DNA of 55,047 bases from Chrysophaeum taylorii (lineage: Eukaryota; Sar; Pelagophyceae; Pelagomonadales; Pelagomonadaceae), in NCBI GenBank assembly GCA_029834535.1, contig JAQMWT010000460.1, forward strand, positions 1 through 55,047, read 5' to 3'. The position numbers and the translations under genes were made by a program. The notes beneath the pieces are model-generated. The model was given only the letters and a program-made list of their open reading frames with translations, was not told the DNA's origin and searched no databases. Shown piece by piece: positions 1 to 55,047 of this stretch (within the stretch, counting starts at the first letter, position 1; the number at the start of each line of letters is the position of its first letter).

Positions 1-29
1 TCGTTGCGCCTTTGAATGAGTTTGGCGCA

Positions 30-1286
30 TTAGACGATAATGACGTCGATGAGCAAGTTCTGGTTGCTGAGACGGTCCCGAAGTTCACCACGATGACTTC
101 TGAGGTACTCCTGATCTATACCGTCGTTTATCACCGATGAGACGACGGTCCGCATCGTTTCGGTTGCTTCGGTGTTGCGCCAAAAAATGGCGGTTGTAAC
201 CGCGTCTTGGGCATCGCCGGTCGCCGACAACTCCCTGTGCCCGTCGTCACTGTTGTTGTTGGCGATGTCTTGAAGAACGTTAAAGGGATTTTCGCCCCGG
301 GATGAAGCGCCCAAAATTTTGCGAATGGGCTGCCACGTCACTTCCTTTTTTTTTGTCGCAGGAACATCCACAAGCAGTGCCTTAGCAAGTGGACTCAGAC
401 CACTTTCGTTTTCCACACGGCCGAGCGCGCTGGAAATTCCGACGACGTCTGCCCACGCGCGGGCCTCTTGCATGGTGGTCACGACATCAGACAACCGTTG
501 ACTAAGCGCATTCGAACCCGACGCCGTGTATGTCAAAGCCCGACGTCGACACTGGGGCTGCCCCGTGTTCGTCGGAATCGGTGCTAGCACGAGTTTTTTG
601 TATTCGTCGACGCTGTTACCCAAGTCTGGGTCGTCGATAACTTCCCCGTTGTCTAAAAAGCGGCACGTTCGTCAGTTGTTCACCGCCGTGGCGACTGCGG
701 CGCCACCTACCCGCACATTTGCACGATGGCCATCTTCGTCAATGTCGAGGAGGATCCAGTTCGCGTTTCCGCAGTTCGCGTTTCCGCAAAGCAGCACCGA
801 AGTTGCCGATCATAATTTTTGTCTATTTCCTTCGAAAGACACGAATGCGCGCGGCAAGGGTTGCATCGCGTCAATTTCAAGAATCAGGCCCATGGTCGGA
901 AACTCAGAGGTTTCAACAGAGATGTAAACAGTCGGACGGAGGCTTTGGCTGTCGCAGTAGCGGCATGGTTGGCCGTCGGATGGGGGTGGGTGCGTCGGGC
1001 AATTTCGGAGACCAACGATCTTTTCTGTGTGGAAGATGCACGTCTCGACGCGACGTTCAGTACGTGCATCTTCATTTAGCATTCCGTTGACTTCACCTTC
1101 ATCATCGCCCATCGTCCCAGTCCACGGGAGCACGACGACGTTCTCCGGTTCCCCTCTTGACTCGATGTCGTGTTCGAGATGACAGGCGCAGTCAACATGT
1201 AGCTCCATTTTCTGAACGGTTTTTTTTTTCCACAATAGATTTTCTTGCCATATTCGTAGTTTTGATTTCCAGACAAAGAGTCCCAA
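30..1286 (-). pseudogene. Decayed long ORF, C-terminal part
   Basis: After a run of ten T (1220-1229, plus strand) the coding frame shifts by one. It then stays in a single frame down to a stop at 30, interrupted by TGA at 810-812 and at 672-674. Continuity across the stops is supported by matching residue character on both sides. Conspicuous features are a Cys pair (PCRYC near 960), an acidic EDARTERRVETC region, and a 15-bp perfect tandem duplication at 759-788 that encodes a doubled CGNAN. The piece from 623 to 30 is mostly helical and of unknown family. Each TGA would revert to CGA (Arg) by one C-to-T transition at a CpG. This looks like the tail of the same USP-like protein. Confidence 0.35.
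759..788. repeat. 15-bp perfect tandem duplication
   Basis: The unit gttcgcgtttccgca occurs twice back to back at 759-773 and 774-788. It lies inside the decayed minus-strand ORF and keeps the frame, adding five residues. Confidence 0.9.
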
Positions 1287-3099
1287 TCAACTCGACGGCA
1301 TGGGCACGTTCAAATAGGTGCATGGACATCTCGAAAAGTTCCTTCACACGCTCATGTATGTCTTTTGGCTGCTCGCCACTTTTTGACGACACGAGTCCCC
1401 CAATGCCAAGAGCCTGAAATTAGCCCTCGATCATCCTTCCCATTGGGCCATTGCCCCTCTTCGTCAGTTGAGCCTGAAAACCCCGGTGCGCCACTGGGTG
1501 GAGTCCCAGGAAACGCAAGAGGGCGGATCGCCTGTCTTGCTTGGCGACAAGCTCATCGCTCGCGCGCGTATTTGGTTCTGGCGCGACTACGTATTCGAGG
1601 TGAGCGATGTCGAGCACGTTGTTTAGCGAAAGTGCCTCGTCGCGGCCCCGCCAAGAGCGCGAGCCCGGCGTCCCCTTTGGTTCCATGGCCTCAACGAGCA
1701 CGGCGTGTACGAGGCATTCGGCGGAATTGGCGCCCGAGGCACATTCGTCGCACACGTCGGCGTTTTCATTGAAGAATATGTCGTTGAGCGTTGCCTTAGG
1801 ACCGCTGGATGTCCCGCCTCTGCCGTCGATCACCCGCCACCCGTCTTGGTCGCGGCATAACGCTACGTTGTGGGCGCCAGTGACTGTCGGGTAGTGCACG
1901 ATGACTCCACGGGTAGCATATGTCACATCGCAAAAATCGACAGTCTGAGGCACGCTTATTGCGTGGTTGGTGCTCTCGGAAAAATGTGATTTCCCAACCG
2001 CACATCGGCGTTCGAGGACGAGCAATGCGACATCCCCAGCGTTGACCACGCTCGCCATGTTGACGCACTCTTCCAATGATCCCAGCTGCCCCGATTCATT
2101 GCGCACGGGGAGGTTGATCGTGTACCGTATTCGAAGGGTCGACGGCTCGCCGATCAGCGACACACCCTGCAGCACGCGCAGGTGGCTGTCCTCGTCCGCA
2201 GCCACGCACACAGGTGACGCTTGGTTATCGTCGTCCGCCCGCTTGTTGTTTAGCACGTACGCGTGATGATACCAGCATGCATCGAGCATCTCGACCACGT
2301 AGCAGCGATCCCTCCCAAGAGTGACGTGCTCGTACTCGAGCTTCCCGTTGTTGTTTTTCCTGGCAAGAAGGGCTCTGAGCAGCACGTTGCGTCTTCGTCC
2401 TTGGTCGGGTTCGAGCGCATACGCGAACTTCGCGACCTCGTCCTCGACGTGCTCGGCATTTTCGAAAACTTCATCGCCGTCATCGTCGAGGCGGTTGTTG
2501 TCGGGCAATTTGGCAAACGTGAGACCTGTAGTCGCATCGTTGCCCTCGCCCTCCGGCATAAGCAAAGCAGGCGTCACGAGGCGACCAAGCCCGTAGGCAG
2601 TGCTGGGTTTTCTGCCAGACAGCTCGCACTGCACGAGAGCGATAAACGTGTGGAGCAATAGCCCGCAACACCCGGGCCCTGATTTGGGTACTTGGTCGCG
2701 CTCGTCCACTCGCACTGCCAGAGGCAGCTGTCCCTGCTTGGCGACCACAACGGCGCGGAGCGTCGAAACGAGCGAGCGCGCATTCGAGTCGTCGAGGATT
2801 TTCTTGTTCTCTCAAGCGGCCAATTCAATCTTCTTGAAGATGTGATAGAGCACGCCGCTGACAGTCAGGCGCTAGGCATCCCAACTGCGAGGTATATCGG
2901 AGAGGAAATCGCCGTCGTCTCGGAAAAAAATGCGCACGAGCGTTGAACGTGCGAGAAGCTCGAGGGTCGTCACAAGGAAGCAATCCTCGCCCGAGACGTT
3001 GGGCAGCGCTACCGGGCTCGGTGACGACGACGGACTCGTCCCCGCGCACGGCCATCGTGGCAGCCCTCCCCTCCCCTCTCCTGCACCAGCTTTTTGCAC
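1192..3099 (-). pseudogene. Ubiquitin-specific-protease-like (C19) core of the decayed ORF
   Basis: A single frame from about 3050 to 1220 carries both catalytic boxes expected of a USP/UCH peptidase. The Cys box LPNVSGEDCFLVTTLELL has its Cys codon at 2980-2982, matching the family pattern GNTCFLNxxLQxL. The His box GVIVHYPTVTGAHNVAL has its His codon at 1870-1872 and is followed by DGWRVIDG, which fits the GHYxAxxR...W..FDD pattern. The two are about 370 residues apart, normal for a USP fold. The frame is broken by TAG at 2872-2874, TGA at 2812-2814 and TAA at 1420-1422. The last could be bypassed by a roughly 75-nt intron ending in a good CTAATTTCAG acceptor. USPs remove ubiquitin from proteins; this copy cannot make an intact enzyme as it stands. 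The family call is by motif only. Confidence 0.5.
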
Positions 3100-4470
3100 A
3101 GGGTGAGCGCTGAGCTCACCCGTGTCTCAAGCACCCGAAGCTCCCGGATGACCCTTCCGGCTGTAACGTCGTCCCGTTGCTCAAGCGCACGCTGGCCCTC
3201 GGCAGCCAGCACGACGTGGCTACCGATGAGCAATTCTACTAGGGAGGATTTCAGTTCCTGCTTTTGCTCGTCTGGCACGCCGCCGGCCTCGATGATTTCG
3301 GGCTGTGGCCGCTGCTCGATGTTCCCGCCCGCGCGTCCGTCGGCACACAACCCCTGGGCCTCCCGCCGGCGCACCAAACTTTCGCGGTCAAATTCGTCCT
3401 CGTCTGTGTCGTCAACGAGGGAAGCAACTTCGGAGTCGTTGTCTGAGATCAGACTTGCGGCTCCCGCACATGCCTCGCCACGCTTGGTCGTCCCGGGCTA
3501 TACGGTGCCCCAGTGGACGGCAATCTCCCGCCACTGGTCGTTAAAAATCTCGTCATCATTGATGACGGTTCTTGCTTCATCGTCGCCGACTGGCAAATGC
3601 AGGTCGTCGTCGTTCGGGTCATCTTCGCCCTGGTGGACAGCCTCGTCGCCTACCGCGGTGAACGAGGCTCGTCTTTCCAAGTCATCGGCGCCCGGAGCAA
3701 CGTCACCACCCGACCCGTTCCCGTCGAGGACCGAGTCACTCGTCGACGACGCACGATCCGCGTGACCCACGCTTGATGGCGCCTCGCGGCCACCGCCCGC
3801 ACTGCATGTTGCCTCGGCAAGGTTGGGGGCATGCTCGTCCCCGAGTGCGCTGAAAAGCGGCCTGGCCGGCGAACTCCGGCCACGTGCGACGTCGCTCAGA
3901 ACGTCGTTACTGCTCGGCACCCCGTCGCTCGACACGTGCAACGTGTCGTTGCTAGATCGCGCAGATTTTTCTTGGAAGGTGGACACCGTGCACGACGGCG
4001 GCTGGTCTGACGAACCCACCTGCTTCGGTCGACCACGAGCCGCGTCGAGGTCTTCGTCGACGGAAGCAGGTGCTTTCCGACAGGCACGCCGTCCCTCGAG
4101 CGCGGACTCGACGATTTTGATCCGGCGCAACAGTCGCGGTCTGAGATGGGCCGCGATGCGCTTCTGCAGTCCCTCGCGAGACTCGAGTTCGCATTCCTGT
4201 GCGTCGAGCTCTTTAACTTCTGCGCACACCGTGCCTAGCGCGTCATCGATGGCTCTGTGCTTGGATTTATCCAGCGGCTTGCGAAGCGCCGGTGTTACAT
4301 TTTTTTTTTTTCGGCAGAAGTGACGCTTCGTCGTGTTGAACTTGGTATGATTCAGGCGAATCTCATTTTCTGCGAGAGCCCCTTGCCTGCGTCGGATCTC
4401 GAAGAGCTCGCGTTCGGCGGCGCGCCGAACCACCACCTCCGCCGCATTCCAAGACGGCTGGAGCCGCTCC
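3009..4470 (-). pseudogene. Decayed long ORF, central part: charged, helical, disordered
   Basis: Coding character runs in one frame from about 4460 to about 3090. It begins with a charged helical stretch (RRAAERELFEIRRRQGALAE) and a Glu/Lys-rich helix ending near 4150. A long Ser/Asp/Glu-rich region follows and looks disordered. An in-frame TAG at 3498-3500 interrupts it, yet the same frame continues with matching acidic composition (DNDSEVASLVDDTDEDEF) and a helix around 3100-3250 (EQKQELKSSLVELLIGSHVV). The codon for the TAG would become Gln by one T-to-C change. An alternative is a 21-nt GT..AG removal spanning the stop, which would keep the frame, but that is very short for an intron. 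No enzyme motif is visible here. It is most easily read as the linker between the membrane part and the protease-like part. Confidence 0.35.
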
Positions 4471-5787
4471 AGCCATCTTTCATCGCAGCCGCATTGATGT
4501 CGGCGAGAGCTGCAAGCGCGCCGCGAAATTCGCCGACAAGCTTCTCGCAGTACCGCTCCGCGCCCTCCGCCGGCGACTGAGTACTCTTTTGAACCTCCGC
4601 AGGCGATGCTGCCTCGTCGCGGGCGCGGGGCTCGATGACCACTCTCGTGGTGCCCCACGAGGAATTTGCGCCGTTTCCACAAAACACTCCCACAGCGCCT
4701 CCTTGGATCTTTTTGCGCCAACGCTGGGACGCCGGACCGACTCGGCCGCAGCACCACGCTACAAAGGCAATGAATCGGCCCCAACACGCTGCTCCACAAG
4801 CAAAGGGACCCAACGCCAAGACGGCAACAAAGCACAACGGCGGACGCGTGACGGGTGCTTGGAGCGCATCGCTCGGTGCGCTGGCTGACCGATCGGTTCC
4901 TTCGGCCACTGTCTGTTCTGCACGCACGGCGAGGTGACCCCAGTCAAGGTTCGTGGACTGCGCCAGCTCCGTCGTCGACATGCAGCGACGCGACGCCCCT
5001 TCCTCGCCCGTCGAGACAGCGTCATCCGCAGTTGAGCATCGAACACGACTCCTGAGTTCCTTTCGGCGACGGCGAACATCGCGCTCATGACGCATAATCC
5101 CCCAGCGCGCTGCGTAGAGCCAGAATACAAAGTATCCTGAGAGCGCGAGGACGGAGGCGCAAATTGCGAGGGACTCGATGAGCACGGCGATGGTGAAGAG
5201 ACCCCTCCATGCGTCCGTGCCTCGCGAAATGGCTGCGTGATCTCGCGAGCCAGTCTGCGCCGCCAATGCAGGTGATGCTGGTGTTGTGTGCAGACTTTCG
5301 CAAGCCAAAACCGCGATCGCGAAAGCGACGATCACCACCTCGTTCGCTGTCGACGCCCACGCGGCCCTGCACATCGCAGACCACATCGCCGCCCAGCGGG
5401 CCTCCAGCACCGCGTCCAAACGCCCGGCCGCCTCCTTGTGCACGGAGGCCATCTCCGCCGCTTGCGCTTCTTCTTTTTCTTCTTCTTCATCCTCTTCTTT
5501 GCTGCCAACATCTCGCTCGACAGCCGTTCGCTAGCGACCACATCGGCGCCCGACTCCCCCATCTCACCGCGACCAGCCGTAGACCCCGTGGCCACGTCTT
5601 CCGTCACACGTGCTGAACCGGCGCGCTTCTTGTTCTCGCCGCCCCCTTGACGCCGACGACGACGCCGGCGGCGACGACCGCGGCGACGGCGGCGAGGCTT
5701 GGCAACCGTTTCTTCCGCGGGGTGTGCCGTAGTGAGGCACTTGCGCTCATCACACTCATCAACACCCGCTACAGCCTCCGTGTCCAT
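4352..5787 (-). pseudogene. Decayed long ORF, N-terminal part: basic/acidic leader and membrane segments
   Basis: This is the 5' part of a long minus-strand coding region that is broken all the way down to about position 30. Reading starts near 5787 with a leader very rich in Arg and Gly. Near 5520 the sensible frame changes by one, and an acidic stretch (EEDEEEEKEEAQAAEMASV) leads into the frame open from 5452 to 4352. That frame has hydrophobic spans around 5290-5340, 5090-5190 and 4740-4820, which look like three to four membrane segments. Near 4450 the frame changes again and coding character continues in the next segment. I recognise no family for this part. The frame changes could be short introns, real frameshifts or assembly indels. 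Given the in-frame stops further downstream, I favour a decayed gene. Confidence 0.4.
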
Positions 5788-5868
5788 CAGCCTTCTTTTT
5801 CAACGAGCACGGCGTTCTTGTGCTTGAAGGAGAATCGTTCCTTCTGTGGCATTCGAAGCGTACTTTAA

Positions 5869-6276
5869 ACGGACCGTTTTTGACCCAACGGTATTAGAGG
5901 CCGGCGGAACCATGCGGAAAAAACAAGAGCTTCGGGTTATCTCTTGTCAAGAGTCTTGACGGTAGTAAAATAGCAGGTCATTTTATTGTACAATGTTGAC
6001 TAATGCCACAAGAATATTGAGCTTCCAGGGTTGGGGGGGGCGTGGGTTCCGCGAGGACAACGAGATACTGGGCGGGGGGGGTCGCGACCCCCCAGCGCTT
6101 AAGTGCCGTGCCGAGGTGGAGGTCTGCGACACCCCAGCGCTATAATTTCAAGCTGGGGGGCTCTGAGTCGTGCATCGCCCACCCTGACCCTTCTCAAGTC
6201 GGCGGGTTATTATTCGTAACCTGCACATAAGGAGGGCTGGTCCTTGCGTGTCTGAAGAGTTAGTTTTTCAGCCACT
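5869..6276. promoter_or_regulatory. Upstream region of the 2OG oxygenase, with G/C-run palindrome
   Basis: About 400 bases without a supported gene lie between the decayed ORF and the oxygenase. A perfect 18-bp palindrome of six G, TCGCGA and six C sits at 6076-6093. The 10-mer ccccagcgct begins at its right arm and recurs about 43 bp downstream. Several long G runs are present. It is a candidate promoter or structured element by position only. Confidence 0.4.
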
Positions 6277-7245
6277 ATGGAGGTGATCGTGCCAGCAAAA
6301 CGCGTTCGCCGCAGCTCTCGGGTGGACCCCGATGCAATCGCGGCGCGGGCGGCAGTGGCACAGGCGCTCGAGGCGGATGAGGCACGGTCTCGATGGCGGC
6401 GTGATTCGGCGGCGGCTTCGCTGAAGGACTCGCGGCGCGTGCTGACGAAAGGGCACCGCGTCGAATTTGACGCCACCGGACGCGTCGTCGACGGGCCCAA
6501 GGGGCTCGCGCGATGGAAGGTGTGCGACCTCGAGACGCTCGTGGAGATCCACGATATAGTTAAACGAGGTGTCCGACGTCCCATGAGCTGGGCAGGCGGC
6601 AGCGATGCCGCCGACTCGCGATGGCGTTGCTTCGGGCTCCTCCCCGGGGCCCGCGCGACGCTTGTCTCGAGTGGAGTGTCCATGCACTCCTTCGAAACTC
6701 GGCGACGGGATCAGTCGACCGAGATCCGCCAGAGTTGGGCGAGCTGCGTCGATTTGGAGCCCACCCAACGCCAGCGGGTGGCGCTCGAGACAGTCGCTGC
6801 CGAGGCGGCGGCCGTTGTCGACCCCGCCTACGCGAGCGACGTTACCTACGACGCGCTCGTCGCGGTTCAGCCAAACGTCCACGACGGCTCGGAATTTTTG
6901 CCGCGACATCTCGACTGGCCTCGCAACGATGGATTTGGCGTCGTCATCGTGACCGTCGCCGTCAAGCGCGCCGGTACCGTCGTGGTCTCAGACGACAACG
7001 ATCGCGACTTTTATTTCGACCTTCCGGAGGGCTACGCCTACGCGCTCTCGGCGGACGCGCGGAACCTCTTTACCCACGGCCTCTTTTGCTTCGGCCAAGG
7101 CGACCGCGAGAGCCTCAATCTCCGCTTCGGCATCCACACCCAGGAGCGTGCCAAGGCCGACATTTACCGCCACTGGGCCACCCTCTATGCCACCGATCCA
7201 AAAATTGCCGCCTGCGGCCCCGAAGGTCCCGTCTACGACGAATAA
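6277..7245 (+). CDS. 2-oxoglutarate/Fe(II)-dependent oxygenase-like protein
   Basis: This single-exon protein has 322 residues. The C-terminal third has the double-stranded beta-helix signature of 2OG-Fe(II) oxygenases. An HxD pair (His211, Asp213 in PRHLDWPRNDG) is followed about 54 residues later by the distal His (His267 in LFTHGLF) and by an Arg that would bind 2-oxoglutarate (Arg283 in LNLRFGIH). The overall pattern is closest to small AlkB-like or prolyl-hydroxylase-like folds, but the substrate cannot be told from sequence. The first 60 residues are basic and Ala-rich, possibly a nuclear or disordered tail, with KRVRRSSR at 8-15. The start ATG at 6277 is the first in frame. The gene is convergent with the gamma-CA-like gene. 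Family confidence is good; specific function is unknown. Confidence 0.75.
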   Translation: MEVIVPAKRVRRSSRVDPDAIAARAAVAQALEADEARSRWRRDSAAASLKDSRRVLTKGHRVEFDATGRVVDGPKGLARWKVCDLETLVEIHDIVKRGVRRPMSWAGGSDAADSRWRCFGLLPGARATLVSSGVSMHSFETRRRDQSTEIRQSWASCVDLEPTQRQRVALETVAAEAAAVVDPAYASDVTYDALVAVQPNVHDGSEFLPRHLDWPRNDGFGVVIVTVAVKRAGTVVVSDDNDRDFYFDLPEGYAYALSADARNLFTHGLFCFGQGDRESLNLRFGIHTQERAKADIYRHWATLYATDPKIAACGPEGPVYDE

Positions 7246-7545
7246 TAGTCTGTGCGCCCGGTTGAAATCGCGCAGCAGACTGCTGCTGAGGGCGCTGACG
7301 CGCGCTTTCGTGGCAAGGAGGGAGGGAGAGAGCGACAACAGCACGAAGTGCAGCTGCCAGGTACAACGCGCTCGTAAGACAGACATTTTTTTTTTTTAAG
7401 TTCCTTTTACTTCGAAGGTGGCCGTCCGTCTCGGTTTGGCGCTTTCACGGTGCATCCGGAAGCGGCAGGTACCTACAACGCGCGAAGTAGTCAGTCAGTC
7501 AGTCAGTCAGAGAGAGAGGGCCGACGAACGATCGTGCGTCCGTCC
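7246..7545. other. Convergent 3' spacer with CAGT microsatellite
   Basis: This 300-bp spacer lies between the 3' ends of the oxygenase and the gamma-CA-like gene. It holds a T run (7386-7399) and a cagt tetranucleotide tract at about 7490-7510. The same tetranucleotide recurs in the spacer at 22549-22572. No gene is seen. Confidence 0.6.
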
Positions 7546-7618
7546 TTACTCGAGTTTGAGCTCCTGAGCCATGCTGGCGATGGACTCGGCGCCGTCGATA
7601 ATTTCCTTGACCTGCGCA

Positions 7619-8211
7619 TCAGCTCCGGGTTGAAGCGAGACAAAAGAAGCGCCTCGCCTCCTCCTCGGTGATCTTGGCGACGAATTTGGCCGGTTTGCCG
7701 CCCCAGACTTCGCCAGAGGGGATCCGGCCGCCCGGCGGGACGAGGGTTCCCGGCAAGAGTTTGACGTTGTCCTCGATGAGCGCGCCGTCGAGGACGAGGC
7801 AACCCGCGCCAAGCTCGACATTCTTTCCAACGGTGCAGGAGCGAAGCACGCAGCCCGGACCGATGGATACGCATTCGCCGACGTCGACGACGGCGGGGAA
7901 ACCCGTCTCGACCGTCTCGACCGTCTGGATCACGGCTTTTTCCTGGACCTGCGGAAAGGCTGAGCGCAGGAGGTTTGAGGACGCACGTTGGACTGCGGGC
8001 CGATCCTCACGAAGTTGGGATCCCCGCGCACGACGGCTCCATACCACACCGACACCTCATCGCCGAGCCGCACGTTGCCCACGACAGCCGCGTTCGGCGC
8101 AACCCACGTGTCGTTTTGAACGACTGGCCGGTGGTTCTCCAGCTTCATGACCGGCCGGTGGCGCTTCACCTCTGCCGTCGACAGCAATCGCCGCCCCGCG
8201 CGCCACCACAT
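7619..8211 (-). CDS. Gamma-carbonic-anhydrase-like protein (probable mitochondrial complex I subunit)
   Basis: Two exons (8211-7987 and 7948-7619) are joined across a 38-nt intron (7949-7986, GTGCGT...CCGCAG). The join restores the conserved RIGPQSN-VQEKAVIQ stretch of the left-handed beta-helix. The start ATG at 8211 gives a short basic leader (MWWRAGRRLLST) typical of mitochondrial import. Hexapeptide repeats run through the rest, e.g. APNAAVVGNVRLG and VSIGPGCVLRSCTVG. The three zinc His positions of gamma-CAs appear lost: Gln after NVQEKAVI, and Pro and Arg in SIGPGCVLR. This suggests a structural gamma-CAL subunit, as in the complex I carbonic anhydrase module of plants and algae. As read, the protein has 184 residues and ends LASTRS. 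One base less in the T run near 7646 would instead extend it to 7546 with a helix ending QELKLE, which resembles the usual C-terminus. Confidence 0.8.
7949..7986 (-). other. 38-nt spliceosomal intron in the gamma-CA-like gene
   Basis: The intron begins GTGCGT and ends TTTCCGCAG on the minus strand, phase 0. Removing it joins two frames and restores a conserved beta-helix repeat. It is among the shortest introns placed in this window. Confidence 0.8.
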
Positions 8212-8282
8212 CCTCGTGCGCCTCAACACAGGCCTTACCCTCCCTACCCTTAAGTTTCGGAGGAGGATTAGGTGTTGGTCGA

Positions 8283-11200
8283 TCAGTCCATCCTGCTCGC
8301 TTGGCGGAGAATGTTTGCCTTGAGGTCGTCGCGCTCCCTTCGCTCGGCCTCCTCGTTCCGCTGGACCTGGGTGGCGAGGCTCGAGTCGCTCGGGACAAAG
8401 AGCTCGCGAGCCTCGAAGCGGCCTTTTGCACCGCGTCGGAGGACCTGGAACTTGAGCGTCGGTTCGGATTTCGTCGCCGCGAGATTATCCGAGTTCGCAG
8501 TCGAAACGACGCGGCGGGCGATGGACGTGGGCATGGCCATGTTGTCGGCGCTCGCCGCGCCCGCCGCGCCCGCGCCCGCCGTATACCTCGACGAAGTCAT
8601 ACTGTCGGCGACCATCGCAGCGAAGGCTCGGTCGAACTCCGCGTCTTCGGGCGACTGCGTCGGCGGCTCCGGCCTGCGCTCATAGACCTCATCGTCGTCC
8701 TCTTCCTCCTCGTCTTCGTCGTCGTCCTCTTCCTCGTCGTCCTCCTCGTCCTCGTCCTCCTCTCTGTCGTCGTCGTCGTCGTCGTCGTCGCCACGCTCGT
8801 CGTCGTCGTCTTCCTCCTCCTCCTCCTCCTCGCGCGCCTCGTCCTCCGGTGCCGCCACCCCGGGCTCCTCGTGTCGCGGCGCGCGGCGGCGGATCTTGGC
8901 AGCGGCTGCCGCGGCGGCCGCCGTCTCGTAGGCTTCGACGGCGTCGTGCGCCTCGTACCACGACTCGCGCACCGGAAAGAAGGGACCCTGCATTGCCGTC
9001 GGCTTGAGCTTTTTTTTCTTCTTGTCGCGCGTGGCGAGCGCCTTGGCGCCGCGCTCGAGCTCCTCGAGACAGTCTAGGAGCGCGTAGCGCGGGCCGAGCG
9101 GGGCGACGGGCTTGCAGAAAAAGTACCTCTGAAGCTCGTCGAGCAGCGCGCAGAGCGGGCCTCTCGCACGGGCAGCGGGCACCGCGACGACGCACGGCCC
9201 GCACGTCCGCAGCACGACGCATGCGAGCGTGACGCGGAGAAAGTCGCGCGGCTCGTCGGCCGCGCACGGCACTCGCGGATCGTGCGTCGCGTGCTCCAGC
9301 AACGAGTACCTCGCGCGCCGCGTCGGCCCGCTCTGCTCCGCCACCCCCTCAGCGTCGTCTTCTTCGTCGTCCTCCTCCTCCTCCTCTTCTTCTTCTTCTT
9401 CTTCTTCGATGACGGCGTCGACGTCCGCGACGAGGTCGCCCTCCTGGTACGCGGCAAACTGTGCCACGAGGTCTCGGAAATGGTCGGTGATCGCGTGACC
9501 GGCGCGCAAGATGCGACGGAGCGTCGCGAGGAGGTGCTGGGTCGAGACGATGGAGAAGTTGTAGAGTTCGCCAAAGAAGCGAGCGTACGCGACCAGCCGC
9601 TGCGAGGCGCCCGTCGCGCGCTGCGAGGCCGGCGTCTCGAGCGCCGCTTGGATTTCCTCGAGGATCGCGTCTATCACGAGGCCGCTCACGCGCGGCCGGT
9701 ATTTGTGAAGACCACTCAGCGTGTCCGCTGCAAGCGGCGCTGAGTCGGCCTTGGACCGCGCGAGCTTGAGGAAAAATTTGACCACGAGTGGCGTCGTCGG
9801 TTCGTCCTCTACGTCTGCCGGCGTTGGCGACGACGACGACTCGGCGGCTCGGTCCTCCTCCGGTTCGGCGGAGGTCTGGTCGGGGATCTTCGCGCCGGGC
9901 TGGTGCTCGGTCGGCGTCCACTGGAGCTTCCTGAGTTCCTTGATGACGGCGTTGACGTCGGCCTCTTCGCCCCTCGAGCCGGCGAGCTTGACGACGAAGA
10001 GATACTCGAGGTAGCGATAGAGCCTCGAGCGCGGCTTGCTGGGCGCGACCGTCGCGTCGGGCGGGAAGCACTGGTAGTAGGCGTTGTCGACGAGCGCGGC
10101 GTCCCGGGCGTTGAGGGGCTTGGCCTTTTTGAGGCGCATCATGATCTCGAGGAAGTTGGCCGTGCGTTCGGTCGTCGGCGGCGACCGCACCAAAAAGCCG
10201 CCGGCCGCCTCGAGAAGCGCGCACGCGACGTCGACGTTGTGGTGCGAGAAGTCGTCGAGGCACGTCTTGAGGCACGAAAATGCGACTTGCGGCGGCGCGA
10301 CTCGGAATTTGAGGAGCTCGGAGATGAACCGAATGTTCCGGATCCGCGACTCGAGCGTGTGCTGCGACTTGCGGCGAAGCCAGTATCGGAACTCGTGCCA
10401 GAGCTCGGATACCAGCGCCGCGCCGACATCCTTGTACGCGACGCTCACGATGGCAGCGACGCGCGCGTAGTGCGGAAGCAACTCCAAAGCCGTCCGCGGC
10501 ACTGCGAGCAGCGCCTTGACGAGCCGCTTGCGCGCGCCCTTTTTCGTCGATAGCCCGTCGCAAAACTTGAGACCGATCGCGTCGGCGCGCTCGCGCGAGA
10601 AGCAAACGACCAGCTCCTCGGTCAGCAGGCTCGTGATCTGGCTCTGGATCGATTGCGGGAGCTCCTCCTCGAGGTCCTTCGACGATGCCTCGTCTTGCTG
10701 CTGCTGCCGCGGGGAAGGCTCTTCCTCCTCCACCTCATCCTCCTTGTTGTTCTTGTTGTTGTTCTTGTTGTTGTTGTCGTTGTCTGGCGCCTCGTCAGAG
10801 CGCGGCCGAGCGGCCGCCGCCGCCTGCTTGCCCTTCTTGTGGAGGTCGGCGAGCGTCGCCCCTTTCCAGAGCGCCTTGGCGTCCTCGCGCTCTTTTTGTA
10901 AAGTCGCGATCTCCGTCTCCGAAATGCCGAGCACGCCCGGCGGGAGCACCTCGAGCACGTTCGGGTAATCCTCGTAAAAGGCGCGACTCGCTTCGTCGTC
11001 GAACGCGCCCCGATCGGCCGTCGTCTTGTCGGCCGTGTGCACAGAGATGCCGGCGCCGCCCTCGGCGACGACCTCGTCGTCCTCCGCATCGTCCTCCTCC
11101 GCGAGCGTGGGAAGATCCTGGTCGAGCGAGTCTGCCAGGGCCGCGACGTTGCTCGCGAGCTTGTCCTTGGACTTGCGCGCGTCGTCGAGCGCCTTCTCCT

Positions 11201-12491
11201 TCTGCTCGGCGAGCGAGCCGTGAGTGAGCGCGTCGCGCGTGTAGCGGCGCTCGAGGTCGCGGAGCGCTTTGGCTTCGGCAGCGAGCTGGCACACGAGCTT
11301 GTTGTATGCTTGGAGCGCGACCTCGACCAATGTCTCGCGCGTCGCCGGCGAGACGACGCCGTCGAGCCGGAGCGAGTCGGGGTCGACCTCGACGCCGGAA
11401 GTCGCGACGAGCGCCCTCGCGCGACGCGACGAGATCCCTAGGGCATCTTCGCCTGCCGCCTTGACGAAGACGACGAGCAGCCCCGCGTCTGGGCCCGTCT
11501 CGACGATGCGCCGCAGGAGTCGAATCACGAGCTGCTCGTCCGAGTGCACTCGCGCGAGGAACAACTCGACGAGCAGCCGCAGCACGGCGCGCTTCCGCTT
11601 CTTGGAATCCTCGGCGTCTTCTTCGACGACGGCCGAGTGCACCTTGGTCGCGTCGAAGAAGATGTCCGCGAGGCTCTTGACGAGGTCGGGGGTGAATTCC
11701 TTGTGGCGCCGGTGAAGCGCCGAGCACACCTGGACCGCCACGCTGACGTCCTTGTCCTTGTGCTTGCGCGTCTCGGCGATTGCCTTCACGAGCTCCGAAA
11801 CGTACAACGCGAGGTTGAGGCCCTCGACGTCCGTCGTGAGGCTCTGGCGCTGCTCGTCGCTCATGCCAGCCTTGACCTTTTTCACAAAAGCCGTCGTCCG
11901 CTTGAGGTCCGACTTGAGCTTCTTCTTGTTGGCCTCGTGGGCGCTCCGCGACGCCTCGACCGCCGACGGAGCGTTGTCCTCTCTGAGCGCCGCGCGCGTC
12001 GCGACCGCCCTCGCCAGCTCCTCGACCTGCGCCGCCGCCTCGCGCTGCCGCGCCTCGGCCTCGGTCACCCTGCGCGCCTCTTCCTGCTTCCGCGCCTCGG
12101 CCGCGCGCTTGGCCGCCGTCGCCGCGCTAATCGCGCGCTCCGCCTCCGCGCGCAGCGCCGCGCGCGCCGCCGCGCTCGCCGTCGCCTCGTCGTTCGCCCG
12201 CTCGCCCTTCCTGTTGTGGCCCCGTCGATTCTTGTTGCCGCCGCCACCGCCGCGGCCCTCCCCGCCGCCGCCGCCGCCTCTCGGCTGCCCGCGCCCAGCG
12301 TGGCCACCTCCGCCGCGGCCCCGCCGCGCCTCGGAATGCGGTGGCTGCGACGCCTCTGCTGCTGCTGGTGCCGCTGCTGGTCCCTCCCCGCGCCCACGTC
12401 GCGAGTTGTGGTTGCTGTTGTTGTTCCGGCGATTCCGTGCCGGCTTGTGAGGAGGAGGAGGAGGCGTAGTTGTTGTAGATGGTGCGCTCAT
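8283..12491 (-). CDS. UPF2: UPF2, nonsense-mediated mRNA decay regulator
   Basis: This is an intronless gene for a 1402-residue protein. UPF2 bridges UPF1 and UPF3 on mRNAs with premature stops. The N-terminus is Pro/Arg/Gly-rich and followed by a long charged coiled coil (EARKQEEARRVTEAEARQRE). Three MIF4G-type helical repeat blocks follow: around 11900-11100, 10650-10000 and 9750-9050. Acidic Glu/Asp runs separate and follow them. The C-terminal 110 residues match the UPF1-binding segment, with FDRAFAAMVADSMTSSR, then LKFQVLRRGAKGRFEARELF, then VPSDSSLATQV and a final Glu/Arg/Lys helix. The open frame extends 5' to 12818, but the upstream part lies opposite the next gene. The ATG at 12491 (MSAPSTTTT) is the sensible start. 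It is divergent from the M16 gene with 79 bp between starts. Confidence 0.9.
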   Translation of the reverse strand: MSAPSTTTTPPPPPHKPARNRRNNNSNHNSRRGRGEGPAAAPAAAEASQPPHSEARRGRGGGGHAGRGQPRGGGGGGEGRGGGGGNKNRRGHNRKGERANDEATASAAARAALRAEAERAISAATAAKRAAEARKQEEARRVTEAEARQREAAAQVEELARAVATRAALREDNAPSAVEASRSAHEANKKKLKSDLKRTTAFVKKVKAGMSDEQRQSLTTDVEGLNLALYVSELVKAIAETRKHKDKDVSVAVQVCSALHRRHKEFTPDLVKSLADIFFDATKVHSAVVEEDAEDSKKRKRAVLRLLVELFLARVHSDEQLVIRLLRRIVETGPDAGLLVVFVKAAGEDALGISSRRARALVATSGVEVDPDSLRLDGVVSPATRETLVEVALQAYNKLVCQLAAEAKALRDLERRYTRDALTHGSLAEQKEKALDDARKSKDKLASNVAALADSLDQDLPTLAEEDDAEDDEVVAEGGAGISVHTADKTTADRGAFDDEASRAFYEDYPNVLEVLPPGVLGISETEIATLQKEREDAKALWKGATLADLHKKGKQAAAAARPRSDEAPDNDNNNKNNNKNNKEDEVEEEEPSPRQQQQDEASSKDLEEELPQSIQSQITSLLTEELVVCFSRERADAIGLKFCDGLSTKKGARKRLVKALLAVPRTALELLPHYARVAAIVSVAYKDVGAALVSELWHEFRYWLRRKSQHTLESRIRNIRFISELLKFRVAPPQVAFSCLKTCLDDFSHHNVDVACALLEAAGGFLVRSPPTTERTANFLEIMMRLKKAKPLNARDAALVDNAYYQCFPPDATVAPSKPRSRLYRYLEYLFVVKLAGSRGEEADVNAVIKELRKLQWTPTEHQPGAKIPDQTSAEPEEDRAAESSSSPTPADVEDEPTTPLVVKFFLKLARSKADSAPLAADTLSGLHKYRPRVSGLVIDAILEEIQAALETPASQRATGASQRLVAYARFFGELYNFSIVSTQHLLATLRRILRAGHAITDHFRDLVAQFAAYQEGDLVADVDAVIEEEEEEEEEEEEDDEEDDAEGVAEQSGPTRRARYSLLEHATHDPRVPCAADEPRDFLRVTLACVVLRTCGPCVVAVPAARARGPLCALLDELQRYFFCKPVAPLGPRYALLDCLEELERGAKALATRDKKKKKLKPTAMQGPFFPVRESWYEAHDAVEAYETAAAAAAAAKIRRRAPRHEEPGVAAPEDEAREEEEEEEDDDDERGDDDDDDDDREEDEDEEDDEEEDDDEDEEEEDDDEVYERRPEPPTQSPEDAEFDRAFAAMVADSMTSSRYTAGAGAAGAASADNMAMPTSIARRVVSTANSDNLAATKSEPTLKFQVLRRGAKGRFEARELFVPSDSSLATQVQRNEEAERRERDDLKANILRQASRMD

Positions 12492-12570
12492 CGCCCTCTC
12501 CCTATAAGGAAGTGGTAGTGAGAGAGAGACTCGTTGGGGATCTCGTACTGACCGTTGAAAAACGTACGCC
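12492..12570. promoter_or_regulatory. 79-bp bidirectional promoter, UPF2 / M16 core subunit
   Basis: Only 79 bp separate the divergent start codons, so both promoters and both 5' leaders must fit here or overlap coding sequence. The stretch contains gagagagactcgttgggg and a cctataagg element but no clear TATA box. Function is inferred from position. Confidence 0.5.
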
Positions 12571-13887
12571 ATGCTCCTACGGCGCGCGACGCGGGCCTTG
12601 TCGCTGGCCGCGGGGGAGACGCTGGAGAGCTTGACGTTGGATAACGGGGTGACCGTGGCCTCCCAGAACTTTGGCGGCGGCGTGGCCGCGCTGAGCGTGA
12701 GCGTGGCGGCGGGGTCGCGCATCGAGACGGAGACGACCAACGGACTGTGCGCGTTGATCTCCAAAGCGGCGGTCGCCGAGGCGAGCCCGAGCATTGCGGC
12801 GCTCGGCGGGACGCTCACAAGCGCCGTGACGCGCGAGACGACGAGCTACACGGCGACAGTCCTCAAGGAGCACGCGCCGGCGGCGGCGGCGATCCTCGCC
12901 GAGGCGGTCTCGACGGCTCCGTCGGCCGCGGCCTTCGCCGCCGCCCGGGACGACACCCTCGCGACGATGTCGCCCGTCCCGATGAGCTCGGCCGCACTCA
13001 TGGAGGACCTGCACGCCTGCGCGTTCCTCGAGACGCAGATGGGCGCGCCCGTCCTCGGGACGACAGCGTCGGTTTCGGCGCTCTCCGAGACGGACGCGGT
13101 CGCCGTGATGGCCTCGCCCGCCTACTCGACCATGTGGGTTGCCGCCGTCGGCGCGCCCGCGTCCGAGGTAAGCGCACCCTTCGCGGGCATAGCCGCGCCC
13201 ACGTCGGACCTCGTGCCCGCGAGCCAAGTCTCGCCCGCCGTATTTACCGGATCGGACATAAAGATGCAGTACGACTCGCACGACCTGGCGCGCATCTGCT
13301 TCGCCTACGAGTTTCCCGCCCTCAAATCGACCCATGCCACGGCCGCTAAACTCCTCTCCTTCATTCTGGCCGCGCCCCCGCAGGACGCGACCTCCCTATA
13401 CGAACCTTTCAACTCGCATTGCAAGCTGACGCGAGAGCTCGCCGAGCAAGATGCCCTCGTCGCCTGCGAGCCCTTCTACATCCCCTATTCCGACACGGCC
13501 CTCTTCGGCCTCTCGCTCGTCACCAAGGACGTCCGCATCGAGGACTGCATGTGGTATTCGTGCAACAACCTCGTCCGACTCTGCTTCGACGTCTCGCAGT
13601 CTGAGCTCGACCGCGCCAAACTCGCCTTCAAGGCCGCGATCGCCAAGACCTACGCCTCGCCCGGAAATGTCGCAGCCGCCTACGCTTCCGACCTCGCCCT
13701 CATCGGACGCGTCGTCCCCCCCTCCGAGCTCGTCGCCCGCGTTTCCGACCTCGACCTCAAGGACATCAAGGACACCGCCTACAACTTCATCCACGACAAC
13801 GACCACGCCCTCGCCGCCGTCGGACCGCTCCACGAGCTCCCGGACTACAACTGGGTCCGCACGGCCTCCTACAACTACCACTATTAA
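12571..13887 (+). CDS. M16 peptidase-family core subunit of complex III (QCR1/MPP-beta-like, non-catalytic)
   Basis: This intronless gene encodes 438 residues of the mitochondrial-processing-peptidase/cytochrome bc1 core family. The N-terminus MLLRRATRALSLA is a plausible mitochondrial presequence. The M16 fold is marked by LDNGVTVASQ, then AALSVSVAAGSRIET, and a C-terminal ending GPLHELPDYNWVRTASYNYHY like that of beta-MPP/QCR1. The zinc motif HxxEH should fall at about residues 60-64, but Cys60, Ile63 and Ser64 occupy the positions, so the protein should not be a peptidase. That is the pattern of a bc1 core subunit kept for structure. No Gly-rich loop of alpha-MPP is evident. It could be core 1 or core 2; the C-terminus favours the beta/core 1 side. 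Confidence 0.8.
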   Translation: MLLRRATRALSLAAGETLESLTLDNGVTVASQNFGGGVAALSVSVAAGSRIETETTNGLCALISKAAVAEASPSIAALGGTLTSAVTRETTSYTATVLKEHAPAAAAILAEAVSTAPSAAAFAAARDDTLATMSPVPMSSAALMEDLHACAFLETQMGAPVLGTTASVSALSETDAVAVMASPAYSTMWVAAVGAPASEVSAPFAGIAAPTSDLVPASQVSPAVFTGSDIKMQYDSHDLARICFAYEFPALKSTHATAAKLLSFILAAPPQDATSLYEPFNSHCKLTRELAEQDALVACEPFYIPYSDTALFGLSLVTKDVRIEDCMWYSCNNLVRLCFDVSQSELDRAKLAFKAAIAKTYASPGNVAAAYASDLALIGRVVPPSELVARVSDLDLKDIKDTAYNFIHDNDHALAAVGPLHELPDYNWVRTASYNYHY

Positions 13888-14277
13888 CGAACCACACCGA
13901 ATCTACGTCCCGACCGCCGCCAGGTTGCACGCCTCTTTTTGCTTAGGGGCATCGCACTTCCTCCCCTTCTTTCTTTCTTTCTTTCTTCTTCGCGGCCGTG
14001 CTCCTCGTTCTCTCCTCGGCGCGCCGACGCGTCCTCGAGTGGTGGTGGCGCCCTATTTTCTTTGCGTGCCCCCCGATTTATATCCGCGCGTCGAGGGTCC
14101 GAGCGCCGAGGTGACCTCGCCAGCTCTAGAGATAAAACTCTTCTTCTTGTTCAAAACGGGACGTATGTGCATGGCGCAGCTGCCTCATCTCGCGGGAAGG
14201 GTCGTATGGAACAACAGCAACGTGGCGGAGACAGAGAGATTATGCAGCAGCAGCTGCTGCCACCGTAGAAGTATTAT
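13888..14277. other. Convergent 3' spacer with TTTC microsatellite
   Basis: This spacer lies between the M16 gene and the DUF1275 gene. It contains a TTTC-type tract (about 13965-13990) and several polypyrimidine stretches. No gene is recognised. Confidence 0.6.
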
Positions 14278-15081
14278 TCATGAGGCCGAAGGCACGCTCT
14301 CGGTCTCAGCGATGTCGAGAGTGGTGAATCTCTGGCCGTCGTCGTGTTTGGCGTCGTCGTTGTCCTCATTTTGAGGCGCGAGAAAGGGCGAAGCATCGAC
14401 CCCTGGCTCGTCGCGGAGGATTTTGTCGTGGAGCGCGAGGATGGCGAGCTGGAGAATCGCGACCGGCGCGAGGAGCCAGCTAATGCCGAGGGGGTTGTAC
14501 GTCAGGACGGCTGCGCCGACGACAGCGCCGAGAATGGTGGAGAGGACAACTATTCCCGCCACGCAAGTCGCCTCTCTCTCGACCTCGTCAAAAGGCTGGC
14601 CGACGACCACCTTGAACAGACCCTTGGCGGCTTTCTGGAGATTTCCGGTGGCGAGAGTCGTCATGCCTCCGATCGGTCCCGAAAACGAGAGGAAGTTAGA
14701 GGCCCCGAGCGAGGCGGCGAGAAAGCACACGTTCCACTTGCTCTTACCTACGATAGCGTTCATGATCTCGGCGAGGGCCGTAAGCGTCGCGCACATGGGC
14801 GCGGCAAGCTCGAACGCGCGCTCGGGGGCGACCTCCCTGAGCGCGCAAAACAACATCACGCCTGCCATGTTCGAGGCCATGACGGCGATGTTGTAGAGCG
14901 CACGCTCCTGCGGTCCGTTAACGAGCACGCCCCCCAGAAACACCATGTTTCCCGTCATCATGCCCGCGAATTCTTCGAACATAAGGAACGAGATCACGTC
15001 CGAATACCCAGCGATCAGCGACAGCCCGCTCGAGACGATCAACCGCGGCCTCAAAGCCGCCTTGGAAGCGGGAGGGCCCAT
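14278..15081 (-). CDS. YoaK/DUF1275-family multi-spanning membrane protein
   Basis: The protein has 267 residues and no intron. It fits the DUF1275 (YoaK) family: about six hydrophobic helices with the family's early motif of the GYSDVISF...FAGMMTGNMVFLG type, in which a first helix is followed by the conserved TGN segment. A second TGN-like motif (TLATGNLQKA) comes after helix four, and membrane helices LSTILGAVVGAAVLTY and WLLAPVAILQLAILAL end the domain. The 40-residue tail is acidic and hydrophilic. The transported substrate, if any, is unknown. The ATG at 15081 is the first Met and is followed by a short polar leader with no obvious targeting peptide. Confidence 0.75.
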   Translation of the reverse strand: MGPPASKAALRPRLIVSSGLSLIAGYSDVISFLMFEEFAGMMTGNMVFLGGVLVNGPQERALYNIAVMASNMAGVMLFCALREVAPERAFELAAPMCATLTALAEIMNAIVGKSKWNVCFLAASLGASNFLSFSGPIGGMTTLATGNLQKAAKGLFKVVVGQPFDEVEREATCVAGIVVLSTILGAVVGAAVLTYNPLGISWLLAPVAILQLAILALHDKILRDEPGVDASPFLAPQNEDNDDAKHDDGQRFTTLDIAETESVPSAS

Positions 15082-15829
15082 GCGTTCTTCTTCGGGACTT
15101 TCGGATTGGGATGAGAAGGGTAAGGATTCTCACGTGTCGTCGTTGTCCAAAAAGTGGAAGAATTCGTCTCAACAGAAGAAAGAAACTCGATGGCGGCGCT
15201 TTGAGTGCTGTTCAAAGAGCGTCCAACACCACGGGTTAGCACGACAAGAACCCCAAGTACGACACCGAGGTCGATGATGAAAGTCCAGCGCCGAAGACTT
15301 CTAATCGCCTGTGACCTCTTTCTCTGCCGTTCATTAAGCCAATCCTTTTCTTTTCGCCCCATCGTTCCTGTCTCCGCTTCCTGCAGCCCGCGCCTCCGCT
15401 CCTCGCACAAATAAATACCAACTCCCGGCCCCTGGCTTCAAGGCCATCTTCTTCTTCTCGGCCGCTCTCTCTACCTCGTGCTTTTTCTTCTTGTCGCCGC
15501 CTCCTTGCTTGTTTGTCACTGCCTGTCCTCTATCCAAGTCGCGGCCGCGAGCCCGACACCGCTTTTTTCGAAAGTCTCTCCTGGCTCCTCCCTTCCTCCC
15601 GGCTCGAGGCGGGCTTCAAGATCGCGCGCCTTGCTTGGGATAAACGAAAGACTCCCAAACACGAAGCACAATGAAGCCGACCAGGGTATAGTCGCGTGTT
15701 CATCAATTCGGTGTTTTGTGGCAAGAAATGCATCGATTTGACGTTTCCTTTTCATATTCTCCACGAGACTTATTATTTTTTTATTAGTACTACTATTTTA
15801 TGCTACGCCTCGGCTCAAATTATTTATTT

Positions 15830-16050
15830 AGTGCGGACACCCTAAAGAAGACTCCGAGCAATCCCCGCAGATGTACCTTGTACGCGGACAGGCGCAGACA
15901 CACAGCTAGACGCAAGGCACGGACGTCCCGCGAGTGCGGTTAGACAGCGGCAGACCCGGCTCCGTAGCAGATGCGGACAGCCCCAGATGCGGACACGGGC
16001 GGGTGCGGATATTTAACACGCGGATGACCAGCGGATACGGAGACGCCGCG
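15830..16050. repeat. Cluster of degenerate GCGGAC/GCGGAT repeats
   Basis: The hexamer gcggac or gcggat occurs about eight times in roughly 220 bp, often within the larger form agatgcggaca. Spacing is irregular, from about 10 to 60 bp, so this is not a simple microsatellite. A binding-site array and an old minisatellite are both possible. Confidence 0.55.
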
Positions 16051-16091
16051 GATCAACTTTTGAAGGTGAGTTTAATGGGTGTCCGTGAGTT

Positions 16092-16418
16092 TCATTCGGA
16101 CTTCTTGATGGAAGGTCGCCCGCATTGCGGCGGCGGCGGCGGTTCACGGAGAGGCACGTACCGACCGTAATGAGCAGCCGGGACAAACCACCCTGTAAGA
16201 TCCCTGGCAGTCAACAACAGACAAATCATACGGAAGAACGCGAAACTTGGGGGTAAAGTGGCGCTGGTCACAACAAGCGCAAAAATGAATGCGGGTGTGA
16301 ATTTCTTTTGCGTGGCCCGTGACACCGTCCCATACCAAACCCCTTCGATTTTGCCGTCAGCCGCAGCTGGATTCAGCAAGCTCGCAGGGACCACCCAATT
16401 ATGTTTGAGAGTCCCCAT
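16092..16418 (-). CDS. Unassigned short ORF, possible gene fragment
   Basis: This open frame of 108 residues reads MGTLKHNWVVPASLLNPAA and then a polar and a hydrophobic stretch (FIFALVVTSATLPPSFAFF), ending in a Pro run. The residue mix is protein-like, but there is no family match by eye and no partner exons were identified. It could be a relic of a mobile element or chance. Confidence 0.2.
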   Translation of the reverse strand: MGTLKHNWVVPASLLNPAAADGKIEGVWYGTVSRATQKKFTPAFIFALVVTSATLPPSFAFFRMICLLLTARDLTGWFVPAAHYGRYVPLREPPPPPQCGRPSIKKSE

Positions 16419-16950
16419 TATCGATGCGAGCTGCTGTATATCCCCGTATCTACAACATGTGCCGCGGCCCTTCAGCCCTTCTTGTCCATGTTATCCGCAA
16501 CATTCACAGTGGGAGCCAACGCGTAGTGGTGGTCACCTGCCGCCGGTGATCGGTCATTCCGGTCATTCCTCTATTGCGCGGCGTGTCTGACTGAGAGCGC
16601 GCGCGGGAACGGACGCTTGTTGAACTTCATGCTGGCTGGCTACAACTGGCGTGCTCAAGAAATAGCATCACCACCGGGTTGATTGAACAAGAACGCCAGA
16701 CAAAATATAGTCACGCTCGAAAAAAGGTGTTGTAATGCACATTCGCAACGGGCGGCTCCACATTGCATTTAGTCGACAGCGATGCATTGATGGTCGATGC
16801 AGCTTCTTCTTCTGAGCAATGCTCCTGCCACGGTGCCATCTGAGAACCCTGGGATGCGGTGCGGTGGTCAAAGAACAACAACACGCCCACAAACAGGCAG
16901 ACAGACGGGCAGACCAGGCTCCCTCCGGCAGCAACTAGCAGTAGAGTCGG

Positions 16951-18966
16951 TCACCAGTTATTAGTAGTAGTAGTAGTTGGCAACTTTCGAAGAAAGGCGA
17001 GTCGGCCATTGGGACTGATGGTGAGTGAATTGAGGAGGTTGTGGAAGAAGGCGGCGGAGACGTCGGGGTCAACCGCCGCGAGGGCCGGGAGCCTGAGGTC
17101 GGTTTTTAGGTGTGGTCCGACGGAAACGTAGACGCGGCCGTTCAAGGCGGCGATGTCGACGGAAAGTTGTTTGCCGCCGAAAAGTCGAGAAGCGGATAAA
17201 CGGGTGAGTGCCGGGGGGGCATGCTCTTCGGATGATTTGCCGACGAGGACGGGCTCCTCTTTCTCCGAGGGAGGTAATTTTTTTCTGGCGTCGTCAAAGA
17301 CGAGAAGGCCGTCGTCGTCGATCGAGGCCCGCGCGATAAGAGCGCGACATAGGTTAGCGACCTGGTGCCTTTCGAGCGAGTCCTTTTGGGTTTGGGGGTA
17401 TCGCTCTCTCGCGATGGTTTTGAGGATGTCGGGGTCGAAGTCTTCGGGTTTAATTCCGGCGTCGTCGTCGCGGTCGTCGTCGTCGTCGTCGAAGGGTGTC
17501 TGCGCCAAAATTCCAGCAATCTCAGATCTCGAAAGATCCAAGGGGGTCACCGATTGCAAAACCGCGCAAAAGTCGTTGACCGAAATTTTGTCTCCGCCAC
17601 AGGAAGTTTTGAGCATATCCCTGAGTTTGTCTCGCGGCGGGTTTCTGAGCAGGTACGTCGATCTTTGGCGGACTTTTTGCGCGAGGGTCTCGCGCTGCTT
17701 GAGTTTCGTGACGTCGAAGATGTCGGCGATCATCAACGCAGCGCAAGCCGCGAACTCGGCGCAGCGGATGTTCTTTTTTTGGTGTGGTGATTTTTTTCTC
17801 TCGCAAAGACTCATTACGGCTTGTATTTGCTGTCTGTTGAGGCCGAGGTGTCGGGCTCTCAGCAGAACGTGTTGGATCTGGGAAGCGCTGAGAAGACCGG
17901 CCGGTTCTTCGGCAAGAAGCAATTGTCTCAGATGCGATTCCAACGAAGATTCGCAGCTCCTCGAATCCAGAAGCGTATCTCGGATTTGCTGCTCGTGAAC
18001 TCGAAAGACGTGCTCTTCGAACTTGTGCGTATTCAAGAGCCCGTCCTCGGGCGGCATTCGCGACACGATCGCGGCGGCCAAGGACGACGGTATTTCGCGG
18101 GAAAGACATCGTAGAATTGTCTCTCGCGGCAGCAGCGGCGAATTCTTATTTTCCTCGCGAAAGGCCTGTTCGACGATGTGGACGGCGGTCGCGAGGGTTT
18201 GTCTCGACTCGGCGGATTTTGCGATCGCCTCGCGTTCGAGGGAGTCGCACCTCTCGGCCCACGCGCGTTTCGCGTCGCGTTTGGCTTTGTACATTTGCAC
18301 GAATTTTGGAATTACCGAAACGAATTCTCTATACGACACGAAACCGTCGCTGTTTTCGTCGGTTTCTGAAAAGAGGCGCGCTCGCTGGTACGGCGTGAGG
18401 CCGAGGTCCAGAGCTTCCAACAGTCGATGAAACTCCGACGCCGACAAAGATCCTTCCTTGGACATATCCGCGCGGCGAAACAGCGCCATCGCTTCGACGT
18501 CGAGTTTTTTTACGTCTTCGGTCCAATCCTCGTCGTAGCGCGTCAAGGAAGAATCTTCTTCTTCTTCTTTTTTCTCGTGGTAATAATCCTCTGATGGAAA
18601 CAATCGTAACAGAGCTTCCCGAAGAACGACGCGGCGCCGGTCTTCGATGAGAGGGACGAGGTGGGATTTCGCTAGCACCATGAACGCGTCGCGGTCCAGC
18701 GATTTTTCGATCTTGAGCCCGTCCATCGCGTGCTTCCCCAAGCCTAAATCAAGCGATCGCAAGAGACACAAAAGTTCATCGGAATCGAGATATCCCGACC
18801 TGTCGGCGTCGTAGAGATCGAACAGTTCTCCGAGCTCGTCGGGGTGCGTCGTTTCCACCCCCGACAACACGTGGATTTTGGCAGCCATCATTTTCGGATC
18901 GTGGAGCCGTTCGATCGTCTTCCCCGCCAAAGACGCGAAATCCTCCACCTCCTCCTTTCCCTGGTT

Positions 18967-19007
<41 letters not shown>

Positions 19008-19985
19008 CGGCGGCGAGAATCGACGAAATCTGAAGCCGACTGAGGCCGAACCTTGGGTGCGCGAGGACCTGCGCCGGGTTCGAGCCGGCACCACAAGTAG
19101 AAAGCTCATCGAAAAGAATTTTTTCGGTTTCCGAGGCCTTGGCCTCGAACATTTTTCGCCGCAACGTCCGAAACATGGAATCTCGAAATTTGGAAGCGAA
19201 GGACGCGGTTATTATTCTCCCGCAAACGTCGACGGGCATCTCGGCGACGAGAGTGTCGTCGCCCGGGCACATTCGCTTCAAAATTTTCCGGAACTCGGGC
19301 TTGGAAATAACCGGCGGCAACGCTGGAATTTCTATCTCTGAAACGCGGCGCATCGCCTCCTCGTCGAGCCGCCGTTTTTCAAGTTGGGCGGCGCGCTTCG
19401 CGAATCGTCGTGCCTTGAAACACTGGACGAGGTCGATCGCTACCGGCAGGAATTCTTGAAAGTTTATTTCGGAATCCTGGTTTTCGTCCGCCTCCTTCAT
19501 CAGGACTTCCACTTCGGAACCCGAGAGCTCGGTTTCCTCGAGTAAATTCCGAAACTCGTCTTGCGACAAGCTCCCGTTTCCGTTCGCGTCCGCCTCTTGG
19601 AACATGTGGAGCAGCGTGTCCTGGAGATCCTCGTCGCAGCACACGTAATCCGAGAGTCCATACTTGAGAGCCGCGTCGTTTATCGACAACGTCGCCGATG
19701 CTCCTCCGACGCGCACGTGGAGCATCGTCAGGATCGTAAACGGCTCGACGGCAGACACGGTACACTCGACGCCGTCCCGCTGAGTCCGGAATACGACGTC
19801 GTCGTTCGCGACTTTGGCCTCCGGTTCCGCCGCAGCCGTTTCTTCCACCGCGGCCACCTTTCTCGGCTTGTTGGCTTTTGGCGCTTTTCGCTTCACTGGC
19901 GGCAGCGGCGGCACCACCGCGGCGGGAACAACCTCCGGGGGCTCTAGCAAAAACGCCGCGGACTTTGCCTGCCGACCATTCATCT

Positions 19986-20019
<34 letters not shown>

Positions 20020-20334
20020 CCCGTACTTCGTCGTCGCGCGAAGCCGCAGCACTTTCAGTTCCTTGCGACGCACCTTGGCGAACGCCGCCACGGAGTATGT
20101 CGGCTTAACCTTCTTGAGCCGCTCGGCCAGCAGAGACGACGGCGACGGCCACTCGTACGTCGGCCGCCGCCGCCGCATCGTCAACGCCTTCTCAACGGGC
20201 ACCAACAACGGCCGCGCCTTGATGGCCTCCAGTTTCTCCAAAAGCTGGATGTTCGCGCGAACGATTTCCCGCTCCCGCCGCCGCCGAACGGGATTCTCCC
20301 GCCGCTTTTTAGGGTCATGATGATGACGCTTCAT
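16951..20334 (-). CDS. Large EF-hand calcium-binding protein, possibly ciliary
   Basis: The protein has 1127 residues with no intron. Five EF-hand loops are visible: DANGNGSLSQDEF (starting at 249), DENQDSEINFQEF (283), DADRSGYLDSDEL (509), DMSKEGSLSASEF (623) and DENSDGFVSYREF (659). They form two closely spaced pairs and one single. The basic N-terminus contains REREIVRANIQLLEKLEAI (residues 20-38), resembling the helix of CFAP97/Hemingway-type cilium proteins. The middle and C-terminal thirds are helical with no clear domain. An Asn run of 14 at 444-457 comes from a GTT microsatellite. The role would be calcium-responsive; a flagellar site is inferred only from the N-terminal helix. The ATG at 20334 is the first in frame. 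Confidence 0.75.
18967..19008. repeat. GTT trinucleotide microsatellite within the EF-hand gene
   Basis: About fourteen gtt units encode the poly-Asn run of the EF-hand protein on the minus strand. Length is likely to vary between strains. Confidence 0.9.
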
Positions 20335-21667
20335 CGTCGGTCGTCACCACCATAGCGACACACAGGATACGTATCTTCTTCCAATCTAATTCTTCTTCTT
20401 CTTCTTCAAGTTATTGCGACCGCAGCTTGCGGAACTCCAGCAATGCCTTCCTTATCCCTCCTCGCGAGCTTGCTTGCTCTTCGTCCCTCCCTAGTCGTCG
20501 AGCCGCACGAGGTGCGAACGTACGTTGCGTACGGGTCGCTGCTCCGCAGCCTTTCTTCGGAGTAGTTGTGTGCTCGAGCTCGTCGAGCGTAAGATCGACT
20601 TCGATCTTCCTCGGCCTCGCGAGACATGCTGGCCTCGCCCTTGTGCCGTTTTGACGTGTTTTGTTAATGCGCTCCTTCTACTTGCCTTGATGACGCTCGG
20701 TGAACGTCACCACCCGATGTCGATCTTGTCGACGTGTTCCTCACCTTCTCGTTGCACAGTTCCACGTCCTCGTTTGGCACGGAGAAGAGCAACCTCGGAC
20801 CGGACCTAGACGACACTACCAAGCGAGCTCGATGTTCTTCCTTCTTTAACATCTCGCCGCCCTGGGTGATTTTCCTATATAAAACTCGAATATATGCATG
20901 ATTTTTCGTTCTTGAGTGCGGTGGCGAGGTCGCCCGTGGTCTATCTCGGCGAACTGATTGACAACAACGATAAATCTGGGCAGCATCCACTGGATCCATT
21001 TAAGCTTCATTCGGCTCCTCAGCGCTTCGCGGAGGCTCATGGGGTAGCGCAGTCGCATTTAGATTCGCGTGGACGTCTCCGTTGCCGCGGCCTTTTCCCC
21101 TGACCAAGCCGGGTCGCCACTTCTTTTCGCGGTTGGTTGCGCTCGTCTGGCTATCGGGGTGCCAGACGACCAGAATGATTCGTCGTTGGCTTTTGGGAAT
21201 AGAGTCAAAGTTAAGAGGGAACCCGCGGTCTCGGGCAGCGACGATGAAGTAGGCGCAACGAGGGGTGCCACCGATTTCGACGTTGCGGCGATAGCTGTAC
21301 CTGTCGCAGTGGTTCCAGATTCCGGTTCAATTCCATCCAGCACGCAAATAGCGGCGATTAAGCGGCTACCTTTCTCCTTCTCATGCAACGGGGTTTCTGG
21401 CCAGGCTCGTCTGGGGGTGGGGGTTGCCAAGCCCACAGCAACAACTGACATCATCCACCAACGCGGAGTCCGTCCGTCCGTCCGTCCGAACGGCATCTGT
21501 GCTGGTGCCACCCCCGTATCAAAGAACGACCCTGTTATGCGCCCTCTCACTTTGGCGACGCCCTCAGGGCGGTGTGTCAAGGACTTGTGGTTCGTACGCG
21601 TGGGGCCGTGCGTAGGCCTCGAGGAGAGACGCTGCGTGCCAAAGAGGTGTCGGGTAAAAAAGGAACC
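20335..21667. other. Divergent spacer between EF-hand and dynamitin genes
   Basis: This spacer of about 1.3 kb lies between two divergently transcribed genes. Several short open frames exist on both strands, for example 20846-21058 (-), but none has a recognisable family or convincing splice partners. A ccgt repeat lies at 21471-21489 and a TTC tract at 20391-20407. It probably holds both promoters. Confidence 0.5.
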
Positions 21668-21721
21668 AATGAATCAAGCCCCCGCGGGCTCATCCACAAT
21701 GCAAGGGGTAAGGATTCTGTC

Positions 21722-22477
21722 ATGTTGCACGAAGAGGTGTTCGAATACGACCCCGGGGACGCTTCTGCGGAGCCCGAGGTGGAGGTCGCCGGAAACCAGG
21801 ACGCCGACGTGATTTCGACGTCGTTGCGCGTGGGCGCGGCCTTCGCGCTGTTCGACGCCGCAAGCCTCGAGGATCGAAGGGGGTCTCGCGCGCGGCCGCC
21901 CGTCGAGGGTTACGAGGCCCCCCGGGCGCGGCTCGCCCGCCTCCAGCGGGAAACCGATGAGTTGCGCGCCGAGCTCGAGGCGTCGCCGGAGGCCTACGAC
22001 GGCGCCTCGGGAGCGGAGCTCGCGCGCGACGTCGACGCCCTCGTCGCGGCTCTGGAGCGCATCGCCTCCGGCCTGCCGCCGCGCTCGGCCTGCAAACCTT
22101 GGGAGGATTTGAAAAGAGCGGCCGCCGAAGCGACCTCGAAACCCCGGTCGCTGTCGACGCTGCCGCCGCTCCCGGCGACCCCCGACGACGTCCCTGCCCT
22201 CGGGCGCGCGACTGCCGAGCTCCTCGACGACGCGTCTAAGACCACCGCCGCTCTCCCTGCTTCCGTCGTAACTCGCCTCGCCGCGCTCCGGAGTCTTCAC
22301 GACCAAGGCGCCCACTTCGCCGCACGCCTGCGAACGGTCGAGCTCGAGCAACGCTCGCTCCGGGACGTTCTCCAAGCCAACGATGTTGCGGCCGCGAGAA
22401 TTGCCGCCAAGCTCGACGGCCTCCTCCAGGCCCTCAGTGATGAGCCCAAGGCGACGCCTCCGTCTTCTGCCTCCTAA
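21722..22477 (+). CDS. DCTN2: Dynamitin-like dynactin subunit 2
   Basis: From ATG 21722 the protein has 251 residues. The N-terminal HEEVFEYDPGD followed by DADVISTSLRVGAAFALFDAA matches the dynamitin head, an acidic YETxDxP-like box and then a short ST-V-..AA..F helix. The remainder is coiled coil, ending LAALRSLHDQGAHFAARL then LEQRSLRDVLQANDVAAARI, the typical dynamitin C-terminus. Dynamitin holds the dynactin shoulder together and links dynein to cargo. An alternative start at ATG 21668 with a 29-nt GTAAGG...GAAGAG intron (21706-21734) would replace MLHEE by a 13-residue leader ending MQG. The unspliced start is kept here because 29 nt is very short. It is smaller than animal dynamitin (about 400 residues). 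Confidence 0.7.
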   Translation: MLHEEVFEYDPGDASAEPEVEVAGNQDADVISTSLRVGAAFALFDAASLEDRRGSRARPPVEGYEAPRARLARLQRETDELRAELEASPEAYDGASGAELARDVDALVAALERIASGLPPRSACKPWEDLKRAAAEATSKPRSLSTLPPLPATPDDVPALGRATAELLDDASKTTAALPASVVTRLAALRSLHDQGAHFAARLRTVELEQRSLRDVLQANDVAAARIAAKLDGLLQALSDEPKATPPSSAS

Positions 22478-22589
22478 TAAAATCCTCTTCATCAAGAAGA
22501 GAGGGAGCACCTTCGGTCAACCTTTTGTCGGTCAGGACTACCATACTCGTCAGTCAGTCAGTCAGTCAGTCAGGCAGCCAGGCAGTGAG
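22478..22589. repeat. Convergent spacer with CAGT tetranucleotide tract
   Basis: The spacer between dynamitin and mL46 contains about six copies of cagt at 22549-22572, continuing into related caggcagc units. The same motif occurs at about 7490-7510. Confidence 0.8.
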
Positions 22590-23390
22590 TCAGCCGAGCA
22601 AGTGGTCGAGGAACAGGGCGTGGTCCTGGTCAGCGATGTAGTCTGGAAACTCACCCTTGTGAATCCAAGCGAAATCTGAGGTGACTTTCGTGTCGACGAG
22701 TCTGACCGTGCCCGTGTTGTAGGGGTCGACGATGATGGCCTTCATGAAGAACTGGCGGTAGAGGTCGCCCTTGCCGGCGGCGGGGTTTTGGAACCAGACA
22801 CCGATGGGCGCGTTGCCCATGATGTAGGTGTAGAGGTTGTCGCCGCAGGTGCGCGAGATCGCTCGCGACGCGGCCTGGTGAAGGTTGTCGCTTTCCTCGA
22901 CGACCGCCTCTGGGAAGCGCCAGCCGTCGGGTGTCTTGACGACGAGAAACAATGACTTGACGAGGCTGCGCTCGATGGACCGTCGATCGTCGTCGATGTC
23001 GGCCTGCGTCGTGCGCGAGGCAAGTTCGAAGGGCAGGTCCTCGGGTCCCTTGAATCGCATCGGTTCCGCGATCTCCTCGGGGTAGTCCCACCCGTCGTGC
23101 TCGGCCAGCTCTTCCTGGAGTCTCCACATCGCCTCCTCCCACGGCTCGGGATCCGGCATCAACACGGGCGTCCGTTCGATGACGACCGACGCCTTGAGCC
23201 CGATCGTGCGACCGCTTTTGCTCGCCGTGGCTTCGAGCGTGTCCCGCCGAAGCGCGAGGTCCGACAGCACGCGCCGGCGCCGTGCGCGCGACGGCTTCTT
23301 CTCCGGATAGCTCGAGACCCGTCGTTTTTTCTTCTCCGCCTCGCTCGACAGCCGACGACGACACCAGCGACCGACAAGACGCGTCGCCAT
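22590..23390 (-). CDS. MRPL46: Mitochondrial large-subunit ribosomal protein mL46
   Basis: The protein has 266 residues. The leader MATRLVGRWCRRRLSS is a good mitochondrial presequence. The core starts with KASVVIERTPVLMPDPEPWE (residues 66-84), the diagnostic mL46 opening, followed by a long helix and a Nudix-like domain: SLFLVVKTPDGWRFPEAVV, then HQAASRAISRTCGDNLYTYI, then GNAPIGVWFQNP. It ends with an FAWIHKGEFPDYI motif typical of the family. The Nudix catalytic box is degenerate, as in known mL46, so the role is structural in the mitoribosome. The start lies 11 bp downstream of the stop of the BEACH gene on the same strand, so its promoter probably lies inside that gene. Confidence 0.85.
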   Translation of the reverse strand: MATRLVGRWCRRRLSSEAEKKKRRVSSYPEKKPSRARRRRVLSDLALRRDTLEATASKSGRTIGLKASVVIERTPVLMPDPEPWEEAMWRLQEELAEHDGWDYPEEIAEPMRFKGPEDLPFELASRTTQADIDDDRRSIERSLVKSLFLVVKTPDGWRFPEAVVEESDNLHQAASRAISRTCGDNLYTYIMGNAPIGVWFQNPAAGKGDLYRQFFMKAIIVDPYNTGTVRLVDTKVTSDFAWIHKGEFPDYIADQDHALFLDHLLG

Positions 23391-23401
23391 AATACTCTTT
23401 G

Positions 23402-26400
23402 TTAGAGTAGTTCGCCCTGGCTACAAGAGAGGAGCGAGCCACAGCGCGTGCCGACGAGGAGGGCGTCGCCGTCTTTCGTAAAGGCGAGGGATGTGGGAAT
23501 CGGAAGTCTCGGGAGGTCGGGTGTCGCGAGCGAGAGTTCGAAGGCAGCGGAGAGGTCGTGGAGGCGGGCGACGAGGAGCACGGGTGCGTCCGTGGCAAAG
23601 ACGACGACGTCGCCGAGACGCGTGATCGCGAGCGCCGTGACGCGGCGGCGGTCTTCGACGGTCGAGAGTGGCGTCGTCGCGTTGACTGAAAAGGTACGGA
23701 GGACTGTGGCGTCCTCGGGATGACGACGACGCTCGAGCGCCGAGACGACGAGGGCGTCGGCCGAGAGCGAGCAGAGGTGTCGCGGGGCCTGAAATTCGCG
23801 GGCCGCGTTCGAGTCGGCGCAGGCAGCACACCGCGCGGCATCCGCAACGGCCCCGACGCCCGGGAGTGCGCGGACGAAGCGGCCGCGACGGAGCGTGTGG
23901 ACGAGGAGACTCCCGTCGGCGACCGCGGATACGACCAGGTCCGCGTCGGAGCGCACGGCGACGCTCGAGATCGGGAGGTCACCGCCCCGGAGGACGTAGA
24001 CAGCCGAGAGCGGTGAGTCGGGCCGCTTCGTAGCCGCGCGGTGAAGCTCCGAGCGGAACGCGCGACGCAAGCGATCGTCCAACTCGATCGCCGCGTCGAC
24101 CTCGTTGGAAGCGGCAACCTTGACGCTCGAGCCCGCGGGCACGGCGGGAGCCCCCGCGATCGCGATCCGCCGGCGGCCGCCGCGACGAGCAAGCTGTCGG
24201 CTCACGCCGGCGTTGCGGGTTCGAAATGACAATCGTTCAAACTCCGACGACGCCACCAACCGCGGGTCCACCGTTTCAAGAGCCGTGCGTAACCGCGAGT
24301 CCTCGTCGTCGTCAGACGACGCTGCCGCTCCTCCATCGCGCCCCCGTCGAAAAGAAAATGCCTCGTTTGTAGAAAGAATCGTCCGTATCGAAGAAGAAGA
24401 AGAAGAAGAAGAAGAAGAAGAAGAAGAAGAAGAAGAAGAAGAAGGCGTCGTTCTTCTCCGGAGCGCTGGGAGCTCGGCGGCGCGGAGCGCGGCAGCGCCT
24501 ACGCCGCGAGGGTGGCCGTGCGCCGCGGCGACCAATAGATCGTCGCTGGCGAGCGCGGCCGCGACGTCGTTGAAATCATTGACCCATACGGTCGTCGTGC
24601 CGTCTTCGTGACCCGTCGCGACGAAGCGACCACAATGCGATCCCGCAACGCAGGTGGCTCCCGCGCCGAGGGCCGCGCCACTTCGTCGCGTCGCTTGCTT
24701 GTCGTCGCCGCCCGACATGCCGTGGCAACGAACGGTCCCATCGAGGTATCCTACGCTCACGATCCGCACACCCTCGCCCGCGCTAGGCGAGTCAGCCACG
24801 TCGATCGTTACGCCACCCCAGTGCGCCCCCGAAGTACCTTGGCGCCTGGCATACGCGGGCCGCGTAGAGGCCTCCGAGCCGCCCGGCGTCGAAAGCACCA
24901 AAGCATACCGAGGTAGCCACGGCCGCTGGTCGCCGGCGGCACCCTCGTCTCGCTGCCAGACGCTCTCCTTGGCCACGTAGGCCGACGGCAGCGTGCGCCG
25001 TGCCTCGAGCCGCGCCGTCGCGTCGTGAAGGTACCGCAACGTCGCGACGGTCTGGTTGGCGTCGATCAGGACCACCCTGTTGTTGCTCTGTACGACGAAA
25101 ACGCTCGACACCGCTGCCGCCGGGCGCTGCGGCTCGATCACATCGGGCGGCGGCGGCGGCGACGGTGATGAGCGCTGCTGCTGCTTCGCGACGAAAAACG
25201 TCCTCCCTAGTCGCCGTCGTCCGAGCTCTGGACGTTTCTCCGTCGCGTCCGAGTCGCGGTCCAAGTCGACGTCTTCGAGCGAGCTCGACCGTTCGCGCAC
25301 CGTCGTCGGTTTTTCAAGCGGTGGTGGCGGCGGCGGCGGCGGCGGAATGGGCTCGTCGTTGGCGATTTCGGCCGCAAAACTCGCGTTCTTCGCACTACCA
25401 CCGCCGAGCCTCGGAGCTTTGTCGTCGAAGGGATAGACGCGACGGACGGCGTACGATACGACGACGCCACCAAAGGGAGAAGAAGTCGCGTCGAAGAGCG
25501 GAAGCGGCGCCGTCCTCGAGGAGCCCGGCGGTTCTCGACCCACGTGTGGCGATTCGAAGAGCTGGAGCGGCGTTTGACCGAAATGTTGGATTTGCGCCTC
25601 GCACGCGTCGCGGAGCGTCTCGTCGGTGATGCTCTCGAGCTCGACGGCGCCTTCGTAGGTGAGGGGATGGAAGACGTTCAAGGCGCGCTCCGCTGAAGGT
25701 CCCCTTTGGGAAGCACACCCAAAGATGAGGTCGATCCAGTGCGCGACGGCGTCGTCGGCGCGTTCGAGCGCCGCGCGGTTCGCGTAAACGAAAGCCGCCG
25801 CGTCGCGCGCCCACGGCGGCAGGACGACGTCGTCCACCACGCGTCCGTCTTGCAGTTCGCCAAGGGGATACGAATTGACGTTCTCGAAGATAGCCGGCTG
25901 GTAGAAAAATTCCGGCACGACCTCCTTCACGTCCGACATGGACGACGCCCCGTTCCGCCAGGTCTCTGCCACGTCGAAAAAAAGCCGGTCGGCGCAGTCG
26001 AACGAACCACCTTGAAGTTCGAGCGCGAGCGACGTGTACGGTTCCAGCCGCAAAAGGAAGTACAGGACGACACCGGCAGACGAGTAGTGCGTGCCGTACA
26101 TGAAGTCTGTCGTCTTGTACCGTTCCTTGAACAGCTCGAGCCGTTTGGCGTCGAGGGCGCCGATCGGCTTGGAGAGGTCGCGGAAAAATGCGCTTTCGTC
26201 GTCGGAGGAAGCATCTACCTGCTGCTGCTGCTTGAAATTGTCCGCAGCGATGCTACGCCCGACAGCGGTCGCGAGGTCGTGCGGGACAGTCGGAGACGTG
26301 TAGTCGGCGATGACCCACGGGAAAACAAAGTACTGGGTGAGGTCGTTGTACGTCCGCCCGGCGATCGAATTGAGCGCCATGAGGTACTCGAAGTTGGATA

Positions 26401-29400
26401 TCTCGCGCCGTTGCCAGCGCTCCGTGAGGCGTGAGGCGTTGAGCTCGATTTGCGGGTCCCGAAGCGATCGCGTCCCGCCGGGGGGATGGGCGACGAGTGG
26501 CATGTGCGCGCGGCGCCTCAGAATTCGCCAGAACGCCCGGCGGTCGTTCGCCGACGAGAATGCCACGAACAATTCGCGCCGCGCGACGAAGAAGAGCTCG
26601 AGCGCCGTGCGTCGGAGGAGGTATCGACGTCCGCGCAGCGTCGCGAGGCCGTCGAGACGCCACCGCGTAGGTCCTCTGGGGTCTGTGGCAGGCGCGAAGT
26701 ATAAATGGTTCCGGGTGACCGCGAGCGCGCCGCGAACCGATCCCGACGCCTTGATCACTCGAACATCGTAGATCGCGATGCGAGCGTCGGGAACGGCCCA
26801 CTCGTCGGCCACAGCTCGCACCGGGCCTTCGATGTCGGAAAAGTCCGAAGACGTCGACGAAACATCGGGGTTCGTCATTCGGTTGCCATCGTCGTCGTCG
26901 TCGTCGTCCGACGCGATCGCGACGCTGTCGGCCGAGCTGTCGTCGCTGTCTGGCTCGACTTCCAGCGGCGTGCGCGTGCGATGCTCCGCGACGACCTGGG
27001 GAGGAGGCGGATCCCGGCGGTAGTACGCGGCGGTGTCGTGCGACTTGAATTTGGTTTGACGCACCAGCAGCAGGCGTCGCGCGAGGGCGTCGCGGTGCGT
27101 CGTCGACACTTTAAGGCGGCGGGGTCTCCGTGCGTCGTCGTCGTCGTCGTCGTTCGCAACAAAGGGCGACCAGCCCGGGCGCGCGATGGCAACCGCGAGG
27201 TGTCTGGCGGCCCGGCGGGCAGCGCGCGCATCCGCGTCGATGACCCGACGACTCTCTTCGCGAAGCGCGGCGAGGTCCTCGAGATGGGCGTCGCGCTCGG
27301 CAATCGCGCGTGACATGGCACGACTCGTCTCTTTCGGAGCCGCCAGCGCCGCAGCGCGCTGCGCACTCGCCGCGTTCCCAACCTCGGCCACGTGCTCGAG
27401 GCCCTTGAGGCTCGCGCCATGAGCGGCGCGCGAGGCCCTCGTTCCGATCGCCGCGAATCGTTCGACGTCGGGGTACGCTCCGCCCCCGGCGTTGCTCAAC
27501 CAGGCGCAGAGGAGCCACCGCAGCTCCGCCATGCGGCGCGCCATCTCCGAGTGCTTGCCAACGGCATCATCGGCCTTGGACTCAGCATGATGAGAGCAGG
27601 CGACGAAGCTACCGCGCAACAGGGCGTCGTTCGAGTCGGCGTCGTCCTCCGCGACGCGCCACTTGGCGCCCGGAGCGCGCGCTCGCGCTCTTTCCTCGTC
27701 GTGGTCCATCTTCTGAGCGCGCGCAAACTGCAGGCAGATGCTAGCTTCGTCGAGCATGTGGCGCATGGCGGCGACGGTTTGGGTCTCCAGGAACCGCTGG
27801 ACCGGCGAGTGCGTTCTCCCGAGCGCGTCTCGCAGCGCCGCGCTTGTTTCGCGGGTGAACGCGACGGCCGCGGCGCGGCGGGCCGGCGTCGCGAGCGCGG
27901 GAGCGAGATCACTACCTTGTTGTTTTTTCTCCGGAAAGAAGGCGCCGCGCGCCGCGCGGAGCGCGTCTCGCAGCGCCGCGACGGCAGCGAGCGTCCACGC
28001 GACGGCCTCGCGTTGCTCGGCGTCTAGCGAATCGGATTCGGCGGGCGGTCCGCAAAGCGGTAGGCGCTCGCGCGCCCGCGACAGCTTTCCCTCGCGCTCC
28101 AGCGCCTTGTCTGTCTGCAGGTCGAGGATGCATGCGAGAAAGTAGCGCACCCATCCGGCGTTGACTGCCGCTTTGGGGGACGACGGGTGGAGGGCCGCGA
28201 GCGCGACCGCGGTACACAGTCGCATGAGCTCGAAGACCAAGAGCGGCTGGCCCGGAAGCCCTCCCTCGCGCGTTAGCAGCCAGCCCTTGACTCCCTGGCG
28301 GGTCGCGTCGTCGCGCGCCTCGGGCGCGACCACCCCAAAGCCGCCGGGCACATATTTGTTCTCCGAAGAAGAAGAAGAAGAAGACGAGAGGCGACGGCCT
28401 CCGAGGAGGAACGCACCCGCAATCTCGCGGGTCTGGACCGCAAGCAAGAGAGTGGCGACGCCGTTGTCGTCGTCGAGGGCGATCGCCTCGGCGCGATCCT
28501 CCCAGCGCAGCCATTCTCTTTTCGATGAAGGAGAAGAGGACGACGACTTGACACCGCCGTTGTCGACGAGCGCGCACGCGACGAAGACGAGCCGCGCGAC
28601 GTGCGAGGCGAAGAGCGGCGTCCTGCTGTTGGTGTTTTGGTCGGTGGGAGCGAGCAGCTTGGCGAAGACGTGCGAGAGGAAGCCGGTGAGCGTGCGGCGC
28701 TGGGACTGACGCTCGGCGCTCGAGATTGCGACCGAGAGTACGATCGCGGTCGCGCCGAACGGCTGCGGCAGGAGCTCGCAGAGGAGCGTCGCGTAGACGC
28801 GCATGGCCCGCCCGTACCGATGGGCGGCCTCGTCGCGCGTCGCTTCTTCTCTGGTGTTTGCGAGGGCAAACACACACGGCAACGTGTCGCGGTTAGCGGC
28901 GAGCGCGGCTCGCGTGATCGATCGTCCGAGGAGGACCTCGAGATCGTGGAGGAACCGGCGGCCGAGCGAGGGGCGCAGCAGCGGAAGGATCCGCAGCAGC
29001 AGGCCCAGTGCCGAGGCAGCACCGAGCCGCATGCTCGCAACGATCTCGTCGAGAGGCCTCGTGCGCGTTTTTGGTACCCACGTAGTGACGAGGTCGTCGG
29101 CGGCGCGGCGTCGCCGGCTCGCGTCGTCCTCGAGGTCGCGCGACGTTCGGGCCCTCGCGGCCGCGGACCGCGCGGGTTCGTCGGCGACAGCGGTCTCCCA
29201 CGAGTCCTCCCACTCGTAGACGTCGGCGTCGTGGGCCTCTTCGATTCTAGAATAGGACCAGTCGTCGTCGTCGTCGTCGTCGGACGCGACGTCCGTCGGA
29301 CTTACTTCCCGACGACCACGTTTTGCGGAAGACGACGACGACGACGAAGGGAGGTCGGCCTCGTCGTCGTTGGTCACCGGGGGCCCGACCTCTTCCCAGG

Positions 29401-31675
29401 TCTCTTCGCTCACGGCCGCAAAAATCACGTCGCTCGACGTGTCGTCGAAGTCCAAGCTCGAGACCATCGCAAGGAGCGCGGCGTACGTTGGCTCGGATAG
29501 ATCTCGGGCGCGACGAGAGACGACGTCGAAGACGAGCGGCGCGACCGAGTCAAACCTCGCGCGCGGTGAGGTCCCCGCCAGCAAGCTCGCGGTAATCAGG
29601 CGGACGCCCGCGGCGCGGAGCTGCTCCGATGCCTGGTCGACGACGGCCACGACGCAAAAGTGCTCGAAGCACGAGCTCGCGCGGTCGTTTTCGGGTTCGT
29701 CGTCGTCGTCGTCCGAGTCTCGCGAAAAAGAGAAGGTGTTGCAGGCGGCGTGGAGCGCGTACGATACCCCGGGGATTTGCTTGGTGAGAAGCGCGAGGAT
29801 CAGCGATGCGACGGCGCGCGCGACGGCGACGTCTCGCGCGCACGGTTTCTGGCCGAGCGCGAGCGCGCTCAGGAGCGACGCCGCGTCGTCCTCGTCGGCG
29901 CCCGTCGAGGCGACGAGGTGGCCGACGGCCGCGAGGAGCGTCTTGCGTGTGCGATGGCGGACCGCCATCCGCGCCATGTCGACGAGCCTTGGCGCGCCGA
30001 CCAGAGCGTCGACGGTCGCGGGCGCCGCCCGCACGACGCAGAGGAGCGCGTCGCGACGAGCGGCGCGGAGATCGTAGCGGCGCGAGTCGTCGATGCGCCA
30101 CGCGTTCGAGAAGAAGAGCCGTGCGGTGACCTGCGCAACGAGCGGCGCGCACAAGGCGGCGGCGCGACGCAAGCGCAAAATTTGGTCGACGAGCCGCGCC
30201 CCGCACTGCGCGCCGCGGTCGGCGAGCGCGCGTTCGACGACGCGGACGAACCCGAGGCGCGCGAGCTCCGACGCGAAACCTCGGTCGGCCTCGACGCACG
30301 CCGCGAGCATCGACACGAGCACCGACGCGTTGTCGTCCGAAAGGCGGTCAAAGAGCGCAACGACGAGGCCGATCCCGCCGAGCGCCGCGAGACTGTCGAG
30401 GGCGTCGGGCACGGCGTAGGCCTCGGCCGCGCCGACGAGTCGAGCGTGGTTTGCCGACGGCGAAGCGTCGAAAGCGACGCCGCGTCTCGCGTGTCGCGCG
30501 TCGTAGAACGCGACCACGGCGGCGTCGGCGAGTACGTCGTCGAGATCCTCGGCCGAGACGCGGGTCGTGACTCCCGCCGCGGAAGCGCGAGTTTTTGCCT
30601 CCACCACGGCGCGGAAACCACCGCCGAGGAGCACCGCGCCGACGTCGGAATCGCGCGACCCGCGCTTCGCGACGGCGGGCCCCGGCGGAGTCTGGTGGCC
30701 GACGCGACGAGCGTCGATTGGCGCACCGGCGCGCCACACCGCAAAAAGTGCCTCGCGGAGGCTCGACGAACACTCGGCGACGACAATAGCCGCGGCGATC
30801 TGGCCGTTGAGTCCGCGGCCGAGCGCGCAGTCGTCCAACGCGGCCGGCCCGCGATGCGCGGGAATCGCCGTTGGGAACACGAAGCCGCAGTGCTCGATCG
30901 CTTCGACCCCGTCGATCCACGCCGAGAGCTCGTCGCGCCCAAAGAGCGAGAGCTTCGGACGGGCGCGGGCCTCGATGTGGTAGTGGTGCCACGCGCCAAA
31001 GCCTGACGCGGGCACCTTGACCTGTTGGGACACGCGGCCGCCTCGGTGCGGCGCGTGCGCGGCCTCGACAGCAAGGAAAACGGCCTCGCCGTCCCGCTGG
31101 AGCGACACGACGACCCCAAGCCCCTCGCGCGTTGCGAGGCGGGCGAGTTCCTGGCGCTCGCCAGGCTTGGGCGGCACCTCGATCCTCGCCCACAAGGAAA
31201 TCGCGTACTCCTTGACGTCGCCGAGTGGCCACCGCTGCCGCGGCAACTCGAGCGACCCGCCACCGCTGACGTCAAAGTATGCGCCGCGCGGCGGGCTCCA
31301 GGCAAGCCTCTTGCGCGCGGCGCACCGAAACGCTCGCCGAATTCCGCGCAAGGCGAGGAGCCCACACGACGACGATCCCAAGAGCACTTTGAGCTCGCGC
31401 GGCGTCGCGCCGGCAGACCCGGCGAGAGCGCCAGCGACTCGAAACAAGCCGCTCGCCACCTGCTCGTCCTTCGCGCCGACGGCTGCCGCGACGAGGTGCT
31501 CGACCGGGCCCCGCCCCCCGACCGCGCGCCGTCCCGCGGATCGCAGCCGCGCGGCGAGGAACCAGTCGTCCCCGATACGTCGCGCGGCCGCGGCCATCGT
31601 CATGCACGCCTCGTGCTGCGGGAGCGAGGCGACCCGCGGCCTTGGCCCCTCGAACAACAGCGCCACGAGCTCCAT
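23402..31675 (-). CDS. BEACH-WD40 protein (neurobeachin/WDFY3/Lvs-like)
   Basis: This intronless gene encodes 2757 residues. Domains in order are: an N-terminal helical region; a concanavalin-A-like lectin domain around residues 130-330 (YFDVSGGGSLELP, ISLWARIEV, LSAWIDG); a long armadillo-like region with acidic and Ser-rich inserts; a PH-BEACH domain near 1620-1730 (AIYDVRVIKASGSVRG); the BEACH domain near 1745-2040 (LTERWQRREISNFEYLMALN, then FHPLTYEGAVELESI); and WD40 repeats from about 2200 to the end. Poly-Pro and poly-Ser runs come from microsatellites. Such proteins scaffold vesicle fusion, lysosome size control or autophagy. No FYVE domain is seen. The open frame begins at a GTG at 31753; the first ATG is 31675, used here. 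Further 5' exons cannot be excluded. Confidence 0.88.
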   Translation of the reverse strand: MELVALLFEGPRPRVASLPQHEACMTMAAAARRIGDDWFLAARLRSAGRRAVGGRGPVEHLVAAAVGAKDEQVASGLFRVAGALAGSAGATPRELKVLLGSSSCGLLALRGIRRAFRCAARKRLAWSPPRGAYFDVSGGGSLELPRQRWPLGDVKEYAISLWARIEVPPKPGERQELARLATREGLGVVVSLQRDGEAVFLAVEAAHAPHRGGRVSQQVKVPASGFGAWHHYHIEARARPKLSLFGRDELSAWIDGVEAIEHCGFVFPTAIPAHRGPAALDDCALGRGLNGQIAAAIVVAECSSSLREALFAVWRAGAPIDARRVGHQTPPGPAVAKRGSRDSDVGAVLLGGGFRAVVEAKTRASAAGVTTRVSAEDLDDVLADAAVVAFYDARHARRGVAFDASPSANHARLVGAAEAYAVPDALDSLAALGGIGLVVALFDRLSDDNASVLVSMLAACVEADRGFASELARLGFVRVVERALADRGAQCGARLVDQILRLRRAAALCAPLVAQVTARLFFSNAWRIDDSRRYDLRAARRDALLCVVRAAPATVDALVGAPRLVDMARMAVRHRTRKTLLAAVGHLVASTGADEDDAASLLSALALGQKPCARDVAVARAVASLILALLTKQIPGVSYALHAACNTFSFSRDSDDDDDEPENDRASSCFEHFCVVAVVDQASEQLRAAGVRLITASLLAGTSPRARFDSVAPLVFDVVSRRARDLSEPTYAALLAMVSSLDFDDTSSDVIFAAVSEETWEEVGPPVTNDDEADLPSSSSSSSAKRGRREVSPTDVASDDDDDDDWSYSRIEEAHDADVYEWEDSWETAVADEPARSAAARARTSRDLEDDASRRRRAADDLVTTWVPKTRTRPLDEIVASMRLGAASALGLLLRILPLLRPSLGRRFLHDLEVLLGRSITRAALAANRDTLPCVFALANTREEATRDEAAHRYGRAMRVYATLLCELLPQPFGATAIVLSVAISSAERQSQRRTLTGFLSHVFAKLLAPTDQNTNSRTPLFASHVARLVFVACALVDNGGVKSSSSSPSSKREWLRWEDRAEAIALDDDNGVATLLLAVQTREIAGAFLLGGRRLSSSSSSSSENKYVPGGFGVVAPEARDDATRQGVKGWLLTREGGLPGQPLLVFELMRLCTAVALAALHPSSPKAAVNAGWVRYFLACILDLQTDKALEREGKLSRARERLPLCGPPAESDSLDAEQREAVAWTLAAVAALRDALRAARGAFFPEKKQQGSDLAPALATPARRAAAVAFTRETSAALRDALGRTHSPVQRFLETQTVAAMRHMLDEASICLQFARAQKMDHDEERARARAPGAKWRVAEDDADSNDALLRGSFVACSHHAESKADDAVGKHSEMARRMAELRWLLCAWLSNAGGGAYPDVERFAAIGTRASRAAHGASLKGLEHVAEVGNAASAQRAAALAAPKETSRAMSRAIAERDAHLEDLAALREESRRVIDADARAARRAARHLAVAIARPGWSPFVANDDDDDDARRPRRLKVSTTHRDALARRLLLVRQTKFKSHDTAAYYRRDPPPPQVVAEHRTRTPLEVEPDSDDSSADSVAIASDDDDDDDGNRMTNPDVSSTSSDFSDIEGPVRAVADEWAVPDARIAIYDVRVIKASGSVRGALAVTRNHLYFAPATDPRGPTRWRLDGLATLRGRRYLLRRTALELFFVARRELFVAFSSANDRRAFWRILRRRAHMPLVAHPPGGTRSLRDPQIELNASRLTERWQRREISNFEYLMALNSIAGRTYNDLTQYFVFPWVIADYTSPTVPHDLATAVGRSIAADNFKQQQQVDASSDDESAFFRDLSKPIGALDAKRLELFKERYKTTDFMYGTHYSSAGVVLYFLLRLEPYTSLALELQGGSFDCADRLFFDVAETWRNGASSMSDVKEVVPEFFYQPAIFENVNSYPLGELQDGRVVDDVVLPPWARDAAAFVYANRAALERADDAVAHWIDLIFGCASQRGPSAERALNVFHPLTYEGAVELESITDETLRDACEAQIQHFGQTPLQLFESPHVGREPPGSSRTAPLPLFDATSSPFGGVVVSYAVRRVYPFDDKAPRLGGGSAKNASFAAEIANDEPIPPPPPPPPPLEKPTTVRERSSSLEDVDLDRDSDATEKRPELGRRRLGRTFFVAKQQQRSSPSPPPPPDVIEPQRPAAAVSSVFVVQSNNRVVLIDANQTVATLRYLHDATARLEARRTLPSAYVAKESVWQRDEGAAGDQRPWLPRYALVLSTPGGSEASTRPAYARRQGTSGAHWGGVTIDVADSPSAGEGVRIVSVGYLDGTVRCHGMSGGDDKQATRRSGAALGAGATCVAGSHCGRFVATGHEDGTTTVWVNDFNDVAAALASDDLLVAAAHGHPRGVGAAALRAAELPALRRRTTPSSSSSSSSSSSSSSSSSSIRTILSTNEAFSFRRGRDGGAAASSDDDEDSRLRTALETVDPRLVASSEFERLSFRTRNAGVSRQLARRGGRRRIAIAGAPAVPAGSSVKVAASNEVDAAIELDDRLRRAFRSELHRAATKRPDSPLSAVYVLRGGDLPISSVAVRSDADLVVSAVADGSLLVHTLRRGRFVRALPGVGAVADAARCAACADSNAAREFQAPRHLCSLSADALVVSALERRRHPEDATVLRTFSVNATTPLSTVEDRRRVTALAITRLGDVVVFATDAPVLLVARLHDLSAAFELSLATPDLPRLPIPTSLAFTKDGDALLVGTRCGSLLSCSQGELL
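24391..24443. repeat. GAA trinucleotide microsatellite in the BEACH gene
   Basis: About seventeen gaa units encode a poly-Ser run between the BEACH and WD40 parts on the minus strand, at a position that tolerates length change. Confidence 0.9.
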
Positions 31676-32708
31676 TTTCAACCTTGCGAAGAACACCGAC
31701 TCAAACAAGGCAACAGGGACTACGTGATCAGAATTTGCCTCAACTTGGCCCACGACCCTAATATAAACCCTTCTTCTTCGCCTCTCTCTCTGCTAACGAT
31801 TTTAGCGCAAACGGGATACCCACTCCCGCCTTCAAAGCATTCCTCACGTCTCCACATTCGAACCACACAAGGCACCAAAAACCTCAAGCTCCCGCAGGCA
31901 CACCCCCCTCTCTTAGCAGTCGACCTTTGTAGAAACCCACATCCTCCCAAACCCCTAAGCGCACACCCAGTCGACCCCTTAGCCTTTACTCCCAACTTCT
32001 GAACGGGATACCCACTCCCGCCGCCCACACCTCTCACATCTCCACACAACCCACCAAAACTCCGAAGCTCCCCCTTTAGCAGTCGACCGTAAGTTTCCTT
32101 ACCTCACCCCACTTCTTAGCAGTCGCCTTTTAAAACCGTTTATTTATTTCCTCGGCGCCCTCTTCCCTCTCGACAAAAAGCGCCGCTGCGGATGATGTGA
32201 CACACACGTTCGTGTAGTAAACGCGGTTCTCGCGACCGCAAATGGCGCGCCTCCGCAATCACCAATTTGCCTCCCGGGCCTCGTCGAGCAGCCCTCGCAT
32301 AGCGAAGGCATCGTCAGTAGTTGCCTCGTCTTCGGCGCATTAGTGAGGACCAGCAAGGCAAACACACAGCTCGCGCGCACCACATGCACGACCCGGATCG
32401 GTATGCGGACGCGGTTCGACATCGGCGCCGTCAACTTCAACGCGGCCACGGCGGCCAGCTCCGCTGCATCTACCGCGCGTGGGACCTCGCAGCTGTGTGC
32501 GGCCGGTTTCGCTATGCCCTCTCAAACATCCGTCGCGTCGCTCCTAGGAACTCGGGCAGCCCACCCAAGCCACGGTTCCGTTATTGCTACCGAAATGCCC
32601 CCCCCCTAATAAAGGGTCACCCCAACACCTCTAAAAAACGAACACACAAAGCGCAATTGAAAACCCTCTTAGTTGAGGCTGACAGTGTGATCCTGATCAA
32701 CCAGCAGC
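31676..32708. other. Spacer with diverged direct duplication
   Basis: This is the divergent spacer between the BEACH gene and the plastid membrane protein. The 20-mer acgggatacccactcccgcc occurs at 31811 and 32003, 192 bp apart, and the ttagcagtcg motif follows each copy and appears a third time near 32117. Sequence between them is similar, so a block of about 190 bp is duplicated. No gene is supported; open frames at 32321-32842 look like chance. Confidence 0.6.
31811..32130. repeat. About 190-bp diverged tandem duplication
   Basis: Two copies start at 31811 and 32003 with an identical 20-mer. They share the blocks ctccacac, ccaaaa and aagctccc and the ending ttagcagtcgacc. A third ending copy, ttagcagtcgcc, is near 32117. 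Copies differ by small indels. Confidence 0.75.
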
Positions 32709-33281
32709 ATGCCGTCGACGAAGCGCATGTACGTGTTCGTCGCCGTGTCATCGCTCGTCTCGTCACGCGCCTGGGCACCCGCGCCCATAAAAGTCCGCGG
32801 GTCTCGGACGCTGAATCGACGAACGATGGTCCTCTCTGTTGAACAACCCGGCTTGGCGGCACGCATCCACGAGGTGGGTCTTGGCCTCAAGAGTCGAGGA
32901 AAACAGTACCGCGAAAAAATGATGGTCGCCGAAAGCCTCCCGTTGAAACTCCGGTTTGCGACGGCGACCGCGATGACTTTTTTACTCTTTACGGTGTATC
33001 GCGCGTACCGTGGCTTCTTTGTCATCCTGCCCGCTGTGTTCGCCGAGGTCCGGGCCAAACTCGAAAGAGACGAGCTCACCTCCCTCGACGTCGCGGACGA
33101 CCTCAACCCCACGACCGGCCGTCTGCGGTGGCGGAGCGCAATCCTCATGAACATCGGAGCCGCCGTCTTCACCTTTGTCTTGCTAGCCCGCACCGCCATT
33201 GTGGGCATCATCTCCTTGTTCACCTCCTCAAACAAAAAGAAGGCCGCCGAACCCGTTTCGCTCCCGGCTCCAGCCACGTGA
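32709..33281 (+). CDS. Plastid-targeted membrane protein, unknown family
   Basis: The protein has 190 residues. The N-terminus MPSTKRMYVFVAVSSLVSS followed by RAWAPAPIKVRGSR is a bipartite plastid signal: a signal peptide core, an ASAFAP-like cleavage site with an aromatic residue, then a basic transit segment. The mature part has a basic helix (LKSRGKQYREKMMVAESLP) and two membrane segments: FATATAMTFLLFTVYRAYRG and ILMNIGAAVFTFVLLARTAI. A polar loop with DELTSLDVADDLNPTTGRL lies between them. The tail is short and Lys/Pro-rich. The likely place is the thylakoid or an inner plastid envelope membrane. I do not recognise the family. Confidence 0.7.
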   Translation: MPSTKRMYVFVAVSSLVSSRAWAPAPIKVRGSRTLNRRTMVLSVEQPGLAARIHEVGLGLKSRGKQYREKMMVAESLPLKLRFATATAMTFLLFTVYRAYRGFFVILPAVFAEVRAKLERDELTSLDVADDLNPTTGRLRWRSAILMNIGAAVFTFVLLARTAIVGIISLFTSSNKKKAAEPVSLPAPAT

Positions 33282-33504
33282 AGCGCCCTTTCATTCATTC
33301 ATTCATTCATGACCTGGGTGGTGAGCTTCTTGATGTGGACCACCTCCCAAATGGGGCGCGACCATACCGTACGCTTGCGCACGCTTCCTGGGCCCCATCG
33401 TCTCTCTCCTGCATAAATAACCTTGCTCCGGTCCAACGCACCGGAATATTCTTCAGACCCAGAACTTGGCAGAAGGTTTTCTTGTTGAGGTCGTTTGTTG
33501 GGAA

Positions 33505-36132
33505 ATGGAGTCTCGTCGGCTCATACCTGGCGACATTGGCCTGGGAAGGTCCGTGTCGGAGAAACTGATAGACACGGGCATCGGACCCGCGATTGCGCCC
33601 GCGGTCGTGCAGGCCTTGGTTGCATCGGTGCAGTCCGTGTCATTTGGGCTGTTGCTCCTGCCATCCAGCGTCGTGGCGTTTAGGGGAGCACAGGCCGTGT
33701 GCTGCACCGGCTGGATGCTATCGACGTGCCTGGGCCAGATCGCCGTGTGCCTCGTCTCGAGGCTGCCTTGCGCCGTCGCAGGTGGCGCAATCGAGATCTT
33801 GCCGCTGATGCACGCCGTGGCTAGCGGCGTTGCCGAAGATATGCGCGGGGAGCCGGACGAGGCAGTCGTTGCGACGGCGCTGGCCGCTATCGGGGTTCTC
33901 TCGCTCTGCGTCTCCGTTTGGTACGCTTTCGTCCACAAGTATTCGCTCCACTTGTACCTGCGTTTTTTTCCCACGAGTGCGCTCAAGGGCGCCCTAGCCG
34001 GTGCGCGATCGAGACTTGGTCCGCCGAGGGTGAGTTTAACTGCGCTTCTCTTTAGGGGTCGGTGTTTACCTCATTGCCGAGACGTGGGGGGCATGCCAGG
34101 AAGATCCTTTGCAGATGTCGTGTGCCATCGTTCTTGCCATCGCCATGATTGGTGGCGATCGCTGGTGTGCCGGCACCCCGTTCGCATCCTGGTTTAACGC
34201 TTTTTTTCTCGTCATCAGCGGGCTCGCGCTCAGCGTCGTCAAGCGCGACGACCCCAAGTGGTTCCTGTTGCCGGCGTCGTCGTCTTCGACGCCTCGCATT
34301 TGGCAATACTGGAGTCCTTCGAAGTTGCCCGGAGCGCCGGCTCCTTGGCGAGTTCACTGGGGCACGATCCTGTTGTCGTCTCAAACATGGCTCGCCGCCG
34401 CCGCAGCGGCGTTCGTCCACCAACTCTCCACAATGATGGACATGGTCAACTTACAGGTCACCACCCCCTTTCTTTCTTGTGGACTGAAGGCAAGTGGCGA
34501 GTGACCTCCCACTTAATGCAGGCGCTCGGAGTACGGCCTCGGACCGAAACCAACGCGAATCGCTTCGTGCCGCCTGGTCAAACAAAGGACCACCCGCCTC
34601 GGAGCAAGGGCGTCGTCGAAAGCGAGGTTCGGACACTCGTGTTGGAAAACCTCCTCGCGGGCTTGGCGTTGTCAGTTCCTAACTATCTTCCGTTCTCGAC
34701 GTGCTACGCCGCGCACCGCGCGCTGCGCTCTGGGGGTGGCGAGGTCACGACCCCGTCACCGCACACCCGCCCGATCATCGAGCCGGTGGCGATCGCCGTG
34801 CTCGCTGGGCTTTGCATGTCTGCCGGGTCTCTCGGGGCCGTGGCGGCGTGCGCGCCGCGTCCCGTCATTTCGTGTTATTTCATATGGCTCGCCGAACTCT
34901 TCATCGAGGAAACAGTCGTGAACGCCGTAGTTAAAGAGCGACCTCACCCGACCGATCTCTTCGTGATACTCGCGATGCCGTTCGCGACCATGGCGTTCGG
35001 CTTCGTCGAAGGCTTGTTTTTGGGACTCGTCATCGCCAGCCTCAGCCTCGTCGCGAGACTCGGCTCGACGCCCGCGGCCGCGGCAACGCGGAGAGTTCTG
35101 CGAGGCACTGTTTTGTTATCCAATTCGCATCGCGAGCCCCAGTGTGCCCAATATTTGCGCGCCTGGGGCGACCGGCGGATCGTCCTCGTGCTCCAGGGCC
35201 TCATAAACTTCGCGACCGCACCCGCGTTGCTCGACGTCGCTCGGCGCGAGCTCGAGCTCTCGGCGAATATCTCGACCGCGCTCAAGCGCCGCCGATCTGG
35301 CTCCGCCGAGGAACTCCTCGAGATCCCCCCGCCGCTCTGTCTGGTTGCTCGTTGCGCTCTCGTCTCCTCGCTCGACTATACGGCAGCGCGCGCGTTTCTC
35401 GAGCTACGACAGGTTTGCTTGGAGGCGGGCGCGACCCTCGTCGTCTCCGAGCTCGACGACAAGTCCCTCGTCGTCCTCTCGCGCCTCGGCTTCTTCGACG
35501 CGGCCGCCGCCAAAGAATCCAATCTCGCGGGAGGCGATAACTCTGGATCTACCGGCGCAAGCGCGTGTTGCGTCAGCCACTTCGACGACTTCATCCACGC
35601 GCTCGAGTTCGTCGAGGAGCTCCAACTCAAAAGTGTTCCGAGTCGTCGGCCCGATCTCGGCGCCGACTGTGCAACGACCCAAGTCCTCGCGGCGGTCCTC
35701 GGCGAACTCGTCGATGACCCGCGCTCCTCGAACGCCCAAGTCACCGCACTTGCCGAGGCGTTCGTACGCCGCTCGCTCAATCCCGGCGACGTTGTCTGGC
35801 GCGCCGGCGACCCGGCCGACTCGGGCGTCGTCCTCGTCGTGGCGGGCTACCTGAAGGCGGTCGTCGTCGACTCGAACGGCATTGAGCGCGTCATCGAAGT
35901 CGCCTCGCCTCTATCGATGATTGGCTACCTCTCTGCGTTTGCCAGGACCCCACGGCACGCCACGCTCATTGCCGCCGAACCCTGCGACGCGCTCTGCCTC
36001 TCGCAGGACGCCTTCAACCGCATCCTGACCCAAGACCCCTCGGCCGCGCTCCTACTCGCCCGAGCCGTCATCTCACGTTCGGCCGACGAGTACGCGCACC
36101 TCGTCGCCCTGTCTGCGGAGATGGCGACCTGA
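33505..36132 (+). CDS. SulP-type transporter with STAS and cyclic-nucleotide-binding-like domains
   Basis: Three exons (33505-34000, 34056-34456, 34522-36132) encode 835 residues. The first about 480 residues are a SulP/SLC26-like membrane domain: VSFGLLLLPSSVVAF, CAVAGGAIEILPLMH, FPTSALKGALAG-VGVYLIAE across intron 1, STMMDMVNLQ, and FGFVEGLFLGLVIASLSLV. Residues about 500-640 form a STAS domain (RIVLVLQGLINFATAPALLD, FLELRQVCLEAGATLVVSEL). Residues about 715-815 resemble a cNMP-binding domain (VVWRAGDPADSGVVLVVAGY, then IGYLSAFARTPRHATLIAAE). The arrangement resembles the fungal vacuolar SulP-like proteins that carry a C-terminal cNMP-like domain. The substrate is unknown; sulfate, bicarbonate or amino acids are possible. 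ATG 33505 follows an in-frame TTG-initiated extension that is not used. Confidence 0.8.
34001..34055 (+). other. 55-nt intron 1 of the SulP gene
   Basis: It begins GTGCGC and ends CTTTAG, phase 1. Splicing joins SALKGALAG to VGVYLIAETW and bridges the shift between two open frames. A second GT-AG choice starting at gtgagt (34030) would be out of frame. Confidence 0.75.
34457..34521 (+). other. 65-nt intron 2 of the SulP gene
   Basis: It begins GTCACC and ends AATGCAG, phase 0. Splicing joins MDMVNLQ to ALGVRPRTE and leads into the long third exon. Confidence 0.75.
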
Positions 36133-37313
36133 GACCGCGTCGAGATCGTCGTTCGACCGACGTCATGATTATTAGCGACATAACAACAATAATAACTCGT
36201 TGTTTCCTTGTGCTCATCCATTCTGGCCTGGGAGTTGCTAACCATAATAGTTAATCGTTGCGGCAATTTTATTTACTCTGACGTAAAAACTTGAATGTCC
36301 GTTTACGCCTGCGCGCTGACATTGGTATCGAGCTCACCACTCGCGCACGTCGCCAAACAAGATGACGAGGTAGCCTTGGGCAACAAAGGACTCAAAGCCC
36401 GCGTCGCCCGGCCCAGGCGAGCTCATATTGATGCGTCAGCTGCCGCTCAATAGCGAGAGCCATACTCCAAGCAATTTCAAATCGCGAGCCGTTGGCTAAA
36501 GAATCATGGGTCAGACACTAACGTTTCGTCCACCACGTGGTCCAATGAAGCAAGACCTCGGTCACCACAGAGAAGTGCACCTGGGTTCCAAGAGCGGGAA
36601 AGCAGGCGTGGACCCATTCGTAGGCAGCAGCAAGGGCGCACCACCCAAGTGCCAGCGCTCCTGTTCGTATGGAGCTATTCGCGGCTCGGAAAGAGTCTCT
36701 GCTCCCAGTTGTGCTCCCTTCAGGATATGTCCGCAGAATCCGCAACTCCCGCGCCCTTTCCGTGCGCGTGCCCTCGTCTGGGAACTGCTCTCGTCGTCCG
36801 AGATTGGGTACCGCACACGTCAATCATGACCCCATAGATATCCAAGACACCATGCGGTTGGGTGCGAGCGACAGCGCTTTCACGCCCAAAACGTGAATCG
36901 GTTGGGCCGGAGAGAGGGTGAGAAACAGGTAGCGCGGGATCAAAAAAAAAAACAAAACACGCGATTAGTTTTTGCCGAAGCGTGCGCTCGCGAGACATAC
37001 CCGTATGCGTTGAAATCGTCATGCCTGTATTCCTCGGCGAGGAGCAGCATTCCACCGCGAGAGGACTCAAGCCACCTCGGAAACGCCATATCCACGCACA
37101 AAAAACAAACCCGTGGATGTAAAAGAGGCGAAAGAAGATCTTAGTTAAGTAATGACTCGCGCGGCGGAAAATACGGGATTTCCATGAGCTTGAGAATCGG
37201 AGCACTCGAAGACGTCAATCAAGGTGGTGCAAGAGGAGCCCGAAAAAGGCTGTCGCATACGAAGAGATATTCTTGAGGCTGCCGGGCGAAGGATCTTGTT
37301 GGTCTTGGTGGTC
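36133..37313. other. Spacer without a confident gene
   Basis: This stretch of about 1.2 kb lies between the 3' ends of the SulP gene and the small plastid protein gene. Open frames at 36518-36823 (-) and 36720-37205 (-) have no recognisable family or convincing splice sites. AT-rich sequence lies at 36165-36290. Nothing else is supported. Confidence 0.5.
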
Positions 37314-37629
37314 TTAGCCCTGCTGGCGCTGCTTGAGGTATTCCTCGAAGCTCGGCGCATCAGAGATGCTTTGGCGAGGGTCGTTCTCGTTGACGAAGGG
37401 CTCAGGATCGCGGGTGTCGGCCATGCCACCTTTGCCGAGTTCGGGTTCTTCAGAGAACACGACAGTGCGGGCCTGCGCGTGGATACTGTGGTTGCTACTG
37501 GGCAACACGAAGATAGGTCGAGCTCGCTTGCTCGCTCGCTCGCCGACTCACCTTGACGGCAGGAACGTACGGCGGCGCGAAGGCCGAGACACCGGTGGCG
37601 AGGGCGACGAGAACAGCCGTGACCTTCAT
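37314..37629 (-). CDS. Small plastid-targeted protein, two exons
   Basis: Exons 37629-37552 and 37472-37314 encode 78 residues. Exon 1, MKVTAVLVALATGVSAFAPP then YVPAVK, is a signal peptide followed by a textbook ASAFAP motif (SAFAPP), indicating import into a complex plastid. The 79-nt intron (37473-37551) starts GTGAGT and ends CGCGCAG, phase 0. Exon 2 begins ARTVVFSEEPELGKGGMADT and ends PSFEEYLKQRQQG. The mature part of roughly 55 residues is hydrophilic and acidic, with no membrane helix. I do not recognise the family. Neither exon alone would be called a gene. It is divergent from the EGF-like gene, with 192 bp between starts. Confidence 0.7.
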
Positions 37630-37821
37630 TGTGTCCTGCGTGGAGGGGTTGATGGGGCCACGTCGACGATGCGGACGACACACCTTTTGTTTTGTGGAGC
37701 GAGTTGACTTCAGTCGCGTACGTATTCAGGTAAGCTCACTTCAACCAGGGTTGGCGACGCTCGCTCACACGCATGCCGTTGGCAGAGCCGTTACTTCGGA
37801 GCGTTACAAAGTAATGAGGGT
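37630..37821. promoter_or_regulatory. 192-bp divergent promoter region
   Basis: The spacer lies between the starts of the small plastid protein gene (-) and the EGF-like gene (+). No distinct core promoter box is visible. Role is assigned by position. Confidence 0.45.
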
Positions 37822-39660
37822 ATGAAGATGCTGCTGCTATGGGTTGTGCTTCCTGGGTGCAGCGGCGACCTTTCCTGGAGCTCGGTGTCGTTCTCGCCGC
37901 GGCACAGGAAAAACTGCCAGGCGACCCAAATCGCGCTGCGATTCGCCGTCGAGGGCGGAATCCAGGCGAACGATGTAGTCTACTTGTATTTGGGTGGATT
38001 CACGAGCGGTGATTGTGCGAATGAGGCGGGAAGCACCTATTCGTCGGGCGACGTGTTGCTGTGGCCCCGCGGCGACTGGGAAGGCGCGTGGGCCGAGGGG
38101 ACGGTAGCAAACGAGTACCGCGACTCGTATCTGACCCTCACGGCGCAGAAGGGCGTACAGAAAGCGACCAACTATCTCCACACGATCACAATCGATCCGA
38201 GCAACAATCTCCGGCCAAACTGCGGTATTGTTGGGAACTCGACCCACATTCGCATCGCGGCGTCGGCGTCGAACGACACGGCTGCGGCGATGACGCGAAG
38301 AGTGAACGTCAGCGACGCCGTCGAAGGGAGTTGCTACCTCACAGACACCGAGCTCAGCTTTCGACCGGCCGTGCCCAAGGTGCCCAGCAAAATCGAGATT
38401 TCCTTTGTCTCGGCGCAGACCCTCCACGCCAACGACCGCGTCGCAGTCAGGCTAAGCGGCTGGACGAGCGGCAAGGCGTTCGGGTCTCCGGGCGCCAATA
38501 TCGGCGTCGGCCAGGTCGAGCTCCAAGACGGCGACACTCTGGCTGGCAACATTTCAAAATATTTCCGCGGCGAGTGGCGCGAAGGCTGCTGCTACGAGCA
38601 GCACAAGGCGGGCTTTGTGAATTCGACTCTCTATCTCCACGTGAGGCGCGGCGTCGCGATCATCGCAGGCACGACCGTCAACGTCGTCGTGAAAGATGGC
38701 CAGCTGCGCCCACAATGCGGCATGCCCGGACCCTACGACCCCGCGCACATTCGAGTGATCGTTGCCGAAAACACGACGAGGTCCGACGTACCCGCCACGC
38801 CGATCGAGACGGCGAACGCGATCGGCGACGGATGCGCGAGGCTCTCCTCCTGCTCTGGCTACGGAAAATGCGACCACTGTTTAAATCGGTGCGACTGCGA
38901 CGTAGGCTTTGGCGCGCCCTTCGAGGCCGCGTACCGCCAACTCGAGGACTGGACGTGCGCCGAGTTCTCGTGCCCGATCGGCCCGACGTGGGGCGGCATG
39001 CCGCTCGTCGACGGCTACGCCCACAGCAGATATTCCGAGTGCTCGGGGGCAGGCTTGTGCCAGCGCAAGTCGGGGACCTGCAAGTGCTACATTGGCTTCG
39101 AAGGTCCCGCGTGCGAGCGACGCGAGTGTCCCGGCACCTCCGCCGAGACCGGACCCTGCTCGGGCCACGGCATCTGCGCCTCGATGCGCGACCTCGCCAT
39201 GATCGACCGTGCCCTCCCGCTCTCCTCCTACGAAAACCGCCCCTATTCCTTCACCGCGTCGGAATTTCCTTCGCACGCCTGGGACGCGACCCGCCTCTTC
39301 GGCTGCGTCTGCGACTCGTCCTGGCCAGTCGGCCTCGAGTCGGGCGAGTGGAACACGCCCGAATGGTTCGGACCGGACTGTTCCCTGCGCCACTGCCCGA
39401 GCGGTAATGACCCCCTCACTGCCGTCGACGAGACCGATTGTTCCAACACGACGACACGCGGGGGTCGAGCTGTGGGCAACAACGCAAGCGTCTGCCACGT
39501 TGACTGCAGCAATCGTGGCCTCTGCGACTACGAGACTGGACTTTGCTCCTGCTTTGCGGGCTTCTCCGGCTCGAATTGCGACACAATCGATGTTCTGTCG
39601 TTGGGGGCTGGCGGTGGCGGGGGAGCCGCCGCCGCCACCTCCTCCTCCGAAGACGAATAA
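37822..39660 (+). CDS. Secreted or surface protein with EGF-like repeats
   Basis: The protein has 612 residues with no intron. The N-terminus MKMLLLWVVLPGCSGDL is a signal peptide. Two related beta-rich domains follow (residues about 18-160 and 175-335). Each has a [F/V]xLGG/SGWTSGxA motif (YLYLGGFTSGDCAN, VRLSGWTSGKAFG), a WRxG/WExA stretch and an RPxCG[I/M]xG ending, so this is an internal duplication. The last 270 residues are Cys-rich with EGF/teneurin-like units (CSGYGKCDHCLNRCDCDVGF, CSGAGLCQRKSGTCKCYIGF, CSNRGLCDYETGLCSCFAGF). Several Asn-X-Ser/Thr sites support secretion. The tail is Gly/Ala-rich and acidic, with no anchor seen. Likely role is cell surface or matrix; the ligand is unknown. 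Confidence 0.75.
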   Translation: MKMLLLWVVLPGCSGDLSWSSVSFSPRHRKNCQATQIALRFAVEGGIQANDVVYLYLGGFTSGDCANEAGSTYSSGDVLLWPRGDWEGAWAEGTVANEYRDSYLTLTAQKGVQKATNYLHTITIDPSNNLRPNCGIVGNSTHIRIAASASNDTAAAMTRRVNVSDAVEGSCYLTDTELSFRPAVPKVPSKIEISFVSAQTLHANDRVAVRLSGWTSGKAFGSPGANIGVGQVELQDGDTLAGNISKYFRGEWREGCCYEQHKAGFVNSTLYLHVRRGVAIIAGTTVNVVVKDGQLRPQCGMPGPYDPAHIRVIVAENTTRSDVPATPIETANAIGDGCARLSSCSGYGKCDHCLNRCDCDVGFGAPFEAAYRQLEDWTCAEFSCPIGPTWGGMPLVDGYAHSRYSECSGAGLCQRKSGTCKCYIGFEGPACERRECPGTSAETGPCSGHGICASMRDLAMIDRALPLSSYENRPYSFTASEFPSHAWDATRLFGCVCDSSWPVGLESGEWNTPEWFGPDCSLRHCPSGNDPLTAVDETDCSNTTTRGGRAVGNNASVCHVDCSNRGLCDYETGLCSCFAGFSGSNCDTIDVLSLGAGGGGGAAAATSSSEDE

Positions 39661-39942
39661 TCTATGACAATATGTGTTGTCTTCGTCGTGCGGCAGGAAG
39701 ACACTTGATGACGATGCGACACGTCGCCGAATTTTACGTCTTGTTTCCACAGATCCTTTGTGGCCTAGTACCTGCTTACGTAGTAGTGCCACATATGACG
39801 TCAAAAAAGAAATGTGAGAAATGTGAATGTGTCATCACATGTAGTACTACACCACAGCTGAAAGACGTAGGTCTCACGAGGCCGAACGAGTGGTTCGATT
39901 CGTCGCTCCCGTTCCCTTCGCCTGCGAGGAGGCTATCTGGTC

Positions 39943-41115
39943 ATGGGCGAGGACTTGTCTGCGACCGCTCACGCTGAGCTGACGACAGCTTGCTCGGCAA
40001 AACGACCGAAGACCGAAAACGCGTCGGTGGACACACCGTCGAGCACCGTTCTCGCCGACTCATCCGCAATAGTCCCGACCGGCAAGACCAAGCCGTCCTT
40101 TAAGGATGCAAAGCGAGAAGCTGCGAAAACTAGGGTGGCCAAGTCGCTCGTACACAGCGCGACAGATAAACCTCCCGACTTCGTCGTGAAACTGTACTCG
40201 ATGTTTACCGAGCTCGGGCCAGACCTCATTACGTGGAACTCGGGTAAGATTGCCATCCCCGGCCCCTCCAACAAACTCGCGGCCGTCCTACCCAAGTACT
40301 TTAGACACGGAAAGTTCACGTCGTTTCAGCGCCAGCTCAACAACTTTGGCTTCCACAAGAAAATCAGCGAGAGTTCCAGCAAGCTTCGGGTATATAGCCG
40401 AGAGGACATGATCGGCTACCCGGCGGAGGCATTGCTCGACCTACGACGAACGCCGGGCGCTGGGTGCGCAGCGTGGCGACGAAGCGCAAGCAAGGTCAAG
40501 CCGCCCGACGCGCCTCTGAACGAGCAGGATCTACGACAGCAGCATCCGCCGCCGCCGGAGCACAAGCCGCCGCCGCAACCGACGCTCCAGTTTCCGAATT
40601 CGGTGTTGACGCGCGTTGTCTCGTCGTCCTCCATTAACACAGACGTCAACGCGGCGTCGTCGTCGTCTTCGATGTCACGGGACGCGGCCGCCGCCGCTGC
40701 CGGAACCGCCGGTACCGCCGGTACCGCCGCCGCGCGGCACCCAAAGGATGATGCTGCAGCTGTCGTCGTCGTCGTCGACGACAACTCGGCAAAGCAGGAG
40801 GAGGACGAGGAGGATGACGAGGAGGAGGAGGACGACGACTTGTCCGTGAAGCCCATCGTCTGCGTCAAGCCGGACGAGTGCAAGGTCGACCTCCACAAGG
40901 ATGACATCCACAAGGATGACGTGCTTTTCACCACCTTTCCCGACATTGGTGACGACGACTGCATCGACACCTTCCTCGACTTCCTGGACAAACAGGTCTG
41001 CGGTCCCGTCCTCTCAAGCGATAGCGTCGATCTGCTCAAGGGGCATGATCTCGGTCTCGAGCTCGCGTACCCTGACAGTGCCGCGCCCGAATCTTTGCTG
41101 GCCACTAGCTTTTAA
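39943..41115 (+). CDS. Heat-shock-factor-type transcription factor
   Basis: The protein has 390 residues with no intron. The HSF DNA-binding domain occupies residues about 77-165: PPDFVVKLYSMFTELGPDLI, then TWNSGKIAIPG, and the recognition helix region LPKYFRHGKFTSFQRQLNNF with GFHK. A basic N-terminal stretch (KDAKREAAKTRVAKS) could be a nuclear signal. After the domain I see no heptad-repeat HR-A/B trimerisation coil. Instead there are Pro-rich, Ala-rich and strongly acidic segments (EEDEEDDEEEEDDD), a short HKDDIHKDD duplication and a hydrophobic-acidic end (CIDTFLDFLDKQV) resembling an AHA activation motif. HSF families are expanded in stramenopiles. The target genes are unknown. Confidence 0.85.
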   Translation: MGEDLSATAHAELTTACSAKRPKTENASVDTPSSTVLADSSAIVPTGKTKPSFKDAKREAAKTRVAKSLVHSATDKPPDFVVKLYSMFTELGPDLITWNSGKIAIPGPSNKLAAVLPKYFRHGKFTSFQRQLNNFGFHKKISESSSKLRVYSREDMIGYPAEALLDLRRTPGAGCAAWRRSASKVKPPDAPLNEQDLRQQHPPPPEHKPPPQPTLQFPNSVLTRVVSSSSINTDVNAASSSSSMSRDAAAAAAGTAGTAGTAAARHPKDDAAAVVVVVDDNSAKQEEDEEDDEEEEDDDLSVKPIVCVKPDECKVDLHKDDIHKDDVLFTTFPDIGDDDCIDTFLDFLDKQVCGPVLSSDSVDLLKGHDLGLELAYPDSAAPESLLATSF

Positions 41116-41750
41116 GCGTTGATCGCAAGCACCCTGCGTCACGAGCGGCGACTCCCTCCCTCTCTCTAGCTTCCTTTAGACGCGAGACCATTTCGAACGA
41201 ACACCTCCTCCGCGGCCACTACTTTGAGATTTCCCGTTCCCGGCTTTTCTCTTGCTGGGGGATACGGTGCACGTTGTCGCGCGCTGCTTCGCATCCACTG
41301 CTTTGAACTCGTCATTTCCGGACCCCCATCCGACTTCCCTAATTTACCCAAATTCATATATATCAAACACTAGTATATAATAAAGCCCATCCCGACACCC
41401 ATACGACGCATGGCCGCAGAAGCGAGGATTCTTTGGTCTACGCTCGCTGTCTGCCTCTCTGTTTGCCTGTAGCGCCGCACAGATAGCTGTGGGTGTAGGG
41501 TTCTTAGATGATATCGCCATACTCTTCGTCCTCCTCCTGACAGTGCGAACGAGATCGTCGGGAGCTCGAAGAACCGAAGCGACGTAGCCGAGACATCGCA
41601 GGAGCCGGCGATGGCCACCAAGCGCAGGTCGGGGCGACCAAATACGCAAAGAATATGGCACCGCCGCGAAAGACGTGATCACTCATCGCGCGAGAGTCAT
41701 CTCGAGCCCCGCGACGACGACGACGAAAAACGAACGAGACGAGCGCTTGT
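41116..41750. other. Convergent spacer, HSF / Beclin genes
   Basis: This 635-bp spacer contains a small open frame at 41504-41686 on the minus strand, treated separately. It is otherwise without recognisable content. Confidence 0.5.
41504..41686 (-). CDS. Possible small secreted peptide gene
   Basis: This 60-residue frame starts MSDHVFRGGAIFFAYLVAPT with CAWWPSPAPA after it, a signal-like hydrophobic core followed by Trp/Pro-rich sequence. A basic Ser/Arg segment follows and the end is acidic (EEDEEYGDII). The leader slightly resembles the plastid signals elsewhere in this window. It lies 64 bp downstream of the Beclin gene on the same strand. There is no family support. Confidence 0.2.
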   Translation of the reverse strand: MSDHVFRGGAIFFAYLVAPTCAWWPSPAPAMSRLRRFGSSSSRRSRSHCQEEDEEYGDII

Positions 41751-42506
41751 CTAGAACGCGTAGGTCGCGCCGTGGCGCGCTTCGAAGGCGACGGCCCACT
41801 TGAGATCGACGAGGACGAACTTCATGACCTTTGACCAGACGTTATCGTCGCCCATATAGAACGCGCGATCCTGTAACTGGTGTTTGGGCAAGCTGTAGAG
41901 CTGACACATGGCCGGGTCCTTCGGCTTGATGAGCTGCTTGAGCTCCTCGAGGGATGCGATGAGTGCGAGGAGCGCGTGCGTGAAATTTCGCTTTGGCAAC
42001 AGAGAGAACGAGTCGTCCATGAAGAGGCTGTACGACGTCTTTTGGTCGCGCGCTTGAATCCTCGAGTAGCTCCCCAGCGGAATGAGCTGGAATTTTGACT
42101 GTTTGGTGTTCAAGACTGCTAAGAGGTGCAACACCGTCCCGAGCGCCGCGTTGACCTCGCTCCACAGCACCTGCGCGGACGAAAGCCTGCCCAACCGAAA
42201 GCTGTTGATCGTCGCGTACGGCCCACAGTGCCAAATGTGAAAGCAGTCGTCCAAGCTGTTGAGCGCCAACAGACGCTCGAACGACGAGATTCGATGGTCG
42301 ATCATCGCCCGGAACATGTCGTGGCGCTCGCCGAGCCGCAGGCTTCGCCACTCCATCGATTGACATTCTGATATCCACCGCTGCCGCAGTGCGAGAACGT
42401 AGGTCCGTCGGCGTCGTATGACACTCCGACGCCGTTTGGCACATCGGAGCTCGGCTTTGAGCTTGGCGCACTCGCTCTCCATTGCGCAATCACTCGCTCT
42501 CTCCAT
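41751..42506 (-). CDS. ATG6: Beclin-1/Atg6 (Vps30), compact form
   Basis: The protein has 251 residues and no intron is seen. Residues about 55-251 match the Beclin evolutionarily conserved domain: HRISSFERLLALNSLDDCFH, HIWHCGPYATINSFRLGRL, then a W.E.NAA.G motif (WSEVNAALGTVLHLL), IPLGSYSRI, and the C-terminal VWSKVMKFVLVDLKWAVAF. The first about 50 residues are a short charged coiled coil (ESECAKLKAELRCAKRRR). Beclin is a subunit of the class III PI3-kinase complex that starts autophagy. Known Beclins are about 450-520 residues, so the BH3 region and most of the coiled coil are missing here. Either the gene is compact or upstream exons were not found. The N-terminal 16 residues derive from a short internal DNA duplication (actcgctctccattgcgc). 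Confidence 0.85.
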   Translation of the reverse strand: MERASDCAMESECAKLKAELRCAKRRRSVIRRRRTYVLALRQRWISECQSMEWRSLRLGERHDMFRAMIDHRISSFERLLALNSLDDCFHIWHCGPYATINSFRLGRLSSAQVLWSEVNAALGTVLHLLAVLNTKQSKFQLIPLGSYSRIQARDQKTSYSLFMDDSFSLLPKRNFTHALLALIASLEELKQLIKPKDPAMCQLYSLPKHQLQDRAFYMGDDNVWSKVMKFVLVDLKWAVAFEARHGATYAF

Positions 42507-42547
42507 TGCGCGTCGCGTCGTGCGCGAGGCCCCAACCTAACCTCCGA

Positions 42548-42582
42548 AGAAGAAGAAGAAGAAGAAGAAGAAGAAGAAGAAG

Positions 42583-42613
<31 letters not shown>
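42548..42613. repeat. GAA trinucleotide microsatellite upstream of Beclin
   Basis: About 22 uninterrupted gaa units, read as TTC on the Beclin strand, lie about 40 bp upstream of its start codon. They are within the promoter or 5' leader. Confidence 0.92.
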
Positions 42614-43124
42614 TACGGTAATCAAGAGGGTGGGGGGGGCGCAATAAAAAAGCCGCAACAACAATAATAATACAACCCCTGCGTGCCCGAAGAAGCAGAA
42701 GACGAGGAGGGAATAAGGAATGGAAGGAGCACCAGCAGCCAGACATACACTATCTAAGATCCCGGGCTCGGCCGATCGTCGATCGAGCACAGGGGTTTAA
42801 TTATTTATTTATTTATTTATTTACTATTACTAAATAATATTTCTTCTGCTATATAGACGCAGGTTGTTACAACTGGAATGGGCGTTAGACTAGCGATAAG
42901 GGGATGACGTAGGGATACTAGATACGTGGTGCAGGGGTAAGTGTCATAGCTTCCTCACACAGGTGCTGGAAAAGAAAGAAAAGGAAAAAGGGGTAAGTGA
43001 GGTCCTCACACAGGTGCTGGAAAAAAAAAAAAAAAAAGGAAGGAGGAAAAAGGGGTAAGTGAGACGCTCACAGAGGAGAAGCTTTCAGGAAGACGTCAAT
43101 ACTATATATATATATTATATATAT
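42614..43124. repeat. AT-rich spacer with ATTT microsatellite and 56-62-bp tandem repeats
   Basis: An attt tract lies at 42800-42822. At 42934-43080 a unit of 56 to 62 bp is repeated almost three times. It has the core ggggtaagtgaggtcctcac followed by acaggtgctgg and an A/G-rich run of variable length. A ta-dinucleotide tract (43103-43124) ends the stretch. No gene is seen. Confidence 0.75.
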
Positions 43125-43587
43125 AGGGTCGGATAAGAAAACGAGACTAGCCCGCGCCGCAACGACGGGTCCTACAACGCGTGGGCTTTTTCCTTTTTTT
43201 GCGTGAGGGGATTGGCCACTTTATGTTCAAGCAATTGCGGCCGGCATCCTGGGTGGCCCTCCACGGCCCCACCGGCCTCGATCGTGCCCCCTTCGACTCT
43301 CAAGAAGGCGGCCAGCAAGGCGACCCCACCTATCCACCGGCGTACTGTCTGGCAACGCATGACGCCGCTCAGGCCCTTGACACCCGCTTACGTTCATGTG
43401 CCGGCTACGCCCGATTTGGCATGGACATACTCAACGGATCGCTGAGCTATGTTCATTTGTACTCAAGCAGTATGTGCCGCCACGCCGCGAGATCGTCGCG
43501 ATGGAACTAGTCCCCATAGTGAAGTCGATGTCTTAGTACAAACTGAAACATAGTTAACGGCTCGTACGAACTTTCTTATCCGACCCT
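43125..43587. mobile_element. 463-bp inverted-repeat-flanked element
   Basis: The 16-mer agggtcggataagaaa at 43125-43140 is repeated as its exact reverse complement at 43572-43587. The interior contains a plus-strand reverse-transcriptase-like scrap. The right repeat lies about 40 bp from the end of the copia RT-RH frame, so part of this could also be the copia 3' LTR. No target-site duplication is obvious. It may be a non-autonomous element with terminal inverted repeats. Confidence 0.5.
43181..43510 (+). pseudogene. Reverse-transcriptase-like fragment
   Basis: A 109-codon open frame includes FDSQEGGQQGDPTYPPAYCL and then THDAAQALDTRLRS, resembling the QQGDPL...LxxHxAxxxL region of non-LTR reverse transcriptases. 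The upstream and downstream motifs, including the catalytic Asp pair, are missing. It is a relic at best. Confidence 0.3.
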
Positions 43588-43628
43588 GCTGACAATAGAG
43601 GCATTGTGGCAGAAAGAAACAGGAGATA

Positions 43629-45122
43629 TCAGGGCGAAGATTGCGAAGTGAGGTAAAGAGCGTGAAGCCGGAGGAAGGAAGGAGCTTCCGTACTGCGGGT
43701 GAAAGTATCGCTAAGGTTGTCAAGGCGGGGAATGTGGTGGAGATCAATGATGTGGTTGCGATGATATTCGGCGGTGCTGTAAAAGCGAATGTCAACATGG
43801 CGGGTGCGCCGTGTGAGACATTGGAGACGGACTTGGGTGACGGTGGTGCTATTATCGACATACATTGGTACCGTGTGACGAGGGAGATCAAAGTCATCAA
43901 AAAGTTTGAGAAGCCAAGAGAGCTCAGCAGTAGCGGCGTAAAGAGCGAGCAATTCAGCTTCAAAAGAAGAGCGAGCAAGGAGGTACTGCGAGCGGGAGCA
44001 GTAGGCTATCATAGAGCCAGCAAGGAGAAAACAAAAACCAGTTGTGGAGTGGCGGTCATCAGGGTCGTCGGCCCAGCTGGAGTCGGAATAACCACAGAGA
44101 CGAAGGGTAGAATCGCGACCAAGAATAAGGGCAAGATCCTGAGAACCGTTGAGATAACGCAGAGTGTGGGATAAAGCGTGCCAGTGGGGTTTACCAGGAT
44201 TGTGTGAAAAACGCGCACACTGATTGACGGACCAAGTGATATCAGGGCGAGTCATAATGGAAATAAATAGGACACAGCCAACAATACGACGAAAAGGGAT
44301 GCGCGCCATGAAGATGTGATCTGGAGAACCAGGAGCAGGACAATCAGCCGCAGAAAGATGAAGACCTTTGGGAGCGGGAGTCAGTTCAGGTTTACTGTTG
44401 ATGAAGCGATGTTCGGTAAGGATTTCACGGATAGCATGGGATTGGTCAAGAGTGAGCGTGCGTCTAGGACGGTCACGCGTAATGCGAAGACCAACGTAAG
44501 TGGTGAGATCAAGCTCGTTGACGTCAGTGAAGGTTCTGAAACGGAGGAAGAAAGCTTGGTAATGGCCAAGGCAATGACGATGGTGCGCCACAAGAAGATC
44601 ATCAACGACAAGAACGTGACGTAGGACAACGGTAGAATTAAGCACGAGCTTGTAATTGCAAGTGCCACCAGATCCGCGGACGAAGCCACAATCATTGACA
44701 AGGAAGCGTTCCGAATAAAGCCACCAATTACGACAAGCTTGTTTGCAACCATACCAAGAGCGACGGAGCTTGTAAACGATCTTGGAACCATCGGTGGGTT
44801 GGCGAGGAGCATAGCCTTCGGGTGGCCAGACATAGACGTCTTCGTCAATGGGAGCTTGGATAAAAGCGGAGCTGACGTCCAACTTGTGCAAATCCCAGTC
44901 ATGAACAGCAACAAAAGTTAGAAAGAAACGGATCGTGACGATGTTAGCAACCGGCGAGTAGGTGTCGTGATAATCAATGCCGTGAACCTGGGTGTAACCG
45001 CGGACAACGACGCGAGCCTTGTACGATTTGAAGCGGCCAGAGTCATACTTCTTGCGGAGGATCCACTTGAGGGTACAAATGTTGCCAGAAAAGTCGAAGG
45101 AACGCGAACAACATCCAAGCAA
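43629..45122 (-). pseudogene. Copia reverse transcriptase and RNase H
   Basis: The frame of 497 codons holds the RVT_2 type RT: YDTYSPVA-like (YHDTYSPVANIVTIRF), DLHKLDVSSAFIQAPIDEDV, and the polymerase box LVVDDLLVAHH. The usual YVDD reads VVDD here. RNase H follows (GYSDSSWADDPDDRHSTTGF, SSFEAELLALYAATAE, and TRHVDIRFYS in place of the usual KHID-R-H). The frame is open throughout, but its N-terminus is out of phase with the integrase frame. The end is 43629. Confidence 0.85.
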
Positions 45123-46765
45123 CCAAGCTGACCAAGGGGATGATATTCTTTGGCGATGGCTTGCAACCAGCCAGGACGCTCAGGATTGGTCTGAGCTAAA
45201 GCTTCACGTAAATGGGTGAAAATAATGTTTGAGTTGTCAATGTATGAATACTGAGAGGTTTCTTCGGAAGCAGAGTAATAAACATGTGCATGGGGATCAA
45301 CAAGGGTGTTAGCTAAACAAAGGGGGAGGAAGACATAATGAAGTAACAAACGAAAGCTAGAATAAGAGACATACAAAGAGTGACAGGAGGAAACAGAAGC
45401 GACAGAGGAAACAGAATCGACATTGTGACAGGATGAAACAGAATCGACATTGCGTTGTTGACAAACGCCAGTATGAAAGTTTGTTGGTTTTTGTAATGCG
45501 CTTTGGTCGACTTTGCGCGGTCGGCCCCGTTTGGCTCGACGTAATGGTGCACGTTTCGTATTGTCTTTTGACGGTTGTGGTATTGTTTGAGGGGTGATCA
45601 GTCCCGATAAGACCGGCTCCTGAGCATCAAAAACAGAAGACAAGGGAGCAACGGCGGAAGATAAACGAGGGTCGTAAAAAAATAAGTCAGGAAAACGAGA
45701 ATCCACAAGAGGCGGAGGAAGGTGTTGAGAGGACAGAGACTTACGCAGAGCAAAATTTTCGTCAAAAACAACGTCAATCGAGGTGTGGATGACGGGACCA
45801 GTGGCGCGTTGAAGCAATATGCGATATCCAGGGCCTGCAGAGGGATACCCAATGAAGATACCTGTTATAGCTTTGGTAGGCCATTTGTCGCCAGTAAGAA
45901 TTGCAGCAGGACAGCCCCAAACACGAAGAAAATCGACACGGGGGAGAGTTTCATGTAGCATTTCATATGGCGTCATATATCCAGGGTTAGAGACGTTTGG
46001 CATGCGCTCAGAGATGAAGTCAGCCGTTTCCATGGCCCAACGCCAAAAATCAGGTGGACTGTGCGCATGCACCAAAAGAGCGCGAGTAATATCAGCAGTG
46101 GCGCGATGAGAGCGTTCCACAACACCAGAAAAAGTGTGCGCCTGTGAAGTTTTGGACTGAGCTGCAGGAGCACGTTTGAGAGCGATGTTGTTGCCCAGAC
46201 AGAAGGTTTCGAATTGGCCCATAAGAGAGCGGTCACGATCTGTGTAGATGAGGGCAATGCGATATCCAAATGGGCGAACCACGGTAGACAGAAAAAGTTC
46301 GAGTTGACGAGCGTTCGTAAGTGCATCGTGTCGTGGAGCAAAGTAACGTGTGCGGCGGCGCGCATAATCATCGACAAACGTGAGGATCGCTCTGTCTTGA
46401 TGAATAAAGGAAGGGGCGCCTGCAAACATGAGATCGGCGTGGATAATAAGATAGGGCGGAACAGCACGAGGACGAGACAAAGGCTCGGAGGCAGGAAGCG
46501 AGGTGGAAGTGGAGGCATGTGCTTTACGTTGGCCAACATGCGCAGCATGCATTTTACCTAGAGCACAAGCAGGACAAAAAGAAAGAGACGCGGAGCTCGG
46601 GAAAAGCGGTGCGCCAACAGCGAGAGAAAGACAAACGTCGGATATAAGAGGGACTATAGTGACCAAGACGAGCAAGCCGAAGGTCGAAGGTAAGTTGAGT
46701 GCGTTGAGACACAGCGGGAAACGCACAAGGGTCATGGTCGCGAGGGCAAGAAGAAAATGCCACAA
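44918..46765 (-). pseudogene. Copia integrase
   Basis: The frame of 615 codons holds a degenerate pre-integrase zinc region (FCPACALGKMHAAH) and an rve integrase core. Catalytic acids are in LIIHADLMFAG, ALIYTDRDRSLMG and GVVERSHRATADI. A downstream conserved stretch follows (FLRVWGCPAAI, FIGYPSAGPGYRILL). A Ser/Lys/Pro-rich linker comes after, and the frame then runs out of phase with the RT, with a frameshift near 45100 within the RT start (WLQAIAKEYHPLGQLGCLDVV). Confidence 0.8.
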
Positions 46766-46784
46766 AAGGTGAAACGAAGTCCGC

Positions 46785-48306
46785 TTAGGGCGCAGCGGTC
46801 GTATTGCCGATCCAACAGACGATCAAAAGAAGACCACAGCGACGAAGCAGGGGAATAACGTGATGCGTTTGTCGGTGACGTAAAATGCGTTGCGGATGAG
46901 CAGGGCCAACAGCCTGAATCGTGTGACAATCGTAACCAACTTGCTCAAGGGCATGATCCGAAAGAATCCGTTTGTCACCAAGGCCAGGAGAAATGAGGGT
47001 ATGCGGGAACGCGACATGGATACCATCGGGGGCGGAAAGAGTGGGTGGAGGAGAAGGAAGACCACGATTGTCGAGAGGACCAATTGAAGGAAACGTTAAG
47101 TGAGCAGTGCCAGAACCAGAAACAGAGCCAGTGCCGATAGCATAAGTGATTGAGTGCTGTTGAGTGTTGTCAAGGTCAGTGAAACCAGCAGAAGAATTGA
47201 AGAGATTGACGTTTGCGCCGGTATCGTAGACGACGAGGCGAAGGTTGTTGCTGTGCAGGTAGTCGCGCTCACGAGCGGTGAGCAGAGCGGTAAGAGCATT
47301 GGTGGAGGAAAGAACTTGATGAATGGAGGGGGAGATAGAAAGAAGATGGTAATTGAAAGACGGGTAGGTGGGTGCAGAAAATGATGGGTCAGGAGGGGAG
47401 ATGGCAGTGGAAGGTGGGACAGAAGGCGTGGTGGTGGGTGGCAACGCAAGAAGCGGCGGAGAAGGTTGAGATGGGGGCAAGAGTGGGTTGGGGGCGGAAA
47501 GATAGTTTTGGTAGAATGGTGGATGGGGCCGAGGTGGGTATTGGGGATTGAGTCGAGGTGGGTAGTGGGAATTGGACCGAGGTGGGTATTGGGGATTGGA
47601 TCGAGGTGGGTATTGGGGACGAGGGCGAGGGCGGCCGGTGGCTTGTGAGAGCAAATAGCGCTGGCGCTTACGACAATCTTTCTGGTGATGGCCAGGAATA
47701 CCACAAAAGTGACAAAGGTCAGTAGGGCGTGGGCGCTTGCGATGGAAAGAACCACGGGAACGGAAAGATGGGCGAAAAGATGGGCGGGGGCTAGAACGTT
47801 GTTGGGAGCGCAAAGCATTGAGACGATGAAGGCATTTATCAAAAGGATGGTTGGTACGACCGCAAAAGCTGCAACGTTCACGATGGCGGGGACTTTCACG
47901 GAGCGTAGCATGGACAAGCGCAGACTTGGTCTGAAGATAATCGAAAACTTTACTGTTGAGGCGATCAACGAAACCACAATACGTGCGCAGTTTAGGGACA
48001 AGTGCAATGAGATCCTTAGACAAGATCGAGTCGGGGATTTTCGTCTGAAGCAATTGCAATGCTCATGTCAGGGAAATCTTGATGATGCCGAGCAACTTGA
48101 ACACCAGTGATGAACTCGTTAAGAAAAGACTCAAGCTCATCGATATTGTTGCATACCAAGGAATGCAAGGAAGCAATTGCAGACTGAGCGACGCGATCTC
48201 CATGGCCCATGTAAACATCGGTAATGCGCTTGTAAAGCCGCGTGAAGTTCATATCGCGGTTTTCACGGATATCCGCACGATCAGTATCATGCATTGGTAG
48301 CGCCAT
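46785..48306 (-). pseudogene. Copia gag and protease
   Basis: Two overlapping frames (48306-48016 and 48059-46785) together make a Gag-protease reading, with one frame change near 48040. The Gag part begins MALPMHDTDRADIRENRDMN and is helical (LHSLVCNNIDELESFLNEFI). Two zinc knuckles follow: CSFCGRTNHPFDKC and CHFCGIPGHHQKDC. A long Pro/Tyr-rich repeat of about 8-10 residues (PPRSNPQY type) comes next, then a retroviral-type aspartic protease core with the catalytic DTG in LVVYDTGANVNLF. Gag packages element RNA and the protease cuts the polyprotein. Coding continues into integrase in another frame. Confidence 0.8.
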
Positions 48307-48309
48307 GAA

Positions 48310-48735
48310 CAGTGCAGAGTACCAACGTTGCTGCTTAACACCAAATTCTTCTTCAGAGCTGTGGCGTAAGGAGAATTTTAGGGGCTACCTGGCGTGCCTT
48401 TGAATCCTGGCTCGCCGCTCGCGTCCGTGCCCTTGGTGAAGTCACTGGACGAGGATGGCCGTTCTCCCGCCACACAACCACAAACAACTTCCGTGCCTGG
48501 TCCTCACAACTTGAGGACCGGCTGTTGCTTTATGATCAAGGTATATTGAAACACAGACATCAGGGTGACGCATGTCACGGAAAAGGAAGATGATGTCATA
48601 GAGAACACTGACATCATCAGAACGGAGTAGGGTGCCCCTGATAAGGGGGGCCCTAGAAGAGGGGTATGCCTTAGGAAACGGGAGTTGCCGCCACAGGACT
48701 CCCCTGGTAAGAATTCGAGCTGCCCCAGCGAGGTG
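48310..48735. other. Junction between copia and gypsy elements, probable LTR-side sequence
   Basis: This is noncoding sequence between the gag start of the copia copy and the 3' coding end of the gypsy copy. Expected contents are the copia 5' LTR/leader and the gypsy 3' LTR, but I could not match either to a second copy. A perfect 10-bp inverted repeat lies at 48589-48618. Confidence 0.45.
48589..48618. promoter_or_regulatory. Perfect 10-bp inverted repeat with CRE-like half-sites
   Basis: gatgatgtca (48589-48598) and tgacatcatc (48609-48618) are perfect reverse complements around a 10-nt loop. Each arm holds tgatgtca or tgacatca, close to bZIP/CRE sites. Further tgacgcatgtcac palindromic sequence lies just upstream (48566-48578). 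It could be an LTR enhancer or a hairpin. Confidence 0.5.
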
Positions 48736-50668
48736 CTAGCGCGAGGAGCGCGGCTTCGCCTTACGAGCATCTCGTGAGCGAATCTTCTGGTAAACGCGGG
48801 TGATGACCGGTTCAGGAACTCGGCCACTGCGTAAAGTAAACTTGGGAATCAACACATCAATCTCGTGCGGAGCGAAATCCGTGACACAAGGAGCTGTGTT
48901 GGAGGAAATTCGGGACTTGTCGGTGAAACTTCGACCTTCAACGTCCTTGAACTCGGGCTTGAGCTTGCGGTGCGAAAGGTGAGAGGTCGGCTTGAAATAA
49001 GCGACATCATAATTCGGACCCAAATCAGAATAGAAATGGAGAGCAACACGATCATTTTGGTAATCGTAAGGCTCGTAAACTTCAGCAACATAAATCTTCT
49101 TGCATCAATCAGAGCGCTTCCGGTCGGGAACCCGCAAAACAACAAACTTACCGTGCTGATAATCATCACGGAAGGTTTCTTCGGGTTTGCGGATGGTTTG
49201 ATCAACGATCGGAGGTACCATCACAGGCGTGATCTGACTAACATGAACACGTCGTTCTTCGGGCGGAGAGTCGAGAGACTCAATCCTATAGGTGACCGGG
49301 GAAATGCGTTCCTTGATATAAATGGTCCTCGCCATTCCGGTCGAAGTTTGTTCTGAAGGAAAGGAATGTAGAGCAAAACGTGCGATCCTTCCTTGTATTC
49401 AACATCGACATGATCGGCATTGTAGGCCAATCGTTGTTTCTTCAAAGCTTATCACGAGCCTCTTGCACGATCTTCGTATAATACTTCAATCGTTCACGAG
49501 TTTCGGCGACTGCATCAGAGCGAGTCTTCGGCAATAATCGCGAATCAAAGTCCATAAGTGTGTAGTCGGTCGGCAGCATCGGCTGACGGTTCAGGCGCAG
49601 CATAAAGGGAGAAATCTGCGTGCCTGGAATAAACTTGCGGTTGTAGCAAAACGCAATATAATGAGCAAAGTCGGGCCAATCCGTGATGTTCCGGCCCTGA
49701 AGGCAAGCACGGAGGAAGGCCTTGATAAATCGGTTGACACGCTCAGCCGGGTTCGACTGGGCATGATAGGGAATCGTAGTTTGGTATCGTGTGTTGAAGA
49801 GATGGCAAAACTCGCGCATCAACTTGTTCACGAACTCTTTACCGTTGTCGGTACGAATCGTCTGGGGCAAGTAGCCCTTGAGGAGAATGTTAATGACAAA
49901 AGACTCGAGGACAGACTCAGCAGTCTTATCGTTCAAAACATCCAGCATCAAGAAAGGCGAGAACGGATCAAAAAAAACTAGAAGATACGTCTCGGGACCA
50001 GCGCTGGGCAAGGGTCCAAATAAATCCATGCAGAGAACAGCACCATCACCATCGTAGACGGGCTGCTGCAAGAGTCCAGCTCGTTTCGGCTCAGGCGTGC
50101 GAGCTTTCTGGCAAACTAAACATTCAGCAATGAAGACTCCAACTTCGTTCGACATGTGAGGCCACCAAAATCGTTCTTGGATAGCCTGGACAGTACTGTG
50201 ACGTCCCATATGACCACCGTTAACCGGAGTGTCATGGTAGAGTCGAATAATGCGCTTGCGCAACGTAGCAGGTGCAACAATCATCGGGTGCAAATCAGCA
50301 GAAATGCGGTAAAGAACGTCTTTAACGACTTCGAATCGTTCGTTCGCTCGGGAACGTCGCGGCGTCTGACCTTGGGCCATTCGGTAGCGAATATCCTCGC
50401 AAGTAGCATCAGATTCTTGCTCACGTGCGATCTCAGCGAGCGTCATATTATCGGGTATCTTATCGATATAATATTTGTAAGCGGCTGCGTCCTTGAAGAT
50501 CTGTGGCTCATCGCGCGCACGGTTCTTCCGACGTTGTCTCGTAGCGTGAGACGTAGCCAATTTCATCGGATCCTTTTCAGGATTTTCTTCCTCGTCTTCC
50601 AGCAGTTCGGTCGTAATAAACGACATTATGAAATGACAGCCGGAGGCGGGAACTCCTCGGGTCATCAA
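48736..50668 (-). pseudogene. Gypsy integrase with C-terminal extension
   Basis: The frame 50668-49442 holds a zinc-binding HHCC domain (YHDTPVNGGHMGRHS, then CLVCQKAR) and the catalytic core with Asp in LCMDLFGPLPS, Asp in TIRTDNGKEF and Glu in SNPAERVNRFIKAF. It runs on, after a frame change near 49440, into a GPF/Y-like module (LRPEWRGPFIS) and the ISPVTYRIESLDSP beta-strand (frame 49335-49105). A further frame change leads to the segment 49023-48736 (PTSHLSHRKLKPEFKDVEGR), whose role is unknown. Integrase inserts the element DNA into the genome. Confidence 0.85.
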
Positions 50669-51281
50669 CAGGTCGGGGAAGCTCTTGGAACGCCAAATAA
50701 GCGTGGTTCAAAGGTTCTCCAAACTCGTCAGTCTCGATGACATGATCTATCGGGTTGCGGGAGAGACAGTCAGGGATACTCATTCCCGGTGACTTTCCCG
50801 GCTTGTAACCAAGTTCAGGGTCAAAATTGGCGAGGCGCATCGCCCAACGAGCAAGCTGCCCAGACGAGTGCGTCGCCTTACGTAAAAACGTCAAATTTCG
50901 GTGATCGGTCTCCAAAACAGTACGGTGCCCTTCGATGTAGGCTCGAAAGTGCTCTAGAGAAAGTATAACTGCCAGCAGCTCTAGCCGACGGGGCTCGTAA
51001 TTGCGCATCTCCTTCGGCACAGCTCGGCTCCAATATTCAATCACTCGTTCTTCTCGAGTCACTCTTCCGGCATCGTCCTTGACTTCGACAAACTGGAAGA
51101 GATATGCTCCAAGTCCATCCTTGGGAGCATCGGATCGGATCTGAAAAGGCAGATCATAATCGGGGTGGTAGACTCCTCGGGAATCAACCAAAGCTTCAAT
51201 AATCGTATCCCAAGCTATCTGACACTCGGGCGTCCACTCGAACTTTACACCTTCGAGCCATAATCGTCTCAGCGGTTCCAC
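50577..51281 (-). pseudogene. Gypsy RNase H domain
   Basis: The frame of 234 codons fits the RT-associated RNase H of gypsy elements: KFEWTPECQIAWDTIIEAL, IRSDAPKDGLGAYLFQF, EYWSRAVPKEMRNYEPRRLE and LETDHRNLTFLRK. It ends MSIPDCLSRNP, the usual LSR motif. It overlaps the start of the integrase frame and is in a different frame from the RT pieces above it. Confidence 0.85.
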
Positions 51282-51301
51282 GATCTTCGAGTAGCCCTTC
51301 G

Positions 51302-52200
51302 CTATCGCCGGCAGTAATTACTCATTCCGATGAAAGAGCGCATCTGGGTCTTCGGGGGAGTATTCGGTAAAGTACCTGGAATCGGCATCTTCTGCAGCGC
51401 TTCCAGCGTCTTCGGATTCGCCTTCAGGCCTTCTGGAGTTGAAATGTGTCCCATATATTCTATATCATCTTTTAGAAGGTGGAACTTCGCGGTTCGACCG
51501 CTGTACCCTCTCTGTGCCAAATGACACATCACTTCGATCGTCCTGTAAATGTCGATGAAGATCGTCGGATCCCATCATAATATCGTCAACAAACGCAACC
51601 AAGTCTTGATACATCCATTTCGAAAGGTCGCTCGCCATTTGCTTGCAGAAAAGCTCCGGCCGTCTTCACCCTAGAGGTAATCGCAAGAAACTATGAGCGC
51701 CAAGTGGGCTAACCATCGTGACAGCTCTTGCGCTGCCGGATCCAGACGAAGGTTGTGGTATCCCCATCCATATCAATGCATGTCCGCCATCGTCTCATGG
51801 CGAAAAGCTAAAGCATCATCTTGTCGAATGTTCGGCCAACTGTCATTGGCCAATTGATCGTTGAGCTGACGTAAGTCAACTGCAGCACGGAACGCGATCT
51901 CAGCTCCTTTCTTCGGAAGCATCAACACAGGAAAGCCCCAAGGTGAGTTGGCCGGACGAATGACTCCATCCCGGCACCACCGCTGATCTGCTTGCGGAGA
52001 CAATCGAGCTTCGCAGGCGTCAATCGGTAGGGCGTCATCTCAATCGGTCGCGGATTCGCGTCTTTGAATCGTAGAGACACAGGAGGCGAGTCCACGTCTC
52101 ATAATCGGGTCGAAAAAGGCCCAAGAATATTGCGCACAGTGACGGAGCATCAGTTTCGCATCGTCATCTAAGTGCGGATTGTCAGGAATTCCAGCTCCTG
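51302..52200 (-). pseudogene. Gypsy reverse transcriptase, broken
   Basis: The RT reads in at least three frames. The first part (frame 52003-51773) has GVIRPANSPWGFPVLMLPKK and AAVDLRQLNDQ. The polymerase box LVAFVDDIMMGSDDLHRHL lies near 51545-51605, so the usual YVDD is FVDD. The last part (51532-51302) has RTAKFHLLKDDIEYMGHIST, then an LK...K..AL..MP...F.G..NYCRR ending. No single frame spans the domain. N-terminal residues before 52003 (DDDAKLMLRHCAQYSWAFFD) continue in other frames. Confidence 0.8.
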
Positions 52201-52451
52201 AATCTTGTCAACTTCTTCCTTCGTTGGAACTTGAACTTTCATGCGCTTCATTATCCTTGACATGCTCGGGAGTTTGCGGCAGCGGTGCACCCTCAGCATC
52301 GCGCGGCGCATCTTTCCATGGCACATCGATCGCCTTTCTCATATTTTGTCTCACTTCCGGTGGCTTTTGTTGATCCTCTCGCCTTTGACACGAACACTCG
52401 GCTCGCTCTTGATCTTCGGTTCCCGATCTCGCTCAGGATCTGGCGGAACGT

Positions 52452-53737
52452 CTAAATTTGGTTGTCGGGGGGGGGCAGCAGAAGAAGCATGAGACGTCCC
52501 CGGCTCATCTGTTGCAGGCGGAACCAACGGTACCTCTGGAGGTTTCCGTTGGTGTGATCTTGGAGATCATTAGTCGACACCCATATGACGACACGTGTGC
52601 GCGTGTTTAACAGCGGAACTTGTACGTGACGAAGGGTGGTTTCATCAATTTGCAAATAATAATCAAACGGTCGGTCTGCAGGACTCAACGCTGACGGCAA
52701 AGCTTCGCCGCTCAGGTGAAAATCCTTGGTCACAGAGTTGTGCAGATCGAGTACTAATAAGGTCATCGTGTCTGGTGGCGCGACGGACGCCAAGTGTTTC
52801 AACGAGGTCGTCCTGGAGAAGCCGGCCCAATCAAAATCAAGGGGCATAGTCAGCAACTCCGAAGTCATTTTCAGATTCAGAGATCTGTAATCGGAACGTT
52901 GCGGTCCTACGCGAAGCGGGACACGCGTAACGGTATAAGCTGCGTCTGTCGCGGCTCGTGATGATCCTAAATTGTTCATCTGAAGTAAATGTCGTTCGTC
53001 GGCGTAGCCAAGTGCTGCGCGAACTCTTGCTGCATATACTTGCAATCTTTGGAACTGCGCGCAAATGGAGCGGATGGCTGGAAACCAACAAGCGCACGCG
53101 ACAGCTCATCAAACTGGGTTATGTCGTAAAAATTGACGACGTACACGTAAGGGTGCAAACGTGCAACGTAAGAAATAATCGAAGCCTCCTGCTCTATCAA
53201 CCATGAAGAAACCAGCCATCTTGCATAATTTCATCGTCCAGTGGGTAGCGGTGACTCCTTCCCATCTCTGGAGGTCAAGTTGCACAGAGCGGAGTGTACG
53301 GAGGGTGGCGACGCGATACACATCGACGACGACCATTCCGCGTAGGGTAAATAAGATTCGATCAACCGTAAGGTTGTAACATAGCGACCACACAGTGTGT
53401 GCTGCACCACAGGAATATTCGGAAAATTCTTATGGTGGATCTGGTTGGCGGTGTCCGACGCATCGAGTGCTAGCACGACTCGAAACGACGTCCCACACGT
53501 TTCGTTGGCTCGTTGGAGACCTAAAGTACTGCCTCCGGCTCCACTGAACAGCATCACCACCTTGCGATAAGTGATTGGAAGCCATTGAACCTTTTCGTAT
53601 CGGCGGCGGATCTCCGCTTCGGTGATCTCGCTGCCTTCGGGTCTTTTTAGGGTGGACTTGTCCGCCATAGCGGTCGTAGCGTCCTTCTGCACCGTGCTCA
53701 GCAGCATCGGCGGGGGAGATTCGTCGCATCGCGTCAA
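52452..53737 (-). pseudogene. C5-cytosine DNA methyltransferase domain inside the gypsy element
   Basis: The frame 53737-53231 opens with a short charged leader and then motif I of C5-methyltransferases (KVVMLFSGAGGSTLGLQRAN), which binds S-adenosylmethionine. A motif II-like stretch follows (VVLALDASDTANQIHHKNFP), then the motif IV loop in CIASPPSVHSALCN. The catalytic Cys of the PPC motif reads Ser (codon TCC) here. After a frame change near 53260, WTMKLCKMAGFFMV leads to an IEQ sequence at the place of motif VI ENV (frame 53200-52976), then NFYDITQFDELSRALVGF, which fits degenerate motif VIII. The last frame (53045-52452) has YTVTRVPLRVGPQ, LLTMPLDFDWAGFS and HLASVAPPDTMTLLVLDLH, the expected target-recognition end and motifs IX-X. 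Such an enzyme would methylate cytosines in DNA. Family certainty is high for motif I, moderate elsewhere. Confidence 0.78.
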
Positions 53738-53825
53738 GTGACTAGCGACAGAAACGGTGAAAGAAGGCTCCCCTTGTCGTATCCTTCTTCACATTCTTTC
53801 GTAAGTTCGTTGATCGTAGAGACGT

Positions 53826-54503
53826 TCAACTCATCTTCGTACCTAACGATACCGCCAATCGCAAGGACTTCGCCTTGAGTGACGACCGTCGGCACTTCTT
53901 CCGTGGCAGTAACCGCCACCCGAGCAGCGGACCGGTCGTGCTCTTCGCAAGAAGAACACATTCCTTCGACAACTCCCAACTGCTCGTTCTCAGCAAACGT
54001 AGCGACGAAACCTGTCCCATTTCCATAGGTTTCGACAAAATAACCAGTAGATTGTAAGTTCGACCGGGCTCGATTTGAAGCGTGCGCGCAGCATAAGCGA
54101 CTACTTCCTGCGCGGCTTCTCCCGGAGCTGGGGAGAATTTGGTCGTAGCATGTCCCCGCGTAGCCAAGGCTACCGTACGTTCCGGCGGCGGGCTTCGGAG
54201 ATCTTTAATCGTGCTCAAACGAGCGTAAACTCGAGTCTTGACCAGGTCGAGACTCTTCCGAAAGGCATCGTGTTGATGATTGTAAATCGGTACGGTTATC
54301 GGATCTCGATCGTAAATAGATCGAAAGGTCACGATGGGTGCATCGACTCGTTCATCCTTAACTTTAATCTTCTTGCGCCCGTAGACGACTTGGGTTCGAT
54401 AAAAACAGATCCGATCGTGGGGATAGTCCACGACGGCTCCTAAAACTCGTATATCGCGCCCTCCAACAGGAACAGATAGTTCGTATCGGCTACAATAGCA
54501 CAA
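53826..54503 (-). pseudogene. Gypsy protease-like region and linker
   Basis: The frame of 225 codons begins with a beta-rich stretch (RYELSVPVGGRDIRVLGAVV then DYPHDRICFYRTQV) resembling the C-terminal half of a retroviral-type aspartic protease. The rest is a linker of unknown role. Upstream, around 54600-54800, other frames read LDTGTLTFIACH and VDGMADVSYICREMVRKH, either of which might contain the active-site Asp, but frame breaks prevent a firm call. Downstream it leads into the methyltransferase. Confidence 0.45.
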
Positions 54504-54511
54504 TGGGCAGC

Positions 54512-54564
54512 GATGTCGTCGGCGAGGGCGACCCGAGCGATCGATGTCGTCGGCGAGGGCGACG
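54512..54564. repeat. 22-bp direct repeat
   Basis: cgatgtcgtcggcgagggcgac occurs at 54512-54533 and 54543-54564, separated by 9 bp, in the 5' coding part of the gypsy element. Confidence 0.9.
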
Positions 54565-55047
54565 AATGGCGATCAACGATGATCGTCGTCGTATTCAACC
54601 TGATCCGTACAGCTTGCGCTTAATCGGAAGTTCGCCTTCATCGAAAATCAACTGATCTTTGTGCTTTCTGACCATTTCTCGGCAAATATAAGAAACATCT
54701 GCCATTCCATCGACACCGATGGTCGTCGAAATTTCGGTCCGTCACGATTCCTGTAGATGTGACAGGCTATAAACGTAAGAGTACCCGTATCTAAACAACG
54801 GAGGGTAACCAAATCATCTTCGATCGTCCTGCCGTCTCGCGGGTGTCAACGAAGTGTGAGCATCGGGCTCTGACTCGCTCATCTCCGGGGTTGGGCATCG
54901 ATACCGCGGCTTGAGCTTTCGTATCATCTGTTGGCGTCATCGCCATAACGCTCGCAGCCTCTTTATCTGGCGGCTTCCGCTCTTCCTCCAGACAATCTCG
55001 GAGGGAATCAACGCTGGTTGGGGATCCTGGTCTTCGTAGTTCTTGAA

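Follow-up and report, generated by a model that had tools for sequence, protein, structure and literature searches.

A multi-copy Ty3/gypsy retrotransposon of Chrysophaeum taylorii with a divergent C5-cytosine methyltransferase domain in its polyprotein, and a second methyltransferase in a copia-type repeat

Results

A broken gypsy element at the contig end

We analysed a window of 55,047 nt, i.e. the complete contig, the final 6.7 kb of which are filled by a broken Ty3/gypsy LTR element on the minus strand having lost its 5' side at the contig end (Table 1). Its DNA methyltransferase (DNMT) domain is preceded by a retropepsin-like stretch and followed by reverse transcriptase (RT), RNase H and integrase, all of them being encoded on this one strand. 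A first-pass annotation had claimed a gypsy element with its own C5-cytosine methyltransferase (C5-MTase) between a protease-like region and RT, and the window translation, Pfam and the genomic copies described below bear this out, with the same arrangement being present in a complete copy on contig C5 (C5 copy). The LFSGAGG motif I, the motif II-like stretch with NFP (ALD...NFPNIP) and the Pro-Pro motif IV it had pointed out are all visible in the minus-strand translation, while the range it gave for the DNMT, 52452-53737, is wider than the domain proper. A match to Pfam DNA_methylase, which it had proposed as a check, is obtained for the window ORF 53231-53788 (E=3.9e-4), but with 20.4 bits it stays under the 22-bit cut-off of PF00145, so that this piece alone would be doubtful.

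Table 1. Features of the gypsy element and of the adjoining LTR element in the window. RNase H and RT regions of the window were assigned by homology to the C5 copy, from whose ORF their Pfam scores derive.
Feature	Position	Strand	Evidence
Gypsy element	48360..55042	-	blastn vs C5 copy: 94.2% over 6793 columns
3' LTR, 336 bp	48360..48695	-	91.4% to 335-bp LTR of C5 copy
Integrase, H2C2 zinc finger and rve core, 421-aa open frame	49442..50707	-	Pfam PF17921 E=7.4e-19, PF00665 E=1.2e-11, window itself
RNase H region, open frame	50577..51317	-	homology to C5 copy, whose ORF has PF17917 E=1.9e-25
Reverse transcriptase region, frames broken	51302..52039	-	homology to C5 copy, whose ORF has PF00078 E=5.7e-12
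C5-cytosine DNA methyltransferase domain, frameshifted	52578..53593	-	tblastn of C5-copy DNMT, residues 1-342 of 342 in two frames; PF00145 on ORF 53231-53788
Motif I FSGAGG	53531..53548	-	translation; longer motif I stretch VMLFSGAGGSTLG
Motif IV position, SPPS in window	53300..53311	-	translation; other readable copies SPPC 30/31, PPPC 1/31
Motif VI LIEQE	53180..53200	-	translation; Glu invariant in 19/19 aligned copies
Motif IX-X region LASVAPP	52773..52793	-	translation; VVPP in other aligned lineage A and B copies
Retropepsin-like stretch CLDTG...VGGRDIRVLG	about 54410..54800	-	sequence reading only
Second LTR element, adjoining	44918..48062	-	zinc knuckle, DTG motif, weak integrase core, SH3_retrovirus

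The annotation had mentioned neither the broken state of this copy nor the copia-borne DNMT found elsewhere in the genome. The window DNMT is split over two frames, has an in-frame stop and carries Ser at the position of the catalytic Cys; the window copy is a relative of open-frame copies and is dead as read. For the adjoining LTR element, neither of its two frames matches DNA_methylase, and perhaps not every LTR element here has such a domain.

Copies across the genome

The window DNMT piece has at least 202 matches at E ≤ 0.001 in the 70.8-Mb host genome, a lower bound derived from scoring 150 of 802 first-look candidates, with 150 matches being listed. This number rules out a chance insertion. 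The window copy, broken and below the Pfam cut-off, might be taken for a chance or host-gene insertion into one element with a meaningless resemblance to methyltransferases, but this is refuted by hundreds of matches in three lineages, at the same position and under selection, and we give it virtually no credence.

The C5 copy spans 10.28 kb and has LTRs of ~335 bp and a single open frame of 3063 aa. As the only copy tested in this respect, it shows a simple direct LTR pair (TG...CA), the two repeats agreeing at 335 of 341 aligned positions, and it is also the sole complete copy the flanks of which were examined for a target-site duplication; these do not match. A Pfam scan of 2339 aa of its frame returned DNA_methylase, RVT_1, RNase H, H2C2 and rve in this order, comprising the RT-RNase H-integrase order of Ty3/gypsy elements. 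The DNMT is preceded by a retropepsin-like DTG...GGRD stretch found by reading, the corresponding part of the C5 copy giving no Pfam match.

Two refuting outcomes had been set beforehand, namely that no other genomic copy has the DNMT between protease and RT and that DNA_methylase is not matched. Neither occurred, although the match of the window ORF is below the cut-off. The RT list, for which 136 of 1127 candidates were scored, comprises 136 matches. Of these, 73 are preceded on their own strand by a listed DNMT match no more than 4 kb away, the distance being 1206-1246 bp in 63 of the 73 cases; the DNMT list used for this pairing consists of the 150 listed matches and 40 PF00145 matches hand-picked by profile range. 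We sampled four of the 63 unpaired RT loci and found a DNMT in three, the fourth being element sequence in opposite orientation, which makes the 73 paired loci a lower bound.

Three lineages with invariant catalytic residues

We aligned 19 open DNMT domains falling into lineages A (10 copies), B (5) and C (4). Compared to the DNMT of the C5 copy, the nine other lineage A copies are 87-98% identical, those of lineage B 77-82% and those of lineage C 38-39%. Copies were picked for open frames, leaving out the broken L034, L043 and L047-L049, and also L032, the latter without good reason, being open and 94.7% identical to the C5 copy; in L056 the frame breaks just upstream of motif IV. Lineage C has at least 128 matches in the genome (119 of 920 candidates scored), some being pieces of one copy, and its DNMT is followed by RNase H in the single locus that was read.

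Invariant in all 19 domains are Gly18, Gly20 and Gly21 of motif I, Pro96, Pro97 and Cys98 of motif IV and Glu136 of motif VI, together with Arg168 and Arg170 of motif VIII and a Val-Pro-Pro near the end. Motif IV can be read in 32 of 33 gypsy-type stretches, including the window (L060 does not span it), and contains PPC in 31 of these 32 (30 SPPC, one PPPC), PPS of the window being the sole exception. Glu136 is followed by Q, E, R or H, not forming ENV, and aligns in hhalign with the Glu of ENV in a host DNMT2-like protein, an alignment in which motifs I, IV, VI and VIII are all matched; 38 residues separate Cys98 from Glu136, the equivalent spacing in the host protein being 41. This alignment and the Cys-Glu spacing place motif VI at LIEQE, and on these grounds we rejected a reading in which the strand before motif VIII is motif VI and the gypsy DNMT lacks the motif VI Glu. 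Canonical C5-MTases have Glu in motif II and Gly-Asn in motif X; the gypsy DNMT has Asp in place of the former and Ala-Ser or Gly-Ser in place of the latter.

As isolated domains, the C5 copy, a lineage B copy and a lineage C copy score 25.3, 26.7 and 40.4 bits (the last over two stretches) against PF00145 with its cut-off of 22, and the whole C5 polyprotein reaches 19.0 bits, which is below it. A PF00145 match at E ≤ 0.1 is obtained for 19/19 aligned copies. In lineage C loci the motif IX-X region coincides with a match to the C-terminal part of PF00145, and for one of them (C260) N-terminal and C-terminal profile matches are both listed. The motifs in order, expressed as a pattern written after they had been seen and therefore post hoc and illustrative only, occur in 15 of the 19 copies and in none of 38,000 shuffles.

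The divergent motifs II and X and the weak profile scores, along with the absence of a methylation footprint (see below), would fit a domain no longer catalytic and retained as a structural SAM- or nucleic-acid-binding part of Pol. The Cys and the motif VI Glu are, however, invariant in 19/19 copies of lineages down to 38% identity, which would be unexpected if catalysis had been lost, making this explanation quite unlikely in our view.

Selection on the methyltransferase domain

The 50 pairs formed between lineages A and B have a median DNMT dN/dS of 0.089 (Nei-Gojobori method). The within-lineage medians are 0.23 for A (45 pairs), 0.27 for B (10) and 0.27 for C (6), values for which the choice of open frames favours low ratios, and lineage C compared to the others gives 0.21-0.27 with synonymous sites near saturation. 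All pairs share ancestry, so that these values are descriptive. In one A-B pair dN/dS is 0.078 for the DNMT and 0.026 for RT; the gypsy DNMT is constrained, less tightly than RT. The DNA identity of an A-B pair rises along the element, amounting to 0.66-0.70 ahead of the DNMT, 0.69-0.78 inside the domain, 0.75-0.81 past its end and 0.81-0.84 in RT. A swap of the DNMT module between gypsy lineages is not supported, as no sharp identity step is seen in this one pair.

Relationship to known methyltransferase families

A phmmer search of the PDB with the C5-copy domain returned chains of DNMT2 (E=0.046-1.4), enzymes of which the CFT motif is a hallmark, and one unrelated protein as the sole other match. 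The gypsy profile returned a prophage-encoded C5-MTase (3g7u) and DNMT2 (E=0.17-0.64), and the lineage C domain a single C5-MTase, 8yf3 (E=2.1), without any DNMT2 chain. No DNMT3 chain is present among the PDB matches at E ≤ 10 for the C5-copy and lineage C domains and at E ≤ 1 for the profile. In NCBIfam only the general dcm superfamily is matched, far under its cut-off. In hhalign the gypsy DNMT and the host DNMT2-like protein align at 25% identity across 142 columns (E=5.9e-5, probability 65%), and a comparison with a host DNMT5-like protein gives nothing. Foldseek ranks DNMT2 and DNMT1 first for an AlphaFold model of the gypsy domain, a ranking which counts little because the model is poor (pLDDT 37); the model of the copia domain described below is poor as well (pLDDT 33).

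From these comparisons we read the gypsy DNMT as a divergent C5-MTase of DNMT2/bacterial type, possibly descended from DNMT2 and apparently not of DNMT3 type. Among solved structures, DNMT2/TRDMT1 comes closest to the C5-copy domain in sequence and, judged from the poor model, in fold. The host DNMT2-like protein differs in being a free-standing frame, whereas in the gypsy element the domain forms part of Pol, and the PDB matches of lineage C include no DNMT2 chain. The repeated appearance of DNMT2 among the nearest proteins compared, i.e. in phmmer, in Foldseek with its poor model, and in hhalign with the host DNMT2-like but not the DNMT5-like protein, raises the alternative that the C5-MTase fold of the domain goes back to an RNA methyltransferase resembling DNMT2, its substrate being primer tRNA or the element's genomic RNA in the particle, and an RNA target would also account for the missing CpG decay (see below). 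All similarities to DNMT2 are weak, however, with 3g7u and 8yf3 standing alongside or ahead and DNMT1 ranking high in Foldseek, and the Pfam matches of lineage C span both N-terminal and C-terminal motifs of DNA methyltransferases; we consider an RNA-directed enzyme unlikely.

A protein database search with the gypsy DNMT alignment gave one match (E=9e-33), the metagenome protein P0001, which is encoded on a contig of 2.6 kb and shows 35% identity in an alignment spanning 54% of the query. P0001 contains the motif VI Trp and Glu and has PSC at motif IV, is without the C-terminal motifs and gives no Pfam match; it suggests that the gypsy DNMT family exists beyond the Chrysophaeum host. The same search with the whole C5 polyprotein, restricted to the DNMT region, gave no match, and neither the gypsy nor the copia DNMT matched any of the viral contigs searched.

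A different methyltransferase in a copia-type repeat

After the two host genes described below, the strongest PF00145 matches in the genome belong to a copia-type repeat, the DNMT of which (LPCQHLS) is present in all 18 non-host loci fetched (L011-L028). In the one locus scanned in full (L022:3776-9631), a 1952-aa frame contains DGGAS, a protease-like motif found by reading, followed by DNA_methylase (E=1.1e-7), rve (17.2 bits, under the Pfam cut-off of 32.6) and RVT_2 (E=1.6e-38), the latter identifying a copia element. At least 126 matches to this DNMT were found (116 of 660 candidates scored), some being pieces of one copy, and its median dN/dS is 0.175 (78 pairs from 13 copies).

As in the gypsy element, the polyprotein of an LTR element has a C5-MTase ahead of its integrase and RT; the copia DNMT differs in residing in an RVT_2 element and in having LPCQ at motif IV, ENV at motif VI and a degenerate motif I. 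The hhalign comparison of both DNMT profiles detects no similarity (probability 0.2%). The copia profile finds C5-MTases such as 4dkj (E=0.009) and HhaI as best PDB matches, both being of bacterial origin, with unrelated LysM kinases interspersed; its alignment gave no match in the protein database. We infer two captures, although the thin alignments could hide a very old common source. A further idea, which we regard as tentative and rather doubtful, is that gypsy and copia elements each captured a different C5-MTase at a similar Pol site, upstream of the enzymes making and inserting the cDNA, the gypsy one stemming from a DNMT2-like RNA methyltransferase and now directed at primer tRNA, RNA or cDNA of the element itself. 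If true, carriage of a cytosine methyltransferase would be a repeated solution of algal retrotransposons.

Discussion

Comparison with known elements

DNMT-bearing retrotransposons have been described from dinoflagellates and a charophyte. According to the accessible part of PMC5890265, KnitGypsy-Dnmt3 of Klebsormidium nitens has a Dnmt3 inside the gypsy Pol frame, in several copies and under purifying selection, and Symbiodinium LINE and DIRS elements carry DNMTs (SymbioLINE-Dnmt, SymbioDIRS-Dnmt3); when assayed in yeast, the DIRS enzymes showed CG activity and the Klebsormidium gypsy enzyme showed no activity, the latter result being termed inconclusive, and Iyer et al. 2011 is cited there among early reports linking DNMTs to RT. 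The available text of PMC12344493 places DNMT3 in 'LTR Copia and DIRS', citing PMC5890265, which itself says Gypsy. DAM-/DCM-bearing gypsy and DIRS elements are loosely stated for stramenopiles among others, with an antiviral role suggested, in the section accessible of PMC6338049, and that of PMC12477816 describes a brown-algal DNA transposon, likened to green- and red-algal ones, in which an N4C/N6A methyltransferase is encoded. A C5-MTase in an LTR element is not mentioned in the portions available of PMC9998398, PMC3145265 and PMC9033089. In the main texts of freely accessible papers we found no report of a copia element with a non-DNMT3 C5-MTase or of the present gypsy type.

As far as the accessible description goes, the present gypsy element shares with KnitGypsy-Dnmt3 the LTR gypsy type, a C5-MTase in the Pol frame, several copies and purifying selection on the DNMT. 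KnitGypsy-Dnmt3, in contrast, has a DNMT of the Dnmt3 family and a DIRS-like repeat arrangement, whereas the one complete copy here has simple direct LTRs and the present DNMT has FSGAGG at motif I, SPPC at motif IV and no DNMT3 among its PDB matches. The situation resembles that outlined for Symbiodinium in having many retrotransposon-borne DNMTs in one algal genome and in more than one element class, but SymbioDIRS is described with a tyrosine recombinase and SymbioLINE is a LINE, while here a gypsy element with rve integrase and a copia element with RVT_2 are concerned. DNMTs borne by gypsy elements being already known, the new aspects are the apparently non-DNMT3 type and the presence in two LTR superfamilies. 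The observation is real, multi-copy and selected, and the copia case is the larger surprise. Two unrelated families with different DNMTs suggest that such elements may capture host silencing chemistry more often than thought. In the compact 70.8-Mb genome of a probably photosynthetic alga, the matches run into the hundreds and belong to two LTR superfamilies, the enzymes apparently being unlike DNMT3, and open-frame beside broken copies offer a natural system for asking why an element carries the chemistry used to silence it.

Methylation traces and a model for the gypsy enzyme

CpG o/e is 1.31 for the C5 gypsy copy, 1.25 for the window copy and 1.37 for window positions 1-44000, to which both gypsy values are close; three copia loci of 10 kb each give 0.98-1.06. 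The ratio of CpG to non-CpG transitions is 1.27 between window and C5 copy, 0.75 within lineage A (45 pairs) and 1.39 for the copia family (6 pairs from 4 of 13 copies). These values show no strong deamination scar in the elements, so that either the elements are not methylated, or their methylation is transient or causes no mutations in the host. The proposal of the first-pass annotation that the element may have used self-methylation to moderate its own expression or its silencing by the host is unproven, leaving its interpretation as a whole partly supported.

We favour, with a probability of roughly 0.6, a model according to which a gypsy clade took up a C5-MTase between protease and RT before the three sampled lineages diverged, with purifying selection retaining the domain and the polyprotein product methylating cDNA. 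The DNMT would be made within the Gag-Pol polyprotein, freed by the element protease and packed together with RT, and could then methylate cytosines of the new cDNA, resulting in a copy that may enter the nucleus resembling host DNA or in the element's own expression being tempered. This model builds on the domain, its position and copy number, the conserved catalytic Cys and Glu and the low dN/dS, all of which are observed, and the hhalign match to the host DNMT2-like protein and the DNMT5-like gene and SRA domain of the host also speak for it. We count against it that CpG is not depleted and CpG transitions are not clearly in excess, the weaker constraint within lineages, the weak profile and PDB scores, the hhalign probability of only 65%, the divergent motifs II and X, the missing Pfam match of P0001 and the poor model.

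Host methylation genes

The host has a DNMT5-like gene with DNA_methylase and SNF2 domains (contig C621, L010:4238-10000), the DNMT2-like gene with its free-standing 360-aa frame (contig C634, L009:4509-5588, plus strand) and a single match to the SRA domain (contig C594:64137-64520, E=1.1e-13), the protein of which is likely a reader of 5mC. Together, these make upkeep of 5mC in the host plausible. The DNMT2-like gene is adjoined by a chlorophyll-binding protein on the opposite strand (L009:3702-5327, minus strand); the two frames overlap, with the chlorophyll-binding domain itself stopping before the DNMT2-like frame is reached.
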